Positions 1 through 64,000 of a stretch of 64,000 bases of DNA are shown piece by piece (the first letter of the stretch is position 1; each line of letters opens with the position of its first letter). The position numbers were made by a program, and so were the translations under genes. Source of the DNA: a virus; the IMG/VR virus record IMGVR_UViG_3300032315_000979, positions 1 through 64,000 of that record; one strand, 5' to 3'. Under the pieces are notes generated by a model. It searched no databases, had not been told where the DNA came from, and was given only the letters and a program-made list of their open reading frames with translations.

Positions 1-72
1 CACCAAGAAGGATCAGAAAATTTTGTCAAATTGTTTACAGATTACACTAAAGGAGTTTTGATCAATGTCTAA
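1..72 (+). CDS. 3' end of a gene starting before the window
   Basis: Frame 1 is open from the first base to TAA at 70-72 and gives 23 residues ending in GVLINV. The next gene starts inside this frame at base 65, so the two are translationally coupled. Too little is present to assign a function. Confidence 0.6.
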   Translation, partial: HQEGSENFVKLFTDYTKGVLINV

Positions 73-202
73 AACAAAATATTGGCTTTGGATTGTTTGG
101 ATATGTATTGTACTTGGGATAACATCAATAATTGCATTACCTATTATTATTATTACACTTCCAATCATTTTGATTCTCATGATAGCTGCAGTTATCGTTT
201 AA
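65..202 (+). CDS. Small hydrophobic membrane protein (45 aa)
   Basis: ATG at 65 overlaps the stop of the upstream gene and is preceded by AAGGAG at 50-55. The product has a short basic head (MSKTKYW) followed by almost continuous Ile, Leu and Val to the C-terminus, enough for one long or two short membrane segments with a Pro break. No family recognised. Holin-like or superinfection-exclusion roles are possible but not shown. Confidence 0.65.
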   Translation: MSKTKYWLWIVWICIVLGITSIIALPIIIITLPIILILMIAAVIV

Positions 203-203
203 C

Positions 204-232
204 TTTCTAAAATAGAAAATGTGTGATATGAT
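204..232 (+). promoter_or_regulatory. Candidate promoter for the 278 gene
   Basis: TTTCTA at 204-209 and TATGAT at 227-232 are separated by 17 bp. It follows directly after the stop of the small membrane gene and precedes the 116-aa gene. The -35 box is weak. Confidence 0.4.
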
Positions 233-277
233 AGATGAATGTAATTTAGCGGGCTACTAGCCAGATAAGGATTTGAA

Positions 278-628
278 ATGAAAGATGAATTAAATATTAA
301 TGATGAGTTGTACACCGATATTGCTTTGCAAATGCTTTCTGCATATATAAATGGAGATAAAGAAGTAACATCAGAATTAATAAACGGTTATGCATTATCT
401 AATGATGATGACCCGACATTTATGCCTGGATTGATATTTGCATCAATGATGCATATGGCAATACTATTGTCTGCGATTGCAGATAGTACAAATATTTCCA
501 CTGAAGAAGCATTAACGCATTACGCAAGTGTTTACAACCTTCAATTCAGAGAACAAATGGCTAAAATCCCTGCATTACATCAAGATATTGCAAAAGAAAT
601 GTATAAGAAGATCGCTCAAGGCGAATAA
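278..628 (+). CDS. Hypothetical acidic protein (116 aa)
   Basis: Starts at ATG 278 after AAGGA at 266-270. The protein is acidic, with a hydrophobic centre (residues about 50-66, PGLIFASMMHMAILLSAI) and a helical C-terminal half. It could be a small helical bundle. No family recognised. It sits alone between a candidate promoter and the 147-nt gap before the lytic transglycosylase gene. Confidence 0.65.
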   Translation: MKDELNINDELYTDIALQMLSAYINGDKEVTSELINGYALSNDDDPTFMPGLIFASMMHMAILLSAIADSTNISTEEALTHYASVYNLQFREQMAKIPALHQDIAKEMYKKIAQGE

Positions 629-774
629 TTTTTATTGCATTTAATGAGGATGGAGATTACTTTATAAGATAAAAAATCTGTAAAGCGAGTGAGCAAATTT
701 GTAGATTGCCCTCGTTTTGCATCTAAAGCTATGCTAATGCGAACTAATCGCAAAACCTAAACTATGGAGGCAAA

Positions 775-1311
775 ATGAAGACAAAAAGTTCTTTAATAAG
801 TGTAATTATAAGTATGTATATAGTAATCGTGGGCTCAATAGCTTACGCTTCTAGTGGTGATATGAGTATTGTTAATACAAACTCATATTCAGTGGTTATT
901 GATTTAGTTGAACTTAATACTAAGCCATTGGCTATTGATAGACCTGAGTGGTTGGATCATAGAGTACCTGATGATAAAAATAAGCGTTGCCCTCAGCATC
1001 ACGCTAAATTTAGAGAGTATGGATTACCTGTACAAGTATTTTCATATATTGCTTGGAGAGAAAGTGGTTGTAATCCAAAAGCAATAAATGCAAAATTTGA
1101 TTCAAATGGAAAGGTTATTTGGACATTGAATAAGAATGGTTCTATTGACAGAGGATTAGTCCAAATTAATAGTTCATGGAAAACAGTAACTAAAAATGTT
1201 TGCGGTACAGATTTGGATGGTCTATTAGAATTAGATTGCAATTTGAGTGTTGCAAAATATATCATGGACAATTCAAAAGGCAAGCTAATGAATTGGAAGA
1301 TTTCAAACTAA
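775..1311 (+). CDS. Secreted lytic transglycosylase/lysozyme-like protein
   Basis: Residues 1-25 form a signal peptide (basic start, hydrophobic core, AYA-SS cleavage pattern). The domain from about residue 72 has the soluble lytic transglycosylase pattern: WRESGCNP with Glu96 as probable catalytic acid, then AIN and DRGLVQINSSW at 125-135. Such enzymes cut peptidoglycan between MurNAc and GlcNAc. Four Cys (72, 99, 143, 155) could form disulfides in an exported protein. A good GGAGG Shine-Dalgarno lies 5 nt before ATG. The gene is far from the lysis cassette at 45.7-47 kb, so it may act early, on the cell envelope, or be host-like rather than the main endolysin. Confidence 0.8.
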   Translation: MKTKSSLISVIISMYIVIVGSIAYASSGDMSIVNTNSYSVVIDLVELNTKPLAIDRPEWLDHRVPDDKNKRCPQHHAKFREYGLPVQVFSYIAWRESGCNPKAINAKFDSNGKVIWTLNKNGSIDRGLVQINSSWKTVTKNVCGTDLDGLLELDCNLSVAKYIMDNSKGKLMNWKISN

Positions 1312-1410
1312 AAGATTTTGGTATTAGAAACAGAATAGTAATTCTAGTGGGAACGGTTTTACTATTCTGGTATAGCCTTTGTATAAGGTTATATTCTAAT
1401 ACCAATTTAT

Positions 1411-1484
1411 GTATCCGTAGCTCAATTGGATAGAGCAACAGACTTCTAATCTGTAGGTTATAGGTTCAATTCCTATCGGATACG
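1411..1484 (+). tRNA. tRNA-Arg (anticodon TCT)
   Basis: A full cloverleaf is visible: the seven-base acceptor arms GTATCCG and CGGATAC pair perfectly, the anticodon stem ACAGA/TCTGT encloses loop CTTCTAA with anticodon TCT, and the T-arm contains GGTTCAAT. Discriminator is G and the 3' CCA is not encoded. It reads AGA codons, which are common in this AT-rich genome. It is followed after two bases by a structured RNA candidate. Confidence 0.95.
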
Positions 1485-1486
1485 CT

Positions 1487-1622
1487 AAGACATAGGCTAA
1501 GCCCAACCTTTCGGGTTAAGAAAAATATGCATTTGCTCATTTGGGGTATGAATGGGAAATGTCAAATATGGAGTTTTTAGTTTCATTGGTACTTCATAAA
1601 TGTTTTTTGCCTATGTCTTTTT
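1487..1622 (+). ncRNA. Candidate structured small RNA behind tRNA-Arg
   Basis: A perfect 11-bp stem joins 1487-1497 (AAGACATAGGC) with 1609-1619, and the 3' arm runs into a T tract, as in an intrinsic terminator. Inside are a short hairpin at 1505-1517 (AACC/GGTT) and a stronger hairpin at 1530-1561 (CATTT plus CTCATT pairing with AATGGG plus AAATG, single G bulge). No ORF fills the region. The tRNA two bases upstream suggests co-transcription. I do not recognise the family; there is no tRNA-like domain, so it is not a tmRNA. Confidence 0.6.
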
Positions 1623-1656
1623 CTATATATAAACACAAATTAGGAGCTACATAAAC

Positions 1657-2043
1657 ATGAAATACATATTAATTAAAGAAAATAGTGAAATAGAAATGAT
1701 TTTCACAAATAAAAAAATGACACTTGAAGAACTACAAAAACATGTTGACGGTTATATTCAATGGATTACGATTGATCCAAAGAATAACACTGGTTATTGG
1801 CTGAATGAGGAAGGCAAATTTAATAAGGGAACAAATGAACTTGCTACTAAATGGTGGTATTGGAATATTCTTAAGGAAAGAGACAGCCTAAAAGGATTTA
1901 ATGATTTCATTTCAGGCGATGTTATTTATACAAAAATGGATGATGAAAGGGAGCAATGTTCACTAACTGAAAACGATATTCTTGATTTTGAAGCATTTGT
2001 AGTTGCATTTAAAGTATTGACACAGAAAGATGAGAATAAATAA
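1657..2043 (+). CDS. Hypothetical protein (128 aa)
   Basis: First gene of a run of tightly coupled rightward genes. AGGAG at 1642-1646 precedes ATG 1657. The protein is mixed alpha/beta with an aromatic-rich centre (ATKWWYWNILKERD). No signal peptide, membrane segment or known motif seen. Confidence 0.7.
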   Translation: MKYILIKENSEIEMIFTNKKMTLEELQKHVDGYIQWITIDPKNNTGYWLNEEGKFNKGTNELATKWWYWNILKERDSLKGFNDFISGDVIYTKMDDEREQCSLTENDILDFEAFVVAFKVLTQKDENK

Positions 2044-2289
2044 ATGACAGATAGCAATGAATATGCAATTCTTTTTTATAAAGAAGAGAAGGTGGTAGGT
2101 GTTAGTTCAATAACATCAACATTAGATGAAGTGAGAGGTGTTACAAACCTTATGGCAAATAGTGAAGGTGACTATTTACCAAATAGCGGGGATTACAATT
2201 TAGTTGGGTTTATGAAAGCACATGATATCAATGTGCTTTTACCTAAAGTAATAGAAGAATACGATCAACAAAACAAAGAAGGAAAATAA
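2044..2289 (+). CDS. Hypothetical acidic protein (81 aa)
   Basis: Begins directly after the stop of the previous gene, with no gap. Small soluble acidic protein; no family recognised. Its place in the operon is the main support. Confidence 0.65.
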   Translation: MTDSNEYAILFYKEEKVVGVSSITSTLDEVRGVTNLMANSEGDYLPNSGDYNLVGFMKAHDINVLLPKVIEEYDQQNKEGK

Positions 2290-2290
2290 A

Positions 2291-2740
2291 ATGCCATTAA
2301 ATTACGATATATCAGATATTGCAATGTACAAAGATAATTATGACGAAGCGTATACAGAATATACCCAGTTTGGTGATACTTATAAGGATGTAAAACCATT
2401 CCTTAAAGGTTTGATTTTTGCTGGTGGTATGGTTGCGCTTGGTTCAATTACTTACAAAAATGTAGGTGAATGGTATGCAAGATTGAAATTGTGTGAAGAA
2501 ATGTATAAGACTTTTCTTACAACTCAGTATGATGAAAAGGTAGAGAGCTATGTAGATAAGCCATTGGAAGCAAAAGAATTGGTTAAGTATATTGGTTTGC
2601 ATACAAATCACTCAACCATTACAAGAGGTCAATGGGTTAAGAATGTAAAGCGTAATCAAAATGTTTCTCTTACTCATGCACAAATGCAGTATCGTTTAAA
2701 GAAACTAGAAGAACAATTTGAAAAGGAAGTGTTCGCATGA
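2291..2740 (+). CDS. Hypothetical protein with a possible membrane segment (149 aa)
   Basis: Starts one base after the previous stop with GAAGGAAAA as ribosome site. Residues about 38-54 (FLKGLIFAGGMVALGSI) could be a weak membrane segment or buried helix. The C-terminal third is charged and helical. The next gene overlaps its stop by 4 nt. Function unknown. Confidence 0.7.
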   Translation: MPLNYDISDIAMYKDNYDEAYTEYTQFGDTYKDVKPFLKGLIFAGGMVALGSITYKNVGEWYARLKLCEEMYKTFLTTQYDEKVESYVDKPLEAKELVKYIGLHTNHSTITRGQWVKNVKRNQNVSLTHAQMQYRLKKLEEQFEKEVFA

Positions 2741-3051
2741 TTAAACCAAGTCAAATAAATATGTATCCAAGAGTATCCGATTGGTATGAAACTAATGTTA
2801 TTGTACACCGAGAAAACTCGGTGTTTGATAAATGGTATATAGAAGTTGTTTATTTTGAAGCAGATGCAGAATACACTTATGGTTCAGATAAAAAACACAT
2901 CATGGCTGGTGGATATCAAAGAGTTGAAATTACTGATAAACTAACTGGTAATTTTTGGGAAGATGCATTTCTTGGTGAAACTGCTCAACCTGACGCTAAT
3001 AGATGGGCTAATGATATTGTTACAAAAATTAAATATGGAAAGGTTAAGTGA
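2737..3051 (+). CDS. Hypothetical protein (104 aa)
   Basis: ATGA overlap with the upstream gene indicates coupled translation; the stop overlaps the ATG of the next gene (TGATG). Soluble, aromatic-rich, no recognised family. Confidence 0.7.
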   Translation: MIKPSQINMYPRVSDWYETNVIVHRENSVFDKWYIEVVYFEADAEYTYGSDKKHIMAGGYQRVEITDKLTGNFWEDAFLGETAQPDANRWANDIVTKIKYGKVK

Positions 3052-3440
3052 TGGTACTTGTAAATTTAGAAACAGATTATGATGTATTTAACTATGTTAA
3101 GCAACATCTTTTGAATCAGAATGAAAAATCAGTAGACCCTTGGTCATTATCATGTTATTATCGTGCGCAAAAAGAAGACGGTAAAGTATTGATGTGCGCT
3201 GTTGGTTGTCTAATAGATGATAATTACTATTCAGATGAATTTGAAAATAGTTCACCAGGTGATCTAAGAGTTAAGCGAGCAATTGAAAGTTCAATTACCA
3301 ATTGGAATTACAATGTAAGTTTACTTAGTGAATTGCAAAATATTCATGATGAGTATGAACCTGATCAATGGTCTTTAAAATTAGAATACCTTGAAAGTTA
3401 TTTTGGGGGAGTAAACAATGAATATATACAGGCAGGTTAA
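3051..3440 (+). CDS. Hypothetical protein, paralogue of the 5580 gene
   Basis: The ATG at 3051 is chosen because it forms TGATG with the upstream stop; a GTG one codon earlier is also possible. The protein shares with the 5580 product a central CAVG-x-x-I-x-D-x-x-Y block and a C-terminal IHD-x-x-x-P-x-x-W block, so the two are a duplicated family. Role unknown; conserved Cys and Asp are visible but no catalytic pattern is clear. Confidence 0.7.
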   Translation: MVLVNLETDYDVFNYVKQHLLNQNEKSVDPWSLSCYYRAQKEDGKVLMCAVGCLIDDNYYSDEFENSSPGDLRVKRAIESSITNWNYNVSLLSELQNIHDEYEPDQWSLKLEYLESYFGGVNNEYIQAG

Positions 3441-3442
3441 TC

Positions 3443-3739
3443 ATGGCATTAATATATAATTACATCCTAGGTTATGATACAACTGACAATACTTGGTTTC
3501 ATAATGTTGAAGCTGAGTCTGATTTTATGGATGGTAAAACAGTATTCAATACTAAATATGAAGAGTATATAACTGAGTATCAAGGTGACGGTATCTATCT
3601 TTCAGATGTAGAGAGATTGATTGAATCATTTAATGAGGCAATTGAAACTCTAAATGCTAAAGAATTAGAAGCCGTTCGTCAAAAGATGATTAGATTCAAT
3701 GAAGCATTAGACAATGTAGTAAAGGATAGAGAAGGATGA
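3443..3739 (+). CDS. Hypothetical acidic protein (98 aa)
   Basis: Starts two bases after the previous stop and overlaps the next ATG (ATGA). The C-terminal half (residues about 50-98) is a probable long helix. No family recognised. Confidence 0.65.
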   Translation: MALIYNYILGYDTTDNTWFHNVEAESDFMDGKTVFNTKYEEYITEYQGDGIYLSDVERLIESFNEAIETLNAKELEAVRQKMIRFNEALDNVVKDREG

Positions 3740-3975
3740 TACACGGAGATATCCATAGAAAAGAACATCATTTTATTGTAATAGCATGGCTTGATAAAGA
3801 TGACAAGATTAACTTTGATTTAGACATGGAGAATGTTGAAGTATTTTATCCAACCCCAGTTTTTAATATGGGTACTGGTGAATGGGTAAAATTAGATAAC
3901 GAGGAGATCATGGCAATAGATACAAGAATGTTACAACTACTACAAGAAAGATTGAGTATTAATAATGGCAACTAA
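3736..3975 (+). CDS. Hypothetical protein (79 aa)
   Basis: Overlaps the upstream stop by 4 nt and the downstream start by 11 nt. His-rich beginning (HGDIHRKEHH). No family recognised; operon position supports it. Confidence 0.65.
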   Translation: MIHGDIHRKEHHFIVIAWLDKDDKINFDLDMENVEVFYPTPVFNMGTGEWVKLDNEEIMAIDTRMLQLLQERLSINNGN

Positions 3976-4291
3976 AAAGACTGCAGTAAAGCTAGACAAA
4001 AAGACAGAGCAAGAACAATTGATTCAAGGAGCGATTAATGGAAATTATAGCTTATTGATTCCTTGCCAGGATGCAAAATTTGTTTATGTAAGAAATCCAC
4101 TTACAGGCAAAATTACTCATTTTGAAACTAATAAGCCTGAGTTTGTTTCTTGTATAAAGGAACTAGCTGATCTTGGGTTGAACGATAAGCTGGAGAAAGA
4201 CTTCTATGATTTGGGTGCGCTTAAGGATCAGAGATGGCTTCAGGTATTGGATTTCCTAAGAGTTGAGAATGCATTGGAGTTTATAGCATGA
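3965..4291 (+). CDS. Hypothetical protein (108 aa)
   Basis: Basic N-terminus (MATKKTAVKLDKK) then an acidic soluble domain. Overlaps both neighbours, so it is part of one translational unit. Function unknown. Confidence 0.7.
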   Translation: MATKKTAVKLDKKTEQEQLIQGAINGNYSLLIPCQDAKFVYVRNPLTGKITHFETNKPEFVSCIKELADLGLNDKLEKDFYDLGALKDQRWLQVLDFLRVENALEFIA

Positions 4292-4530
4292 CAACAGTAA
4301 AAGAAGCGATCAAGATGCTAAATGATCATTTAGACCAAGATGAAGAAATTTGTATTGCATGGTGGTCTAAAGAATTGTTTGAAGGTGCATTTGATTCAGA
4401 CATAAAAGAAGAAGCTTGGGTAATGGTAGTCAATGAGTTTGATGATATGACTATATATCCTCAAGAGTTAATATATAACCAAATAGTACAAACATTAGAC
4501 GATAACAAAGGTTGGGTTGAAAATGAGTAA
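4288..4530 (+). CDS. Hypothetical acidic protein (80 aa)
   Basis: ATGA overlap with the previous gene. Small, strongly acidic, with WW and W residues in a compact domain. The next small gene starts inside its 3' end. Confidence 0.65.
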   Translation: MTTVKEAIKMLNDHLDQDEEICIAWWSKELFEGAFDSDIKEEAWVMVVNEFDDMTIYPQELIYNQIVQTLDDNKGWVENE

Positions 4531-4669
4531 AATAGACGGAGATAAGTTACGGTCAAAGATAGAAAAGCTTTTGCCTAATTGTTCTTTTGATGAAGATAAT
4601 GAAGGTCAAGTTATTATTTATACAAACCTAAAAGAAACAACAAACGGAAATTACAAGGAGCTAAAATGA
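4523..4669 (+). CDS. Small hypothetical protein (48 aa)
   Basis: ATG at 4523 lies in the 3' end of the upstream gene, and the stop forms ATGA with the next start at 4666. The product begins MSKIDGDKLRSKIEK and is charged and soluble. The double overlap and the open frame across the otherwise empty 135 nt support it as a real gene. Confidence 0.65.
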   Translation: MSKIDGDKLRSKIEKLLPNCSFDEDNEGQVIIYTNLKETTNGNYKELK

Positions 4670-5292
4670 ATAAGGAAAATCTGCAAAGAGTAATTGATGC
4701 CATCAAATTTGATGGACAAAAGAAATTTAATATGGCTGCCTTTATTGGTAAGTTAAGTGATGATAGAAATGAAGAATATATATTTGAAGATGGTGAGTTA
4801 GCAAGTAAATATAATGTAAGTAGAGTTCTTCGTATTGAAGAAGGTACAAAAATCTTTAATTGTACATCAATGGGTTGTATTGCAGGATTTGCTACAGCAA
4901 TAGCAAATGAATGGAAAGCGCCTAAGTGGTTGACAATTGATGATCATTCAGCTCATCTTCAAGGTTTTGAAAGCACATCAAATGAATTTTTAGGTTTCAC
5001 ATATGAAGAGGGTAGAAATCTTTATTATGGTGATGGTGCTTCTATTTGGAAATGGTTGATGTATATGGAGTCAGATAAATATTCTGATTTGCGAGTAGAA
5101 GAGTATGGATCATTAGAAGATGCTGAAGAATACGGTATGCAGTGGGATGATTCAGATCTTATGATTGACTTTACAACTATTGATTATCTAACAGCAGTAG
5201 ATGTATTAACAAGAATACTAAATGAAGAAATTTGTTTAGCTGATATGGATGGTGAACCATATTACATTAAGAAAGAAGCGGTAGTTTCATGA
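4666..5292 (+). CDS. Hypothetical acidic phage protein (208 aa)
   Basis: AAGGAG at 4653-4658 precedes ATG 4666. A CTSMGCIAGFA segment near residue 65 recalls a conserved Cys-containing block (C-x-x-x-x-CIAG) seen in many phage hypothetical proteins, and it is broadly like the CAVG block of the 3051 and 5580 products. Strongly acidic C-terminal half. Function unknown. Confidence 0.7.
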   Translation: MNKENLQRVIDAIKFDGQKKFNMAAFIGKLSDDRNEEYIFEDGELASKYNVSRVLRIEEGTKIFNCTSMGCIAGFATAIANEWKAPKWLTIDDHSAHLQGFESTSNEFLGFTYEEGRNLYYGDGASIWKWLMYMESDKYSDLRVEEYGSLEDAEEYGMQWDDSDLMIDFTTIDYLTAVDVLTRILNEEICLADMDGEPYYIKKEAVVS

Positions 5293-5486
5293 AAAATAAA
5301 TACCCAGCCTATTGGAGAAGTATGGTAAAAGATGCACTTGGATGTGATGATGATTATGCTGAAATTCTTTTAGATTTTCAACATACTGTATCTAATGGCA
5401 TAGATTCATCTGAGGCTACAAATGCTGAATTAAGGAAATATTGGAAATCTATCCACAAGATGTATCAAGAAGATAATAAAGCTTAA
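5289..5486 (+). CDS. Small hypothetical protein (65 aa)
   Basis: ATGA overlap with the upstream gene and last gene before a perfect hairpin, so it closes this transcription unit. Helical, charged, no motif. Confidence 0.65.
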   Translation: MKNKYPAYWRSMVKDALGCDDDYAEILLDFQHTVSNGIDSSEATNAELRKYWKSIHKMYQEDNKA

Positions 5487-5490
5487 ACTT

Positions 5491-5530
5491 TGTAAAATCC
5501 CCCAGGTAAGTATATCTGGGGGATTTTACA
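5491..5530 (+). terminator. 15-bp perfect hairpin after the first operon
   Basis: TGTAAAATCCCCCAG (5491-5505) pairs with 5516-5530 around a 10-nt loop. It follows the stop at 5486. There is no long T tract after it, so it may also stabilise mRNA ends or act in both directions. Confidence 0.7.
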
Positions 5531-5579
5531 TTTAAAAACGAAAATAGAGCCAAATAGAGCTAAATGGAGGCATTTTAGA

Positions 5580-6128
5580 ATGGCTATGCAATTGAGTGAT
5601 TTAGAAAATGATATGCAGGTGATGGATTATGTTGTTTCAAATCTATTGAAGCAGGGTAAGAAATCAGTTGAAAGTTTCATGAATTATGATACTGACGAAT
5701 ATGAGGAGAGTGGAGATTGCTCTTACCGTGGTTTTATAAGAAATGATGACGGTCAGATTATTGATACCCTAAAGTGTGCCGTTGGTCATATCATTAGTGA
5801 TGAGGTTTATGATGAGCAATTGGAATCACAAACTATTGATAATACACATGTGCTTGACGCTGTAAAATTATCTTGTGAAAACTGGGTGGTTTCAGATAAC
5901 TCTTTGGGTATGTTAAAAGTTCTCCAAAGGATTCACGATATGATTGACCCTGAGAAATGGGAAACCTTTTTCACTTATATCAGAAGAGATATTATAGATG
6001 ATATTAGTGGTCATTCAATAATGAGTTCAGAATCAGCTACGCCTTACGCTCAGACATTGACAAGGTTTCAAAAAGATATAAAACTCAATGAACATGTCTT
6101 TGGAAACTATCCTAAGATTGAGCTGTAA
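5580..6128 (+). CDS. Hypothetical protein, paralogue of the 3051 gene
   Basis: GGAGG at 5566-5570 precedes ATG 5580 (a second ATG lies two codons later). Residues about 60-75 carry LKCAVGHIISDEVYDE and about 118-130 carry IHDMIDPEKW, both matching the 3051 product. It is longer by about 50 residues, including a C-terminal extension. Role unknown. Confidence 0.7.
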   Translation: MAMQLSDLENDMQVMDYVVSNLLKQGKKSVESFMNYDTDEYEESGDCSYRGFIRNDDGQIIDTLKCAVGHIISDEVYDEQLESQTIDNTHVLDAVKLSCENWVVSDNSLGMLKVLQRIHDMIDPEKWETFFTYIRRDIIDDISGHSIMSSESATPYAQTLTRFQKDIKLNEHVFGNYPKIEL

Positions 6129-6187
6129 TTATCATTAGGAAAAAGTAATATATCAACAATATTTTTATCATATATAAAAGGGAATAA

Positions 6188-6517
6188 ATGGCATACAGTC
6201 CAGAGTCAAGAAAAGTGAAATACGAAAACAAAAAAGAGCTGATGAAGGTTGATCCTAACTTTCGGACTGAAGCAAATCGTAAGAGACAAGAATCAAGAAA
6301 ACGAAGGATAACTAGTCGTTTAATGAATATTGGCTTTGATGTGACAAAGGTAAATACTGGTGTTTGCTGTTATGTTGAATGTGAGACTAAACTAAGCAGG
6401 TATAACCAGGATTATTGTTGCGCTTTGCATCAGACAAAAGTTATCAAAAATGGCTTGAATCAGATCATTGAATATGATGATGTTCGTGGTTTTGGCTTGA
6501 AGAAACAGGAGTTCTAA
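6188..6517 (+). CDS. Basic Cys-containing protein, possible zinc binder
   Basis: The N-terminal half is highly basic (many KR and RKRR stretches). Residues about 58-85 contain CCYVEC and, after 15-20 residues, YCCALH, a plausible zinc knuckle. This suggests nucleic-acid binding, perhaps an HNH- or ribosomal-like fold without its catalytic part. No confident family. Confidence 0.6.
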   Translation: MAYSPESRKVKYENKKELMKVDPNFRTEANRKRQESRKRRITSRLMNIGFDVTKVNTGVCCYVECETKLSRYNQDYCCALHQTKVIKNGLNQIIEYDDVRGFGLKKQEF

Positions 6518-6591
6518 TGGGTTTTGATGAAGTTAGAGTAATATTAGCAATTATGGGTTTTATTATAATACTAGTAGTAGTAGGGAGTTAA
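6517..6591 (+). CDS. Membrane microprotein (24 aa)
   Basis: TAATG overlap with the upstream stop. MGFDEVR is followed by an uninterrupted hydrophobic helix of Ile, Leu and Val to the end. Its place between two coupled genes is the main evidence that it is translated. Confidence 0.5.
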   Translation: MGFDEVRVILAIMGFIIILVVVGS

Positions 6592-6592
6592 G

Positions 6593-6748
6593 ATGAAGAC
6601 AATATTGGCGTTATTGATCGGCGTATTTGCTGGCATTCAGTTTCATATTCATGTGGTTAGAAGAGCAATTGAAAAGCATGATCAATATGGAACTCAATGG
6701 GAAGAAGAATATAAATGGAATAGAAAAGGACCAGGTGGCAAAAAATGA
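6593..6748 (+). CDS. Small protein with an N-terminal membrane segment (51 aa)
   Basis: GGGAG at 6583-6587 sits 5 nt before the ATG. Residues 1-19 are hydrophobic (MKTILALLIGVFAGIQFHI); the rest is charged and ends GPGGKK. The stop overlaps the next start (ATGA). Confidence 0.55.
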   Translation: MKTILALLIGVFAGIQFHIHVVRRAIEKHDQYGTQWEEEYKWNRKGPGGKK

Positions 6749-6915
6749 CTAATGTTAAATACAAAGCTGACGCAGTGCATATGGCTCGCATAAATATTGC
6801 GGGAATAAAAGCCCTTCAGGATATAGAAACAGGTACGCTTTATTATGATGTTTGTGATGAGTGTGAGATGTTATTAGATGAGAATGAGATGGGGTATGGA
6901 CATGAATGCCAGTAA
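6745..6915 (+). CDS. Small zinc-ribbon-like protein (56 aa)
   Basis: ATGA overlap with the previous gene. Contains CDEC near residue 38 and HEC at the C-terminus, a plausible Cys3His zinc site. Related in style to the next product. Possibly a regulator or RNA-binding factor. Confidence 0.6.
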   Translation: MTNVKYKADAVHMARINIAGIKALQDIETGTLYYDVCDECEMLLDENEMGYGHECQ

Positions 6916-7093
6916 GACATTGGAATTGTATGGGAACTTCCCTTTGAATGTTTTAAAAGCTGGGGAGAAAGTTCTGGTTTATTGTAAGGAATGTAATACG
7001 GAATTAGATCTGGATCAGGTCATAGAACACATGACGGTTAATGATGAGAACCCAGGTGGGCATAGTGTTCACTTTACGATTGAGAAAGGATAA
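6902..7093 (+). CDS. Small zinc-ribbon-like protein (63 aa)
   Basis: ATG 6902 lies inside the upstream gene; in-frame ATGs at 6878, 6884 and 6896 are alternatives. Contains CKEC and two later His residues (IEH, GGHSVHF), a possible zinc ribbon. Confidence 0.55.
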   Translation: MNASKTLELYGNFPLNVLKAGEKVLVYCKECNTELDLDQVIEHMTVNDENPGGHSVHFTIEKG

Positions 7094-7097
7094 GGAT

Positions 7098-7307
7098 ATG
7101 AATACGGATCTGTTTCTAAAAATGGTTGGCTCGTACTTCATGATATTTGGCGGGGTATATCTATTGGTTACTATGATAGAACTTATAGAGGATTGCCTCA
7201 GAAGAAAGAGACTGTTGAAGACTCTGAATAGGATTGAATCTAAGGTAGACCAATTACCTGGAGTAGATCAAGATAAGGAAGATGAATGGTGGTTTGCTAA
7301 TAGATAG
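7098..7307 (+). CDS. Small membrane protein (69 aa)
   Basis: AAGGATAAGGAT precedes ATG 7098; a longer frame to 7041 overlaps the previous gene and is less likely. Residues about 8-28 form one membrane helix, followed by a basic patch (RRKRLLK) and an acidic tail ending EDEWWFANR. Last gene of the rightward left arm. Confidence 0.6.
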   Translation: MNTDLFLKMVGSYFMIFGGVYLLVTMIELIEDCLRRKRLLKTLNRIESKVDQLPGVDQDKEDEWWFANR

Positions 7308-7310
7308 GCT

Positions 7311-7358
7311 ACCCGTATACCTTTGAATAGGATACCGTATACCTAACCGTATACCTAA
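7311..7358 (+). repeat. Three direct repeats of CCGTATACCT
   Basis: CCGTATACCT occurs three times in about 45 bp, each with the palindromic core GTATAC. They lie directly after the last left-arm stop and upstream of the 7471 gene, so they could be an operator for its product. TATAC-containing motifs recur in the divergent region near 23750. Confidence 0.6.
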
Positions 7359-7470
7359 ATTGTTGTAGTAAACGCTCAATAAAGGTGTAAAATCTATTAA
7401 ATACATAGGTGTTTTATACGAAAACCATACAAAATAAGGTAAATATACCCTATTTCCTTAGGATTTTTAT

Positions 7471-7629
7471 ATGCGACATACAATGAGACCCTATATAGCC
7501 CCTTATAAAGGTTCTAGAAAGATAAATATATATATTCCCCAAAATTTATATCATCATCTATGTAAATTATTTAGTGTGATATATCAAGAGGATATTAGTG
7601 AACAATTATATCCAAGAATTTGTAATTGA
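7471..7629 (+). CDS. Possible ribbon-helix-helix regulator (52 aa)
   Basis: TAGGA lies 8-9 nt before ATG 7471. The product has a basic stretch then KINIYIPQNLYHHLCKLF, resembling the beta strand plus first helix of Arc/MetJ-type repressors. It follows the GTATAC repeats, as expected for an autoregulated repressor. Short and not confirmed by homology. Confidence 0.5.
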   Translation: MRHTMRPYIAPYKGSRKINIYIPQNLYHHLCKLFSVIYQEDISEQLYPRICN

Positions 7630-7730
7630 ATTCGGGGGTGAATTAGGTCTGCCTAATGGATCAGGCATTAGCTTGAAATTACAATGATGTAAGACCTCAG
7701 ATAACTAGTTGAATAATAGATGTCCCATAA

Positions 7731-7778
7731 AGGTATTGGTTTATCTAAAAGTTTAGATAAATCATTACCTATTTTTTT
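7731..7778 (+). terminator. Intrinsic terminator
   Basis: A 19-bp stem with one T-T mismatch (7731-7749 with 7752-7770) around a 2-nt loop, followed by A and seven Ts. Ends transcription from the left arm or the 7471 gene. Confidence 0.85.
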
Positions 7779-7914
7779 ATACGCACTCCATGTAATATTA
7801 CAAGGGCGTATTATTACAATGGTGTGTAATATTACAGGGCAACAAACGGATAAAAAAATGGGTAAAACAATAGATCACTGATCTAATATTTTTCAGGTTA
7901 ATTTTTGGGCAAGG

Positions 7915-7943
7915 TTGGTTTTCATTGGATTAGACGATAGAAT
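7915..7943 (+). promoter_or_regulatory. Promoter for the 8022 gene
   Basis: TTGGTT (7915-7920) and TAGAAT (7938-7943) with 17-bp spacing, about 75 nt before the TTG start. Confidence 0.5.
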
Positions 7944-8021
7944 GGTTAACGAAATGAGAGATTAATTTCTCAAATAAATAAATAATCAAATAAACAATTA
8001 AACAAAGAATAGGACAAAACA

Positions 8022-8357
8022 TTGGAACAAGAAATGCAATTTGAATTTATTAACGAAAATGAAATGGAATTCGCTAAGAGAGGGCGTAAATCTAATCTTG
8101 ACGAAAAGTTTGTTAATTCAGTTAAAGAAATGATCAAAAAAAATGATTCGGTTGCGAAAAAGCAATTTGTTATCATTTCAAGTTTGGCAATTCCTTCGGA
8201 TTTGACTGACATTAAGGATATCAAAAACTATAAGGCTAAAGTTGCAGCAATGCTTCGTACATTGGCTAAGAATTTGGGTTATGGTTCAGAAATCCGTTGG
8301 CATAAGGAAACAGTTCCAGCTATTCGTTTTACTTCAGTTAAGGGTAAAACTAAATAA
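8022..8357 (+). CDS. Family A RGRKS protein, copy 1
   Basis: The TTG at 8022 is preferred because AGGA lies 7 nt upstream; ATG 8034 would be 19 nt away. It shares with the 8828 and 9692 products an acidic start (FEFINENEMEF), an RGRKS motif at about residues 23-27, a basic helix and a C-terminal beta part ending in a basic tail. RGR motifs insert into the minor groove in AT-hooks and in the actinobacterial silencer Lsr2, where RGR is also followed by a short helix. A DNA-binding role at the TAA-NN-TTA sites around it is inferred. This copy is rightward, the other two leftward. Confidence 0.75.
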   Translation: MEQEMQFEFINENEMEFAKRGRKSNLDEKFVNSVKEMIKKNDSVAKKQFVIISSLAIPSDLTDIKDIKNYKAKVAAMLRTLAKNLGYGSEIRWHKETVPAIRFTSVKGKTK

Positions 8358-8385
8358 ATAGCTAAAACTATAGTCTCTCATTTCA

Positions 8386-8420
8386 ATAAGGCTTAGGGTA
8401 AAACCTAAGCCTTATTTTTT
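8386..8420 (+). terminator. Terminator of the 8022 gene
   Basis: Perfect 12-bp stem ATAAGGCTTAGG (8386-8397) with 8404-8415, 6-nt loop, then a T tract. Confidence 0.9.
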
Positions 8421-8549
8421 TGTCTAAAAATAAGGTTGTCATAAAGGTTCACATAAAGATTTGAATTAGAATTCGGAATTGGATTTGGTCTAATGTAAAG
8501 ATACAGATAAGCATACTCAATTAGATAAAGGTTTCGTGTAATATTACAT

Positions 8550-8585
8550 GGGTGTAATTTTTTGAATAGACCAAAAATTACACCC
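8550..8585. repeat. Long hairpin 1
   Basis: GGGTGTAATTTTT (8550-8562) pairs perfectly with 8573-8585; loop TGAATAGACC. First member of the hairpin family; a TAA-NN-TTA site lies on either side. Confidence 0.85.
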
Positions 8586-8666
8586 GCCCGCTGTAATATT
8601 ACAGGAAAGCCAGGCAGCTTCTGTAACTTTACAGCCGTGTAACATTAGGGTAGGCAAAAAAAATAT

Positions 8667-8751
8667 CCCCAACAAGCGGGGTTATTCAGACAACGCTGTA
8701 ATCAGTATGCCTACTGTTACAGGGCTGGAATATTATGCCCGCTTGCTGGGG
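8667..8751. repeat. Nested inverted repeats
   Basis: CCCCAACAAGCGGG (8667-8680) pairs 13 of 14 with 8738-8751. Inside, CTGTAA (8696-8701) pairs with 8717-8722 and CAGTA with TACTG around loop TGCC. Lies downstream of the leftward 8828 gene, so it could be its terminator; it also resembles a cruciform. Confidence 0.7.
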
Positions 8752-8827
8752 TTCTGTTGCCAAGCGTAATTTTAGACGCTCCGTACTTACCGTCAGACGC
8801 TCAGAGTTGAGTTACTATGGTGTAACT

Positions 8828-9124
8828 TTACTTGCGCTTTTCGGTGCGAACCACTTGCGGTACGCCTGATGACGACCACATGATGGTTACTGTAACATTA
8901 GCCTGCTTGCTAGCAGAACGGATAATAGCACCGTAACGGGCTTTATCAGTCTTTGCTTTGGCAGACTTCATGTCAACCGAAAAGGAAGTCAACTTGAGCG
9001 CTTGCTTTGGTGTAAGTTTACGCAACGCCTCAACAAGTTGAGGCGGGACGGTTGACTTACGACCACGGCTAGTAAACTCAAGTTCGTTTTCACCAATGAA
9101 CTCAAACGAGAAATCGTCAGCCAT
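8828..9124 (-). CDS. Family A RGRKS protein, copy 2
   Basis: 98 aa with the acidic start FSFEFIGENELEF, then RGRKS at residues 19-23, VPPQLVEAL, and a C-terminal beta part with IIRSASKQANV, SSGVPQVVR and a KRK end. Closely related to the 9692 product and more distantly to 8022. The stop codon lies in GTAAAGTTAC and a GTAACTAA element touches the start codon. Likely a DNA-binding protein, by analogy with the Lsr2 RGR loop. Base composition is much more GC-rich than in the 8022 copy. Confidence 0.75.
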   Translation of the reverse strand: MADDFSFEFIGENELEFTSRGRKSTVPPQLVEALRKLTPKQALKLTSFSVDMKSAKAKTDKARYGAIIRSASKQANVTVTIMWSSSGVPQVVRTEKRK

Positions 9125-9233
9125 TAGTTACATCCTTGTAAGTTTTGGTTGGCAATAACACTATGCCTAGTGTTACCTCGGTGTAATTTTTGGAAGGTAC
9201 ACCACCTACCCATCCCCAACTTTGGTGCGGACA

Positions 9234-9279
9234 CCGTGAGCCTACAAGTCTAAAATTACCGACTTGCCGTACCTCACGG
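9234..9279. repeat. Hairpin presenting the motif in its loop
   Basis: CCGTGAG (9234-9240) pairs with 9273-9279, and CAAGTC (9245-9250) with GACTTG (9261-9266). The apical loop is TAAAATTACC, a TAA-NN-TTA site. It would be exposed single-stranded in RNA. Confidence 0.6.
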
Positions 9280-9522
9280 CTGGGGTCAACCGCTAACCAA
9301 AAGTGTAGCCAAACCCAAACCCAAAAACTCAGCATTTCTAATATTACAGAACTTTTTTTCGGGTCTATTTGGGGACATAATCCCCTAAAGTTACATCTAA
9401 TGTTACAGAAGCTTATACCGTAAAGATAAAGGTCTAGAATTACATTCCTGTAAAGTTACAGAGAGCCCAGGCGGTGTTCCGTAATGTTACTAAAAATAGT
9501 GAGAGCTCCTGTAATATTACAA

Positions 9523-9560
9523 CGGGTGTAACTTTTAGTGGAGAGCAAAAGTTACACCCG
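9523..9560. repeat. Long hairpin 2
   Basis: CGGGTGTAACTTTT (9523-9536) pairs perfectly with 9547-9560; loop AGTGGAGAGC. A TAA-NN-TTA palindrome follows directly. Confidence 0.9.
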
Positions 9561-9632
9561 CTCGCCTGTAATATTACACGGACTTTGGGCAAAAAAAATT
9601 ACAACCATGTAATTTTACTACTGTGTAATAAT

Positions 9633-9672
9633 AGAGAGCCTGTCTCGCAGGGGTTACGAGACAGGCTACTCT
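9633..9672 (-). terminator. Terminator after the leftward 9692 gene
   Basis: AGCCTGTCTCG (9637-9647) pairs perfectly with 9657-9667, with an outer AGAG/CTCT extension. It follows the 9692 stop on the leftward strand. Confidence 0.7.
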
Positions 9673-9691
9673 TACGGGCGTGTAACTTTAG

Positions 9692-9973
9692 TTACTTGCG
9701 CACGATCTGCGGCACGCCATCTGGCGACCAGAGAATTTGCACCTTGACCTTCGCCTGCACACTTGCCGAGCGAATGGTTGCGCCGATCCGAGCCTTGTCG
9801 GTCTTGACCGTTGCTGACTTGACATTGACCTTCAAGGCTGACAAGCGAACGCCCTTGCCCTTTGGCATGTCTTTGATCGCCTGCACGAGTGCTGGTGGAA
9901 CATTAGACTTGCGACCTCGTTGGGTGAATTCCATTGAATTTTCGTCAATGAATTCAAATTCAAACTCTGACAT
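9692..9973 (-). CDS. Family A RGRKS protein, copy 3
   Basis: 93 aa: MSEFEFEFIDENSMEF, RGRKS at residues 20-24, VPPALVQAI, KTDKARIGATIRSASVQA, and SPDGVPQIVRK. About half the residues match the 8828 product, so they arose by duplication. The stop codon is embedded in GTAACTAAAGTTAC. The upstream leader carries a GGC/GCC hairpin with an AATAAC loop like those of two other leftward genes. No TAA-NN-TTA site was noticed inside this gene, unlike its neighbours. Confidence 0.75.
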   Translation of the reverse strand: MSEFEFEFIDENSMEFTQRGRKSNVPPALVQAIKDMPKGKGVRLSALKVNVKSATVKTDKARIGATIRSASVQAKVKVQILWSPDGVPQIVRK

Positions 9974-10438
9974 GGTTTATCCTTAGTGATCTCACCCCGC
10001 AGGGTGTGTCTTGGCGTTATTGCCTTGACATGAATAACGATAAGGCTTAGGGATAAGAATTGCAAGGTAATCAGATCGTAACAATGCCCGCAAACCCAAT
10101 GCCCATATGAGATATATCACCGACATTGTTACAATATGGTTACAACTCTAAAGTTACACGAGAAACTCTAAAATTACATGATCGGGGCTAATGTTACACA
10201 GAGCGGCGAGATCGCCCAGATCGGGGGTCGTAAAGTTACACGAGTGTAAAGTTACATTCTCATAAAGGTGAGATCAGGTAATGTTACATCCATAAAACAT
10301 ACTAAACTAATGATACACACGGGTAATATTACATCTGGTGTAAGTTTTAGTGGAGCGCAAAACTTACACCAGCCCCCAAGCTCTGTAATTTTACAGCCTG
10401 GTAACTTTACTGGTGTGTAACTTTACTCGTGTGTAACT
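9974..10438. other. 465-bp gap with clustered motifs and hairpin 3
   Basis: No gene. About 11 TAA-NN-TTA sites, including four in tandem at 10383-10440, one CATAAA...ACTAAACTAA block at 10290-10310 and hairpin 3. Confidence 0.65.
10335..10372. repeat. Long hairpin 3
   Basis: CTGGTGTAAGTTTT (10335-10348) pairs perfectly with 10359-10372; loop AGTGGAGCGC, nearly the same as in hairpin 2. The inner C of hairpin 2 is G here and its partner has changed to match. Confidence 0.9.
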
Positions 10439-10924
10439 TTACACGAGCCGTTCGCTGTATTCTTGGCTATGCTCTAGAGCCCATGAGAGACCACCCTCTT
10501 TACCATAGACCCAATCGGTCTCCATGTCGGTCTCAATTTCTAAATCGGGCGTAGTGTAGAAATCGTTATAGACAGGCGTATTCTCTATTGCTAAAGTTAC
10601 GGTAGGGTAATTTTCCCTAACCTTGTCAAAGAAATCCCGCACCGCATTATCCCCGATAGATTTCAGCAAGGCTAATTGACAAGCGAAAATGTCGGGCTCT
10701 GTAATTTTAGGCAGGATTAGTTGCCCACCCTTACCCCTACCCGTAGGCAATAAATTACCGTAAATATCGGTAGGGAATACATCTGTCAAAACTTCCTTGA
10801 CTGTAACTTTACGCAGACCAAACCATTTGGCAATATCTGCAGGCGGTACGCCATCATGATACATCTCGCAGATATCATCTACAAGGTCGGCTGTAAGTTT
10901 AGACACTCTCATTTTTGTCTCCAT
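10439..10924 (-). CDS. Helix-turn-helix protein (161 aa)
   Basis: Residues about 8-42 (LTADLVDDICEMYHDGVPPADIAKWFGLRK onward) read as a homeodomain-like helix-turn-helix of the kind found in phage regulators and small terminases. The C-terminal half is acidic. ATG 10924 follows GTAAAATTAC; ATG 10912 with GGAG 7 nt upstream is an alternative. The stop TAA lies in TGTAAAGTTACA. The coding sequence itself holds several TAA-NN-TTA sites. It overlaps the small gene upstream, so the two are coupled. Candidate regulator of this block. Confidence 0.65.
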   Translation of the reverse strand: METKMRVSKLTADLVDDICEMYHDGVPPADIAKWFGLRKVTVKEVLTDVFPTDIYGNLLPTGRGKGGQLILPKITEPDIFACQLALLKSIGDNAVRDFFDKVRENYPTVTLAIENTPVYNDFYTTPDLEIETDMETDWVYGKEGGLSWALEHSQEYSERLV

Positions 10925-11082
10925 GTAATTTTACCCTTGAGCGGGTTTGGTTTGGTTACAGCGTTCAGTAATTTTACAGTAGAGTTTTCACCTTTGGTTA
11001 GTCCTGGCGAAATCTCTTTGTATTCCTTTGGTGTAACTTTAGATAGGCTTTGTAATATTTCTAGTATGTGTCGTAATTTCAT
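10909..11082 (-). CDS. Small hypothetical protein (57 aa), probably leaderless
   Basis: MKLRHILEILQSLSKV..., charged and soluble, ending WRQK. TAGAAT at 11089-11094 lies 6 nt before ATG, so transcription would start at or next to the start codon; there is no ribosome site. The gene overlaps the next start (10924). The coding region carries three TAA-NN-TTA sites. Confidence 0.55.
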   Translation of the reverse strand: MKLRHILEILQSLSKVTPKEYKEISPGLTKGENSTVKLLNAVTKPNPLKGKITWRQK

Positions 11083-11088
11083 AAGCTT

Positions 11089-11130
11089 ATTCTAGCCTAT
11101 TCTCGTGTAATGTTAGAAGTAATTTTAGGC
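11089..11130 (-). promoter_or_regulatory. Composite promoter C
   Basis: Reading leftward: CCTAAAATTAC, then TTCTAACATTACACGA, 8 nt, then TAGAAT as -10. The same block with the same 8-nt gap stands before the 11855 and 12626 genes. The motif pair covers the -35 position, where no normal -35 box is present. Confidence 0.6.
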
Positions 11131-11243
11131 AATTTTTGAGGTATATAAAGGGTAAGTAACATTACTATTACGATAAAACCTGCTCTGTAATATTAGTTTC
11201 ATAAACTTACACTAAACTAATCTTACAAGGGTCTAATGTTACT

Positions 11244-11283
11244 GCGGGCGTAATATTTGGTGAAGCTCAAATATTACGCCCGC
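11244..11283. repeat. Long hairpin 4
   Basis: GCGGGCGTAATATTTG (11244-11259) pairs perfectly with 11268-11283; loop GTGAAGCT. Its stem differs from hairpins 2 and 3 at several places, always with compensating changes. Confidence 0.9.
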
Positions 11284-11323
11284 CTGTAATTTTACAGTCC
11301 TGTAATTTTAGACAGAGACAAAG

Positions 11324-11356
11324 AAAAACCCCTGCGGAGGGCGCAGGGGTTTTCTT
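11324..11356 (-). terminator. Terminator of the 11371-11855 operon
   Basis: AAAACCCCTGCG (11325-11336) pairs with 11342-11353, 5-nt loop. A/T tracts on both sides allow use in both directions; it follows the 11371 stop. Confidence 0.85.
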
Positions 11357-11370
11357 ACTCGCTTGTAAGT

Positions 11371-11613
11371 TTAGAACTCAGTGAGTATGTCCTCAGGCAA
11401 CTCATCAGTGATATCTCGCTCATCGGCATCGTCAATGTCATCGTCTAACACTTGTGCAAAAATTACACTCATGTCAGGGTCATCGCCATTGTTGTTTTTG
11501 ATAGAACGCAATATTTTACCTAGATGCTCAACGCTCTCGGCTTCATACAGAAAACTATCTGCCCATTCTGCATCGCCTTGCTCAAATTGCCAAGATACTT
11601 CGTAAGTGTTCAT
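11371..11613 (-). CDS. Acidic hypothetical protein (80 aa)
   Basis: Strongly acidic (Asp-rich DDDIDDADERD near the end), beginning MNTYEVSWQFEQGD. Acidic small phage proteins are often DNA mimics or inhibitors, but nothing here proves that. The start is preceded by GGGAGTAAAATTAC, so a TAA-NN-TTA site fills the space between ribosome site and ATG; the stop TAA is also inside a site. Confidence 0.65.
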   Translation of the reverse strand: MNTYEVSWQFEQGDAEWADSFLYEAESVEHLGKILRSIKNNNGDDPDMSVIFAQVLDDDIDDADERDITDELPEDILTEF

Positions 11614-11630
11614 GTAATTTTACTCCCTTG

Positions 11631-11855
11631 TTATTTTTGGGTCTCGCCCAAGATTTGTGAAAATGAATGTTCGCTATCTTCAATTTGTGTTGTTGTGTTT
11701 AGGACACCACAAAACTTACACACGGCATGGATTTGGGTAATTGTAAACTTACCATGCTGTACTTCTACGGAATTGCTACCGATGAATGAATACTCATGCG
11801 GTAGGTTATCCCGATAATTTATGCGGTTCCTAATCTTACAAGTGAGATATGACAT
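11631..11855 (-). CDS. Small protein with a CKFC knuckle (74 aa)
   Basis: Residues about 46-50 read CKFCG with another Cys near residue 6 and His residues nearby, a possible zinc site. First gene of an operon with 11371 (17-nt gap). A TGTAACTTTAC site touches the start codon; upstream is a GGC/GCC hairpin with an AATAAT loop and composite promoter A. Confidence 0.6.
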   Translation of the reverse strand: MSYLTCKIRNRINYRDNLPHEYSFIGSNSVEVQHGKFTITQIHAVCKFCGVLNTTTQIEDSEHSFSQILGETQK

Positions 11856-11885
11856 TGTGTAACTTTACCCTTCGGTCTAATGGCT

Positions 11886-11947
11886 GGCATTATTGCCAAC
11901 ACAAACATCGTAGCAAATTTTCGTGTAATAGTAGAGGTAATTTTAGA
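11886..11947 (-). promoter_or_regulatory. Composite promoter A with leader hairpin
   Basis: Leftward: TCTAAAATTAC, then CTCTACTATTACACGA, 8 nt, then TACGAT (11907-11912). The transcript would start with a leader holding a short GGC/GCC hairpin just before GAAGGG. Same layout as promoter B. Confidence 0.6.
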
Positions 11948-12029
11948 TTATTTTTTAGTCAAAAAGCGGTAAGTAATTTTACGATCATAAACATATATTA
12001 AACTAAAGTTACAGCTCCCTAATGTTACA

Positions 12030-12069
12030 GCAGGTGTAACTTTTGGAAGAGCGCAAAAGTTACACCTGC
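12030..12069. repeat. Long hairpin 5
   Basis: GCAGGTGTAACTTTTG (12030-12045) pairs perfectly with 12054-12069; loop GAAGAGCG. Confidence 0.9.
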
Positions 12070-12106
12070 CTGTAATTTTACAGCCGTGTAATTTTAGACC
12101 AGGCAA

Positions 12107-12141
12107 AGAAAAAGCCCCCGCTTTTGGCGGGGGCTTTTCTT
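12107..12141 (-). terminator. Terminator of the 12156-12626 operon
   Basis: AAAAGCCCCCGC (12110-12121) pairs with 12127-12138 around TTTTG. Follows the leftward stop at 12156. Confidence 0.9.
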
Positions 12142-12155
12142 ACTTGCTTGTAACT

Positions 12156-12248
12156 TTAGTCTCGCTCAAAGTACCAAGCAAGTGCTACGGGGATAATTAT
12201 CCATGACCAAAGAATTACAACCCCGTAGATGATTTTGATGATGCTCAT
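12156..12248 (-). CDS. Membrane microprotein (30 aa)
   Basis: ATG 12248 follows GGGAGTAAAATTAC, the same start context as 11371. The product begins MSIIKIIYG, is one hydrophobic helix with three Trp and ends YFERD. The stop TAA lies inside CTAAAGTTAC. The bracketing by motifs, as for every neighbour, is strong support that this very short frame is real. Confidence 0.6.
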   Translation of the reverse strand: MSIIKIIYGVVILWSWIIIPVALAWYFERD

Positions 12249-12269
12249 GTAATTTTACTCCCTTGTAAT

Positions 12270-12626
12270 TTATGAATTGGCTAATTCTGCGATTAGTTGG
12301 CGAAATGCGTCAGTTGGCAAAGACAAGTCCTGCCCGACAATGTGCGAAACTTTTTCGCTCATGCGGTCAAGGCTAATCACTAGGTCAAGTGAATTGATTA
12401 ATACGGTGGATACCCAGTCACGATTATCCATAGGCATATCGTCTGCTGTAACTTTACCCTCCAGTAATTTTGCAAGGTTGGTAACGCTATCGGCATAGTC
12501 GCAACCGTCAGTCACATAGTCAAAGTCAATTTCCAGTATGTCAAAAGTTACAGTAGTGAAAATTTCTGTAACGGTGCAAAGGCTCTCATTTAGGTAGAGC
12601 ATTTTCTTTTGGAATTCGGTGGTCAT
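12270..12626 (-). CDS. Hypothetical acidic helical protein (118 aa)
   Basis: Acidic, mostly helical, no recognised motif. ATG is preceded by GAAGGGTAAAATTAC; the stop is in TAAATTAC. Internal sites include GGGTAAAGTTAC. It heads an operon with the 30-aa membrane gene, 21 nt apart. Confidence 0.65.
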   Translation of the reverse strand: MTTEFQKKMLYLNESLCTVTEIFTTVTFDILEIDFDYVTDGCDYADSVTNLAKLLEGKVTADDMPMDNRDWVSTVLINSLDLVISLDRMSEKVSHIVGQDLSLPTDAFRQLIAELANS

Positions 12627-12651
12627 GTAATTTTACCCTTCGGATTATTGG

Positions 12652-12714
12652 TCGGCATTATTACCGACACAAACAGCATATCAAATCCTCGTGTAATAAT
12701 AGAGGTAATTTTAG
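12652..12714 (-). promoter_or_regulatory. Composite promoter B with leader hairpin
   Basis: Leftward: CCTAAAATTAC, then CTCTATTATTACACGA, 8 nt, then TATGCT (12675-12680). A CGG/CCG hairpin with an AATAAT loop precedes CCGAAGGG. Nearly the same as promoter A over more than 70 nt although the genes differ. Confidence 0.6.
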
Positions 12715-12830
12715 GCTATTTTTGAGCCTATTTTCGGGGTTGGTAAGATTAGATTTCGTAAAGTTACAAGCTTCTAAAGTTACAAGTAGAAATATGTACT
12801 CCACATAAAGGTAGAGTGTCTAATATTACA

Positions 12831-12870
12831 GCAGGTGTAAGTTTAGCATAGCGCCTAAACTTACACCTGC
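12831..12870. repeat. Long hairpin 6
   Basis: GCAGGTGTAAGTTTAG (12831-12846) pairs perfectly with 12855-12870; loop CATAGCGC. Both arms contain a full TAA-NN-TTA site. Confidence 0.9.
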
Positions 12871-13084
12871 CTGACTGCCTCATAAAGATTTACTAAACTA
12901 ATATTACAGCACAGTAACATACACAGTGGTGTAATGTTACACGGTATACCATGTATGCCCATGTAATATTAGAGTGAATAATTATGCAAGGTAATGCATA
13001 ACTAATTAGTTGCGCCTGGTCTTACATGGTGGTAGTATTTGGTTGTTGGGCAATTCCGCTCAACCAGTAATGAAAGGTAGTCCA

Positions 13085-13540
13085 ATGGCTACAAGTAAGG
13101 CGAAAGCCAAAGTGTCGGTGAAAGTTGCAGTGTCGGCTACTGCAAATAAGGTAGACAAAGCCCGTACCACTAATGCCCGCAAAGGCGTAAAGCAACACTA
13201 TTCCGATAGCAAAGCCGTTGCGTTCTGGCAACTCTTAGCGTTGGTAGTCAAGTCACCACTAATCGCAAAGGACTTGCGTGTTGCAACTAAGAACAACGCT
13301 CAAGCCCGTAGGCAATGGTGCATAGACAATGGTGCAGTAGTGGTATCTCGTGCAGATGTCACACACAAGGTACAAGGCGATAGACCAGACAATGCAGTGA
13401 GGGCAAGACTTATCTCACTTGCCAAAGTAGACGCAAGCGCAAAGCGTGTCGGCTATATCCGTGTGCTAGACGCATACACTGCAAGTCGTAATCCAAAGCA
13501 TGCAGACATAGACAAGGTATATCTATATCGCATTGCGTAA
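13085..13540 (+). CDS. Family B basic protein, copy 1
   Basis: ATG 13085 is chosen because GAAAGG lies 9-14 nt upstream and because MATSKAKAK matches the start of copy 2. 151 aa with a Lys/Ala-rich histone-like tail (residues 1-40) and a C-terminal domain sharing KDLRVATKNNAQARR, RPDNAVRAR and VGYIRVLDAYTA with the 13949 product. Probably binds DNA or RNA. It faces copy 2 across a highly structured GC-rich gap. Confidence 0.75.
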   Translation: MATSKAKAKVSVKVAVSATANKVDKARTTNARKGVKQHYSDSKAVAFWQLLALVVKSPLIAKDLRVATKNNAQARRQWCIDNGAVVVSRADVTHKVQGDRPDNAVRARLISLAKVDASAKRVGYIRVLDAYTASRNPKHADIDKVYLYRIA

Positions 13541-13948
13541 CGCTTAGGCGTTGCAATAAAGATACGGGGCATAGATGCCCCGTATTTTTTTTGTATGCGT
13601 TGTTGCGTAAACACAACACTGATTACTTGTTGCATAAAGACAACAAGTGCCCATGTAATATTACATCATATACTAAATATGGTACTCGTTGCATGTATGC
13701 AACGGCGGGTGCGTCTTCTACGCTAGCTGGGAAGCTCCACCCGCCCAACCATGCTAAAAACATTCAAACCCCTCGCATGGTTGGGTTGGTGCAAGCCAGC
13801 TCAGGGCGGGGGGTCGCCCTGAGCCGAACCTGAACGGGGTTCGCATAAACGCTTTCATAAAGAGACACACACACTAAAAATGAGACCAACTCGCCGTAAG
13901 GTTGGCTGGGTGTTTGGGGGGGGTTGCCCCCCCCCCGAACCTATCGGA
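13541..13948. other. 408-bp GC-rich gap with many perfect inverted repeats
   Basis: Between the convergent family B genes. After the terminator come CTTGTTG/CAACAAG, CGTTGCAT/ATGCAACG, an 11-bp pair (13744-13754 with 13775-13785), a 10-bp pair (13799-13808 with 13815-13824), and G8 at 13916-13923 facing C10 at 13927-13936. No believable ORF. Candidate replication origin, packaging or structured RNA region. Confidence 0.6.
13561..13592 (+). terminator. Terminator of family B copy 1
   Basis: ATACGGGGCA pairs with TGCCCCGTAT around TAGA, followed by eight Ts. Confidence 0.95.
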
Positions 13949-13964
13949 TCAAGCGATCCGATAG
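13941..13964 (-). terminator. Hairpin over the stop codon of family B copy 2
   Basis: CTATCGGATC pairs perfectly with GATCCGATAG around AAGC; the leftward TGA stop lies at the hairpin. The C10/G8 hairpin follows, so the pair may end transcription. Confidence 0.65.
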
Positions 13965-14428
13965 ACATACACCTTTTGGCTGTCGGGGTGTGTCGGGTTT
14001 TTCTTGGCGGTGTAAGCGTCAAGCACTCGGACATATCCAACCTTTTTGGCGTTCGGGATTACCGAGCGTAGGGAATGGATCCGAGCCCGAACGGAATTGT
14101 CAGGTCGCTCGGCTGGCGTAGCCTGCCCAGCCTTCACGCCGTCAATTTTCTGAACGGCGAGCCAATCAACCTTCACAGCCTTATTCATGACACACCATGA
14201 ACGGCGAGCGCTGGCGTTATTTTTGCTGGCGACCCGTAGATCCTTGTCAATGATTTTTTGCCCTGAAACGCTGGCGAGCAAACCGATCAACAATTCCGCA
14301 GGCTTATCTGTGTAGAATTGCTTGACCCCTGCCGTAGCGTTCTTGGTGTTTTTTGCCGTGATCTTGGTGATCTCGGTTTTTGCCGAGACCGTAGCCTTGA
14401 CACTAGCCTTCACTTTTTTCGTTGCCAT
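13949..14428 (-). CDS. Family B basic protein, copy 2
   Basis: 159 aa, MATKKVKASVKATVSAK start with a long Lys/Ala tail, then KDLRVASKNNASARR, RPDNSVRAR and VGYVRVLDAYTA as in copy 1, ending VYVYRIA. AAGGGG lies 9 nt before ATG. Clear duplicate of the 13085 gene in the opposite direction. GC-rich compared with the rest of the window, suggesting a separate origin for this block. Confidence 0.75.
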   Translation of the reverse strand: MATKKVKASVKATVSAKTEITKITAKNTKNATAGVKQFYTDKPAELLIGLLASVSGQKIIDKDLRVASKNNASARRSWCVMNKAVKVDWLAVQKIDGVKAGQATPAERPDNSVRARIHSLRSVIPNAKKVGYVRVLDAYTAKKNPTHPDSQKVYVYRIA

Positions 14429-14793
14429 TTCTGACCCCTTCTATCTTGGGGGATCCCGTTGATCCCCGCTAATAGAAACAATACTGGAACATTACAGAAA
14501 ATCCAAATCATTAGATCCCCGCAAACCCTTATGGAATAAGGGTTTCATAAAAAGATCAAAAAAAAGATCAAAAAATTGCGGGGAATTGGATCAGATCGGG
14601 CATTGACCCTACCGAACATAGGTTCGCCCGTAGGGAAATAGCATAGCATTACCCTCTTGGATTATATACTCAATTTTTCTAAAAAATGGCGTGGGCGGGA
14701 AATGGGCGGGAGCTGGTTTAAAATGCGGGAGAATAGAAAAGAGACCGCTTTGCGGGCGGTCTCTCTTTCTTCTCAGTGTGTTAACATCCTTGC
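14429..14793. other. 365-bp gap with hairpins and a terminator
   Basis: No gene. GGGGATC/GATCCCC, AAACCCTTAT/ATAAGGGTTT and CCCTAC/GTAGGG (with inner CGAAC/GTTCG) hairpins, direct AAAGATCAAAA repeats near 14550-14575 and a terminator at 14738-14770. TATACT at 14665-14670 is a possible rightward -10 box without a clear -35. Confidence 0.6.
14738..14770 (+). terminator. Terminator just before the rRNA-like element
   Basis: GAGACCGC (14741-14748) pairs with 14756-14763, flanked by AAAA and a TCTTTCTT tract; usable in both directions. Confidence 0.8.
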
Positions 14794-14866
14794 GGATGGT
14801 TACTATAACGGTCCTAAGATAGCGAAATTCGTTCTGCTCTGGTGATAGTGCAGATCACGATTGCCG
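14794..14866 (+). ncRNA. 23S rRNA helix 69-71-like element
   Basis: 14802-14833 matches bacterial 23S rRNA (E. coli numbering from A1913) at 30 of 32 positions: ACTATAACGGTCCTAAG, then A for G, TAGCGAAATTC, then G for C, TT. This is the universally conserved helix 69 loop and helix 70, also the I-CeuI target. After it, sequence identity falls but an H71-like hairpin remains (CTGC-T-CT pairing with AG-T-GCAG at about 14834-14853), then CACGATTGCCG versus CACGAATGGCG in rRNA. A CATCC/GGATG hairpin lies directly upstream (14785-14798). Flanks are phage DNA. Whether it is transcribed is unknown. Confidence 0.8.
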
Positions 14867-14867
14867 C

Positions 14868-14897
14868 TTGACACTTTTAGGGTGCCATAAGTATTAT
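14868..14897 (+). promoter_or_regulatory. Promoter-like sequence at the end of the rRNA-like element
   Basis: TTGACA (14868-14873), 18 bp, TATTAT (14892-14897). Good match to consensus, but it would read into the antisense of the 14899 gene, so its function is doubtful. Confidence 0.3.
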
Positions 14898-14898
14898 A

Positions 14899-15075
14899 TC
14901 ACTTCTTAGAGTTACGGTAAAATCCACTGCCTTTGAGTTCTATCATCGGCGGGGAATAGATTTGTTTTAGCGTAGCGTTGCACTCGGGGCAAACATCTAT
15001 CTTCCTATCTTCCAGAATGGATCTCATCTCAGTGTGGGTGTGTCCATTAGAACATTTGTAGTCATACTGTGGCAT
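14899..15075 (-). CDS. FmdB-type zinc-ribbon protein (58 aa)
   Basis: MPQYDYKCSNGH at the start and CPEC at residues 29-32 give the single zinc ribbon of the FmdB family, with Cys8, His12, Cys29 and Cys32 as likely ligands. Such small proteins are common in phages of actinobacteria and are proposed regulators. TATAAT lies about 9 nt before ATG, suggesting a very short or absent leader. Divergent from the nuclease gene; the rRNA-like element lies beyond its 3' end. Confidence 0.8.
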   Translation of the reverse strand: MPQYDYKCSNGHTHTEMRSILEDRKIDVCPECNATLKQIYSPPMIELKGSGFYRNSKK

Positions 15076-15117
15076 AGCTTATATATTATACACGGATGTG
15101 TATCCTTGTATACATGG

Positions 15118-15123
15118 TACAAT
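15118..15123 (+). promoter_or_regulatory. -10 box of the nuclease gene
   Basis: TACAAT lies 5 nt before ATG 15129, so the mRNA is probably leaderless. No clear -35 box. Confidence 0.4.
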
Positions 15124-15128
15124 AGGTT

Positions 15129-15542
15129 ATGTACGAATATCGTGTGAAGAAGGTTTTGAAGATTGTTGACGGAGATACCATTGATGTGGACATTGATTTG
15201 GGGTTTGACATCTCCTATACGCAAAGAGTTAGACTGGCGGGAATTGATACCCCTGAATCTCGCACAAAAGACGCACGAGAGAAGGCTTTGGGGCTTGAGG
15301 TAAAAGACAGACTCAAGAAAGCCATTGATGCCGCCAAAGATGTAATCATTGTAACCGAAAAGCCAGACAGCACCGAAAAGTACGGGCGCATTCTGGGTTG
15401 GGTATATCTTGACAAATCTTCCAAGTCAATCAACGAACAACTCATTGAAGAAGGTTACGCTTGGGGATACATGGGCGAAACCAAGATCAAAGACTTTGAT
15501 GCTCTGCTTGCAAAGCGAGAATCCTTTTCCAAGAAGAAGTAG
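15129..15542 (+). CDS. Staphylococcal-type (thermonuclease) nuclease
   Basis: 137 aa covering the SNase fold, which cuts DNA and RNA with calcium. VDGDTIDVDID has Asp21, RVRLAGIDTPE has Arg35, Asp40 and Glu43, and KYGR has Arg87; all five correspond to the known S. aureus nuclease active-site positions even by number. No signal peptide, so it acts in the cell, for example in host DNA breakdown. Single rightward gene facing the leftward operon. Confidence 0.92.
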   Translation: MYEYRVKKVLKIVDGDTIDVDIDLGFDISYTQRVRLAGIDTPESRTKDAREKALGLEVKDRLKKAIDAAKDVIIVTEKPDSTEKYGRILGWVYLDKSSKSINEQLIEEGYAWGYMGETKIKDFDALLAKRESFSKKK

Positions 15543-15734
15543 TCACTCGTCAAAAGAGTTGCGAAAGCTATTGCGAACTCTATGCTGGATAAGGGATTTC
15601 TGACGATGCCTTTGGCTTAGTCCGATTTTTGCCACCCACCCCAATAAGATTATTCCAAGAATGTAGTATGCCATATCCGCTAAGAATAGCAGGCATAATT
15701 CAAATAACCACCATATCCAAAAAAAATAATTCAT
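15543..15734 (-). CDS. Small membrane protein (63 aa)
   Basis: ATGA overlap with the oxygenase gene. Hydrophobic, Trp-rich residues 1-37 (two membrane segments possible), then a basic tail. Last gene of the leftward operon, ending against the nuclease gene with convergent stops. Confidence 0.6.
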   Translation of the reverse strand: MNYFFWIWWLFELCLLFLADMAYYILGIILLGWVAKIGLSQRHRQKSLIQHRVRNSFRNSFDE

Positions 15735-16291
15735 CTGTATGTTTGGAAGTCAATATTGACAACCAACCTAAACGGAGAGCGAACGGGATTTGAAGCGGCA
15801 TGGATGTTGCTACCGTCAAAGATGATAGCTCGCCCTGGCTTTGGATATACGGTGTCTTGGAGCTCGTGTGCTTCGTTAAAAAAGTAAGTTGGTCCATCTG
15901 AGTCGTTTATGTAATATAGAAGAACTTTATGATCAACGGGCTCGCCATTGTCGTACTCTAAATCAACATGGGGGACTTGGGACTCGTAATGCATCATTGG
16001 GGGGTAAGGAGAGGTAACATTCACTTTAGCCCGCAATAGGTTGATATTTCCAAACTTATCTGCTAGATTACCTACAAGCTTCTGAATTGCTGGAAGGTGA
16101 GTTGAGGCAATGTCTGATTCCGACTCATACAGGTGATGAGACATCTGCATCGGTGCGTGTGACCACTTACTATCTTCATGGTAAATATGACTGCGGTAGA
16201 AGCGGTAAGGAACTTTGGGGTTAGTAAAATAATCGTAAAGATACGACTGTTCTTCTATGGATACATAGTTATCTACGATTTGCATTTGCAA
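15731..16291 (-). CDS. 2-oxoglutarate/Fe(II) oxygenase
   Basis: 186 aa with the prolyl-4-hydroxylase-like pattern: iron ligands His108 and Asp110 (PHVDLE), His164 (NIHAAS), and 2-oxoglutarate-binding Arg175. It is similar to the three oxygenases at 41.2-42.9 kb (shared LLYYINDSDG and GRAIIFDG). Probably hydroxylates a peptide or small molecule. It overlaps the end of the upstream oxygenase by 19 nt. Confidence 0.85.
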   Translation of the reverse strand: MQMQIVDNYVSIEEQSYLYDYFTNPKVPYRFYRSHIYHEDSKWSHAPMQMSHHLYESESDIASTHLPAIQKLVGNLADKFGNINLLRAKVNVTSPYPPMMHYESQVPHVDLEYDNGEPVDHKVLLYYINDSDGPTYFFNEAHELQDTVYPKPGRAIIFDGSNIHAASNPVRSPFRLVVNIDFQTYR

Positions 16292-16947
16292 TTCTTACAA
16301 CCTTTCTTACAACCTTCTTCACCGCCAATATGAATCAGTGTCCCGTTTGGAACAGCACGACCAATTGTGCCTTGAAAAAAGCTGTTAATAGAAATTGCAA
16401 TTCTTGTTACATCTTCAGTTACAGTTGGAACAAAATGAATTAGCTCTGACGGGAATAGAACAATATCACCAGGTTTTGCAACAGCTGCGTATGTATCTGA
16501 GTTATAGTAGTTCTCTTCTCTGTTATTTAGACTCCATCGCTTAACACCTGGTCTAAAGAACATAGTGCCATCTATACTGGCTAATGAAACATATAAAACA
16601 CCTGAAACAACACTGTTCTGATGTGCATGTGGTGGGTGATGATCCCCTTTTTCCAATTTTGTAATCCAGGATGATGTCAATCTCAATCTAACATCATCTG
16701 TTGTATCATAGACACTCTTTAGATATGTATCTAAATTAATTTGAATTCTATCTTTGATATCTGAAAGAATTGGGTTATCAAGAATAAGTCTATCATCTGT
16801 TACCCGAACACCATCAAACTGCTGCGTATTGTTTGCTTGCTCTATTAGAAAATCCATTTCTTCTTGTGTGAAGTCTCTACCAATTGATGACTTGTACACA
16901 GGTGTTCCAAATGGGTTATATACTATTGCTTCCATGTTTGTTTCCAT
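16273..16947 (-). CDS. Putative 2-oxoglutarate/Fe(II) oxygenase with Cys-rich tail
   Basis: ATG 16947 with AGGAG upstream is used; a longer frame runs through the tRNA and is not real. The domain has HPPHAHQNSVVSGVLYV and FPSELIHFVP...R, as in oxygenases of the TIGR02466 type. The C-terminus GCKKGCKNCKCKS adds four Cys that could bind metal. First protein gene after tRNA-Asn. Confidence 0.75.
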   Translation of the reverse strand: METNMEAIVYNPFGTPVYKSSIGRDFTQEEMDFLIEQANNTQQFDGVRVTDDRLILDNPILSDIKDRIQINLDTYLKSVYDTTDDVRLRLTSSWITKLEKGDHHPPHAHQNSVVSGVLYVSLASIDGTMFFRPGVKRWSLNNREENYYNSDTYAAVAKPGDIVLFPSELIHFVPTVTEDVTRIAISINSFFQGTIGRAVPNGTLIHIGGEEGCKKGCKNCKCKS

Positions 16948-16958
16948 ATTTCTCCTTT

Positions 16959-17034
16959 TGGCTGGCGAGGTAGGGTTTGAACCTACGACCCAGGGATTAA
17001 CAGTCCCTTGCTCTGCCAACTGAGCTACTCGCCA
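16959..17034 (-). tRNA. tRNA-Asn (anticodon GTT), CCA encoded
   Basis: Acceptor TGGCGAG pairs with CTCGCCA, then G and encoded CCA. D-arm AGCTCAGTTGGCAGAGC, anticodon stem GGGA/TCCC with loop CTGTTAA, T-arm GTAGGTTCAAACCCTAC. Complete and canonical. Confidence 0.96.
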
Positions 17035-17039
17035 TTGTA

Positions 17040-17120
17040 TTACTTAATTAACAGTATAGCAATTGTAATTGCATGAAGTGCAAAATACACTGCGTGTGTA
17101 ATCTTATCTTGTTTTGACAT
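17040..17120 (-). CDS. Membrane microprotein (26 aa)
   Basis: TGATG overlap with the methyltransferase stop. MSKQDKITHAV then a hydrophobic helix ending LLIK. Between a methyltransferase gene and tRNA-Asn; support is mainly the coupled start. Confidence 0.45.
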   Translation of the reverse strand: MSKQDKITHAVYFALHAITIAILLIK

Positions 17121-17809
17121 CACACCTCTCCTCTAAAGACAGCCCTGTTGCCATCTCCAATAATTTTGTATTGAATATTTTTTAATCCAGCATCAGTCAT
17201 TATACCAGTAATAGCCAGCGGGTTCATTCCCCAGTAGTCATTAACTTCACTTCCATTATTCCTACCAGAGTAGTATCTAGCTGCTGGGAAATCCACATCA
17301 ATCATATCTATGTGTGATTCAATAATTAGGTATCCCTTACACATTGACTTGGCTATCTCAATATATTGAACTGGATTTTTAGAAAGGCATACGAGGCATA
17401 AAAGTAAAACATAATCAAATTTACCAAGATGATCTGAGCTTAGATTTTCAATGTTTGATATTACTTTTTCAACTTTTGAATTAAGATATTTATGAGCAAA
17501 ATCAAATCCTTTATCCTTTGACCAAAAATCAGATTCTTTTTCCCATATATATTTATCTACTGCTACAACACGACTAGCATTTCTTTTTTCGCATTCAAAA
17601 GAATAATAACCATCCCAGCAACCAATATCTAAAACAGACTTTCCTGACAGATCACTTGGAATAAAAATGTCCTCTAGATTATTCTGAAGTAGATAATTGG
17701 CACCTGGTGTTTGATATTCACCAAGGTCAATTTTGTGGTACCAGTTGATATTGTTTATTTCCTCTTGAGGATTATTCAGAAACGATGTCATAATCATATC
17801 TATCGTCAT
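17120..17809 (-). CDS. SAM-dependent methyltransferase
   Basis: 229 aa class I methyltransferase: SVLDIGCWDGYYSFE is the SAM-binding glycine loop and VAVDKY the acidic strand-2 site. The WDGYYSFE form recalls CmoB/DUF1698 enzymes acting on tRNA wobble uridine, but small-molecule or sugar methylation is equally possible. It overlaps the upstream gene by 38 nt. Confidence 0.8.
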   Translation of the reverse strand: MTIDMIMTSFLNNPQEEINNINWYHKIDLGEYQTPGANYLLQNNLEDIFIPSDLSGKSVLDIGCWDGYYSFECEKRNASRVVAVDKYIWEKESDFWSKDKGFDFAHKYLNSKVEKVISNIENLSSDHLGKFDYVLLLCLVCLSKNPVQYIEIAKSMCKGYLIIESHIDMIDVDFPAARYYSGRNNGSEVNDYWGMNPLAITGIMTDAGLKNIQYKIIGDGNRAVFRGEV

Positions 17810-18407
17810 CTGATGTTATCCACTTATCCCCATCCTCTACATCCCAGACTTTTGTGTTGATCAATCTTTCAATTAATCTTTCGTTTTTCTTTGTTGTATA
17901 AGAAGGATCCCACAGCCTAACCCTGTTATTTGGCTGAATAGCAAAGTTGCCATCTTTTCTGTTTATTACATGACCACACTTGTGCTGACCTGGATTAATT
18001 GAATAACCAGTGTTTATAATATTTGAATCTGGCGTGTGCCAATCTAGTGTAAACATGTATTTGCCATCAACTTTATTTTTACGCCTATCAAGGTAAGTCA
18101 TAGACATACCACGCATGTGTTCAAAAGTTGTCACTGTAATATGGGAAGAGAAACTGTTCCACATAACTAAATCATGTAGATCAACCTCGGGGCTGTCTAA
18201 GGATGAGCAAAAGGCATTTATTGGAGCTCTCCACCAAACACCACCATCTTCCATTAAAAAATGAAACACTGGTGCTCTATCTGGTATTGATGCTACTCCA
18301 AAAATTACACATGGAAATTTAACATCATGGCTATCAACTTGATTTCTCAAGAAGTTACCACGCACATAACATTCAATTGGTGGAATATTTGCATTTAGTT
18401 CTGGCAT
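17772..18407 (-). CDS. Hypothetical protein (211 aa)
   Basis: Soluble, aromatic-rich, with GGVWWRAPINAF near residue 55 and HKCGHV near residue 138. Family not recognised. It is coupled to the methyltransferase by a long overlap, so it may supply or recognise its substrate. Confidence 0.7.
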   Translation of the reverse strand: MPELNANIPPIECYVRGNFLRNQVDSHDVKFPCVIFGVASIPDRAPVFHFLMEDGGVWWRAPINAFCSSLDSPEVDLHDLVMWNSFSSHITVTTFEHMRGMSMTYLDRRKNKVDGKYMFTLDWHTPDSNIINTGYSINPGQHKCGHVINRKDGNFAIQPNNRVRLWDPSYTTKKNERLIERLINTKVWDVEDGDKWITSDDDRYDYDIVSE

Positions 18408-18429
18408 ATTATATTGCTCCTTATATCAG

Positions 18430-18501
18430 AGCCCCCTCTCGGACTTGAACCGAGGACCGCTTCATTACAAGTGAAGTGCTCTACCGCTGAGCTAAAGGGG
18501 C
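18430..18501 (-). tRNA. tRNA-Thr (anticodon TGT)
   Basis: Acceptor GCCCCTT pairs with AGGGGGC, anticodon stem CTTCA/TGAAG with loop CTTGTAA, T-arm CTCGGTTCAAGTCCGAG. Discriminator T, no encoded CCA. Reads ACA, a frequent codon here. Confidence 0.95.
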
Positions 18502-18502
18502 G

Positions 18503-19102
18503 TTATTCATATCTTATTTTACTTGATAAGAAATACTTTACAATGCCGTAATCTGGATGGGCAATATCTGCAGATACCAAAGTGTAGTCATATAATATAT
18601 TATCAATTCTTCTTCTGTTGTATGCTGAGTGGTACTCAATCAAATAAACATCTGGTTTGATAACCATATTTTCTAGTATTTCAATTTCAGCACCTTCGGT
18701 ATCAATTTTCACAATGTCTGCTTTTGGCAGTAAACTTGCTGCTACAACAGAAACATTTTCGCCCTCTTCAACTTGCTCAGCGCCATGCTGGAAACTGCAC
18801 TCACCAACATTGTGAGCTCCATAATACATTCTTCTTTGTTCTGTTTTTGAACCTATTGCAAGGTTCATAACCATGATGTTTTCAAGATCTTTTGTATTTT
18901 TTTTTAAATACTCAAAATTATTTTTAATTGGTTCATATGAATAGATTTTTGAATTATTCCATCTTTTATTAGCCCATAAACAAAATCCACCAACATTACC
19001 GCCGATATCCAGAATCACTGGATTTTCTTTTTCATACGGAATGTCATATTCCCCTTTAAATATTTTTTCAATATGGGGAGTCATGTTTTTTGGAACTTGC
19101 AT
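18503..19102 (-). CDS. FkbM-family methyltransferase
   Basis: 199 aa: VILDIGGNVGGFCLWA is the SAM loop, IYSYEPIKNNFEYLKKN the second motif, and VKIDTEGAEIEIL the FkbM hallmark. The family methylates sugars or small molecules; in phages often near glycosyltransferases. One-base overlap with the metallopeptidase gene. Confidence 0.88.
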   Translation of the reverse strand: MQVPKNMTPHIEKIFKGEYDIPYEKENPVILDIGGNVGGFCLWANKRWNNSKIYSYEPIKNNFEYLKKNTKDLENIMVMNLAIGSKTEQRRMYYGAHNVGECSFQHGAEQVEEGENVSVVAASLLPKADIVKIDTEGAEIEILENMVIKPDVYLIEYHSAYNRRRIDNILYDYTLVSADIAHPDYGIVKYFLSSKIRYE

Positions 19103-19605
19103 TAAGACTTCTTCCTTATTTGTTTTTTTACAACTTTCTTTACATTTTTTTTCTGAGCTCTCGGCTTAGGCATATCAGGAACTGGCATCCACTTACCCAT
19201 TGATTCAGCAAGAGCGTCAATAATTCTTTCACACTCGTAATCAATCAAGGATGTTACCATTTTATGAACAGCTTTGCTTTTTTGATCATCCGCATCTGGC
19301 TTTAACATTTCATTAACAGCTTCTTCAATTACTGCCATATGACAATGCAACAACTCGTGAACAATTGTTGCACGAACATCTTCTGGTGTATCTTTTCTAA
19401 AATCTTTATGTAAATACATTTTTGCAAGATGTTGACCATGAACAACTTCTGTCTCACCAAGCGCATCAGGGCTACAGGGCTTTGCTTGCACAAGAATTGT
19501 CCAGTGAGATAAACCCATCATATTCTTAAGCTTGTTTACATAGCGAATAACCCAGGCATCCATCTCTTCAACTTTTGCAGGTTGTCTTGCCATTTTATAT
19601 ACCAC
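19102..19605 (-). CDS. SprT-like zinc metallopeptidase
   Basis: 167 aa with TIVHELLHCHM near residue 85: HELLH is the HExxH zinc motif. The C-terminus is very basic (RAQKKNVKKVVKKQIRKKS), fitting DNA or virion contact. Start may be 19605 or, four codons later, 19593 (MARQ). Confidence 0.75.
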   Translation of the reverse strand: MVYKMARQPAKVEEMDAWVIRYVNKLKNMMGLSHWTILVQAKPCSPDALGETEVVHGQHLAKMYLHKDFRKDTPEDVRATIVHELLHCHMAVIEEAVNEMLKPDADDQKSKAVHKMVTSLIDYECERIIDALAESMGKWMPVPDMPKPRAQKKNVKKVVKKQIRKKS

Positions 19606-19870
19606 AGTTGTCCTTTACAGCTTTTCTTTCTTCATCATCTGCAAATAGACGAACAGCGTAGATACATGGATCCCCGCCCTCTTCCCATTCCACATCCTCA
19701 TCATGCGTGGTTGGAACACCATCATGTGTTGAACACACTGGTCTACTGATCCAGCCCTTATCTATTCCAGTAGTAATCCATTGCTCAAAATTTACTTCCA
19801 TTGTTCCAAAAAATGGATTAAAATTTTTTTCTGGGTCATTAAAATTATCTGTCATTTTTCCTCCATACAA
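19595..19870 (-). CDS. Hypothetical acidic protein (91 aa)
   Basis: Overlaps both neighbours by about 10 and 26 nt. Begins MYGGKMTDNFND; ATG at the second Met is also possible, with GGAGG-like sequence upstream. No family recognised. Confidence 0.65.
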   Translation of the reverse strand: MYGGKMTDNFNDPEKNFNPFFGTMEVNFEQWITTGIDKGWISRPVCSTHDGVPTTHDEDVEWEEGGDPCIYAVRLFADDEERKAVKDNCGI

Positions 19871-20108
19871 AAGCGTTTCTTAAATAAACAATACTATATG
19901 CAAATGATCCAAGTATGAAACCATATTGCTTTGTGATTACTGCGTAGTATGTCCAACAACATTCTACACAAATCATCCACAGAAAAGCTTCCCATTTTTT
20001 TTTACCAATGAAAAACATTCCTATAATCCCCATAGCTGCTAACAGCCATGACCACGCCTGATTGCTCACGGAGTTTCCATTGGAAGAAGAAACTCTCCAC
20101 GAATCCAC
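19845..20108 (-). CDS. Small membrane protein (87 aa)
   Basis: Two or three hydrophobic segments (AWSWLLAAMGIIGMFFIG, AFLWMICVECCWTYYAVI, FILGSFAYSIVYL). Overlaps its neighbours, so translated with them. Reminiscent of small PnuC-like or holin-like proteins, but unassigned. Confidence 0.65.
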   Translation of the reverse strand: MDSWRVSSSNGNSVSNQAWSWLLAAMGIIGMFFIGKKKWEAFLWMICVECCWTYYAVITKQYGFILGSFAYSIVYLRNAFVWRKNDR

Positions 20109-20707
20109 ATTAATGCAATCGCAGCATAACCGCCAATATCAAGCAATGTGTCATAAACGCTTTCATCTGAGACTGCATTAACAACTCCTTTTGGTTTTGA
20201 TAAAAGATTTTCTAATCTTGCAACTTTATCATGCAATCTGATTGTTAAGCCATTAAGACCAAATCTTTCAATATTTTTTGGACCGTAATCTTTTTGTTTT
20301 TTAATTAAAGTAGATATAAGCATTTCTTTATCTAAAGAAATACCATTTATCTTACAGTAATGCAAAGCGGCAGCACCAATCATTGACCATAACCAACTAT
20401 GGTACTGCCGACAATACATTAACTTATCTTCATTACTGTCTTTGTAATAATGTGGATCACTTTCCCATGTCTTATTGTCAATGCACCAATCAATAATATT
20501 TTTAATATTACTAACATGATCGCCTGACAAATTAATATTCAAGTTATCCCAGTAGAAATTACTCATCCGTGATTTCCAAGAGGTACCACATTCAGTAGTC
20601 ATGCCAGTTATATCAAACCTATCTACGAACCAAAACAAATCTTTTACGGCTTCTTCCGCACAGAATTCCCATGATTTCATATTTCGCACAACTACCAATT
20701 TTTCCAT
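20066..20707 (-). CDS. Nmad1/DUF1599-like protein
   Basis: 213 aa. The C-terminal part reads KDYGPKNIERFGLNGLTIRLHDKVARLENLL, then ESVYDTLLDIGGYAAIALMW, which fits the DUF1599 (nucleotide modification associated domain 1) pattern, a MazG-like all-alpha nucleotide-binding fold. The N-terminal 100 residues are extra. A role in nucleotide handling fits with the ribonucleotide reductase in the window. Confidence 0.7.
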   Translation of the reverse strand: MEKLVVVRNMKSWEFCAEEAVKDLFWFVDRFDITGMTTECGTSWKSRMSNFYWDNLNINLSGDHVSNIKNIIDWCIDNKTWESDPHYYKDSNEDKLMYCRQYHSWLWSMIGAAALHYCKINGISLDKEMLISTLIKKQKDYGPKNIERFGLNGLTIRLHDKVARLENLLSKPKGVVNAVSDESVYDTLLDIGGYAAIALMWIRGEFLLPMETP

Positions 20708-20709
20708 AA

Positions 20710-21165
20710 TTAGCTATTTGCTCGCTCAACCTTTGGATCTACAATTTCAAAATGTCCACGCTTTACCTTCTTGAAGTAAGAACGATTTGCATTGTAGAAG
20801 TTGTAAAAAGTTGGAAGTGAGATTTCTACATCTGTTGCAAGCTGCACAGGTGTAATAACCTTACCAACATTTCCACTAAGGAAACTAACGATATTATCTT
20901 GCTTTGACTTTCTTCCACTCACTTGATTTACCACCTTTTCTTTGAACTTAAAAAGCTCAGCGTATGTTGAATATGATTTTTCATCAATGTTGTAATACTT
21001 GATGGTCTTTGATGGAGACCAACCTTTATAGTGACCGTAAATAACAGAAGCGGCTTCTCTATGGTCTGAAACTGGGATCAAGCCAATAAGCTTGTCAAAA
21101 ATTACACTGAACTCTTTTGTTGCAGTAAATCCAGAATCTTCTTCGTTGATGTTTTCTTCTGACAT
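20710..21165 (-). CDS. Putative DNA-binding regulator (151 aa)
   Basis: ATG 21165 chosen because AGAAAGG lies 7-13 nt upstream; the longer frame to 21219 lacks a site. Residues about 98-130 (ITPVQLATDVEISLPTFYNFYNANRSYF) look like a helix-turn-helix. First gene of the operon that runs to 15543. Confidence 0.6.
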   Translation of the reverse strand: MSEENINEEDSGFTATKEFSVIFDKLIGLIPVSDHREAASVIYGHYKGWSPSKTIKYYNIDEKSYSTYAELFKFKEKVVNQVSGRKSKQDNIVSFLSGNVGKVITPVQLATDVEISLPTFYNFYNANRSYFKKVKRGHFEIVDPKVERANS

Positions 21166-21244
21166 GTATAGCCTTTCTCTAGGTATGAAGAGACTATCAT
21201 TTTTAGAAAACAAAATCAACGGGATAAATGATTATTTTAAAAAT

Positions 21245-21313
21245 AAAAACAGGCATCCTCACACATTTATAATAACCTTTCGGAATACTATAAACCTGAA
21301 GATGCCCGTTTAA
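21245..21313 (-). terminator. Long imperfect hairpin
   Basis: AACAGGCATC near 21247-21257 pairs 9 of 10 with GATGCCCGTT near 21301-21311. It lies between the 21316 stop and the next leftward start. Confidence 0.55.
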
Positions 21314-21315
21314 AT

Positions 21316-21561
21316 TTATTTTTTAGTTGATACTTTTTTAACAGCTTTAGTTGTTACTGGCTTTGTTTCTTGTTTTGGATTATGTGACTCAATGTGTTTA
21401 TCAAGTTTGTTTTCTACAACCGCAACATCACTATGAAGATCTCTTAGTAAAGAAGCGACTACGCCATGATCGTTTTTGTTTTCTACTCTTCCTTTTTGTA
21501 CCAAAGCTACCAGGATTCCCCCGACAGCAGCAATTAGAGCAACAGTTACGGCTTCCATCAA
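21316..21561 (-). CDS. Small membrane-anchored protein (81 aa)
   Basis: One N-terminal membrane helix (VALIAAVGGILVALVQKG), then a heptad-like helix and a Lys-rich tail. This layout is common for minor membrane proteins of actinophages, sometimes labelled holin-like. Leftward, 9 nt from the next gene. Confidence 0.65.
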   Translation of the reverse strand: MMEAVTVALIAAVGGILVALVQKGRVENKNDHGVVASLLRDLHSDVAVVENKLDKHIESHNPKQETKPVTTKAVKKVSTKK

Positions 21562-21570
21562 CCCTCACTA

Positions 21571-21951
21571 TTATGCAAGCAAAAAGCTTGCAATATCCTC
21601 TACTGACATATCAAACTTGCCGAACTCTTCTTCAAAAGAAGAAAGTGCCGTAACAAGATCGCTCTTCTTAACTGTTTTTGGGTCAAGAGGGACTTCTTTT
21701 GTGCCTGATGTTTTTCCAGCACCAGATGTTGGTGTTGATGCAGAACCAGCTGTTGGGACTGAACTCACCTTCTTTTCTGGATCAAGAGGAACTTCATTAA
21801 TCATTCCCTTGATAATATCAACTTGCGAATTATGCCATGCGGCAGCCTTAATGTGATCTTGCATTTGTTCTGCGGCAGCTTTTGCAGCAGTTTCGTGCCA
21901 AGACTTCATTGAGTTGTGGTCAGAGACCATTTTCTTCATATTGTCTTTCAT
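21571..21951 (-). CDS. Hypothetical protein with internal repeat (126 aa)
   Basis: ATG 21951 has AAGGAG upstream; the longer frame to 21987 does not. Helical N-terminal half, then a Ser/Thr/Gly linker flanked by two EVPLDP repeats, then a short helical domain. Probably structural or scaffolding; not recognised. Confidence 0.65.
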   Translation of the reverse strand: MKDNMKKMVSDHNSMKSWHETAAKAAAEQMQDHIKAAAWHNSQVDIIKGMINEVPLDPEKKVSSVPTAGSASTPTSGAGKTSGTKEVPLDPKTVKKSDLVTALSSFEEEFGKFDMSVEDIASFLLA

Positions 21952-21988
21952 ATATTCTCCTTGTATTAAAGATATACTAACTAGCATA

Positions 21989-22831
21989 TCATAGTAAATT
22001 TTTTATAACCTCATCAGCAATGCTGATTCCGACATTTTTATCCATTTCTTCTTCCATATCATCTTCCATGTCATCATCCCCTTCTGGAGTTACGACTCCA
22101 TCTGGAATAATGGCAAATCTGCACATTCCTTCATCTTCAACTTTTTGGGCAATTATCATGCACACTCCATTTTTTTCATACAAAACGCAGTTTGCGCACT
22201 TTACACCGATATCCTTAACATTATTTTCTTCTGCACTTTCATAGCCAGCCCAAATTCCAGTTTCGTCTTCATTAAACTTTCCAAATTTCCTGGCAATTGT
22301 TACTAAGGCATCAGCAAGAGCTGCCTCTTCTTCTGCAAGATCTTCAGCAATTTTTGAAATATCAAACGCTTTACTCACTGTTCTATAACCTCCACCTCTT
22401 TTTTTATACTCACGAACCAACCAAGCATTTGCATAGGCAGATGGGTAAACATCAAACTTAGCTTTTGCTTCAGCTTTAACCCTTGCATATAGCGCTGGGT
22501 TGGTTGGAACATTTCTTGTTGCTTTTTCTACATCTGTTGAAACATTAATTGGTTTCTTGTCCTCTCTAGTTTCAGTAGACTCAGCTCTTCGTTTTCTCTG
22601 CACTGCAGAACGAATCTGTTCTGGTGTCATTCTTGCCGCTCTTGAGGCAGGGACACATTTTGGGTACTTACCAGACTCTGCGTCTGCACGACCACATGGC
22701 TCAAATCCACCACCAGCTTTTGGTCTTGAAATATCAACCCATTTTTCTTTAAACCATTCTTTCAATGATTTAATTGCGTATTCAATTTCCTCTTCTGACA
22801 GAGTATTTTCAGGGTTGTTATTTGCTGACAT
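21989..22831 (-). CDS. Phage protein with DUF5872-like segment (280 aa)
   Basis: Residues about 30-80 (WVDISRP, GGGFEPCGR, YPKCVPASRAARMTPEQ) match a segment common in phage head proteins, and YPSAYANAWLVREYKKRGGGYR near residue 133 is another recurring phage block. A Cys cluster (CANC, C, C at about 215-240) could bind iron or zinc. The tail is very acidic. Likely virion-related though encoded on the opposite strand from the head genes. Confidence 0.65.
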   Translation of the reverse strand: MSANNNPENTLSEEEIEYAIKSLKEWFKEKWVDISRPKAGGGFEPCGRADAESGKYPKCVPASRAARMTPEQIRSAVQRKRRAESTETREDKKPINVSTDVEKATRNVPTNPALYARVKAEAKAKFDVYPSAYANAWLVREYKKRGGGYRTVSKAFDISKIAEDLAEEEAALADALVTIARKFGKFNEDETGIWAGYESAEENNVKDIGVKCANCVLYEKNGVCMIIAQKVEDEGMCRFAIIPDGVVTPEGDDDMEDDMEEEMDKNVGISIADEVIKNLL

Positions 22832-22850
22832 AATTTACAATTTTACCATG

Positions 22851-23159
22851 TTATTCATAAATACTCACAACATCAGCCTGCTCCCAGCGCTGGACTGGGA
22901 TTTGTACCCTCCAGAAATAGGCAGCAGCATCTTCGGATGAGTATACAATTCTTGCATATGCTTTCTTAGCACCCTCATCATAAACAGGGCATTTAGCATA
23001 AGAGCAAAAATAAAGAGCTTTATATTGATATCTATCTTCATGCCAATGCACTGCATTAACAACAACTAGATTTTTATTACAGTATGGACATGTTCTTGTC
23101 GGATACGGGAAGTCTTTAATTATCTGTCCCAAAATCATATCTATCTTCTCCATTTTCAT
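22851..23159 (-). CDS. Zinc-ribbon protein (102 aa)
   Basis: CPYC near residue 24 and C-x-x-x-x-C near residue 52 frame a zinc ribbon, with His residues between. Overlaps the upstream gene by 44 nt. Function unknown. Confidence 0.6.
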   Translation of the reverse strand: MKMEKIDMILGQIIKDFPYPTRTCPYCNKNLVVVNAVHWHEDRYQYKALYFCSYAKCPVYDEGAKKAYARIVYSSEDAAAYFWRVQIPVQRWEQADVVSIYE

Positions 23160-23394
23160 TAAATATTTTTTTTCTTAAAATATATGTAATGATTTCATCA
23201 ACTTTGTTCCTTGCTATTTCTATGCCATCCATCAAAGAGTTAAGTTCATCAATTGTCATTTCGTATTTATCTTCTGGAGACATTATAACAAATGCTGGTA
23301 CATAACTATCCTCAAAAGGCACAGCCTTAATTATAATCTGGAGAGACTCAATATCCTCTAGATTAATATCAGAGTTAAAACTAGTTATTCTCAT
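23116..23394 (-). CDS. Hypothetical acidic protein (92 aa)
   Basis: Acidic, alpha/beta; no motif recognised. ATGA-type overlap with 23391 and long overlap with 22851 show coupled translation. Confidence 0.6.
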   Translation of the reverse strand: MRITSFNSDINLEDIESLQIIIKAVPFEDSYVPAFVIMSPEDKYEMTIDELNSLMDGIEIARNKVDEIITYILRKKIFNENGEDRYDFGTDN

Positions 23395-23615
23395 TTACGC
23401 TTATTTCTATTAACTGTATTTGGTGGAGGTAATGTTTTAGTTTTATCGTTATTAGTTTTATCTAATGGTTTAGCAAACCTAATCCATTGGTAAATAAGCA
23501 TAAGTATAATACTTGTTTGAAAAGTAATATTTTCATTAAGTAACTTGTCCGCAGAGTATTTTACTCCAAGAGCGGATATAGTTAACCAGATTGCCCAGAA
23601 TATAAAATTTGACAT
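23391..23615 (-). CDS. Small membrane protein (74 aa)
   Basis: Two hydrophobic segments (FIFWAIWLTISALGV, TSIILMLIYQWIRF) and a basic Pro-containing tail ending NRNKRK. First gene of the leftward operon from the divergent region. Holin-like topology but no proof. Confidence 0.6.
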   Translation of the reverse strand: MSNFIFWAIWLTISALGVKYSADKLLNENITFQTSIILMLIYQWIRFAKPLDKTNNDKTKTLPPPNTVNRNKRK

Positions 23616-23811
23616 GTAGAGAGCATATCAGAAAAATTAAAAAAAAATCATTTGCGCAAACTTTTTCTCAGAATTCATGGTATGCTTCGCATGCGGGCAT
23701 GCGGGTAAACCTAGCATACTATTATACTTATAAACTATATATACTTATATACTTAGTATACTAAGCATACGGACATTATGTTCCAAATGAAAAAGGTGAT
23801 AAGGTAGAAGT
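23616..23811. promoter_or_regulatory. Divergent control region
   Basis: 196 bp between divergent genes. Holds the 14-bp palindrome CTTAGTATACTAAG (23752-23765), repeated TATACTTA units, CGCATGC/GCATGCGG repeats and GGTATGC/AGCATAC arms. Very AT-rich centre. Likely promoters in both directions with an operator; exact boxes not resolved. Confidence 0.6.
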
Positions 23812-24051
23812 ATGCAGATCATTGCCATTGTTGAATCAGATGATTATGGTCCTGCTGCAATTATTGACCCCGACCATATCAGCGTGGTCAGGTTTGACGA
23901 TTTCTATCTTGCAGCAACTAGGTGTGTTTTTACTAATATGCCAATTAGTGTGGAAATATCTGAAGAAACAGCCAACGAGCTGATCCAAAAAGGTGTAAAA
24001 TGTTTGTCTATGTCATCAGACAAAACTGTTCTGGAGAATGAAAAAGAGTAA
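23812..24051 (+). CDS. Hypothetical protein (79 aa)
   Basis: First rightward gene after the divergent region; ATG preceded by AAGGTAGAAGT. Small alpha/beta protein, no family. Eight nt before the glycosyltransferase start, so probably co-expressed. Confidence 0.6.
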   Translation: MQIIAIVESDDYGPAAIIDPDHISVVRFDDFYLAATRCVFTNMPISVEISEETANELIQKGVKCLSMSSDKTVLENEKE

Positions 24052-24059
24052 CACCTTTA

Positions 24060-25073
24060 ATGAAAAAAATTAGCTGGTTTAGTTTAAATCATATGGATGC
24101 ATCTGGTGACACTTGGTATAGCCAGGGTTACTACAACGCTGCCCTTTCTACAATCAAAGCTTTGCAGGAAAAAGAATGCGCTGTCTTTTACACAAGAGAA
24201 GATATTTTATATCACATCAACTTCTGCCCGCCAACTTACTATCAGATGAAGTCAAAATACAATATTGGTTATACTCCCTGGGAATCAACCAAGATCCCTC
24301 CACACTGGATTGACAACATGCGCAAGTGCGATGAAATCTGGGCTACATCTGATTTCATCAGAGATATTTATATTAAACATAATGTTAATGCAAATGTATT
24401 TACTATTCCTCACGGTATTTCTCCAGAATTTTCTATACTTGAAAGAGAGCTAACTGGTAAGTTTAACTTCTTACATGTTGGTGGAGATTCAAAAAGAAAA
24501 AATGCACAAATGGTTGTTGATGCCTTTCTTGAGCTATATGATGGCAATGAGGATTTTCAACTAGTTCTAAAGTACAACAAGTTCTGCTATGCAGAATGCT
24601 ATGTTAACGATCAGCTTGTACCAGCTTACAACCATCCTCAAATTCTTGGAATCCCAGATAACTTTAATACAGAAGATTTAGTATCTTTGTATCACAAATG
24701 CCATTGTATGGTTTATCCAACAATGGGTGAAGGCTTTGGAATGATTCCTTTTGAAGCAATTGCAACTGGTCTACCAACAATTGTCACAAACCTAACTGGT
24801 TGTGCTGATTTTGCAAAATATGGTATTCCTCTTGAGGCTAGTTTTGTAAAAGCTGATTGGCAAGATCATCTCTACGACTGTGACACTGGAGAATGGGCAA
24901 GCCCAAATTTCCAACAACTTCTTGACTTAATGGAAAATGTTGTAAATGAGTATGATGACTTTAAAAAGTATGCTCTTAAATCAGCAAGGATTATTCACTC
25001 TGAGTGGTCTTGGTCATCCGTTGCTGATAAAATTTTAAATCGTTTTGATTTTTATCAAAATTCTTTGTCGTAG
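24060..25073 (+). CDS. GT4-type glycosyltransferase
   Basis: 337 aa GT-B enzyme: FLHVGGDSKRKN is the donor-domain start, and YPTMGEGFGMIPFEAIATGLPTIVT is the E-x7-E nucleotide-sugar motif of family GT4. Transfers a sugar from a nucleotide sugar to an unknown acceptor, perhaps virion protein, DNA or host surface glycan. The FkbM methyltransferase in the leftward operon could act on the same product. Confidence 0.9.
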   Translation: MKKISWFSLNHMDASGDTWYSQGYYNAALSTIKALQEKECAVFYTREDILYHINFCPPTYYQMKSKYNIGYTPWESTKIPPHWIDNMRKCDEIWATSDFIRDIYIKHNVNANVFTIPHGISPEFSILERELTGKFNFLHVGGDSKRKNAQMVVDAFLELYDGNEDFQLVLKYNKFCYAECYVNDQLVPAYNHPQILGIPDNFNTEDLVSLYHKCHCMVYPTMGEGFGMIPFEAIATGLPTIVTNLTGCADFAKYGIPLEASFVKADWQDHLYDCDTGEWASPNFQQLLDLMENVVNEYDDFKKYALKSARIIHSEWSWSSVADKILNRFDFYQNSLS

Positions 25074-25089
25074 TCCTAAGTACTAATCT

Positions 25090-25118
25090 TTGACTCTGCT
25101 ATGCTCAGCGTCTAAACT
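25090..25118 (+). promoter_or_regulatory. Promoter of the ribonucleotide reductase gene
   Basis: TTGACT (25090-25095), 17 bp, TAAACT (25113-25118). Good sigma-70-like match; the gene has a GGAGG ribosome site downstream. Confidence 0.65.
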
Positions 25119-25146
25119 AGTTGTTCTTACTTTTGGAGGTATGTAG

Positions 25147-27075
25147 ATGTCACTGTTGTCAAATGATTTTATTGCTAGTTATGGTTCAAAGACCCCGCCT
25201 TGGGGTTTTGGTGGACTTGGAGAAGTTGTGTTCCTTAGGACATACAGTCGCAAGATTGAAGGAACTGACTCAACAGAGTCTTGGGTTCAAACTATAAAAA
25301 GAATTATTGATGGCGCTATTGAAATCGGAGTTCCTTTCTCTCAGGAAGAGGCAGAGAAGTTATTTGATCACATGTTTAATCTTAGGTGCTCAGTCTCTGG
25401 CAGAGCCCTCTGGCAGCTCGGCACACCTCTTGTAAGTAAGTTTTCTGGAACTTCACTTAATAATTGTTTTTATACAAACATTGAAAAGATTGAAGACTTT
25501 GAACTTTTGTTTGATTACTTGATGCTTGGTGGTGGTGTTGGCTTTTCTGTTGAGCGTTCAAAGATTCATGATCTGCCAAAGATTAAAAAAGTCAATTACA
25601 TTACAGCAGAAAGAACAGCAGATGCTGACTTCATTGTTCCAGACTCAAGACAGGGCTGGAGAGAACTTCTCCACAAGGTTCTTGAATCTTATTTTGTTAC
25701 TGGAAAATCCTTTACATACTCAACAATTCTTATTCGTGAGTATGGAGCACCACTAAAGACATTTGGTGGTATTGCCTCTGGTCCAGGAGCTCTCGTAGAG
25801 GGTCTTGTTGATATTGGCAAAGTTCTTGATAATCGTGTTGGGAAGAAACTTCGTTCAATTGATGTGTTGGATATTTGCAACATCATTGGTCGTATCGTAA
25901 TTTCTGGCTCTTCACGCCGTTCAGCACAGATTGCTATTGGCGATCCTGATGACATGCTATTCCTTCGTGCAAAAAACTGGGGGAGCGGTAATGTTCCAGC
26001 TTGGAGATCAAATAGCAATAACAGTATTTACGCAGACTCCTATGATGAAATTGTTCCAGAATTCTGGAAGGGTTATGACGGGACTGGTGAACCATACGGT
26101 TTGCTAAACAGAAAGATGGCAAGAACATATGGAAGATTGGGTGAGAAGTCACCAGATCCAACAGTTGAAGGATTTAACCCATGCGCAGAAATTGCGCTAT
26201 CAGATGGTGAATCTTGTAACCTATCTACAATCTTTTTGCCAAACATTGAGTCGCTGGCTCAAATGCTTGAGATTTCAAGACTCCTGTATATGGTTCAGAA
26301 ACAAATTACAAGGCTTTCATATCCATACGAGAAGACAAACACTATTGTTCACAAGAATGGTCGCCTCGGTCAATCTGTGACTGGTATTCTTCAGGCAACA
26401 GAAAAGCAAGTTGGATGGCTTGATGAGGCTTATGTATATCTTAAGAGCTTTGATAAGGCTTACAGTGAAGATCACGGCTGGAATCCTTCGGTCAGACTTA
26501 CCACTGTCCAGCCATCTGGAACCCTTTCGCTTCTGCCAGGTGTGACACCAGGTATTCACCCAGCATTTGCTAACTTCTATACAAGAAGAGTTCGTTTTAG
26601 TTCTGTTGATCCACTAGTTGATGCTTGTCGTAAGCGTGGTTATAAAGTTGTTTGGGACATTGGGTTAGATGGTCGTGAAGATCATACTCGCTATGTCGTT
26701 GAGTTCCCATGTAAATCACCAGAAGGTGCTGTGTTAGCCGCAAACATGACTGCAATAGATCAGCTTGAATGGGTAAAGAAGATGCAGACTGAGTGGGCTG
26801 ACAATGCTGTTTCCGTAACAGTGTATTATCGTAAAGAAGAACTGCCAGCAATTCAGGAATGGTTGTCTAAGAACTACGATAAGAGTGTTAAGTCTGTTTC
26901 ATTCCTTTTGCATGTTGATCACAACTTCCCGCTTCCTCCGTATGAAGAGATTACTGAGGAAGAGTATAACAAGTCGGTTGCAAAACTAGACTTTTCAATC
27001 CCGCTTCAACAGAATTCTAGCGATCTAATGATTGATATGGATGATTGTGCAACGGGTGCATGTCCGATACGCTGA
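25147..27075 (+). CDS. nrdJ: Class II (B12-dependent) ribonucleotide reductase, monomeric type
   Basis: 642 aa. Reduces ribonucleotides to deoxyribonucleotides with adenosylcobalamin. Features: GRALWQLGTP near residue 95, LNNCFYTN with the N-terminal active Cys, GGGVGFSVE, FNPCAEIALSDGESCNLS with the radical Cys and Glu, and a C-terminal CATGAC redox pair. The layout is that of the Lactobacillus leichmannii monomeric triphosphate reductase. No intein seen. Supplies dNTPs without oxygen-dependent radical formation; needs host cobalamin. Confidence 0.95.
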   Translation: MSLLSNDFIASYGSKTPPWGFGGLGEVVFLRTYSRKIEGTDSTESWVQTIKRIIDGAIEIGVPFSQEEAEKLFDHMFNLRCSVSGRALWQLGTPLVSKFSGTSLNNCFYTNIEKIEDFELLFDYLMLGGGVGFSVERSKIHDLPKIKKVNYITAERTADADFIVPDSRQGWRELLHKVLESYFVTGKSFTYSTILIREYGAPLKTFGGIASGPGALVEGLVDIGKVLDNRVGKKLRSIDVLDICNIIGRIVISGSSRRSAQIAIGDPDDMLFLRAKNWGSGNVPAWRSNSNNSIYADSYDEIVPEFWKGYDGTGEPYGLLNRKMARTYGRLGEKSPDPTVEGFNPCAEIALSDGESCNLSTIFLPNIESLAQMLEISRLLYMVQKQITRLSYPYEKTNTIVHKNGRLGQSVTGILQATEKQVGWLDEAYVYLKSFDKAYSEDHGWNPSVRLTTVQPSGTLSLLPGVTPGIHPAFANFYTRRVRFSSVDPLVDACRKRGYKVVWDIGLDGREDHTRYVVEFPCKSPEGAVLAANMTAIDQLEWVKKMQTEWADNAVSVTVYYRKEELPAIQEWLSKNYDKSVKSVSFLLHVDHNFPLPPYEEITEEEYNKSVAKLDFSIPLQQNSSDLMIDMDDCATGACPIR

Positions 27076-27128
27076 TATCTGAACACAGCTGTACTGTTTT
27101 TGATTAAAACTAGTGTATAATTAAACCT

Positions 27129-27470
27129 ATGTCGTCAGATATGATCAAAGATAAGAATATTTGGGTTCCAGAGCGCTCTTACGGAGTGTGCGTATACTTT
27201 ACTGCTGAAGGTGAAGCGTTGTCGGATGGCGATGGTGTCCTTTCAGCAGAGGGTGTTATGTATGACTTAAGCATTGAGAAAAGAGTTCTTGATGCTGGTA
27301 AGTACTGGTCTGGCGATGATGATGGACATGTTAGATGGATTGCTGGAGGTAGGAAAATTTCTGCCGCAGAAAGAGATGATCAAACAGAGAGGTTGGCTAA
27401 TGGGTTTGTAGCTGACCCATTTGAAGATATGTTTGATGAACACTTTGACAATAGGAGACAGAATGGATAA
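27129..27470 (+). CDS. Hypothetical protein before the portal (113 aa)
   Basis: TATAAT lies 7 nt before ATG, so the mRNA is probably leaderless. Acidic soluble protein with GKYWSGDDDGHVRWIAGGRKI. It occupies the place where a terminase usually lies but has no ATPase or nuclease motif. Confidence 0.65.
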   Translation: MSSDMIKDKNIWVPERSYGVCVYFTAEGEALSDGDGVLSAEGVMYDLSIEKRVLDAGKYWSGDDDGHVRWIAGGRKISAAERDDQTERLANGFVADPFEDMFDEHFDNRRQNG

Positions 27471-29112
27471 GAAAATGGAACTTGCGCAAGATGATTTTGC
27501 CGAAAATGAAATAGATGATATTTCATACATGGGTTTTACATCAAAGACTGAAGATTCAGATCCTTTTTCTTTTGTAAAGATTTCATCCCTTTCTCCAAAA
27601 ATGAAGCGCAAAGCAATGCGCTTGCAAAAAAAACATGAGGGAGAAGATGGTACTAAGTCAAAATATGTTGACCCAGAAGTTGTAAGTGGATATTCACTTT
27701 ACGACATTGTAAATCCCCCATACGATTTAGACACACTCGCTGGTCTCTATGACCAAAGTGCAATTCACTATGCAGCAATTAATGCTCGTGTTATGAACAC
27801 CGTTGGTCTCGGATATGAATTTGTAGAAACACTTAAAGCTAAAAGAAAAATTGAAAAAGCTCAAGGCAGTGAAGAAAAGATTACAAGACTTAGACAGCAG
27901 TATCAAGATCTCAAAGAGAATCTTGATGAAACATTTGAGAACTTAAATATTGAAGAGACTTTGATTGAAACCTTAGTTCGTGTATGGCAAGATGTCTTAA
28001 CTGTTGGCAATGGTTATCTTGAAATTGGTCGTAACAACGCTGGTCAGATTGGGTACATTGGGCATGTCCCAGCAACGCTTGTCCGTGTTCGCAGAAAGCG
28101 TGATGGCTATGTTCAGATTGCAAAAACAAATAAGATTCAAGCAGTATTCTTTAGACAGTTTCAGGATAAAGAAACTCCTGATTCAATCAATAATGATCCA
28201 AAACCGAATGAGCTGATTCATTTCAAAATCTACTCACCAAACAATACATACTATGGAATTCCATCAGCAGTTTCTGCTGCTGCTGCAATTGTTGGTGATA
28301 AGTTTGCAAAAGAATACAACATTGATTATTTTGAAAATAAAGCAATTCCTCGCTACGCAATTCTTATCAAAGGCGCAAAGCTAAGCAATAAGTCAAAACA
28401 AGAGTTGATTAATTATTTTAGAAATGAAGTTAAGGGTCGTAATCACGGAACATTGGTTATTCCAATTCCTGCTAATCTTGGAACAGACACAGATATTAAG
28501 TTTGAAAAGCTTGAAGCTGGTATTCAAGATTCTTCTTTTGATAAATATCGTAAATCAAATCGTGATGAAATTCTTGTTGCAAACAGAGTTCCTGCACCGA
28601 AAGTTGGTGTTTATGATAATGCCAACCTTGCTGTGTCAAGAGATGCCGACAAGAGTTTCAAGATGCAAGTGATTGGTCCAGATCAATCAATTATTGAAAA
28701 GAAACTAAACAGGCTTATTGCCGAGTTTACCGATCTGATGGCAATTCGGTTGAAGAAGATTGACCTTGTTGATGAAGATATCCAGTCAAGAATTAATGAC
28801 AGATATCTACGCACAGAGGTAATCACCCCTAACGAGGTTAGAGGTCAAATCGGTTTACCAGAGCGATACAATGGAGATAGCGTTTTGCCTTTCCCAACAA
28901 ATGTTAAAAAAGAGCAAAATGCGGCTGGCAACTCCAGCCCAGGGGCTCCTCCAGGAAACGATAACAATTCTGCTTCTGATCCACCTAAGTCACCAACTGG
29001 TGATGGAGTAACAAGTGATCCAGTAGCAGACGGAGCCCAAGCCGAGCGTGGTCAAAATCAAGATTCTGGAATGAACAACGATTCAACCAGTAAGTTTAAT
29101 CAAGGAGAATAA
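27463..29112 (+). CDS. Portal protein
   Basis: ATG 27463 has AGGAG 7 nt upstream and overlaps the previous gene by 8 nt. 549 aa, with the portal pattern: long helical stem (residues about 120-165), LVRVWQDVLTVGNGYLEIGRN, and the DEILVANRVPAPKVGV segment typical of HK97/SPP1-type portals. Forms the dodecameric ring at the head vertex. The C-terminus is a Pro/Asn/Gly-rich disordered tail. Confidence 0.9.
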   Translation: MDKKMELAQDDFAENEIDDISYMGFTSKTEDSDPFSFVKISSLSPKMKRKAMRLQKKHEGEDGTKSKYVDPEVVSGYSLYDIVNPPYDLDTLAGLYDQSAIHYAAINARVMNTVGLGYEFVETLKAKRKIEKAQGSEEKITRLRQQYQDLKENLDETFENLNIEETLIETLVRVWQDVLTVGNGYLEIGRNNAGQIGYIGHVPATLVRVRRKRDGYVQIAKTNKIQAVFFRQFQDKETPDSINNDPKPNELIHFKIYSPNNTYYGIPSAVSAAAAIVGDKFAKEYNIDYFENKAIPRYAILIKGAKLSNKSKQELINYFRNEVKGRNHGTLVIPIPANLGTDTDIKFEKLEAGIQDSSFDKYRKSNRDEILVANRVPAPKVGVYDNANLAVSRDADKSFKMQVIGPDQSIIEKKLNRLIAEFTDLMAIRLKKIDLVDEDIQSRINDRYLRTEVITPNEVRGQIGLPERYNGDSVLPFPTNVKKEQNAAGNSSPGAPPGNDNNSASDPPKSPTGDGVTSDPVADGAQAERGQNQDSGMNNDSTSKFNQGE

Positions 29113-29113
29113 A

Positions 29114-29365
29114 ATGAGTGAAAGTAGTTTGGTATATTCAAATAAGAATTTAGTGACAGCTGATGGTGTTGTAAATATTGGACAACACACAAGTGAGTTG
29201 TATGTTTATAATAAAGGGGCAACTGATGTTGACATTAAGCTTAATAATCAATACACAATCCTTCTTCCAGCAGAGTCTACGGATTACATAGAAATTGATG
29301 GCGATTATACAACCATTCAGGTAGTCACCGCCTCTTCTGCTGTAGCAGTTTTTGCAGTAGGCTGA
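29114..29365 (+). CDS. Small beta-rich protein (83 aa)
   Basis: Starts one base after the portal stop with AAGGAG upstream. Regular beta pattern and ASSAVAVFAVG ending suggest a small beta-sandwich, perhaps head decoration. Not confirmed. Confidence 0.65.
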   Translation: MSESSLVYSNKNLVTADGVVNIGQHTSELYVYNKGATDVDIKLNNQYTILLPAESTDYIEIDGDYTTIQVVTASSAVAVFAVG

Positions 29366-29414
29366 TTTGCAATATTGTTAAAAACAATATATGCTGGTAG
29401 GCTACGAGGGCTAA

Positions 29415-31238
29415 ATGTCGGATTTTAATATTTCATTCCCAATTGATATGGTTAAGCGGGAACAAAGAATTGTGGTAGGTATTGCTACTGCAGACAATAT
29501 TGATAAAGCTGGTGATATTGTTGACTTTGAGGCATCCAAGGAAGCTTTTGCAAACTGGGGTGGAAACATTAGAGAGATGCATTCTCCTATTGCTGTAGGC
29601 AAAGCTGTCAGTTATGAACCAGTAGTTATCACTGGCGCTGACGGAACATCATACAATGCTGTTAAAGTAGAAGCTTACATCTCAAAAGGTGCTGAGGATA
29701 CTTGGCAAAAAGTTCTTGATGGAACACTTCGTTCTTTTTCAATTGGCGGCAAGGTGATTGAGAAATCCGCATCAGCAGATAAATTTTTTCGTGGTAAGCC
29801 AGTAAATATTATTAAGAAGTATGTTCTTGGCGAGCTTAGTCTTGTAGATAATCCTGCAAACGCCTTGGCTATTATTGATATTATCAAAATGAATGATGAC
29901 GGTCTTTTCAAGTATGCTCTTGATTGTGACCTTGATTGCCAATTGGCAAAAGCAAAGCAACCTCTTAAGGATCCAAAAGGTGGTCTTACCGCAGCTGGTA
30001 GAAGACACTTTAAGCAAACAGAAGGTGCAAATCTAAAACCAGGTGTTCGTGGTGCTGCTGATACACCAGAGAAATTGCGCCGCAAGGGATCATTCCTTAC
30101 AAGATTTTTTACTAACCCATCTGGACCGATGAAGAAGCCAAATGGTGAACCAACACGACTTGCGCTCTCCGCAGCAGCGTGGGGTGAGCCTGTCCCTCAA
30201 GACAGAGCTGATGCAGCAAGGCTTGCTGCAAAAGGTCGCAGAATGCTTGAACGCTATGCGAACTCAAAGAAAAAAGGTTTCTTAGAAAACGATTTTGACG
30301 AGGATTTGTTGGATGTTGTTCTGGAATTAATGAAGGATCAGGGTTGTGACTGTGGTTGCGATTCTTGTGAAGATGTTGAGAAGGATGCGTCTGTAACAAC
30401 AGAGAACGCAGAGTCTAAATATCCAGCAAGAAATGGTATTACATCACCAACCGTTCCACCATTTCCATCTGGCTCTCCGAAGTTTAAGCCAAAAAAGAAA
30501 GTTAAGAAAGAAGACCTTTCCTGTGGGGAGGGTTATCACCAAGAAGGTGAAAAGAAGGGTGCAAATGGAAACATGGTTCCAAATTGTGTTCCAAACAACC
30601 CTGCTCAAAATACAACAAAAAGTGAAATGTCCTTACAAGACAGTGAATTTTTTGATACAATTAAGGAGATGATTGAGAAAATGGAATCTATTATTCAGCA
30701 AGACTCTGAATTGCAATTAAATGATACTTATGATAAGATCTCTGACATGAATGAACAAGAAATTAGTAAGCTTAGTCTATTGAAAAAGTTTATTGGATGG
30801 CTTGTTCCAGATGTCGCAGAAGAAACAACTTCAACTTCCGTTGAAGTAAGTGGAGACACACAGGAGGAAGAAATGGACATTAATGTTCTTAAAGATGCTC
30901 TGAGTGCTGTTGTTGATGAAAAACTGGCTAGTTTTGCTACTTCAATCAAGGAAGAAGTTGAAGCCTCTGTTCAGGAAAAAATTGAAGCAGTTGCTAAGGG
31001 TTTTGAAGTTCAGAGTACTGAACTTCATCAGAAGCTGGAAACAGCAGAGTTGGCTCTCGCTGAGCAAACAGAAAAGGTTGAGGCATTTGCCGCAGCTGGA
31101 GCTGTTAAAAAGAGCGTAGATCCAGAAGATGAAGAGGAAGTAGCAGAAGAGGCACTTGCCAAGTCTGCACCTACTTCATTCTGGAGAAATACATATTTGC
31201 CACAGGAGTTAATTAACTCCCTAGGTTATAGGTCATAA
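29415..31238 (+). CDS. Prohead protease fused to a long scaffold-like region
   Basis: 607 aa. Residues 1-160 match XkdF-like/herpes-type prohead proteases, with His in REMHSP and Ser in LRSFSIGG as likely catalytic residues. Residues about 185-290 form a DUF6321-like block (KGGLTAAGRRHFKQTEG, RRKGSFLTRFFTNPSGP, LALSAAAWGEPVP). Then a Cys patch (CDCGCDSC) and a long acidic coiled coil (430-590) that looks like a scaffold. Directly before the capsid gene. Confidence 0.85.
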   Translation: MSDFNISFPIDMVKREQRIVVGIATADNIDKAGDIVDFEASKEAFANWGGNIREMHSPIAVGKAVSYEPVVITGADGTSYNAVKVEAYISKGAEDTWQKVLDGTLRSFSIGGKVIEKSASADKFFRGKPVNIIKKYVLGELSLVDNPANALAIIDIIKMNDDGLFKYALDCDLDCQLAKAKQPLKDPKGGLTAAGRRHFKQTEGANLKPGVRGAADTPEKLRRKGSFLTRFFTNPSGPMKKPNGEPTRLALSAAAWGEPVPQDRADAARLAAKGRRMLERYANSKKKGFLENDFDEDLLDVVLELMKDQGCDCGCDSCEDVEKDASVTTENAESKYPARNGITSPTVPPFPSGSPKFKPKKKVKKEDLSCGEGYHQEGEKKGANGNMVPNCVPNNPAQNTTKSEMSLQDSEFFDTIKEMIEKMESIIQQDSELQLNDTYDKISDMNEQEISKLSLLKKFIGWLVPDVAEETTSTSVEVSGDTQEEEMDINVLKDALSAVVDEKLASFATSIKEEVEASVQEKIEAVAKGFEVQSTELHQKLETAELALAEQTEKVEAFAAAGAVKKSVDPEDEEEVAEEALAKSAPTSFWRNTYLPQELINSLGYRS

Positions 31239-31252
31239 GGGAGGATTAACAT

Positions 31253-32299
31253 ATGGCATCACAAGAAGAAATTTTGGCAAAAGCCAACGAAGTCACTACA
31301 ACGGTGGTTTCAAACAGCAGCCCAGTCAGTGGTGGTGGTGGACTTCTCTACCCAGAGCAAGCTAATCGCTTCCTTGACTTCGTTGTTGATCAGTCAGTAT
31401 TGATGAAGAACGCACGAGTAATTCGTATGCGTACTCCACAGATGGACATTGACAAGGTGTCTGTCGGCACTCGTTTGCTTGCAAAGGCAACCGAAGCAAC
31501 AGATGACGGTGCAAACGCAGCCGTTACATTCAGCAAGGTATCGCTTTCAACTGTAAAGCTTCGTCTTGACTGGAATATTTCAACGGAATCGTTGGAAGAC
31601 AACATTGAGGGCGCTTCACTGGAAGACCATATCGCACAGATCATGGCTCGCCAGACAGCAAACGACCTTGATGACTTGTTTATCAACGGTAACACATCGT
31701 CAAACAATGGTCTTATTAAGGCTCTTGATGGTTTCAACAAGCTTGCAAGAACAAGCGGAGATGTTGTAGACTTCGCAGGAAATAACATTTCCCGCTCGGT
31801 CTTTGACAAAGTTCTTCGTAACTTGCCAAGCAAGTACTTGCAGCGCCGCAATGAATTGCGATTCTTCACAGGTCCAGGACTTGTTCAGGATTCAATTTAC
31901 AGCTTGGGCAATCCAAACTCGGCAACTGAGGCAACAGCAGGCGCACCTGCTCCAATGTCAACAGCTGGTGAAATGGCGTTCTTGCAAGGTTCAATGAGAG
32001 CAAATGGTGGTCCAGGTGCAACTGGTCTATCACCATTTGGTATTCCTTTGATTGAAGTACCTTTGATGCCAGAAACCGCTACTGGTGACTACTCAGCAGC
32101 TGCAGGCAGTCATGGTTTTGTGGAACTTACATTCCCTAACAACCGTGTAATTGGTATCCACCGTGACATCACAGTGTACCGCCAGTTCAAGCCAAAGACT
32201 GACACAATTGAGTACACACAGTACATGAGAGTTGCAGCCAACATTGAAAATGCTGATTCATATGTAATCGGTAAGAATGTTAAGTTGCGTTCACTCTAA
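31253..32299 (+). CDS. Major capsid protein (HK97 fold)
   Basis: 348 aa, preceded by GGGAGGATT. LLYPEQANRFLDFVVDQS, then RMRTPQMDIDKV, NISTESLEDNIE and HGFVELTFPNNRVIGIHRDI give the order of N-arm, E-loop, spine and P-domain expected. Codon use is noticeably more GC-rich and regular than neighbours, as for highly expressed genes. Confidence 0.9.
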   Translation: MASQEEILAKANEVTTTVVSNSSPVSGGGGLLYPEQANRFLDFVVDQSVLMKNARVIRMRTPQMDIDKVSVGTRLLAKATEATDDGANAAVTFSKVSLSTVKLRLDWNISTESLEDNIEGASLEDHIAQIMARQTANDLDDLFINGNTSSNNGLIKALDGFNKLARTSGDVVDFAGNNISRSVFDKVLRNLPSKYLQRRNELRFFTGPGLVQDSIYSLGNPNSATEATAGAPAPMSTAGEMAFLQGSMRANGGPGATGLSPFGIPLIEVPLMPETATGDYSAAAGSHGFVELTFPNNRVIGIHRDITVYRQFKPKTDTIEYTQYMRVAANIENADSYVIGKNVKLRSL

Positions 32300-32322
32300 T
32301 TTAAACAATTAAAGTAGATATT

Positions 32323-32350
32323 GGGCGGGGTTCACAAGAACCCCGCCTTT
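32323..32350 (+). terminator. Terminator after the capsid gene
   Basis: GGCGGGGTTC pairs perfectly with GAACCCCGCC around ACAA, then TTTT. Confidence 0.9.
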
Positions 32351-32399
32351 TATCATATTTAAATTGATTTAAATTAACATAAGTGGTAAGATTGATCAT

Positions 32400-32699
32400 A
32401 TGACTAATAAAGAAACAAGTGTAACATCTAAAGAAATTAATAAACCAAAGAAGGCTGTAGCAAAAAAAGTTGCAGTGAAAAAAGAAATTACTCAAGAAAA
32501 CATTTCTGAAGAAGGAAGGGTTTTGATTGTGTTTGAAAGTGGAGCTGGGTATTCAACTGCATCTGGATTCCGTTTTTCACAAAGAAATAAAATGGGCTTG
32601 CTTCCAGCAGAAGAAGCCAACTTGCTTCTTGCATTGGATAATTTTAGATTACCTAGTGATGAAGAAAAAGAAATGTATTATACTAATCAGGAGGATTAA
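32400..32699 (+). CDS. Hypothetical protein after the capsid (99 aa)
   Basis: TTGATT, 17 bp, TAAGAT, then 7 nt to ATG: probably leaderless. Basic Lys-rich start, then a compact domain (MGLLPAEEANLLLALDNFRLPS). Possibly a head completion protein. Confidence 0.65.
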   Translation: MTNKETSVTSKEINKPKKAVAKKVAVKKEITQENISEEGRVLIVFESGAGYSTASGFRFSQRNKMGLLPAEEANLLLALDNFRLPSDEEKEMYYTNQED

Positions 32700-32701
32700 T
32701 A

Positions 32702-33085
32702 ATGGCAGGCAATCTTACAAACTATCTTGAGAATAAACTGATTGATCATTTTCTTGGAACGACAACATATACCAAACCTACGAATGTTTATGTAGCGCTA
32801 TTTACAGTCGCACCATCTGATGCAGCTGGTGGAACAGAAGTTACTGGTGGTTCATATGCTCGCAAAATTGCAACATTCACCGCTGCTTCAAGCGGTGCAA
32901 CATCAAATGATGGCAATATTGACTTTACAGGAATGCCAGCAGTAACAACTGTAGCAATTGGTATTTTTGATGCAATTACAACTGGAAACATGTTGTTGTA
33001 TGGAACACTTACAACAAATAAAACAACAGATGCTGGGGATACTTTAAGAATCGCAACTGGCGATCTTGATATCAGCATTGACTAA
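32702..33085 (+). CDS. Phage tail-fibre-like protein (127 aa)
   Basis: MAGNLTNYLENKLIDHFLGTTTYTKPTNVYVALFT and GGSYARKIATFTAA match a family of small phage structural proteins often called tail fibre-like. Exact site in the virion not known. AGGAGG precedes ATG. Confidence 0.7.
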   Translation: MAGNLTNYLENKLIDHFLGTTTYTKPTNVYVALFTVAPSDAAGGTEVTGGSYARKIATFTAASSGATSNDGNIDFTGMPAVTTVAIGIFDAITTGNMLLYGTLTTNKTTDAGDTLRIATGDLDISID

Positions 33086-33094
33086 GGGGTTTTG

Positions 33095-33436
33095 ATGCTG
33101 AGAAGAGAATTTACAGGAGCTGCGCTAAGAACAAACTTAAGTGCAAATATTTCAAGTGGTGACTCTTCTTTTACTGTAACCGATGCTATTGGTTTTCCAT
33201 CTGGATCAAACCCTTTTGCAGTAGTTGTTGACAGAGGAACATCTGATGAAGAGAAGATGCTTATCTCTTCAAGAAGTACAAATACTTTTACAATCCAGAT
33301 TCGTGGTTATGATGGAACAACCGCAAGATCACACACATCTGGTGCGTTTATAGACCATGTTCTTGACGCAGCAACTATTCAAGACATGAATACAACAACT
33401 TATGATAATGAAGTTTTAATGTGGATGGGGGCATAA
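33095..33436 (+). CDS. Virion beta-structure protein (113 aa)
   Basis: ATG 33095 after AAGGGG. Pattern NISSGDSSFTVTDAIGFPSG...RGYDGTTARSHTSGAFIDHVLDA is common in phage fibre or baseplate attachment proteins. Adjacent to the next gene without a gap. Confidence 0.65.
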   Translation: MLRREFTGAALRTNLSANISSGDSSFTVTDAIGFPSGSNPFAVVVDRGTSDEEKMLISSRSTNTFTIQIRGYDGTTARSHTSGAFIDHVLDAATIQDMNTTTYDNEVLMWMGA

Positions 33437-33769
33437 ATGGCAAATCTAGTTCCGAAGTCTTTATATCTAGGCAATTCAACGGGTTCTAATGTTTATACTG
33501 TTGCAAATACTGCTGGTAATTACACAATTATTAAAGCAATAAATGTTTGTAACACAAGCGATACAGCAAATGCTACAGTTAGCATTCATATTCTAACAGC
33601 AGGAGCTTCTCCAGCAAATAATAACAAGATTATCAGTAATGCTAATGTTATTAAAAGTGATGTTTTGTACTACAACACATCAATTGTCGTTCCAGTAAAT
33701 AGCAATGTCTATGTATCATCCAGTAATAGTTCTGTAACCTTTAATATTAGCGGAGTAGAATATGCCTAA
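33437..33769 (+). CDS. Beta-rich virion protein (110 aa)
   Basis: Asn/Ser/Thr-rich beta-sandwich pattern (YTIIKAINVCNTSDTANATV, VIKSDVLYYNTSIVVPVNSN). Similar in style to the 50066 product. Overlaps the next gene by 8 nt. Confidence 0.6.
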   Translation: MANLVPKSLYLGNSTGSNVYTVANTAGNYTIIKAINVCNTSDTANATVSIHILTAGASPANNNKIISNANVIKSDVLYYNTSIVVPVNSNVYVSSSNSSVTFNISGVEYA

Positions 33770-34127
33770 TCTTATTAATAGTGGTGGAACTGGTGGTTCT
33801 GGTGCTTCTGCAATTATAACCTGGGACACGACAAAAGAAGAGTTTAAGATTGGCGATAAGTTTTATGGGTTTCAGTACTACCCAGCAAATGCAAAGCTGA
33901 TAGTTCAAGAAATCCTTGAACCAGGTACGATTACAAATGAATATGACACTGGAACCAATGTGGTGTCAATTCCAAAACATAGATTAGGGGATACTTTTAC
34001 TGCAGATAATGAGTATTTTGATCCTTCAAATCATGCTATATATAAAAATTGGCTAACCAGTCAAGCTGAATTAACATTTTCTTGGTATACTGGTAACGAA
34101 AAGAATTTAATAGTGGAGGTTGCATAA
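33762..34127 (+). CDS. Hypothetical structural protein (121 aa)
   Basis: Gly/Ser-rich start then a beta-rich domain. Directly abuts the large fibre gene. No family recognised. Confidence 0.6.
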   Translation: MPNLINSGGTGGSGASAIITWDTTKEEFKIGDKFYGFQYYPANAKLIVQEILEPGTITNEYDTGTNVVSIPKHRLGDTFTADNEYFDPSNHAIYKNWLTSQAELTFSWYTGNEKNLIVEVA

Positions 34128-36125
34128 ATGGCTGCAATAGATCTTGGTAGACTAAGGTTCTACCACCAGGGTGTGTATAGTAGTGCTACTACATATGAAA
34201 TGAATGATGTTGTGGCATATGGTGGTAAATCCTATGTATACATCAATACAACCAATGCAAGTAATAATCTCCCAACTAATGCAACATACTGGAGTGTCAT
34301 GTCTGAAGGACAAGACTACAAGGGTAACTGGGCAACAGCAACTGCTTATGTAGTAGATGATATTGTTGTTAGAGGTGGTTCAACCTATATTTGTTTGATC
34401 GCAAACACATCTGGAACATTCTCTACCGATCTCGCAGCAAATAAGTGGGAGTCATTCACCCGTGGTATTAGAAATCGTGGTTCGTGGGCTGCAAACACAG
34501 CTTATTTGAAAGATGATGTTGTTTACAACGGTATTGACTATGCAATTGCTACATCAGACTTTACATCAAACTCACCTGGCTTTGCTAACGAAACAGGTGG
34601 AAGATGGGAAACGATTGTCAATGGCGCTGACCCTATTCCATCACAGGTCGGTAATTCGGGTAAATTAATAACAACAGACGGAACAAATGCTTCTTGGACA
34701 TCAACTCCAAGCGTAAATACAATTGCTGTTGCTGGAAACACCTTTATTGGCGCAAACGCCGCAGCATTTGCAAATACACTAACTAATCCGACACTTGTTG
34801 TACAATCAAATACGCTAAATTACTCACAGATTGCATTTAGAAACTTAGGTGCAAACGCAAATAGCTCAACAGACTTTATTGCATACGCTGATATTAGTGA
34901 TGACGATACTGGTTGGATTGATATGGGTATTACATCCTCAAACTTTAACGATCCATCATTCACCATTACTGGTGCTCATGACGGATATGTTTTCGTAGAA
35001 GCTCCAGCAAACACTGCAGGAAAGGGAAACTTGATTCTTGCAACTGGTGGTAATGGAACACAGAATAAAATTATCTTTGCTGCTGGTGGTTTGTTGAGTG
35101 ACAAAACTCAAATGGTTATTACTCCAAACACATCTGTTGCAATCAATATCGCAACCAACTCTACAAGCGCAACAACTGGTGCGCTAACTGTTGCTGGTGG
35201 TCTTGGTGTTGGCGGTAATGTTTACATTAACGGTAATACTAATATCGTTGGTACAATCACTGTTGGTGGTGGTGCGTTTCAGTCAAACAACCTGACTGTA
35301 TCAGACCCAATTGTATTCATGGGTAATACAAACACTGGTGATACTTTTGATCTAGGATTTGCTGGTAAGTTTAATGATGGAGCTGTCAAGTACGCAGGTC
35401 TTTTGCGAGATGCATCGGATAGCGGAAAGTTCAAGCTGTTTACAAACCTAACAGCTGCCCCTTCATCAACAGCAAACTTTGCTGCAGCAGCAAGTGCATC
35501 GCTAGTCGTGGCAGGTGTTGAGGCAAGCGGAAATGTTGTAATCACATCCAATGTCGCTTCAGCAAATACAACATCTGGATCACTTATCATAACTGGTGGT
35601 GCTGGTATCTCTAATAATGTTTTTGTTGGAGGTAACATCTCAGTTGCTGGAAACGCAACTGTTACAACAAATCTAACTGTTACTGGAAACACAACTCTTT
35701 CAACCGATCTTGCTGTGACTGGTAATACCACCTTAACTGGTGGTCTGACAGTTTCTGGAGCGCTCGTAGCAGCGGAGATGTCAGAAATTGCAACATCTGG
35801 AACAATCAGTACGAATGTTTTGACACTTGATTGGACAGCTACAAATATCAGTTATGTAAGTTCTCCATCAGCAAACTTTACAATCAATGTTACCAATGCT
35901 CCAACTACAAATGATAGAGCATTGTCTGTAACCGTAATTGTTACTCAAGGAGCAACTCCATATATTCCAAGCGCATTGCAAATTGCTGGATCTGCACAAA
36001 CAATTAAATGGGGTGGTGGTTCTGCTCCGTCTGGAACAGCAAGTAAAATTGACATCTTTAGCTTCGTGTTGCTAAGAACAGGAAGTGCATGGACAGTCTT
36101 TGGTAGTTCAAGCTTGAACTACTAA
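34128..36125 (+). CDS. Tail fibre with three carbohydrate-binding repeats
   Basis: 665 aa. Residues about 10-155 contain three copies of the CBM5/12-like pattern (G-x-YSSATTYEMNDVVAYGGKSYV; GNWATATAYVVDDIVV; GSWAANTAYLKDDVVYNG), modules known to bind chitin and other glycans. The rest is a fibre with repeated VTGNTT-type strands (LTVTGNTTLSTDLAVTGNTT). Probably contacts the host surface. Confidence 0.8.
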   Translation: MAAIDLGRLRFYHQGVYSSATTYEMNDVVAYGGKSYVYINTTNASNNLPTNATYWSVMSEGQDYKGNWATATAYVVDDIVVRGGSTYICLIANTSGTFSTDLAANKWESFTRGIRNRGSWAANTAYLKDDVVYNGIDYAIATSDFTSNSPGFANETGGRWETIVNGADPIPSQVGNSGKLITTDGTNASWTSTPSVNTIAVAGNTFIGANAAAFANTLTNPTLVVQSNTLNYSQIAFRNLGANANSSTDFIAYADISDDDTGWIDMGITSSNFNDPSFTITGAHDGYVFVEAPANTAGKGNLILATGGNGTQNKIIFAAGGLLSDKTQMVITPNTSVAINIATNSTSATTGALTVAGGLGVGGNVYINGNTNIVGTITVGGGAFQSNNLTVSDPIVFMGNTNTGDTFDLGFAGKFNDGAVKYAGLLRDASDSGKFKLFTNLTAAPSSTANFAAAASASLVVAGVEASGNVVITSNVASANTTSGSLIITGGAGISNNVFVGGNISVAGNATVTTNLTVTGNTTLSTDLAVTGNTTLTGGLTVSGALVAAEMSEIATSGTISTNVLTLDWTATNISYVSSPSANFTINVTNAPTTNDRALSVTVIVTQGATPYIPSALQIAGSAQTIKWGGGSAPSGTASKIDIFSFVLLRTGSAWTVFGSSSLNY

Positions 36126-36137
36126 TCGGAGGATATA

Positions 36138-37052
36138 ATGGGTTTTCTTTTTAAAGCATCTAAATCTCTTGGACCACTAAGCCCAAGACAACTTCTTTCA
36201 AGACTTGCTGGCTTTACAGATTCTTTTACAGCTAGTAATAGCGCATCAGCGCTTCCTACATCAGTAGCGACTCCTTGGGAAGCAACAAGAGGAACATGGG
36301 GTATTACAAGCAATAAAGCCTATGCAGTAAACGCCCCTTCAAGCTATGCTGTTGCGGCATTTGATGCAAAAACAGAAAATGCTACTGTTAGATCTACAAC
36401 TGATAATACTGGTGCTGGTGTTGGTGTCTCATTTTGGGTAACTGATTCTAATAACTGGTGGGGAGCCCACTCTAAAAAAACATCCACAACGGGAACTCCG
36501 TATATTTGTCCATCTGGTGGAACCGTGTCTGGGTCTAACTGCAACTACTCATACGGAGCAACTGGGTTTGCAAACGCCTACTACTTCTGCCCAGGTGGTT
36601 ACACATATCATGGTATTTGTTGTTTGTTAAATGGTCATGAATGGGTTGGTTGCATTGGTCCAAGCAGTTCCCCTGCCCCAACCACTTATGGATGCCCAAG
36701 CGGTGGTTCATTAAGCGGTACAACATGTTATGTTACATATGCTGCAAGTTTGACAACATATTACAACCATACCCTTGAGACAGTTAAGAATACTGCTGGA
36801 ACTATCACAACAGTTAACTCAACAGCAATAGCAAACACCACTAATAATAGTGATTATGTTGCTTATGTGCAGGCTAGTACAACAGCACCAAGCGCTGTTG
36901 TTACTGCACAAATGACATCTGGTGGAGCAGTTGCATCTTATACAGCACCTGCTGGAACACCAGCAATATCTAAAAAGCATGGTATGCTTGTTGGACCTAG
37001 TACGCTAAACGGTGTAACAACTGTTGAGACCTTTACATACACTCCAAACTGA
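36138..37052 (+). CDS. Tail protein with Cys-rich repeats (304 aa)
   Basis: Preceded by GGAGG. The middle (residues about 115-210) has repeated CPSGG-x-x-SG-x-x-C-x-x-x-Y-x-A units plus CPGGYTYHGICC, an unusual Cys density for a phage fibre. Flanks are Ser/Thr/Ala-rich beta. Possibly disulfide-stabilised receptor-binding tip. Confidence 0.65.
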   Translation: MGFLFKASKSLGPLSPRQLLSRLAGFTDSFTASNSASALPTSVATPWEATRGTWGITSNKAYAVNAPSSYAVAAFDAKTENATVRSTTDNTGAGVGVSFWVTDSNNWWGAHSKKTSTTGTPYICPSGGTVSGSNCNYSYGATGFANAYYFCPGGYTYHGICCLLNGHEWVGCIGPSSSPAPTTYGCPSGGSLSGTTCYVTYAASLTTYYNHTLETVKNTAGTITTVNSTAIANTTNNSDYVAYVQASTTAPSAVVTAQMTSGGAVASYTAPAGTPAISKKHGMLVGPSTLNGVTTVETFTYTPN

Positions 37053-37055
37053 TCT

Positions 37056-37220
37056 ATGGATAAAGAAAATATAAGTTTAAGCAAGGCTGCGGAGCGCTTG
37101 GCTATTTGCAGAGAATGTCCTCGGCTGTTCAAACCAACCGTCACATGCAAAGAGTGCAATTGCTTTATGAAAATAAAAACACATCTTATAAATGCTACAT
37201 GTCCATTAGGAAAGTGGTAG
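37056..37220 (+). CDS. Small Cys-rich zinc protein (54 aa)
   Basis: Starts 3 nt after the upstream stop. CREC, CKECNCF and CPLGKW give a six-Cys pattern seen in small phage zinc proteins (DUF6171-like). Role unknown. Confidence 0.65.
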   Translation: MDKENISLSKAAERLAICRECPRLFKPTVTCKECNCFMKIKTHLINATCPLGKW

Positions 37221-37229
37221 TATTATTGT

Positions 37230-37625
37230 GTGAAAAAATACGAAATCAAGCATACAATACACGGTCCAGCTGTAATCTATGAAGGAGAAATTCTTTTTTT
37301 AGATCAAACTTTGAATTTTTTTGATATCATTGATGAGAATGCAGAGTTTTTGTTTGATATAACAGATGCTCTAATATCAAACATCAAAGAAGAGGTTGGA
37401 TATTTACTGTCAGCACTAGAAGACCGCCATCCAGCTAATGTTGGACCAGCCTATGCTGTAATTGGATCAATAAGCCATTACTGGAGATTGGTTCATAACG
37501 AATACCCAGAGTATAGTCAAGCAATGCTTAAGGCTAAAGGCGAAGAAAACACATGGGATATGAATAACCAAAACAATGCTTTGATTCACAAATTTTACAC
37601 AAAAGGAAAATTAAATGATAATTAA
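37230..37625 (+). CDS. Hypothetical protein (131 aa)
   Basis: GTG start at 37230. Alpha-helical protein with IIDENAEFLFDITDALIS and an EYPEYSQAMLKAKGEENTWDMNNQ segment. Overlaps the oxygenase start by 11 nt, so it belongs to the tailoring cluster. No family assigned. Confidence 0.6.
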   Translation: MKKYEIKHTIHGPAVIYEGEILFLDQTLNFFDIIDENAEFLFDITDALISNIKEEVGYLLSALEDRHPANVGPAYAVIGSISHYWRLVHNEYPEYSQAMLKAKGEENTWDMNNQNNALIHKFYTKGKLNDN

Positions 37626-38223
37626 TCCAAATTTCCATTATAGCGTAACTCATCCGTTTATTGCTTTAAGTAATGTTTTTACTAGCGATGAATGTGATTT
37701 GATATCTGAAATTGGCAATCGTTTGCCAATGGTTGACTCTGTTGTTGGTGGTGAAAAACCAACTCATACCCAACACAGACAGTCAACAAATTCTTTTATG
37801 GAGCCAAATTCAGAAACAGAATGGATTTTTAATAGAATTATTGAAGCATCAACTTTTGTTAATGAAAGATATTTTCAATATGATTTGTACGGATTTTCTT
37901 TTTTGCAATACACAGAGTATTGCGACAAGTTAGATCACTATAACTGGCATATGGATATTGATCCACTTAGGGATGTCCAGAGTGGTCATATTGCACTCAC
38001 TAGAAAATTATCAGCAAGTGTTATTTTAAGTGACCCATCTGAATATGAAGGTGGTGATTTGGAAATGTATATTAATCTAGACACAACGGCGGAGCATACA
38101 GTTGCTCAGGAAAAGGGAGGAATTATTTTTTTCCCATCATATGCAATGCATAGAGTCACGCCAGTATCTGATGGATTAAGAAAAAGTCTTGTTGTTTGGA
38201 TAGAGGGTCCAAGATTTAAATGA
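37615..38223 (+). CDS. 2-oxoglutarate/Fe(II) oxygenase, PKHD type
   Basis: 202 aa. Iron ligands His and Asp in WHMDID near residue 119 and His in AMHRVTPV near residue 182, with Arg in DGLRKSLVVWI for 2-oxoglutarate. EYEGGDLEMY is typical of PKHD hydroxylases. First oxygenase of the rightward tailoring cluster; 4-nt overlap with the next gene. Confidence 0.85.
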   Translation: MIINPNFHYSVTHPFIALSNVFTSDECDLISEIGNRLPMVDSVVGGEKPTHTQHRQSTNSFMEPNSETEWIFNRIIEASTFVNERYFQYDLYGFSFLQYTEYCDKLDHYNWHMDIDPLRDVQSGHIALTRKLSASVILSDPSEYEGGDLEMYINLDTTAEHTVAQEKGGIIFFPSYAMHRVTPVSDGLRKSLVVWIEGPRFK

Positions 38224-38954
38224 GTTTAGATATTAGATTTATTCCAATTGGGAAACTAGCAGCTACAACAACACCAAGTCCAAAACCAGCAAAAAATTAT
38301 ATTCCTGAGTGGTGGAAAAAGATTGATTCATATATTGGTGGAAAAGCAGATTTTCTATCTGACTCAAGCCTCAACACTACAGTAAAGCATTGTATGCCGT
38401 ATATTGATGCGCTCACTGGTGGTTATATTCAAGAACTATCAACTGATATTTATGTAGACATAAAAAAAGATGCGGATAATAATTTTGTTATTAAGATAAA
38501 TCATTCCCTTCAAATTCCAGGTCTTGCCCCCATAAAATACCGAACATATCCTAAAGATGCTTCAATTCAAAAATTTCCAGAAGGCTACTATCCAATTGAA
38601 TTCACTTGGTCTGAAAACTGGGTAACTGACACCCCAGATGGGTGGTCAACATTATATACTCATCCTATGAATAGATATGATTTACCTTTTATAACACTGT
38701 CTGGTCTGGTTGATACGGACAGGGGTAAGGTTAATATTGATGGCTCAATCCCTTTTTATATCAAAGATGGGTTCTCTGGGGTTATTCCAGCGGGGACACC
38801 TATCTATCAAATGCTGCCTGTTAAAAGAGAGTCCTGGGTGTCTGATGTTGAAGAGTATAGTGAGTATAGATACTTTAGAGATCTTCCCAGATTAAAAAAA
38901 TACTTTACTGGTGGTTATGTAAAAAATATTTGGCACAAGAAGAGGTATGAGTGA
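38220..38954 (+). CDS. Hypothetical protein of the tailoring cluster (244 aa)
   Basis: IPEWWKKIDSYIGG near residue 27 and a long beta-rich body with TPDGWSTLYTHPMNRYDLPF. Weakly similar in composition and placement to the next product; proteins of this kind lie beside halogenase genes in some aquatic phages. Function unknown. Confidence 0.65.
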   Translation: MSLDIRFIPIGKLAATTTPSPKPAKNYIPEWWKKIDSYIGGKADFLSDSSLNTTVKHCMPYIDALTGGYIQELSTDIYVDIKKDADNNFVIKINHSLQIPGLAPIKYRTYPKDASIQKFPEGYYPIEFTWSENWVTDTPDGWSTLYTHPMNRYDLPFITLSGLVDTDRGKVNIDGSIPFYIKDGFSGVIPAGTPIYQMLPVKRESWVSDVEEYSEYRYFRDLPRLKKYFTGGYVKNIWHKKRYE

Positions 38955-39706
38955 TGAAATCAAAAGAATCAAATGAAATAATTGTTTACTGGGCTCCCTG
39001 GTGGACTCCAGAACCTGGTATTAATCTAGACATTGTATATCATGATCCAGTAAATATATACAAAGATTTTATTTCAAGAGGCGACCCTGATAGACCGTAC
39101 CCAAACTTCATCAATTGCCCAGCTGTTTCTGAAAAGTTTAAACGAACTTTTATGGTTAAAAATGTTGCTGAAACAGCTTTGCGTTGTGATCTTGATGAAA
39201 ATAAAGAAATTAAAATTAGTTATTTAAATTCTAGAACAACAAATAGTGCTGCGGGTATTCGTCATCAACCAACCTTAAAAGAAAATCTTTTGTTTGAATA
39301 TCACATGGCATATGCGCTATTTTCAGAAGAAAGCCTAACATTGGCAACTAGCTCTCCATATTTCCATAAAACGCCTCATTTACAGTATGGTGCGCTAGTT
39401 CCTGGGTCTTTTGATATTGGTCGTTGGTATAGACCGATTATTGCAGAATTTAATTTATGGACAGACAATGATTACTTCCATATTCAGCCAGACGAGCCAT
39501 TAATGTATTGGGAATTTTTTACAAACAAAAAAATTATCTTAAAGCGATATGAAAGAACTCAAAAGCTTTATGACATTACTAGTTCTGTAATAAATTTTAA
39601 ATTGGTAAAGAGGGGTTCCAACCTTCTTTCAAGATATAAAAAATTTGATGAATCATCTTTAAGAGCTATAATTCTTAAAGAAATTAAAGCTAATTTGGTG
39701 GAGTGA
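38954..39706 (+). CDS. Hypothetical protein of the tailoring cluster (250 aa)
   Basis: ATG 38954 overlaps the upstream stop (TGATG). Begins with a WAPWWTPEPGINLD motif; contains IIAEFNLWTDNDYFHIQPDEPLMYWEFFTN. Possibly related to the 38220 product. Function unknown. Confidence 0.65.
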   Translation: MKSKESNEIIVYWAPWWTPEPGINLDIVYHDPVNIYKDFISRGDPDRPYPNFINCPAVSEKFKRTFMVKNVAETALRCDLDENKEIKISYLNSRTTNSAAGIRHQPTLKENLLFEYHMAYALFSEESLTLATSSPYFHKTPHLQYGALVPGSFDIGRWYRPIIAEFNLWTDNDYFHIQPDEPLMYWEFFTNKKIILKRYERTQKLYDITSSVINFKLVKRGSNLLSRYKKFDESSLRAIILKEIKANLVE

Positions 39707-39709
39707 TAA

Positions 39710-41182
39710 ATGAATATTGTCATTGTTGGTTCTGGTACAGCTGGTTTAATATCTTGTATATATTTAAAACAGGCTTTCCCAAAATATAATATAAAAGTTA
39801 TATCATCATCTTCAATCGGTATTATTGGTGTTGGTGAAGGCTCAACTGAGCACTGGAAGCAGTTTCAGGATTATTGCGGCATTGACCCTCACGACATGGT
39901 TATCAATACTGATGCTACTTATAAACTAGGTATCAAGTTTGAAAATTGGACCAAGCATACTCGTGAGTATTTTCATAGCGTTAATTCATCTGGAGCTCTG
40001 CATAAAGGAGGCTTTATACCAAGTTACGCAGATGCTGTTTTGAAAAATGAGTTATTAACAAATAGATTTTCATCTCTCGGTATTAATAAAAATGAAATTG
40101 ATGATGTTCAAAACCATCCTCACTATGCAAATCAATTTCATTTTGATACATTCAAAGTTAATGAATATCTTACTAAAGTTGCAAAATCAAGAGGTATTGT
40201 TTTTGTTGATGATGAAGTAACTTCTATAAAAAGAGATTCTGAATCTGGCTTTATTACTAAGGTTTCTTTGAAAAAAAATAGAGATATTAAAGGTGATTTT
40301 TTTATTGACGCAAGTGGATTTAAAAGGATCTTAGCAAGTGAATTTGACGATCAAAATTTTGTTTCATACGAAGAATATCTCCCATGCGATTCAGCAATTG
40401 CTTTTCCAACAGAAAGTGATCCTTCTGGTCAGATTAGACCTTACACTAGAGCCATCGCAATGAATTCTGGATGGGTTTGGGAAATTCCTACTCAAAAAAG
40501 AAGAGGAAATGGATATGTGTTTTCCTCCAGGTATGCAACTGAAATAGATGCTGTTGATGAGTTGTCTAAAATTTTTTCTCGTGAGATTATTCCAGCCAGA
40601 TCATTTAGGTTTAAACCTGGATATTATAAAAAAACTTGGCAGTTTAATTGCGTTGCAGTCGGTCTTGCTGCGTCTTTTGTTGAGCCATTAGAGGCAACTT
40701 CAATTAGCACAACTATTCAGCAAATTATGATTATCTCATCTCATCTATCTACATTTAATAATAAAACAAAATTTGGTATTGATGAATATCATAAACATAT
40801 GGATTCTGTGATGGAAAATATTTTGGCAATGATTTCAATGCACTACATTTCTGACAGAGACGATACAGACATGTGGAAAGACCAGAAATACACCAAGAGA
40901 CCAGATCTGGTTAATAGGTTACTAGGTCTCTGGCAAGAAAGACTTCCAGAAGCTCAAGACATCCCAAGGACTGGATTTGAATTATTTCACACCTATCACT
41001 TCTATCACATTGCTCAAGGTCAGGGGTTGATCAATACAAAAAATGCAAAAGCTCAATTGGATGCATACGATGCCAATGCTGTTATAAAAGATTGGTATGC
41101 TCAATACAGCAAGCAAAGATCTGCTAAAAAACTGATAGATCACGGAAAAGCTTTGAAGGGTCTGTATGTTGGAAATAGATAA
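39710..41182 (+). CDS. Flavin-dependent tryptophan-halogenase-like protein
   Basis: 490 aa. FAD site GSGTAG at residues 7-12, GVGEGST at 40-46, Lys72 in YKLGIKFENW (the position of the essential Lys), WVWEIP at 255-260 (the WxWxIP hallmark) and GLAASFVEPLEAT at 318-330. Uses reduced FAD, oxygen and chloride or bromide to halogenate an aromatic substrate, here unknown. No flavin reductase is nearby, so a host enzyme must supply reduced FAD. Overlaps the next oxygenase by 17 nt. Confidence 0.9.
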   Translation: MNIVIVGSGTAGLISCIYLKQAFPKYNIKVISSSSIGIIGVGEGSTEHWKQFQDYCGIDPHDMVINTDATYKLGIKFENWTKHTREYFHSVNSSGALHKGGFIPSYADAVLKNELLTNRFSSLGINKNEIDDVQNHPHYANQFHFDTFKVNEYLTKVAKSRGIVFVDDEVTSIKRDSESGFITKVSLKKNRDIKGDFFIDASGFKRILASEFDDQNFVSYEEYLPCDSAIAFPTESDPSGQIRPYTRAIAMNSGWVWEIPTQKRRGNGYVFSSRYATEIDAVDELSKIFSREIIPARSFRFKPGYYKKTWQFNCVAVGLAASFVEPLEATSISTTIQQIMIISSHLSTFNNKTKFGIDEYHKHMDSVMENILAMISMHYISDRDDTDMWKDQKYTKRPDLVNRLLGLWQERLPEAQDIPRTGFELFHTYHFYHIAQGQGLINTKNAKAQLDAYDANAVIKDWYAQYSKQRSAKKLIDHGKALKGLYVGNR

Positions 41183-41738
41183 CTTTATTCCAGAATTTTA
41201 TCAAGACTCAATTTTAAAAACACTGTCTGAGTCAAATATTCAATGGTTATATGTTGATGGGGTTGCTGGAACAACGACTGATGTCAACACTCCTGGAGTT
41301 CAGATGTCACAGGACCAAACTGCATTCTACCATGTCGCTTTCAGAGATGGCAAGCCAGAATCTCATTTGTTTTATACACTTAGACCGATGATAGACGCAA
41401 TTCAATATCAAATTAAAAAACCAATATCTGATCTGTCTAGAATAAGAATAGGTCTTACTACATCATCATTCCATCCTGGACATCATGCTCCACATGTTGA
41501 TTTTTATGCAAGGCATAAATCTCTGCTATACTATGTAAACGATAGTGACGGAGATACTGTCTTTTACAATGAGCATTACAATGGTGATACCAGTGTAAAG
41601 GATTTTACTGTTCAAAAAAAAGTTACTCCTAAAAAGGGTAAAGCAGTATTTTTTGATGGCTTTCATTATCACAGCTCTGGAGTTCCACAAAAAACGCTCA
41701 AGAGAATGGTGATCAATATAAATTACAGGGATGACTGA
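41166..41738 (+). CDS. 2-oxoglutarate/Fe(II) oxygenase
   Basis: 190 aa. His110, Asp112 and His169 as iron ligands, Arg180 for 2-oxoglutarate; LLYYVNDSDGDTVFYNE block. Close paralogue of the next gene and of 15731. Starts inside the halogenase gene, so the two are made together. Confidence 0.85.
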   Translation: MLEIDNFIPEFYQDSILKTLSESNIQWLYVDGVAGTTTDVNTPGVQMSQDQTAFYHVAFRDGKPESHLFYTLRPMIDAIQYQIKKPISDLSRIRIGLTTSSFHPGHHAPHVDFYARHKSLLYYVNDSDGDTVFYNEHYNGDTSVKDFTVQKKVTPKKGKAVFFDGFHYHSSGVPQKTLKRMVININYRDD

Positions 41739-42304
41739 TGGAAGTTGTAGACAATTTTTTACCAAGATTTTATCAGGAAACAATATATAAAAGTATATTG
41801 CTTGAGCAAACACCGTGGACTATTATTGATGAAATTAGTGGTGCAAGCTCCGATGTAGATATTGATGGCATAAAAGTATTAAAAAAACAAACTGGTTTTT
41901 ATCATATGTGCTTCGGTGACGATCAGGTTTACTCAAATCTTTTTTACACTATAAGACCAATTCTTGATGCGATAGAGCACTACTGCAATAAGCCAATTGA
42001 AAGTCTAATTAGGGTTAGGGTAGGCATGTTTACCAAATCATCAGAATCTGGAACAAATTCACCGCATGTAGACTTTTCTGACGAGCATAAATCTTTTCTA
42101 TACTATGTAAACAATAGTGACGGAGATACTGTTTTTTATAATGAAAACTATAAAAACATAAAAGATGGAAGTGGATTTAGTGTAAAGCAAAAAGTGTCCC
42201 CAGTAATGGGTAAAGCTGTTCTTTTTGATGGGCTGCAGTATCATAGCTCTTCACCACCAGTTCTTAACGACAGAAGAGTTGTTATTAATATAAATTATTT
42301 GTGA
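41738..42304 (+). CDS. 2-oxoglutarate/Fe(II) oxygenase
   Basis: 188 aa. PHVDFSDEHKSFLYYVNNSDGD and LFDGLQYHSS carry the iron ligands; Arg in NDRRVVIN. Tandem duplicate of 41166 with one-base overlap. Confidence 0.85.
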   Translation: MEVVDNFLPRFYQETIYKSILLEQTPWTIIDEISGASSDVDIDGIKVLKKQTGFYHMCFGDDQVYSNLFYTIRPILDAIEHYCNKPIESLIRVRVGMFTKSSESGTNSPHVDFSDEHKSFLYYVNNSDGDTVFYNENYKNIKDGSGFSVKQKVSPVMGKAVLFDGLQYHSSSPPVLNDRRVVININYL

Positions 42305-42311
42305 GGTACAG

Positions 42312-42941
42312 ATGTTTAAAGTTGTAGATAATTCAATTCCATTTCATTTTCAAGAATCTCTAAAACAGATGGTTCTTGATCCAGACTTGCCTTGGTCATA
42401 TGCTGAACATTTTTCATCAGATGGTTTAAGAAACAATCCTAAGAGGACAAAGTTTATTTCAAAAGGTATGGATTTTGAAAGAAGTTATGGTTTTAATCAT
42501 AATATTTACTTTTATCAAAATAATATGGAAATACAAAAAAGCCCCCTGTTTGACCGCTTCTACCCAGTTGTGTATTCATGGATGGATCAAGTTGATATTG
42601 TTAGAGTGATTAGAATGAATTTAAGATTAACAACTAAAATTACAGATAAACCAGTTGTTGATGAACCGCATGTTGATTACAGCGATAAGGGGATTTGCAC
42701 TGTAGTTTATTATCTTTTTGATACTGATGGTAAAACAATTTTCTTTGATAGAAAATTTGAAAAAGGCGATCCTTCACAAGATGAAATTGAACTAACACCT
42801 CTGCACTCAATATCACCCAAGCAGGGTCGTGCTGTATTTTTTGATTCTGATACTTATCACTCAGCATCTCATCCATCAATGACAAATAATAGAATAACCC
42901 TCAATGTTCAATATCTAAGCTCGGAGTTTAAAGGTGCTTAA
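42312..42941 (+). CDS. 2-oxoglutarate/Fe(II) oxygenase
   Basis: 209 aa, more diverged: PHVDYSDKG, VVYYLFDTDGKTIFFD, VFFDSDTYHSASHP and NNRITLNVQYL keep the ligand set. Third in the tandem row. Its stop overlaps the GTG start of the membrane gene. Confidence 0.82.
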   Translation: MFKVVDNSIPFHFQESLKQMVLDPDLPWSYAEHFSSDGLRNNPKRTKFISKGMDFERSYGFNHNIYFYQNNMEIQKSPLFDRFYPVVYSWMDQVDIVRVIRMNLRLTTKITDKPVVDEPHVDYSDKGICTVVYYLFDTDGKTIFFDRKFEKGDPSQDEIELTPLHSISPKQGRAVFFDSDTYHSASHPSMTNNRITLNVQYLSSEFKGA

Positions 42942-43224
42942 ACCGATTGATATTATAGAAGTTTCAAAAAAATGGGGCAGTCGTGAATACTGGACTAAGA
43001 CAAATATAGTTGAAGCTTGGGCTTTTATGACTAAGATCGCCATCATATTTCCAGGTCTGTTGTTTGGGGTGCAGTTTTGGTGGTTATATATATTTGCTCT
43101 TGTGTCAAGTTTGGCTTTGATTCTGACATCAACAATTAAGACTATGCCAACCATTATTTGGTTTAATATCGCATGGGTACTTCTTGCTTCTGCATCAATA
43201 ATTAAATATTGGTGGTGGTCTTAA
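42934..43224 (+). CDS. Small membrane protein (96 aa)
   Basis: GTG start overlapping the oxygenase stop by 8 nt. Two or three membrane helices (FMTKIAIIFPGLLFGVQFWW, YIFALVSSLALILTS, IIWFNIAWVLLASASIIKYWW). Last gene of the tailoring cluster; may anchor or export its product. Confidence 0.65.
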   Translation: MLKPIDIIEVSKKWGSREYWTKTNIVEAWAFMTKIAIIFPGLLFGVQFWWLYIFALVSSLALILTSTIKTMPTIIWFNIAWVLLASASIIKYWWWS

Positions 43225-43278
43225 TTTGCCCGTTCAGTATTATATTTATCGTTATTCTATTTAATAGGTTTAAAGCTT

Positions 43279-43308
43279 TTGTCAAATTAACTTTTTCTAA
43301 GTTATAAT
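43279..43308 (+). promoter_or_regulatory. Promoter of the surface-protein gene
   Basis: TTGTCA (43279-43284), 18 bp, TATAAT (43303-43308), then 6 nt to the GTG start: a strong promoter giving a leaderless mRNA. Confidence 0.75.
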
Positions 43309-43314
43309 CTTTAT

Positions 43315-45702
43315 GTGAACATTAACTTTCGTAAAGGCTCTTGGGCGATATTGCCTGCACTAATTGTATCTCTTGTATCTATATTTATATCTTCTCCATA
43401 TGCAAACGCAAATTCTGTTTCTATTCCAAATGCAGGGTTTGAAGATAACACTTTTACTGGCTGGTCAAGAGGGTCGCAGACAGGAAATCTTGGGGCATCA
43501 ATTAACGGAGGCGGCACTGGAGTAACCATATTTAATGGCTCAAGAACATTTACTCATGGTCCAAATGGCGCAATGGGAAGCCCAACAGTTAATGGTGCGC
43601 CAAACCCATATTATGCCCCTGCAGTCGCTGCGGGTAGCTGGACTTTTTCTCCAAAAGGTGGAACATACGCTGTTGCTCTGCAACCAAAGGGTGAACAGAC
43701 ATTTAATCAAGCAGCCGCTGCCCTCGGTCTTTCTAATTCTGAAACATCTGGCATCAGATCTATGCTCGCAAGTCAGGCTTCTGCTGCTGGTTTTGGTGCT
43801 GGCAATCCAACCGATGCTGCATGGATTACTCGTGAAGTTCAATTAACCGCAGGAATAGTTTACACAATGTCTTGGAACTACATGGCAACTGATTATGTTC
43901 CATTTAATGATGGCTCAATTACCTCACTTGTCCCTGTCACCGTTGCATCAACTCCAGTTATAACTGTAAATAATTTTGAACAATCATATGCACTTCTTGG
44001 TTTTACAAATCCAGGCACAGGAGACTATTCAACAAACTCCTACGGTGCTACTGGCTGGCAAGTGTCAACTTATGAAGTTTCTGTGTCAGGAACATACAAA
44101 CTTGGCTTTACATCATTTAACCTAGATGACCAAGGTTTGTCACCAGTGTTGATGATTGATGATGAAGTAGGCGCAACGCAAAAATGCACTCAAGGAAGTG
44201 GATGTGCTGTTTTTGGTGGGGTTGAACCAAATAATGAAACAGCCCCGACACTTCCCCCAACCACTACTACGGAAGCAACTACTACTACAACCTCTACGAC
44301 TACTACGACAGTTCCACAAACTACGACAACTTCAACTACCACAACTACGACAACTTCAACTACCACAACTACGACAACTTCAACAACTAGCACTACCAGC
44401 ACAGTTCCAGAGTCAACTTCTACAACCGAGGTGGAAGTGACAACTACAACCACCACAGTTCTTATAAATACAACAGTGCCCCTAACTGTTCAACCTGAGG
44501 TTACAAATCCACCAGAAACGCTCCCAGAGGCTCCTGAGGAGGTGTTTCCACAGCCTAGCCCAGATGTAACTCCAGATCCAGAACCTGCCGTAGAAGAAAA
44601 CCCAGATGAAACCACAGACTCAATTTCTGAAGAAGTTCCTGTAGACACCAGTGTGCCAGAAGAAACAGTGACCACCGATCCAGAAGTTGTGACTACAATT
44701 CCAGAAGAGGAGACCACAACTACAGAACCAGTTGATACTGCGCCTGAAGAAGTGACCGCAGAAGAGGTAGCGGTAATTCTAGAAGAAATTGCGAACGCCT
44801 CTGCTGAAGAAGTTATTGATGTGCTGTCTACATTAAGCATTGAGGAAGTGACAGCGGTAATTGAAAATATCTCAGTTGAGCAACTTACTGAGGTTCTTAA
44901 TGATCTACCTGTGGAAGAGGTTATAAATCTGATTGAGTCAATTGACTCTGCAGAAGCGCTTGAAAATATTGTTGACGCAATCAGCGAAGAAACAATTGAT
45001 CCAGATACTGCAATTGCGGTTATTGAAAATGGAAACTTTGAAGAGCTACCAATTGAGCAAATTGCGGAAGTATTCGCTGCAATTGAACCAGATCAGTTTA
45101 CCGAAGAACAGAAAACGGAATTAGCAGCAGCACTTACTGACGCTCCTGTTGAGATTAAGGAATCGTTTGAGGAAGAAGTTGACATCTATGGAGATGGGTT
45201 TGATGACTACATCCCAACAGGTTCATCTATTGATGTTGGAACTCGTAAGACAGTTCTCGCTGCAGCTGCAGCCATGACAGCGATAACTGCAGTTGGTGCA
45301 GCAACATCTGGTGGATCTACTGGTGGTTCAACTGGTGGATCTGGAGGCTCTGGCGGCTCTGGCGGTTCTGGTAGCACAGAAGGTCGTTCCAGAAAAGAAG
45401 AAGAATCTGAAGGCGGGTTCTCTGGAGAAATTGCAGGTCCAGGAGAAGACGATGGTGAAGATTTTACAAAAAATAGTATATACAAGTATTATATAAGGGA
45501 GGGTAAAGAAATGAAAAAGTTTAATTTGTTTGGTTTTAGCAAAAAGGTGTGGGATATTACTGCTGGATTGGCATTTACCCTCGCAGGAAGCCTTGTAGTT
45601 TATATTACACTTTCTGGTGTAACACAGAAAATTGCTGGAATTGCAACATTAACAGCTATTCTTGTGCATTATGTACATGAAATTCTAAAGAATGACGAAT
45701 AA
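43315..45702 (+). CDS. Large Thr-rich, acidic exported protein (795 aa)
   Basis: GTG start, no ribosome site. Signal peptide at residues 1-33 (ALIVSLVSIFISSPYANA). Residues 35-295 form a beta-rich carbohydrate-binding-like domain (GFEDNTFTGWSRG). Then a Thr-rich linker (about 315-390), an acidic Glu/Val/Ile repeat region (430-620), a Gly/Ser linker, and C-terminal membrane helices. It resembles secreted wall-spanning proteins of actinobacteria rather than a virion part. It could change the host surface or block re-infection. The Thr-rich DNA is low-complexity, so length may vary. Confidence 0.75.
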   Translation: MNINFRKGSWAILPALIVSLVSIFISSPYANANSVSIPNAGFEDNTFTGWSRGSQTGNLGASINGGGTGVTIFNGSRTFTHGPNGAMGSPTVNGAPNPYYAPAVAAGSWTFSPKGGTYAVALQPKGEQTFNQAAAALGLSNSETSGIRSMLASQASAAGFGAGNPTDAAWITREVQLTAGIVYTMSWNYMATDYVPFNDGSITSLVPVTVASTPVITVNNFEQSYALLGFTNPGTGDYSTNSYGATGWQVSTYEVSVSGTYKLGFTSFNLDDQGLSPVLMIDDEVGATQKCTQGSGCAVFGGVEPNNETAPTLPPTTTTEATTTTTSTTTTTVPQTTTTSTTTTTTTSTTTTTTTSTTSTTSTVPESTSTTEVEVTTTTTTVLINTTVPLTVQPEVTNPPETLPEAPEEVFPQPSPDVTPDPEPAVEENPDETTDSISEEVPVDTSVPEETVTTDPEVVTTIPEEETTTTEPVDTAPEEVTAEEVAVILEEIANASAEEVIDVLSTLSIEEVTAVIENISVEQLTEVLNDLPVEEVINLIESIDSAEALENIVDAISEETIDPDTAIAVIENGNFEELPIEQIAEVFAAIEPDQFTEEQKTELAAALTDAPVEIKESFEEEVDIYGDGFDDYIPTGSSIDVGTRKTVLAAAAAMTAITAVGAATSGGSTGGSTGGSGGSGGSGGSGSTEGRSRKEEESEGGFSGEIAGPGEDDGEDFTKNSIYKYYIREGKEMKKFNLFGFSKKVWDITAGLAFTLAGSLVVYITLSGVTQKIAGIATLTAILVHYVHEILKNDE
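45511..45702 (+). CDS. Possible nested in-frame holin-like protein (63 aa)
   Basis: Inside the surface-protein gene, AAGGGAGGG at 45495-45503 lies 7 nt before an in-frame ATG. The product would be two membrane helices with a basic start (MKKFNLFGFSKKVW) and short tails, as in small holins. It directly precedes two holin-like genes. Separate translation is inferred from the ribosome site. Confidence 0.5.
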   Translation: MKKFNLFGFSKKVWDITAGLAFTLAGSLVVYITLSGVTQKIAGIATLTAILVHYVHEILKNDE

Positions 45703-45754
45703 ATAACTCTGAGATATAATAGGTATTGACCCGTTGGGGTAAGGAGGTGGTCTT

Positions 45755-45952
45755 TTGTCTACTTTGTTGAATGAATCAAATAAGAAAATGCTCTCGTCAT
45801 GGGCGAGATCGTTTTTTGGAGCTGCTTTGGCTGTCTATATGACAGGCAATCATGACCCGAAAGCAATTGCTACAGCAGGTGTCGCTGCTATTGCACCAGT
45901 AATTATGCGTTGGTTGAATCCAAACGATTCGGCTTTCGGAAGAAAGAAGTAA
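45755..45952 (+). CDS. Holin-like membrane protein (65 aa)
   Basis: TTG start with AAGGAGGTGG upstream and TATAAT about 35 nt before. SWARSFFGAALAVYMTGNHDPKAIATAGVAAIAPVIMRWLNPND is a pattern seen in actinophage lysis genes. First gene of the lysis cassette. Confidence 0.75.
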   Translation: MSTLLNESNKKMLSSWARSFFGAALAVYMTGNHDPKAIATAGVAAIAPVIMRWLNPNDSAFGRKK

Positions 45953-45964
45953 GGTTAATTTAAA

Positions 45965-46213
45965 ATGGCACAGATACAAAACATCCTCCTTAGAATTATT
46001 GCAACATTTGCTGCTTCTGGCTTGGGTGTTGTCGGTGCTGGCACGATTGCTGGTGTCCCGCTATGGAAAGCGATTTTCATGGCGGGCATCGCAGGAGTAG
46101 CAACCGTTATTGAAGGATTGTCAAGAGCATTCCTGGATGATGGTAAACTTAGTCTAGACGAAATTGATCGTGTCTTTTCAAAAACTGAAAAGAGAAAAGA
46201 GGAGATTAAGTAA
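45965..46213 (+). CDS. r1t-type holin
   Basis: 82 aa with two helices (IIATFAASGLGVVGAGTIAG, WKAIFMAGIAGVATVIEG) and a charged tail with a LSLDEIDRVF segment, fitting r1t holins that open the membrane at lysis. One-base overlap with the endolysin. Confidence 0.8.
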   Translation: MAQIQNILLRIIATFAASGLGVVGAGTIAGVPLWKAIFMAGIAGVATVIEGLSRAFLDDGKLSLDEIDRVFSKTEKRKEEIK

Positions 46214-47055
46214 TGGCTAAGAGAACAGAATGGGATTATATCGTTGAAGTAAAGATGCCTGTTGCGCTTAAAGGTGTTGAACCAGGTAAATTACATGCAA
46301 GTTTGCTCAGGGATATTCCAGGCGGTGGAAAGTTGTTTTACCTTGCGGCTGATGCATGGTTAGCAATGGTTGAGGCTGCAAAGGCTGATGGTGTTGAGCT
46401 TAAGCCCACGAGCAGCGGCGATCTATATCGCAGTTATGAGAGCCAAAAGGCAGGATTTCTTACTCGCTACACTCTTGAGAATACAGGAACTGGATCAACA
46501 AAAACTTTTGAAGGTAAGACTTGGTACTTGAAGAAAGGTATGGCGATGCTTGCCACACCTGGTAAGTCACAGCACAACCTCGGCTTGGCAGTTGATATTG
46601 CCAATGCAAGTGATAAGAAAAGAATTAATTGGTTGATTGCTAATGTTGAAAAGTTTGGGTGGAGTTGGGAAGTAGTTCCTTCAGAGCCTTGGCATATCCG
46701 TTATGTTTGTGGTGACGCAGTACCTCAAGCAGTAAAAGATTATGTTGCTCGTAATCCAAAGCCAGGCAGTCCCTTTGGTTCAGTAGCAGAGCAAAAAGCT
46801 GCTGCTGAAGCAAAAGCAGCAATCCCTGCTCCAAACAAAATAGCTGCTGCATCTAAGCCAAACATTATAAAAGATAATAAAGGCTCTGCTGTAAAAGAAG
46901 CGCAAACTCTTCTTGTAAAACATGGTTTTGCTTGTAAGCCAGATGGTGATTTTGGACCTAAAACACAAGAGCTTGTAAAGCAATTTCAAAAATCAAAAGG
47001 TCTTTCAGTTACAGGTGATGTTGATCAAAACACTTGGGCTGCGTTGCTGGCATAA
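46213..47055 (+). CDS. Endolysin: M15 peptidase plus peptidoglycan-binding domain
   Basis: 280 aa. Residues about 40-170 are an M15/VanY-type D-Ala-D-Ala peptidase with zinc ligands His121, Asp128 (HNLGLAVDIA) and His161 (PWHIRY). An Ala/Lys-rich linker follows, then a PG_binding_1 domain at about 220-280 (VKEAQTLL...DGDFGPKTQELVKQFQKSKGL). Cuts peptide crosslinks at lysis. Directly after the holins. Confidence 0.93.
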   Translation: MAKRTEWDYIVEVKMPVALKGVEPGKLHASLLRDIPGGGKLFYLAADAWLAMVEAAKADGVELKPTSSGDLYRSYESQKAGFLTRYTLENTGTGSTKTFEGKTWYLKKGMAMLATPGKSQHNLGLAVDIANASDKKRINWLIANVEKFGWSWEVVPSEPWHIRYVCGDAVPQAVKDYVARNPKPGSPFGSVAEQKAAAEAKAAIPAPNKIAAASKPNIIKDNKGSAVKEAQTLLVKHGFACKPDGDFGPKTQELVKQFQKSKGLSVTGDVDQNTWAALLA

Positions 47056-47087
47056 CCAATCTTTGATAATATCTTATAGGAGATATT

Positions 47088-47420
47088 ATGGCTGCAACTA
47101 GAAATATTACTATTTATCAAGGCGATACTTATGCTCATGAGCTACGCATTAGAAATAGTGCTAATGCTAATGTAACTATTACATCTAGAACTTACTCTGG
47201 TCAGATTAGAAAGAAAAGAAACTCTGACACGGCTGCAGCGACATTTACATCTGAAATCACAAACGGTGCTAATGGCATTGTTGTTATGTCTTTGTCTGCT
47301 GCGGCTACAGCAAATATTGCTGCAGGGACATATGTTTATGATTTTCAAGAAACTAATGGCACCATTATCACCACACTGATTACTGGAACAGTAACAGTAA
47401 CTGGTGAGGTAAGTAGGTAA
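47088..47420 (+). CDS. BppU-like baseplate/fibre attachment protein (110 aa)
   Basis: NITIYQGDTYAHELRIRN and SGQIRKKRNSDTAAATF fit the N-terminal domain of BppU-type baseplate proteins. Preceded by AGGAGATATT. Starts a second fibre-gene run. Confidence 0.7.
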   Translation: MAATRNITIYQGDTYAHELRIRNSANANVTITSRTYSGQIRKKRNSDTAAATFTSEITNGANGIVVMSLSAAATANIAAGTYVYDFQETNGTIITTLITGTVTVTGEVSR

Positions 47421-47719
47421 TGGCTGGGGACATCACAACCGTTCAGGTAACTAGCGGTGACATAACATCCCTATCTGTATCTACAGATGTCTCAAATATC
47501 ACGGTTGCTTCTGAGATTACAGCAGTAACCGTACAAACGAATGATACAACAGTACTAACTCAATCCCCTGGAACTATAAATTTAGCATCACTTTCCTTTG
47601 CTACATCAGATCCAGCCGATGTCGCTAGAACTGCAAGTGTTGGAGTAAGCAATTTAGCGGCTAGGGCAGATCATGTTCATAGTGCAGCAAATCTATTAAT
47701 GGATGGAGGAAATTACTAA
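47420..47719 (+). CDS. Small fibre-associated protein (99 aa)
   Basis: Thr/Val-rich repeats, then SDPADVARTASVGVSNLAARADHVHSAANLLMDGG, a DHVH-type block common at fibre ends and shared with many phage fibre genes. Abuts both neighbours. Confidence 0.65.
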   Translation: MAGDITTVQVTSGDITSLSVSTDVSNITVASEITAVTVQTNDTTVLTQSPGTINLASLSFATSDPADVARTASVGVSNLAARADHVHSAANLLMDGGNY

Positions 47720-48909
47720 TGGCGAATACGCTGAGAATTAAAAGAAGGGCGACTGGCAGTGCTGGCGCACCTACAAGTTTGGAGAATGCAGAATTAGCAT
47801 TTAACGAAGTAGATAATATTCTTTACTACGGTAAGGGAACTGGTGGCGCAGGTGGATCTGCAACCACTGTTGAAGTAATTGGCGGTCTTGGTGCTTTTCT
47901 TGCTTTAACAACTGATCAAACAATTACTGGCAACAAGACATTTAATGGCACAACGATTGTCGCAACTCCAACTGCAAACGGTCACGCAGCTACTAAGCTT
48001 TATGTTGATAGTGCAGTTGCCAATGTCGCAACTTCGTTTACAGCGGCTGGCGATAGCGGCACAGTCACTATCTCTAGCGGAACTGACACTCTTACAATTG
48101 CTGGTGGAACTGGTTTAACATCGTCAGCAGCATCTGTTGATACGATTACACTTAATCTTGATAACACAGCAGTTACGGCAGCTAACTACGGTGCGGCTGG
48201 ATCTGTTGCAACATTCACTGTTGATGCACAAGGTCGTTTAACTGCTGCTGCAAACACAACTATTTCAATCACTGCTTCACAAGTTAGTGATAGAGCAACA
48301 AACCTTGTAACGGGTTTGACAGGAACTGCAAATGAAATTGCAGTATCAAACTCTGGTGTTGGTGCAGTAACACTTAGCCTTCCAGCTAATGTTACGATCA
48401 GTAATAACCTCACAGTTTCTGGGGATTTGATTGTTAATGGTAATACAACAACTCTTAACACAGCAACACTCGTTGTTGAGGATAAGAACATTGTTCTTGC
48501 AAATGTTGAATCACCAACGGACACGACAGCTGATGGTGCTGGATTTACAATCAAAGGTGCAACAGATAAGACATTGAACTGGGTTGATGCTACTGACGCT
48601 TGGACATCCTCTGAGCACTTCAATATTGTTTCTGGTAAGTCATTCTACATTGGGGGCTCGGCTGTACTTTCAAATACAACTTTGGCTTCAAGTGTCGTTA
48701 CCTCAAGTCTTACATCTGTAGGTACAATTGGTACAGGTGTATGGCAAGGAACTGCTGTAGCAATTGCTTATGGCGGTACTGGCTCTGCAAATGCTTCTGA
48801 TGCAAGAACTGCATTAGGTCTTGCAATCGGTTCAAATGTTCAAGCCTACAGCGCTCAGCTCACAGCACTTGCTGCGAACACTGCTACAATTGATGGTGGT
48901 ACTTTCTAA
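47719..48909 (+). CDS. Tail fibre protein (396 aa)
   Basis: LRIKRRATGSAGAPTSLENAELAFNEVDNILYYG is a common fibre N-terminus. The rest is a repetitive beta fibre (LTVSGDLIVNGNTTTLNTATLVVEDKNI, as in many T4-like fibres) ending with a GTGSANASDARTALGL block. Confidence 0.8.
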   Translation: MANTLRIKRRATGSAGAPTSLENAELAFNEVDNILYYGKGTGGAGGSATTVEVIGGLGAFLALTTDQTITGNKTFNGTTIVATPTANGHAATKLYVDSAVANVATSFTAAGDSGTVTISSGTDTLTIAGGTGLTSSAASVDTITLNLDNTAVTAANYGAAGSVATFTVDAQGRLTAAANTTISITASQVSDRATNLVTGLTGTANEIAVSNSGVGAVTLSLPANVTISNNLTVSGDLIVNGNTTTLNTATLVVEDKNIVLANVESPTDTTADGAGFTIKGATDKTLNWVDATDAWTSSEHFNIVSGKSFYIGGSAVLSNTTLASSVVTSSLTSVGTIGTGVWQGTAVAIAYGGTGSANASDARTALGLAIGSNVQAYSAQLTALAANTATIDGGTF

Positions 48910-48922
48910 TTAAGAGGCTTGA

Positions 48923-50062
48923 ATGGCTAATGTAATTAAGTTAAAAAATTCAGGAACAGCGAATAGCGCCCCTACTTCACTTGAGGTGGGGGAGCTTGCT
49001 ATTAACTATGCTGATGGAAAAATTTATTATAAAAATTCAAGCAATGTAATTGTACAATTTTCCACTTCTAGCGGTTCTGGAATAACAGTATCTGAAACAC
49101 CGCCTGCATCACCATCTGCTGGAAACTTGTGGTATGAATCTGATACTGGTAAAACATTTATTTATTACGATAGTTATTGGGTTGAAACATCTGGCGCTGA
49201 TGGCTCTCAAGGTGCTACTGGCTCTACAGGTCCAGAAGGTGGTACAACAACCTTAACAACAAAGGGCGATATTTTAGCAAGAGATGCTTCAGCATCTGTG
49301 CGTCTTCCCGTTGGAACTAATGGAAAGGTATTGACTGCAAATTCGTCTACTACGACTGGCTTAGAATGGGTAACACCAACAGTTTATGCAACAGTTGCAA
49401 ATCTAAGTACATTGTCAAACACTGTAACAGATATTTCAGGTAATGCAAGTACTCTTTCAAATACTGTTACAACTCTGTCTGCCAATGTCAGCACTCTTTC
49501 AAATACAGTCACTTTAAAAGCTAACATTGCATCCCCAGCATTTACTGGAGTACCAACAGCCCCAACTGCCGCTAACACAGTAAATAATACACAAATCGCA
49601 ACGACTGCTTATGTAAAAACCGTTATTGGGGATTTGATAAATTCAGCACCAGCAACACTAGACACTCTTGGTGAGATTGCAACATCGCTTGCAAATAACG
49701 AATCTCTGTCATCAACATTGACAACATCAATCGCTCTTAAAGCACCGCTTGCGGATCCTACCTTCACAGGAACTGTTTCGGGTATTACAAAATCAATGGT
49801 TGGTCTTGGAAGTGTTGATAACACAACAGACCTTGGAAAACCAATCTCAAACGCTACACAAACAGCGCTTGATCTAAAAGCCCCTCTTGCAAATGCTACA
49901 TTTACGGGGACAATTGTTCTCCCAGCAACAACATCAATTGCTAATGTTACATCAACAGAGATTGGATATTTAGATGGTGTTACATCTGATATTCAAACAC
50001 AGTTAAACACAAAAGCATCAACAGGAAAAGCCATAGCAATGGCAATAGTATTCGGAGGATAA
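48923..50062 (+). CDS. Tail fibre protein with short collagen-like segment (379 aa)
   Basis: VIKLKNSGTANSAPTSLEVGELAINYADGKIYYKN fibre start, then a short Gly-x-y run (GADGSQGATGSTGPEGG), coiled heptads (STLSNTVTTLSANVSTLSNTV), and PTFTGTVSG-type repeats. Trimeric fibre by analogy. Confidence 0.8.
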   Translation: MANVIKLKNSGTANSAPTSLEVGELAINYADGKIYYKNSSNVIVQFSTSSGSGITVSETPPASPSAGNLWYESDTGKTFIYYDSYWVETSGADGSQGATGSTGPEGGTTTLTTKGDILARDASASVRLPVGTNGKVLTANSSTTTGLEWVTPTVYATVANLSTLSNTVTDISGNASTLSNTVTTLSANVSTLSNTVTLKANIASPAFTGVPTAPTAANTVNNTQIATTAYVKTVIGDLINSAPATLDTLGEIATSLANNESLSSTLTTSIALKAPLADPTFTGTVSGITKSMVGLGSVDNTTDLGKPISNATQTALDLKAPLANATFTGTIVLPATTSIANVTSTEIGYLDGVTSDIQTQLNTKASTGKAIAMAIVFGG

Positions 50063-50065
50063 GAT

Positions 50066-50419
50066 ATGGCAGCGCCAAATATAGTCAATGTAACAACGAT
50101 TACAGGCAAGACAGCGGTTCTTGCTGTAACCACTACAGCAACAGCAATTGTTACGAATTCTGGTTCAAGCGGAAAAGTATTTAAAGTTAATGCTCTTTAT
50201 GTCTCCAATATTGACGGAGCTGCTGCTGCTGATGTGAATGTGGATATATTCAGATCTTCTACTGCGTATCATATTGCTAAAACAGTTTCGGTACCAGCAG
50301 ATGCAACGCTAGATGTCATTAGCAAATCTATTTATTTGGAGGAAGGTGACACGCTTCGTCTTACTGCTTCTGCTAACTCTGACCTTGAAGCCGTGTGTAG
50401 TTATGAGGAGATTAGTTAA
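50066..50419 (+). CDS. Beta-rich virion protein (117 aa)
   Basis: Same style as the 33437 product (VFKVNALYVSNIDGAAAADVNV, TLDVISKSIYLEEGDTLRLTA). Likely a small fibre or baseplate sandwich domain. Confidence 0.65.
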   Translation: MAAPNIVNVTTITGKTAVLAVTTTATAIVTNSGSSGKVFKVNALYVSNIDGAAAADVNVDIFRSSTAYHIAKTVSVPADATLDVISKSIYLEEGDTLRLTASANSDLEAVCSYEEIS

Positions 50420-51396
50420 TGCCGCAGTTTCCTGGGCAAAGCATCGGTGCATCTGGTTTATGGAGTTTAAATGAAGTACGAGATGCTGTATCTGGTTTTA
50501 ATTGGGTATCTCAAAAACCAAATGCTGTTGAGTATTTAGTAGTAGGCGGTGGAGGCGGTGGTGGTAATTATGTCGGTGGCGGTGGAGGCGGTGGTGGATT
50601 TGTTGAAGGAACAGTGTCTGTTGCTGCTGGAGTTACTTACACAATAACAGTCGGTAATGGTGGTGCTGGAGATGCTGCTGGAGCAAACTCAAGCATTGTT
50701 GGCGGAAGTATAAATATCGTTGCTCTGGGCGGTGGTCCTGGCGGAAGATACGCAGATAACCCTGGAACTGCTGGTGGTAGCGGAGGTGGATGCGGTGGAG
50801 TGTCAAATACATCAACCCGCCCTGCTGGTGGTGGAGGATTACAGCCAACCTCAGCGTCTGGTGGTTATGGAAACGCTGGCGGTTCATCAACTTTTGGTGG
50901 AAGAACTGGTACTCCAACATCTGGGCATGGTGGAGGCGGAGCAGGTGGTCCAGGAGGGAACGGAGATGGCGCTTTAACAACAAAAGGCGGAGATGGGAGG
51001 GCTTCATCTATAACAGGAGCAACACTGGTTTACGCAGGCGGAGGTGGAGGCGGTGGCTACTACAGTCCAGGTTCTGACGGAGGAAGAGGTGGTGGAGGAG
51101 GCGGTGGAGGTCATGGCGCAACTGGTGCTGGAGCTGGTGGCACAGGCGGATCTAGCAATGGTTCAGCAGGAAGCACCGTAGGTGAAGGACCAGGTGGTGC
51201 TGGTGCCGCAAACACTGGAGGCGGTGGTGGAGGAACTGGTCATAGCCAAGCATCTGGCGGAGGTGGTTCAGGAATTGTTGTAGTTCGCTACTCAGACTCT
51301 TTTACGGCTGCTACAACTACTGGCTCTCCAACAATAAACCTGTTAAATGGATATAGAATTTATGTATTCAATGCTACTGGGAGTATCACTTTCTAA
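50419..51396 (+). CDS. Glycine-rich tail tip/adhesin (325 aa)
   Basis: MPQFPGQSIGASGLWSLNEVRDA start, then long Gly-rich stretches (GGGGGGG runs) in a polyglycine-helix pattern like T4-type gp38 adhesins and many phage fibre tips, ending GGSGIVVVRY. Shares its start with the next gene. Confidence 0.75.
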   Translation: MPQFPGQSIGASGLWSLNEVRDAVSGFNWVSQKPNAVEYLVVGGGGGGGNYVGGGGGGGGFVEGTVSVAAGVTYTITVGNGGAGDAAGANSSIVGGSINIVALGGGPGGRYADNPGTAGGSGGGCGGVSNTSTRPAGGGGLQPTSASGGYGNAGGSSTFGGRTGTPTSGHGGGGAGGPGGNGDGALTTKGGDGRASSITGATLVYAGGGGGGGYYSPGSDGGRGGGGGGGGHGATGAGAGGTGGSSNGSAGSTVGEGPGGAGAANTGGGGGGTGHSQASGGGGSGIVVVRYSDSFTAATTTGSPTINLLNGYRIYVFNATGSITF

Positions 51397-52226
51397 TGCC
51401 GCAATTTCCATCATCAAGAGGAGCTTCTGGTATTTGGTCGTTAAAAAAACATAGAAATTTTAAGATAGGGAATAACCTTCCTCCTGCACTTGACGGTTCC
51501 ACTGAAGCGTTGGCTGCACCAAGCGCTCTTTACTTGCGTAATGAACTTGAAATAAAAACAAGTGGTAATTATTGGATAAAGCCAGCAGGATATAGTGGAG
51601 CAGCAGTTCTTCTTTGGTGCGATATGACCAATCTTGGTGGAGGTTGGGTTCTTATTGGTAAAGGTCGTCAATCTTCTGATAACAGTGGTGGTTGGTTTGG
51701 AACAAATAACGAACTATCTCTTTCTGGACTGCAGCAAGCAAATGCTTTTTCCGCAGGCATAAGCAAAGTGAGTTCTTCATTTGTTAATTATTTAATGAAC
51801 GGAACATCTAGCGGATGGAAAAATTTTGACGGCGAAAACTATCTTGTAGCAAATAGAATTAGCAATGCCACCGATGGCTATTCTGGCATTGGAGATAGCT
51901 TTTATCATAAGATAACTAATCAATCAGCATTTGCGTGGGTTGATCAATTTGGTTCCACCCCAACAGACGGTGGAACTAATGCAGGGACAGGAGTTAATCG
52001 CCGTTATCCAAATATTTGGCTAGGCGGGACTCAAACATCTACAGATGTTTCTGGATTTCGTGATAATGATTTTGGTTCAGGAAATGGAACGGCAAGACTA
52101 TTTACTTGGCACTGGAGTGGTCACGGTGTCCATCATGGTTGGTCTTCTGGCTCAACTGAAACTCGTGGTTTTCAAAATGGTTCTGAAGCCCACGCTATTC
52201 AATTTGTCCAATTATGGGCAAGATAA
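51396..52226 (+). CDS. Fibrinogen-related-domain fibre tip (276 aa)
   Basis: Start MPQFPSSRGASGIWSLKKHR parallels the previous gene, suggesting a shared attachment site with exchangeable tips. YWIKPAGYSGAAVLLWCDMTNLGGGWVLIGKG matches the fibrinogen C-terminal domain, a glycan- or acetyl-group-binding fold. Overlaps the previous stop by one base. Confidence 0.75.
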   Translation: MPQFPSSRGASGIWSLKKHRNFKIGNNLPPALDGSTEALAAPSALYLRNELEIKTSGNYWIKPAGYSGAAVLLWCDMTNLGGGWVLIGKGRQSSDNSGGWFGTNNELSLSGLQQANAFSAGISKVSSSFVNYLMNGTSSGWKNFDGENYLVANRISNATDGYSGIGDSFYHKITNQSAFAWVDQFGSTPTDGGTNAGTGVNRRYPNIWLGGTQTSTDVSGFRDNDFGSGNGTARLFTWHWSGHGVHHGWSSGSTETRGFQNGSEAHAIQFVQLWAR

Positions 52227-52276
52227 GCATAAAAATTCGTAAAAAAGTTCTTTATAATCTATAATGGATACTAACT

Positions 52277-52438
52277 ATGGCTGCCATTAATTTTCCCTCT
52301 GATCCTGATATTGATGATACGCATTCTGCCAATGGAAAAACTTGGATTTGGGATGGGGAAAAGTGGATTATGAATACGCAAAATGTTACTAATAAAATTA
52401 ATGATTTAGAAGTATCGTTAGCAATGCAGACTTTTTAA
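52277..52438 (+). CDS. Small fibre-like protein (53 aa)
   Basis: INFPSDPDIDDTHSANGKTWIWDGEKWIMN is the short attachment motif (tape, Trp-rich turn) found at the start of many fibre proteins. It may be a stand-alone chaperone or a remnant of a longer fibre. TATAAT boxes lie just upstream. Confidence 0.6.
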   Translation: MAAINFPSDPDIDDTHSANGKTWIWDGEKWIMNTQNVTNKINDLEVSLAMQTF

Positions 52439-52473
52439 AGGCTGAAAAATAGTAATACTGTTATAATTGTATT

Positions 52474-53403
52474 ATGGATGATGTAAAGATTGAAACAAGC
52501 AAAACACTAACTTTAACGCTTCCAAGCGACCCTACATCTAATGTGGTGTCAGTTAGTTTGTATCATGAGTTTGGATCACTTGTTTCTGGTCCAACAAACG
52601 CAACAAGATCAAGTGCTGGAGTTTATACCATCACCTATGGTCAAGCAGCTTCTGGTATCTATATCTTAAATGCTGCGGGAAGATATCGTGCTGATTTTAC
52701 ATATACGATAAGTTCAACATCATACACACAGTCACAATACTTTAATGTCTATACGCCATACATTGATATTGACACCTTCTTTGAAGACCATCCAGAGCTT
52801 GAAACCGATTGGTATGACAAGTTTGAAAAGATGGAAAAGAAGGTAAGGAATATTATCAATACTTATTGTGGTCAGTCCTTTGAATACTATCCTAATAAAT
52901 ATCTTGAAGTCATGGGTTCTGGAAAGAATACACTTCATATCCCAAACCCAATCACTACGCTAAGAAAAGTCACATCCGACCCAGGAACAAATGATGAAAC
53001 GGTTCTGCACGACTACTCCGATGCAACTTTAAATCACATTGAGAAAATCAGAGAGCCTCACAGCTTCGGTAGCTCCTACTACCTGCAATTTAGAAAATCT
53101 GTTCTGGATAGCGTGAATGTTCTTTTGCTTGTAAATAGATTTGATAAGCAAAGTATTTACAGAGTTGAAGGCGATTTTGGTTGGCAATTTGTTCCGAACA
53201 ATATTGAGCAGGCAGCGGATCTTTTGCTGGTTGACATGATGAATGATGATTCTGAATTCAGAAGGCATGGAATTCAAAGAGTTGAAATGGATACAATTAG
53301 ATATGAAATCAATACCACAAACTTCTTTGAGACAACGGGCAACATTGATGCAGATGTCCTTCTTATGGACTACACGCTGTTTGTAATGGACTATGTGGTT
53401 TAA
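52474..53403 (+). CDS. Head-tail connector with Ig-like front domain (309 aa)
   Basis: TATAAT lies 6 nt before ATG (leaderless). Residues 1-95 look like an Ig-like beta domain; from residue 98 the helical connector pattern of gp6-like adaptors appears (HPELETDWYDKFEKMEKKV, INTYCGQSF). Sits below the portal ring. Confidence 0.7.
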   Translation: MDDVKIETSKTLTLTLPSDPTSNVVSVSLYHEFGSLVSGPTNATRSSAGVYTITYGQAASGIYILNAAGRYRADFTYTISSTSYTQSQYFNVYTPYIDIDTFFEDHPELETDWYDKFEKMEKKVRNIINTYCGQSFEYYPNKYLEVMGSGKNTLHIPNPITTLRKVTSDPGTNDETVLHDYSDATLNHIEKIREPHSFGSSYYLQFRKSVLDSVNVLLLVNRFDKQSIYRVEGDFGWQFVPNNIEQAADLLLVDMMNDDSEFRRHGIQRVEMDTIRYEINTTNFFETTGNIDADVLLMDYTLFVMDYVV

Positions 53404-53778
53404 ATGTCTAACGGTGTTTTTATAAACCTTCCGCACAAAATGGATGTCTACACTAAGACAACATCTGTTAATGCTGCTGGGCAACAAACAACATCATACA
53501 CAATGTCGGGAACAATTAAAGCCCTGTATCAGTCAATGTCTTCTGAAAGAAGAACATATCCGTATGTTGCAAATATTGACGAAGTTGAATTTTTTATTTC
53601 ACACAAAGATGCTCAGTATGCAAACTATAGCAATAAAATTCAAAATGTAGTTGACCGCTACGGTAATTCAATAGTTGATTATCCAGTAGAGATTGTAAAC
53701 ATTGATAAAAGAACTGGTTATAACGGTAAGGTTAGAATGATTCTTTTAACTTGTAGGAAGATTACAGAAAATGCTTAG
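53404..53778 (+). CDS. Head closure/head-tail joining protein (124 aa)
   Basis: FINLPHKMDVYTKTTSVNAAGQQTTSY and SSERRTYPYVANIDEVEFFI fit head-tail joining proteins (SPP1 gp16-like). Abuts the connector and overlaps the next gene by 8 nt. Confidence 0.7.
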   Translation: MSNGVFINLPHKMDVYTKTTSVNAAGQQTTSYTMSGTIKALYQSMSSERRTYPYVANIDEVEFFISHKDAQYANYSNKIQNVVDRYGNSIVDYPVEIVNIDKRTGYNGKVRMILLTCRKITENA

Positions 53779-54301
53779 TATTCAGGTCAACAAGTCAGCT
53801 TTGATTCAAACAGAGATGGCGGCTATCTACTATTCAGTCCTACCAGTCCGAGTTCAGCATGCACAGGTGCAGGCAATGATGAGGTCAAAGCGTGACATGA
53901 AGATGGCAACAGCCGATCTAGGAAGGGCTGCAAAGTATTTACAATACGAAATCATTCCATTTGGTCCAACAGGCATGACTTTAAAAGTAAAACCATATCC
54001 AAAAGGGTCATTTAGAAAAGATGGTGGAAATATCCAGATCGGGTCTGCAATTCTTTTAACTGGTAAAAAAGGTGGTGGTGTAATCAGAGGAAAAGGAAAT
54101 GGGATTATGAAAGTAAGATCAGCCTCTGTTGCACAAGGCTATTCGGAGTTCTATAGAGCTGTTAGAAAAGTAGCAATTCCTTCAAAAAGAAAAGAAATTA
54201 GAGAGATTGCAAAACAAGTTATTATTAAAAACCTTAAACAAGAATTTATTAGACAAGGTTTTACCGCAAGAGGTGCTGGCGGGGTGGATGTGGTAAGGTA
54301 G
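53771..54301 (+). CDS. HK97 gp10-like tail component (176 aa)
   Basis: Basic, helical start and VRSASVAQGYSEFYRAVRKVA; order after head closure fits the tail-completion protein. Similarity is by position and pattern rather than clear motif. Confidence 0.6.
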   Translation: MLSIQVNKSALIQTEMAAIYYSVLPVRVQHAQVQAMMRSKRDMKMATADLGRAAKYLQYEIIPFGPTGMTLKVKPYPKGSFRKDGGNIQIGSAILLTGKKGGGVIRGKGNGIMKVRSASVAQGYSEFYRAVRKVAIPSKRKEIREIAKQVIIKNLKQEFIRQGFTARGAGGVDVVR

Positions 54302-54304
54302 TTT

Positions 54305-54715
54305 ATGCCAATTAGCGTCTATTCTATAAACACTTATCTTAAGGCAGATACTACTCTGGCTAATATTGCTGGAAAAGTTATGAACTTTTTTCCAGTAATT
54401 GGCTACAGCACAGAAACAGCTCCTTTTGTAATTTACTATTACAATCCACATATCCCATCTGTTGAGTCATACTGGAACAGGTATGACGCAATTAGGTATT
54501 CTATTTATGATTCGGATGTTGACAGGTTATTTCAAATCTCAGAAAGATTAATCAAACTCCTTGGAGAAGGAGATCAGATTCAAGGAAATGTTGCCAGTTC
54601 AAGCGTAAGAGTTCTTAGCTCACAACTGGTATCAAGTTCTTTGTCAGAGCCTATTGAGAAAGAAGGTTGGTACCAAATGGACCTTGATTTCTCGCTGTTC
54701 TCAGTGAGCCTCTGA
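54305..54715 (+). CDS. Tail terminator protein (136 aa)
   Basis: Alpha/beta protein with APFVIYYYNPHIPSVESYWNRYDAIRYSIYDSD and a LDFSLFSV ending, as in tail terminators that cap the tail tube. Position before the major tail protein supports it. Confidence 0.65.
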   Translation: MPISVYSINTYLKADTTLANIAGKVMNFFPVIGYSTETAPFVIYYYNPHIPSVESYWNRYDAIRYSIYDSDVDRLFQISERLIKLLGEGDQIQGNVASSSVRVLSSQLVSSSLSEPIEKEGWYQMDLDFSLFSVSL

Positions 54716-54740
54716 TATATTTGTGGTATCATAAAAGTAT

Positions 54741-54935
54741 ATGAAGTATAATGTAATTACATACATCGGCAAGACTCCAGGGTTTTCCGTGAAACTAGGT
54801 AAAGAGGTTTATGAGTTTGAGTGGCAAAAAGGCGTAGGAATAGGTCGCCGCTCAGATGAAATAAAATTAGATCACGCCGTGAAGATTTCTAAATGGCGAG
54901 ATCGCAAGGGCAAGAAAATATTTGTCCTTGAATAA
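54741..54935 (+). CDS. Small hypothetical protein (64 aa)
   Basis: TATCAT lies 8 nt before ATG. Basic small protein, perhaps a beta barrel (FEWQKGVGIGRRSDE, KISKWRDRKGKKIFVLE). Between terminator and major tail genes. Confidence 0.6.
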   Translation: MKYNVITYIGKTPGFSVKLGKEVYEFEWQKGVGIGRRSDEIKLDHAVKISKWRDRKGKKIFVLE

Positions 54936-54950
54936 CAGGAGGATAGTAAA

Positions 54951-55529
54951 ATGGCAGTAACAACTTCCAATATCGTAGTTGGTGAGGCTTCAGTAAAGAC
55001 TGGTGCTTCTAACATTACGATGACGAATGCAGATTTTGATAGCTTGACAGATGTGGGCGCAACCCAAGGTGGTCTTGAAATTTCGTGGGAACCAGACATG
55101 GTTGACATTGAAATTGACCAGTACGGTGACGCAGCAAAGGTCATTCAGTCAAAGGTGAAAGTAATGGTTAAGACAACCCTTGCAGAAGGAACTCTTAATA
55201 ACCTTGCAACAGCATGGAGCTATGACAATACAACTGGTGGAAATGACATCAAAGCAAACAATGATGGCGCAAACACCAAGACCTTGTTGTTCGGTTCGCA
55301 GAGCGTGTACCCATACGAGTACGCAATCCAAGTAACTGGATATGCCCCAGGTTCAACAGCAGCAGTGACAAAGACACGCAAGTTTAACACTAAGCGAGCA
55401 GTGTCAATGACCACTTCAATGCTATCAATGAAGAGAGCAGAAGCTTCAGTTTTTGAAGTTTCGTTCCGTGTTCTTCCAGTAGTCGGTGACACTGGTTACG
55501 AATATGGCAAGATCATTGACCAAAGCTAA
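54951..55529 (+). CDS. Major tail protein
   Basis: 192 aa, AGGAGG upstream. GGLEISWEPDMVDIEIDQYGDAAKVIQSKV and VFEVSFRVLPV match tail-tube proteins of siphophages. GC-richer, regular codon use as for the capsid gene suggests very high expression; followed by a hairpin. Confidence 0.85.
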   Translation: MAVTTSNIVVGEASVKTGASNITMTNADFDSLTDVGATQGGLEISWEPDMVDIEIDQYGDAAKVIQSKVKVMVKTTLAEGTLNNLATAWSYDNTTGGNDIKANNDGANTKTLLFGSQSVYPYEYAIQVTGYAPGSTAAVTKTRKFNTKRAVSMTTSMLSMKRAEASVFEVSFRVLPVVGDTGYEYGKIIDQS

Positions 55530-55555
55530 TTAAAACCAAAAGTTTGTACTAAGCG

Positions 55556-55606
55556 AAAACTCCTGAGAGTCGGTATGATATACTGAAACTTGGGAGTTTT
55601 TGCATT
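55556..55606 (+). terminator. Hairpin after the major tail gene
   Basis: AAAACTCC (55556-55563) pairs with GGAGTTTT (55593-55600), followed by T. Loop of 29 nt with weak inner pairing. Confidence 0.6.
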
Positions 55607-55641
55607 ATTCCCACTATTATAAAACAAGGAGCACATAAAAA

Positions 55642-55950
55642 ATGGCAACAAATACTGATCTGTTTAAGGGTACTGAGATTACATTTTCTGATGGAAAGAA
55701 GAGAATCGTAAAGCCTTTGACAATTAAGCACCTTCGTGAATTCATGAAGGTTGCAAACGATATGAAGTCCAATGATGAAGCTGGAATGACTGATGAGGAC
55801 ATTGATAAGATGATCGCAGCAGCCTCAATCGCACTGAGAAAGGCTGATCCAGAGTTGGCTGCAAATCGTGATTTGCTTGAAGACATTCTTGACCTTAGAA
55901 CATTTGGTGAAGTAATGGCTGCAGCAATGGGTAACGACCCAAACCAATAA
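55642..55950 (+). CDS. Tail assembly chaperone, zero-frame product
   Basis: 102 aa: FKGTEITFSDGKKRIVKPLTIKHLREFMKV, the usual chaperone-G fold, acidic. Lies between major tail and tape measure genes. Its 3' end carries the slippery site. Confidence 0.85.
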   Translation: MATNTDLFKGTEITFSDGKKRIVKPLTIKHLREFMKVANDMKSNDEAGMTDEDIDKMIAAASIALRKADPELAANRDLLEDILDLRTFGEVMAAAMGNDPNQ

Positions 55951-56273
55951 ACGGGGATGGCGAGGGTGGTGAACCCTTGTCATGGAATGAGATTCCCCTT
56001 CTCAAATATGAATCAGAAATATTTGTACAGGTCGGTGCATGGAAAAATCTAGAGGAGTTAGAGGAATCTCTAATCCTTCATGAGATGTTTCTATTGTACC
56101 GAGCTTGTACCAATGAATTCAGTAAGAATATCAAAGCACTCGCCTTGGCTCAAGGCGCTGATGTTGACTTTGAAGATGACTGGTACTCGCCAGAAGATAG
56201 AGTACCAGATGAGCCAATGAGACCATTTGAAGTAATGAACTTCGGCATTCCATTGGGATATCAAGCAGATTAA
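55642..56273 (+). CDS. Tail assembly chaperone, -1 frameshift fusion (GT type)
   Basis: Reading slips back one base at CCCAAAC (55938-55944) and continues through the open frame that includes LSWNEIPLLKYESEIFVQVGAWKN to TAA at 56273, giving about 210 residues. The second frame (reading frame position one less than the first) has no good start of its own. The fusion makes the T domain that contacts the tape measure protein. Confidence 0.8.
55938..55944 (+). promoter_or_regulatory. -1 frameshift slippery site CCCAAAC
   Basis: Fits X-XXY-YYZ exactly, read as C-CCA-AAC in the zero frame, two codons before the TAA stop. Confidence 0.8.
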
Positions 56274-56321
56274 TGATTGCTGATTATCTAAAAAAATGGG
56301 ATAATATTTGTTGGTACAAAC

Positions 56322-59300
56322 ATGTCTGATGTTGATCTAATAATTAATGTACATACTAATGGCGTTAAGGATATTACTAACCTTAGTGCTGCCACTAGAG
56401 CCTTAGCCCTCAATCTAAGGGGTATTACAGTACCAATGAGCAAGCTTGATGCTCACAGCCGAGCTGTGAACAAAGCTCTTGGAATGACAAACAGAAGCAT
56501 GAATGATCATGCAAAGACTGCCAAGCAGATGATTGCAAATCAGAAGGCTCTGAGTGCAGAAACTAAGCGTGTTCAATCAAACATCAAGTCATACGCTATG
56601 GCTATTCAATCAGCTGGTGGTACAACCACAGCGTTTGGTAGAGAGCTGATCCAAAGCAGGAATGAATTAAAGCAATTTAGTTCAACCCTAAGAGGCTTGC
56701 GAATTAGAGCATTTGGCTCAGACCTTGGTTCAATATCACTAAAACTACAACGAATTGGTAAAGACGCACAGTTTGTTGGTAGAAGCTTGATGATTAACCT
56801 CACAGCTCCAATCCTTCTATTTGCAAGAATGGGCTTCCAGAGCTTGTTGAAGGTTGATGAGCAATTTGTAAGATTGACAAAGGTTCTTGAAGGCGTTGCT
56901 ATGACAACCGATCAAGCAAACTCAAAGCTTAAAGATTATCTTGGTCCAGACAAGGAGAAGAGAGTCAAGCAAATGACCGACTCCTTTAGAGAACTAAATA
57001 CCGCTTTGACCGAGCAAAGCGCAAGATTCGGTGTCGCAAAAGATTTAGTAGTTAGTCTGGCTGTTGATTTTGCAGAACTTGGTGTTACTGCAAATGAAAA
57101 TATTGTAGCACTTACTGAATTAGCATTAGCTGCAGAAAAATTGGGAGGAATGGATGCATCTGGTGCGCAAGATCTATCCTCAGCCTTGTTCTTTAATGCA
57201 ACGAGAGCATACGAGGTTGCTGGTGCATTTGATGATGTAACAACAGCTGCTGAGCGTGAATCTAAAGCTATAGCGTCAGCAACAGTTCAGCTCAACATGT
57301 TCAACACAATTGAAAATGTCACCGCACTTTCATTGAAAGACCTTGCTGATTCACTACCTGAACTTGGAGGTATGGCGCTAAGTTTCGGACTATCAATGAC
57401 AGAAGCAGCCGCTCTGCTTGCACCAATGAAGGCTGCTGGTTTTGATATTGGCGCATCTGCAAACTCAATTAAAGTATCTTTGCAAAGAGCAATTGTTCCA
57501 ACTAAGCAAAATGTTGAACTACTAGCAAAACTTTCTAAGCAATATGGTGTTACTGGCAAATCTGGTAACGCATTTAGCGAATCAACAAAGACTGGTCTAA
57601 CAGGACTTCAAGCTATTGTTGATATTTTTGGAAAAGTTGTTGAAGGTGGAAAAAACACTGAAGCTGGACTGAAACTGATGTCTGAAATATTTGAAAAGCG
57701 TCAGGGTCCAAGAATGTATGTTGCTATTGAACAATTGAATCAGTTTGATGCTGCTTTGAAAAATGTTAATGCTAATCAATCACCAGAAAGATTGATGGCA
57801 GGTGTTGCTGAAGCATCCATTAGAGCCTTTAATAAACTTAACGGCACAGCACTCCCAGAAACAATAAGTCAGTTTAGTGATATTGGTGTTATCGCAAGAA
57901 TTGCTACTGCTGAAGTTGGAGCATTAGTTGATGGGTTTAAAGGCAAAGGTGCAGGCGGTGGTATTACAGCAGCAGAAAAGAAAGGTGCTATGGAGGCACG
58001 AGATGCTGTAGCCAAGCTGATTAAAGAGAAGAAATTAAATGAAGATATTGACTTAATCAGCCAAGTTAAAACACAGGCTGGTCGTGCTCTGCTTGTTGAG
58101 CTTGCAGGTGCATCTGGCGCTGCGGATGTAGCAAACATGGAATTAGAGCAGTCATTGAAATCTCTTTCGGTTGCTACTCAGAGAATAAAGATTGCATTTA
58201 AAAACTTTGCTGCAGATGTGCTTAGAAATGTAGCTCCATCACTAAAGAAGTTGTCTGATACGATCAACAGTCTTTATCTAAAATGGCAAGCACTAAGTGA
58301 CACAACAAGAGAAAGAATATCCAAATTAATTCTTGGCTTCCTCGGTTTCTTAGCAGTAATGGCACCAGTAATTCTTGCATTAGGAACAATGCAATCATCT
58401 ATCGGTGTGCTTGGAAGAACCGCTACATTCTTCTTACCGAAGCTAAAGAATTTTGAAGGTGGTCTTGTAGGAATTGCTGGTGGAGCAAAGAAAGCAACCA
58501 CGGCAATGACAGATATGTATAACAGTTTCCTTGGCAAGAAACAACCACTTTCTATGCTTCCAAGTTTTGCACCTGCTGGCGGTACAGCATCATCAATGAT
58601 TGGTATGCCAACAAGAGTTGGTCGCAACATCACACTCCCTGGCAATATTGCTCCAACCCCAACACCACTAACTGGACTTACAGGCGCTGCTAGAACAAGT
58701 GCCATCAATGCAAACAGAGCAGCGAGGCTTTCTCATGCAGCAACAGGAAGACTGGGTGTAGATCAGTATCTTAGAAATGAAGCAAGTATGCTTTCTGCTA
58801 ATAATATGCGACTTAATGCTCGTGGTCGTGTAATTGGTCCAAGGGGTGGTTTTGTTGGTGGTAACATTCTTGGAAAAATTTCTGAAGCATCAGTATTAAG
58901 AGAAGCCGCTCTTGCGGATTCTGGAATCTCTAGAACAATGTCTGGAGGCGCAAGGCTTGCTACAAAGAGAGGCTTTGTAGATGTTACTGAAGACAGAGCA
59001 TTAAGAATTGCTCGTGGTGGTATTGGTGGTGCAATAGCAAGAAGAACAGCGGCGCTTCCTGGTTTGGCTGATTCATTTACTTCAGCTACTGGCGTAACAG
59101 GAAGAGGTTTTGCAAGAGGAATGCTACCTACCCGTGGAGGGATCGCAACTGGTGCAGGAAATGTTAGAGGTTTAGCGTCAGCTGCATTTAACGCTGGTCC
59201 AGTTGCTGCTTACACAAAGTCGGTGCAAGGTGCTAAAGCTGCAGTTCAAGCAATGAAGATTGAACAGATGGCTTTGGGTGGTAGCGCTGGAAAAATTAGA

Positions 59301-62300
59301 ACAATGTCAACTGCAATGACTGGTTTTATGAAAGCTACAAAGCTTGGAACGGTTGCTCTTAAGTTAATGAAGATTGCTTTGATATCAACTGGTATTGGCG
59401 CAATCATGCTGGGCATCGGTGTTGCTGTTTATATCATTGTTAAAAACTTTAGTGCTTTTAAAGATAAAGCATCTAATGCAATACTAAGAGTCAAGAACGC
59501 ATGGGCAATATTTAAAGAATCTATTGGGATGCTAATTCAGCCTTTTGTAGATTTGTTTTCAATAATCGGTGGTGGTTCTAAGAAAGGTGGAGATGCTGTT
59601 GGCGGTCTTGCAAGCGCATTTGATTTAGTTGGGAAAGTACTACAGAAAGTAGCTTCTTGGTTTAAGATGCTGGTTGAAAACTTTATTCAGCCATATCTGT
59701 ACATGATTATTGATATTGTAATGTTTGTTGTTTCAATATTCCAAGGCAACTGGGGTAAAGCTTTTGATTACCTTGTTGCCGCTACCTCTGGTGCAGTAAA
59801 GATTGTTATTAAGTTAATTGCCGCTTTGCTAAAAGGAATGGTGTGGATCACCGCTGGTGGAATTAAGTTGATAATCGGATACTTTACACTAATTCCAAAA
59901 GCTGTTGCTAAAGTGTTTAGTTTCCTTGAAAGAATTCCAGGTGTTGGTGGAATATTTGGATGGATTGGTGACAGTATCAATTTCGTTATTGACGGTCTTT
60001 ATGGATTGGTTGATGCGGGTAAAAATGCTGCTAGTGGTGCCATTGATGCAGTAGCTAACGCAGCAACTGGATTGCTAGATAAGGGCGTATCTAAGGGTAT
60101 CAGCTCAGCCGAGGGTAAAATCAGTAATGATACAAAGATTAAAGACGCAGCAGAAGAAACTGGTGAAGAAGCTGGCGAAATCATGGGTAACTCCTTTGGT
60201 GATGGCTTTGAAGAGTCTGACGCTACTGGAAAAATTGCAAAAGCCATTGAAGAGGGCATTGTTGATGCCATTCAGAAACTTCAAGATTATGTTGCTGGAG
60301 AGATGGCAGATGCATTAACTAAGTTTGTAGATGCATCCGTTAAGGCTCTTGAAAAGCAAAAAACATCTGCTCTAAAAGTATTTGATGTCCAAATCAAAAC
60401 ACTTGGTAAGCTTGAAAAAGCAGAAGAATCGCTTACCAAGAAGAAAGAATACGAAAATAATAGAAGAAAGATTATTGACAACCAAGCTCTTAGTAATGAG
60501 CAGTTCCGTAGAAACTATGCATTGGCTGTTTATGAAGGTCGTGTTGATGACGCAAGAATGCTACAGCTTCAGCAGAGCGCTGATGAAAAAGGATTTAGTA
60601 GTGACCTTTTAACAATTGAGCAAGAAAGGTCAAAGGATCTCGCAAAAGAAAACCTTGATGCTCTCAAGGAAGCTATTAACGAAGCAAAAGATGCAGCTTC
60701 ATTATTCTTTGAAGAATCAATTGCTAAGTTCCAAGAGTCTGCTGCTCTAATTACAAAGGTTGCACCAGTTACTGTTGAACAATATACGGCGCAACTACAA
60801 GAACTTCAAACATTAACAGAAACAAACGCTACCAATATGAATACAACATTTGGTGCGATGTTTGAAATTTTTGCAACCACAATTGCAGACAAGATGCCAA
60901 ACAAGGTTATTGGACCATTTGCAACAAATCTTGACGAACTTGTATTAGTAGCAAAAGAAAAATTTGGTCTTGGATCTGATAAGAGTGAAAACACTGTAAT
61001 TGGTATTACTATCGGAATGCTCGCTGGAATGGGAGTACAGTTTGGTGAAGGAAAGCAATTAGTAATTGATTCGTTCGGTGTAATAACATCTGGTCTCGCT
61101 CAAAACTTTACGGATATGAAGACCAAGTTCTTGGATGAGGTTAAGAGCGATTTCATTACAAACTTTAAGAAGGCACTGGATGAAGCAGAGCCAACAAAGG
61201 TTTTCAATCAAGCAATCATTGATGGAAACCTAAGCATCCTTAGAAGCTTCCAGAACATGGTGGATCTAAACCCAGCACTGATGGAGAAGTTAAGAAAGAG
61301 TCTTGATCCAGCAATTAATAAATACCTTGAACTAAAAGCAGCCGCAGATGCAGCAAAAGATGCAGCAGGAGCTGCAGCAGACGCAGCAGCAGGCGGTGGG
61401 GGCGGTGGTGGTGGAGGTGGAGGCACTGGTTCCCAACCAGGACCAGGAACACCTGCAGGTGGAAGAGCAGATGCATTTGCAAGAAATAATGAACTCAGAG
61501 CTGCCAGAAATCTAAGAGCACTTACATATCAAGAATTTATTGGAAATTACAAGGGCTTCAAGAAGGGTGGAATAATTCCATCAAGAACGCAAAATCAAAA
61601 TCAAGGGTATCCAGAGGGCTTCATCCCAGCTCCAACACAAGAAGGTGTACCAACGCTTCTTCATGGTGGAGAATACATTCTTAATGCGAAGGCGGTTTCA
61701 AGAATCGGTGTAGGTGCTTTGAATAAGATGAATAATAACCTTATTCCAAAATTCCTTAAGGGTGGTCAGGTTCCAGGTGGAAAGAAAGGTACAGCTTCAA
61801 ACACAAGAGGAACGGCAGATCGTCTTGAACAGAAAGTTACCAATAAAACATCTGCTTCGCCAAGTTCATTAAAAGCTCCAATAGACTTGTCAAAAATTCA
61901 AGGCGTTACTTTAAAACCGACTACACCTGTTAGTCCAAAAATTCCAGGAATTGCAACACCTGGTCACACCTATAGCTCCTCAGAGATAAAAAAACTTACA
62001 ATGCGACCAAACACTTATTTGGTTCCAGCCCCATCTTTCACATCCCCTGGAACTAAACAAGCGCCTAAAGAGTTCTTCCAAGTTGCAACAAGACAAGAAG
62101 CGCTTTCTTATGCACAAATAAAAATGCAAAATGATGCTAAGGCAGCACAAAGAGCAGAGCAAGAAAAGTGGACAACATGGGAAAGATTTATTGGTCAAAA
62201 CACAGTTAATGGGGTCTCAACAATAGGTGGTCCATATAAACAATCGGGTATTGCAAGTGCAATTGAAAAATTCCCACTCGCAGGACTTCTTGTAAAAGAT

Positions 62301-64000
62301 CTTGCTGTTGAATCAGCTAAGTCATTTGGAAGAACATTTTCTGGAAGCAATGCTCGTCAGTATTTAAACTTCGGCTCGGAAGGTCCAGGAATAACAGGTC
62401 GTTTGTTGATGGGCGCAGAGGATATTCTTAATATCATCAGCGCAGCTCAAATAACAAAGCCGTTTACAGAGCCTCTCAGAATGCCTCTTACTGCGGTTTT
62501 GAAGAAAAGAGGACTTGCTGAGGCATCAAGTGTTTGGCAAGAAGCAACTGGAACTAGTTTTATAAGTCAACTTGAAACAATGGCTGGTGGTAATACATTT
62601 AAGGGTCTTCAAACTCAGGGTCGCATATTAACACAACTTGAAGCTAGAACATGGGATGAAGGTCTTTTCACGCTAGATAAGTTTATTAAAGAACAAGCTC
62701 GTATAAAATTGATGCAAGGCGCTGCAATTGATACAACCCTTGCTTCAACCGCTGCTTCAACCGCTGGGGTAAGAGGTGTTGGTTCAAATATACTTAGCAG
62801 TAATCCAAGAATGCTGTCATTGAATGCTGGTAAGCAAATTAAGATTTCTATGGGTGCTAGAGGTGTAGATCTTTCTAACATGATTGAATCTGGAGTCATA
62901 GATTCCACCCTTGCTAGTGGAAGTGGTTACATTAGTAATCAAAAATTCTTGTCTGAGCTTGGAATAATTAATCCAGAATACAGTAGTTATAACTCTACCA
63001 GAAGTAGGATGCAAACACCTGATGGTGTACTAAAAGGAAATATTAACTATGGATATGCAAGATTAGCTGATGATTTTGCAACAGCAGCTAATTATAGAGA
63101 GTTCCACATGAATATTGGTGAGGCTGGGGCGCTTTATATGAATGAAACTGGTGCTTGGAGAAGAAATATACAAGGTGAGCTTGACAAGATTCTTGGTGGT
63201 GCAATTATTAATTTGAAACCAAGTGCTGCTATGACATACACTCAGGGCGACAGTTATAACATGTTCTTAAGAAGTTTACTTACTAGCAATAATCCAGCAC
63301 AAAATCTACCACAATACCTTGGTGATATTCCTTTAGTTGCTGAATATGGTGATAAATTAATTGCTGATGCTGCTGGTAACTATACTGAAGTTCAATTCCC
63401 ATCAATCCCATTTGATGGTTCAGCAATTGAATCCATAATTCTAAGCAGAGAAAATTTAATGCAATATTATTCACCACCTGGCACAGTAAATCAAAGTGGT
63501 TGGGGTAGTCAATATTTATCAATTGCTGGACCACAAGAGCAATTAGTAATGCAAAGAGAGCTTGCAAAGCAATTAGCAGCTCGTGGTATTGATGTTAAAA
63601 CTGGTTTAGATGATTTAATATTCAATGAGAACTATACTAATGCAACTAGAACAGTTAAATTTGATCCAGTTCCTCTCCATCAAATTCCGCAAGATGAATT
63701 TGACAAGATGCTACTCAGTATTACACAGAAGTTAAGAGCAGATCAAGGCTTGCCATCAATACCACAAGATGTTATCACATCTGACACATTTAATATTAAA
63801 TCAATACAAGACGGAATCAAGGGGTTCATTGCTAACTATAGAACAGCAAACTCATTACTATCAATGCCAACAGAGAGTGTTAGCGCTGCATTGAATACAT
63901 CTATTTTTGAAAGTGCTGGTGGAAGACTTGCAGGAGGCTTAAATCGTGTTAGAGGAGCTTTTTTTGGACCTAGATCTGGCAGTTCAGTTAGTCGTTTAGA
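56322..64000 (+). CDS. Tape measure protein (runs past the window)
   Basis: ATG 56322, open to the last base: at least 2559 codons, implying a tail of roughly 380 nm or more at 1.5 angstrom per residue. Helical N-terminal part, hydrophobic segments at residues about 1006-1043 and 1120-1200, a Gly run near 1691-1702, and TPTQEGVPTLLHGGEYILNAKAV near 1770, a motif common in tape measure proteins. Residues about 2225-2370 look like an inserted enzyme-like domain (see findings). The ribosome site is weak. Confidence 0.93.
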   Translation, partial: MSDVDLIINVHTNGVKDITNLSAATRALALNLRGITVPMSKLDAHSRAVNKALGMTNRSMNDHAKTAKQMIANQKALSAETKRVQSNIKSYAMAIQSAGGTTTAFGRELIQSRNELKQFSSTLRGLRIRAFGSDLGSISLKLQRIGKDAQFVGRSLMINLTAPILLFARMGFQSLLKVDEQFVRLTKVLEGVAMTTDQANSKLKDYLGPDKEKRVKQMTDSFRELNTALTEQSARFGVAKDLVVSLAVDFAELGVTANENIVALTELALAAEKLGGMDASGAQDLSSALFFNATRAYEVAGAFDDVTTAAERESKAIASATVQLNMFNTIENVTALSLKDLADSLPELGGMALSFGLSMTEAAALLAPMKAAGFDIGASANSIKVSLQRAIVPTKQNVELLAKLSKQYGVTGKSGNAFSESTKTGLTGLQAIVDIFGKVVEGGKNTEAGLKLMSEIFEKRQGPRMYVAIEQLNQFDAALKNVNANQSPERLMAGVAEASIRAFNKLNGTALPETISQFSDIGVIARIATAEVGALVDGFKGKGAGGGITAAEKKGAMEARDAVAKLIKEKKLNEDIDLISQVKTQAGRALLVELAGASGAADVANMELEQSLKSLSVATQRIKIAFKNFAADVLRNVAPSLKKLSDTINSLYLKWQALSDTTRERISKLILGFLGFLAVMAPVILALGTMQSSIGVLGRTATFFLPKLKNFEGGLVGIAGGAKKATTAMTDMYNSFLGKKQPLSMLPSFAPAGGTASSMIGMPTRVGRNITLPGNIAPTPTPLTGLTGAARTSAINANRAARLSHAATGRLGVDQYLRNEASMLSANNMRLNARGRVIGPRGGFVGGNILGKISEASVLREAALADSGISRTMSGGARLATKRGFVDVTEDRALRIARGGIGGAIARRTAALPGLADSFTSATGVTGRGFARGMLPTRGGIATGAGNVRGLASAAFNAGPVAAYTKSVQGAKAAVQAMKIEQMALGGSAGKIRTMSTAMTGFMKATKLGTVALKLMKIALISTGIGAIMLGIGVAVYIIVKNFSAFKDKASNAILRVKNAWAIFKESIGMLIQPFVDLFSIIGGGSKKGGDAVGGLASAFDLVGKVLQKVASWFKMLVENFIQPYLYMIIDIVMFVVSIFQGNWGKAFDYLVAATSGAVKIVIKLIAALLKGMVWITAGGIKLIIGYFTLIPKAVAKVFSFLERIPGVGGIFGWIGDSINFVIDGLYGLVDAGKNAASGAIDAVANAATGLLDKGVSKGISSAEGKISNDTKIKDAAEETGEEAGEIMGNSFGDGFEESDATGKIAKAIEEGIVDAIQKLQDYVAGEMADALTKFVDASVKALEKQKTSALKVFDVQIKTLGKLEKAEESLTKKKEYENNRRKIIDNQALSNEQFRRNYALAVYEGRVDDARMLQLQQSADEKGFSSDLLTIEQERSKDLAKENLDALKEAINEAKDAASLFFEESIAKFQESAALITKVAPVTVEQYTAQLQELQTLTETNATNMNTTFGAMFEIFATTIADKMPNKVIGPFATNLDELVLVAKEKFGLGSDKSENTVIGITIGMLAGMGVQFGEGKQLVIDSFGVITSGLAQNFTDMKTKFLDEVKSDFITNFKKALDEAEPTKVFNQAIIDGNLSILRSFQNMVDLNPALMEKLRKSLDPAINKYLELKAAADAAKDAAGAAADAAAGGGGGGGGGGGTGSQPGPGTPAGGRADAFARNNELRAARNLRALTYQEFIGNYKGFKKGGIIPSRTQNQNQGYPEGFIPAPTQEGVPTLLHGGEYILNAKAVSRIGVGALNKMNNNLIPKFLKGGQVPGGKKGTASNTRGTADRLEQKVTNKTSASPSSLKAPIDLSKIQGVTLKPTTPVSPKIPGIATPGHTYSSSEIKKLTMRPNTYLVPAPSFTSPGTKQAPKEFFQVATRQEALSYAQIKMQNDAKAAQRAEQEKWTTWERFIGQNTVNGVSTIGGPYKQSGIASAIEKFPLAGLLVKDLAVESAKSFGRTFSGSNARQYLNFGSEGPGITGRLLMGAEDILNIISAAQITKPFTEPLRMPLTAVLKKRGLAEASSVWQEATGTSFISQLETMAGGNTFKGLQTQGRILTQLEARTWDEGLFTLDKFIKEQARIKLMQGAAIDTTLASTAASTAGVRGVGSNILSSNPRMLSLNAGKQIKISMGARGVDLSNMIESGVIDSTLASGSGYISNQKFLSELGIINPEYSSYNSTRSRMQTPDGVLKGNINYGYARLADDFATAANYREFHMNIGEAGALYMNETGAWRRNIQGELDKILGGAIINLKPSAAMTYTQGDSYNMFLRSLLTSNNPAQNLPQYLGDIPLVAEYGDKLIADAAGNYTEVQFPSIPFDGSAIESIILSRENLMQYYSPPGTVNQSGWGSQYLSIAGPQEQLVMQRELAKQLAARGIDVKTGLDDLIFNENYTNATRTVKFDPVPLHQIPQDEFDKMLLSITQKLRADQGLPSIPQDVITSDTFNIKSIQDGIKGFIANYRTANSLLSMPTESVSAALNTSIFESAGGRLAGGLNRVRGAFFGPRSGSSVSRL

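Follow-up and report, generated by a model that had tools for sequence, protein, structure and literature searches.

Why does one short palindrome crowd a single 5.9-kb block (7,790-13,670) of an uncultured phage genome? The DNA examined was positions 1 to 64,000 of IMG/VR record IMGVR_UViG_3300032315_000979 (the window), from a full genome of 108.7 kb; the source is a freshwater phage of an actinobacterial host group. The block contained 74 TAANNTTA sites by exact count, versus 52 in the remaining 58 kb of the window, and this bears out the 65-70 counted by hand in a first-pass annotation. Chance expectation, put there at one or two copies, is about five for the 6-base core: 1,000 dinucleotide-preserving shuffles of the block gave a mean of 5.0 (maximum 16). 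The tighter form (G/C)TAANNTTA(G/C) fitted 72 of the 74 block sites (dinucleotide shuffles: mean 0.8, maximum 5), an excess of one motif of the kind expected of an operator array. Synonymous-codon shuffling of the coding part of the block yielded a mean of 1.2 (maximum 5) versus nine real sites. Similar counts in shuffled sequence, which the annotation held would speak against it, were reached by neither control, and a base-composition artefact was ruled out by both. A simple tandem repeat was also rejected (TRF reported only short arrays within the block). The remaining 102.8 kb of the genome carried 19 copies of the tighter form, three of them in one tandem trio at 97.4 kb.

Within the block, two outlying sites (7793 and 7827) are followed by an empty stretch to 8539, dense occupation to 12964 and a last, lone site at 13656. 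The borders, first described as abrupt, are fairly sharp but not absolute, given these outliers; the block (41% GC), first described as GC-richer than the rest, is richer than its left flank (31-35%) but not than the 13-15 kb region (47-49%). Sites do occur in both coding and non-coding DNA, but 65 of the 74 (about 88%) are non-coding and nine lie inside likely genes. The array accompanies a module of small genes, mostly on the minus strand, and many sites touch gene borders, as follows:

7793-13663, no strand: array of 74 TAANNTTA sites (72 as STAANNTTAS), from exact count and shuffles
10386-10441, no strand: four sites at exact 16-bp spacing, from site positions and tandem-repeat scan
8022-8357, plus: R1, RGRKS-type small protein of 111 aa (ATG 8034 also possible) at the left edge of the array; candidate binder
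8828-9124, minus: R2, R-family paralog of 98 aa, TAA stop within site 8823; structure model made
9692-9973, minus: R3, R-family paralog of 93 aa, site 9683 immediately past the stop
10439-10924, minus: accessory gene H, 161 aa, four internal sites, site 10926 between RBS and start
11371-11613, minus: accessory gene D, 80 aa, acidic, stop within site 11366, site 11615 directly before the start
11631-11855, minus: accessory gene E, 74 aa, closely preceded by site 11860
12156-12248, minus: accessory gene F, 30-aa hydrophobic peptide (by eye), stop within site 12151, start adjoining site 12250
12270-12626, minus: accessory gene G, 118 aa, with its RBS and ATG separated by site 12628
13085-13540, plus: S1, second array-associated family, 151 aa, in the stretch without sites that precedes the last one
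13949-14428, minus: S2, S1 paralog just beyond the array

Gene H gave a weak, below-cut-off match to DUF433.

The same array was found in about ten IMG/VR phages, following the search of related phages that the annotation had proposed. In ten array phages, 465 of 492 sites fell in 38.4 kb of non-coding DNA versus 27 in 17.7 kb of coding DNA, a mainly intergenic placement at transcription-unit borders like that of an operator array. A scan for the array in cellular genomes returned 12 stretches from unrelated taxa, with few sites each except L061, and this source was rejected.

The specific core of the site, STAANNTTAS (8 bp), includes at least one GTAA half: of 371 S...S sites from eight phages, only 3 had a C...G pair, below the expectation under independence (Fisher p = 0.007). 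Among three pairs of relatives, core bases were the same in 743 of 750 cases, versus 1606 of 1760 for the flanks and the central NN (pooled Fisher p = 7e-17). Centre-to-centre spacing across eight phages favoured 16 bp (53 pairs) and 17 bp (18 pairs), about 1.5 helical turns. By these measures, the palindromic core appears to be under purifying selection at the DNA level and the sites behave as protein-binding sites. A modification target, another early suggestion, found no support, because confinement to 5% of the genome, and mostly to non-coding DNA, would not be expected of such a site.

Each gene unit also contains a long dyad, which follows the terminator of one unit and precedes the next gene. 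The dyads, terminators and a repeated upstream module are located as follows (dyads from dyad search and covariation, no strand):

8550-8585: dyad module 1 (GGGTGTAA...TTACACCC)
9523-9560: dyad module 2
10335-10372: dyad module 3
11244-11283: dyad module 4
12030-12069: dyad module 5
12831-12870: dyad module 6
11320-11358, no strand: GC-rich hairpin flanked by runs of A and T past the end of gene D, likely a bidirectional terminator, predicted from its sequence
12105-12141, no strand: similar GC-rich hairpin, again flanked by runs of A and T, past the end of gene F, likely a bidirectional terminator, predicted in the same way
11099-11140, minus: repeated upstream module D14, with copies at 11917-11958 and 12685-12726, from repeat comparison

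Among 28 dyads from several phages, 9 of the 14 pairs showed two-sided changes and a single G-U occurred in the roughly 380 pairs formed; the symmetry is therefore maintained at the DNA level. An RNA element was ruled out: the Rfam search matched tRNAs only, and the dyads were free of RNA-type G-U covariation.

The D14 copies bear on whether the sites could instead turn the module on. A protein bound here might act like MotA, which takes the place of the -35 contact at T4 middle promoters, the sites being activator or anti-silencing boxes. In all three D14 copies the end of a site or near-site is followed, some 12 nt on, by a putative TANNNT -10-like box on the minus strand, and in the Streptomyces relatives the palindrome lies just upstream of a presumed promoter, with -10-like boxes about 18 nt further on (all boxes by eye). 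However, -10 boxes were not enriched genome-wide at that or any other fixed distance from the sites, the sole strong peak being the next site at 16-17 bp, and most sites lie off promoters, at stop codons, in RBS-ATG gaps and in tandem runs, with few within genes. Activation is thus considered rather unlikely, and we infer repression.

As for the binder, the R family was present in 11 of 11 array records tested, and each of the IMG/VR phages found to have the array carries it; the S, D and E families accompany arrays as well. Long-array genomes (this one, G001, G002 and G004) have four R copies. Here, the array holds three, and the fourth lies some 1-2 kb away from the trio at 97.4 kb, the genome's one further site cluster, which occupies a 420-bp gap preceding a plus-strand operon; an extra R gene is similarly found about 1.0-2.0 kb from a lone site pair or trio in G000, G001, G002 and G004. 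Pfam, PHROGs and PDB searches gave no recognisable DNA-binding domain in R, no relative was detected in Pfam, PDB or cultured phages, and assignment by sequence or fold failed (PDB matches at chance level only). The structure model (pLDDT 80) is just loosely winged-helix-like, and a BFVD search returned one clear relative, an uncharacterised protein of an uncultured phage, plus weak matches. R is nonetheless probably the protein that binds the array. The dedicated binding protein suggested at first pass appears well supported by DNA-level selection, 16-17-bp phasing and strict co-occurrence with R. The lack of a known DNA-binding domain in R would also suit a host regulator or nucleoid protein that binds sites and is titrated or exploited by the phage, R being a passenger; this is very doubtful, as R and site clusters coincide at two separate genome positions, and motif and R are both lineage-specific, relatives without R using other motifs.

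Close relatives differ by whole gene units (the D+E unit here resembles that of L017 and L009, whereas the close relative L008 has a different D-like unit), and alignment blocks break and restart around modules. T4 has mobile promoter-stem-loop cassettes ("mobile regulatory cassettes"), in which a repeated regulatory module lies amid exchangeable small genes, as here. The sites and dyads could therefore serve mainly to shuffle gene cassettes, regulation being secondary, but single sites distant from cassette borders are conserved too, no recombinase was noticed, and ordinary homologous recombination in repeats could explain the breakpoints; we think this very unlikely. The dyad also differs from the T4 element: with its symmetry kept in the absence of G-U pairs, it resembles a DNA element and not an RNA one.

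The position of the module was clarified by cultured relatives. Gene order is shared with Streptomyces phages of the Stanwilliamsviridae (TerL about 41% identical), in which the syntenic block is the direct terminal repeat; to the right of the array follow tRNA-Thr (minus), glycosyltransferase (plus) and ribonucleotide reductase (plus), with a WhiB gene in the plus-strand operon. The array module probably corresponds to that repeat, the "host-takeover" region. We infer this from synteny because assembly collapses repeats; the contig ends share an identical 123 bp, as expected if the assembler circularised a terminally repetitive genome, and likewise for other circular maps. The repeats of the Streptomyces phages carry different palindromes (GGCGCCnGGCGCC; TGTCCGnnnCGGACA; CCGGGGCGG), and in three cultured genomes every copy (24/24, 18/18 and 43/43) lies inside the terminal repeat and nowhere else in the genome. 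Here too, a lineage-specific palindrome is confined to the module, apart from the 97.4 kb trio. The Streptomyces copies are all intergenic, mostly 50-100 bp upstream of a start codon, and number 9-22 per repeat (Coruscant 12, Mildred21 9, well separated). The R family was not found in the Streptomyces relatives searched, and their binder must therefore differ.

The BE-cluster terminal repeats of Streptomyces phages (PMC5764925, PMC8612146) resemble the module in their minus-strand small genes, in running from a plus-strand early operon to a minus-strand tRNA-Thr block followed by plus-strand glycosyltransferase and ribonucleotide reductase genes, in being richer in GC than most of the genome, and in having a module-only palindrome, one intergenic copy per gene unit beside terminator and gene start. 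They differ in motif, in copy number (9-22 per repeat) and in having no R-family match. Silencing or regulation, also raised at first pass, is favoured by this position, with a dyad between terminator and next gene as in the Streptomyces repeats.

Alternatively, a filament-forming protein might coat the region as a centromere, a replication origin or a place of condensation, unrelated to gene control: the sites are dense and phased over 5-8 kb, fall wherever constraint from coding is low and include tandem 16-bp runs. We know of no operator set as dense. This structural role is quite unlikely: there is one dyad per transcription unit, cultured relatives have merely 9-12 separated palindromes per repeat in the same position, and the second cluster precedes a plus-strand operon. 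Partition, as first suggested, found no support, and the array does not resemble ParABS: neither a ParA ATPase nor a CTP-binding ParB was found among the array genes and the other proteins scanned, a subset of the genome's set.

To our knowledge, no dense single-motif operator array occurs in the terminal-redundancy modules of SPO1 and T5. These modules are, as probably here, long terminal repeats (PMC5764925; SPO1: PMC6873191), and that of SPO1 holds many clustered small early genes for host takeover (PMC6873191). The stoperators of Cluster A mycobacteriophages are also one site in many copies in an actinophage genome, thought to block transcription (PMC6550527, PMC9283540). They are asymmetric, strand-biased 13-bp sites, numbering up to about 30 genome-wide and bound by an immunity repressor, whereas here about 70 palindromic sites crowd one 6-kb block, plus one trio, in a phage in which no repressor was identified. 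The intergenic SPbeta repeat, about ten scattered 15-bp sites, was likewise detected computationally before its dedicated binder, the recombinase-like phage protein MrpR, was found (PMC10516654).

We propose, at roughly even confidence, that the block serves as an operator array, probably bound by R, for switching or silencing a host-takeover module in a terminal repeat. GTAANNTTAC (CTAA possible as one half) would be recognised by a DNA-binding protein that the phage encodes and that probably acts as a dimer; the small R family is the likeliest by gene position inside the array and beside the sole other cluster. Across the non-coding DNA of the small-gene module, this protein would occupy dyads and tandem sites cooperatively at a spacing of 16-17 bp and shut the module off, probably by promoter blocking plus roadblocks; it may also act on the operator trio upstream of the plus-strand operon at 97.4 kb. 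A repressor has no obvious need for more than 60 sites. In a bolder version, which we consider unlikely, R would be a new family of sequence-specific DNA-binding proteins that coats the terminal-repeat module through 26-72 dyad-phased sites as a silenced domain, and the clade, including the Streptomyces relatives, would have module-confined palindrome codes that diverge by lineage along with their binders and serve phage-specific self-recognition or immunity.

About 70 sites, selected in relatives and syntenic with the Streptomyces palindromes, suggest that this lineage may control its early-gene module by a dense array. The module-confined palindromes of Streptomyces phages were found nowhere in the literature searched, and the word "palindrome" was absent from the three BE-cluster or Coruscant reports and the Lsr2/WhiB survey searched. 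The finding ties an extreme operator-like array of uncultured freshwater actinophages to the palindromes of well-studied phages; it names the small R family as a testable candidate, with TGTAATATTACA as the site form for a probe, and for the cultured phages, whose terminal repeats measure 11-12 kb, the palindromes offer a direct way to study by experiment what these repeats do.

The palindromes that the first-pass annotation had put at about 65-70 were recounted exactly: 74 copies of TAANNTTA lay at 7793-13656. The real core was (G/C)TAANNTTA(G/C) with at least one GTAA half, and 72 such sites were present in the block. Dinucleotide-preserving shuffles yielded a mean of 0.8 of these tighter sites (maximum 5), and shuffling synonymous codons within the coding DNA yielded 1.2 on average vs 9 observed, so neither codon- nor composition-preserving shuffling gave similar counts. 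Most sites (65/74) fell outside likely genes. A site was placed exactly between the ribosome-binding site (RBS) and the ATG of the small accessory genes D, F, G and H, and the TAA stop codons of R2, D, F and H lay inside sites; across ten phages, such exact gene-edge placement was found at the ends of 17 genes and the starts of 7.

The same dense block was recovered from further IMG/VR contigs by pattern scans, in line with the motif search proposed in the first-pass annotation, and by homology scans, with 26-72 sites per array. Nearly all sites were perfect GTAANNTTAC in some lineages (L018, L048), and others tolerated one CTAA half. In close relatives, the six core bases were conserved at 743/750 positions, and the flanks and central NN at 1606/1760. 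Inter-site distances peaked at 16 and 17 bp (weaker peaks near 32-33), and are partly non-independent because units were duplicated. Very close relatives differed by whole small-gene units (D+E exchanged), and the module is therefore a site of gene turnover. The features were located as follows:

10439-12626 (6890-8685 in L008): compared stretch of very close relatives within which the D+E unit is exchanged
In the array, + strand: R1
In the array, - strand: R2 and R3
Near TerL: R4, the fourth R copy
13085-13540 and 13949-14428: S1/S2, second array-associated family, adjoining most arrays
7726, 8440, 8452, 10261, 12804, 12881, 13633 and 13856, + strand: CATAAAG element, intergenic cluster
Record positions 93911, 93948, 96408 and 97291, + strand: CATAAAG element, intergenic cluster

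The CATAAAG element, at times followed by TACTAAAC, is a possible second regulatory motif. Pfam and PHROG searches with S1/S2 were without match. Short ORFs across 14803-14840, which we take to resemble the 23S rRNA I-CeuI site region (ACTATAACGGTCCTAAGATAGCGAA), matched several relatives.

The R family is the candidate array binder, linked to the sites by co-occurrence. All tested array records encoded it, and each long array genome (G000, the source genome, and G001, G002 and G004) had four copies. The sole other site cluster of the source genome, a trio with 14-bp spacing (97,411-97,450), was located 1.0 kb from R4, within the gap preceding a + strand operon; G001, G002 and G004 each carried a lone site pair 1.1-2.0 kb from R4. 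R4 was also encoded by nearly all contigs fetched solely for holding a trio, the exceptions being L028 (a partial piece) and L033 and L037 (an apparently unrelated phage, 47% GC, without R-family match). In the latter two, similar repeats (GTAAAGTTAG, recurring every 14 bp) occupied a stretch with few ORFs (L033 4054-4757, L037 4872-5575). A 48-bp tandem repeat in a Bacteroidetes MAG (L061 4265-4496) fitted the three-site pattern and is probably unrelated. Alignment of R revealed an RGRKS motif followed by an IRxxAKxxG helix and a beta-hairpin, and the AlphaFold model was alpha-beta-alpha-beta-beta (pLDDT 80). Searches with R returned weak scattered hits only (Pfam, PHROGs), nothing significant (PDB) and zero matches among 50,697 phage records.

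Nearly every unit carried a dyad, GGGYGTAA...TTACRCCC, with sites or near-sites in its arms. In 28 examples, chosen as inverted repeats (a selection that favours pairing as such), pairing was maintained through two-sided changes. Because RNA stems usually tolerate G-U and the dyads showed one such pair, we read the pairing as symmetry of duplex DNA.

Sites and dyads would act in cooperative repression or silencing of the early module. The array anatomy is a closer match to this than to partition, modification or a role as RNA, because dyads sit between terminator and next gene, sites cover promoters, RBS and stops, the second cluster precedes a + operon, and phasing is 16 bp. Of the options named in the first-pass annotation, silencing was thus favoured, and partition and a modification target fitted less well. 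The main rival is activation at -35: a site or near-site was read by eye 12 nt before a -10-like box in three upstream-module copies, but no general -10 signal was found. Multi-operator phages are already known (stoperators, SPBRE), and the array is new in density, confinement and likely binder. No description of it was found in open-licence papers; the word "palindrome" was absent from three BE-cluster or Coruscant reports, the Lsr2/WhiB survey and the Nanopelagicales phage paper.

The 108,687-base source record (ends identical over 123 bp) encodes a B12-dependent type ribonucleotide reductase, DnaB, a DnaG-like primase, RecA and a WhiB regulator. A freshwater actinobacterium is the probable host, given that WhiB counts as a marker of actinophages (PMC10202952). 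TerL was ~41% identical to that of Streptomyces phages of Stanwilliamsviridae. In Coruscant, the direct terminal repeat (listed twice) is the module between a + strand operon (with WhiB) and a minus-strand block. Terminal repeats were GC-richer than the DNA after them in Coruscant (likewise in PMC8612146), Yaboi, LukeCage and Mildred21, each with its own over-represented motif, confined to the repeats in Coruscant (24/24), Mildred21 (18/18) and Yaboi (43/43). Such lineage-specific palindromes or motifs were noted in MT711976, NC_048730, NC_048723 and NC_042008 (L062, L065, L066, L067); in three of these four cultured phages the motif was missing from the remaining genome. All listed copies of the confined motifs were intergenic, about one per gene unit; most lay 25-50 bp from the upstream stop and had the next start 50-100 bp downstream. 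Rightward, these phages and the window share tRNA-Thr, then + strand glycosyltransferase and ribonucleotide reductase. The freshwater block is therefore most likely the same module as the Streptomyces phage terminal repeat, with the motif multiplied several-fold.
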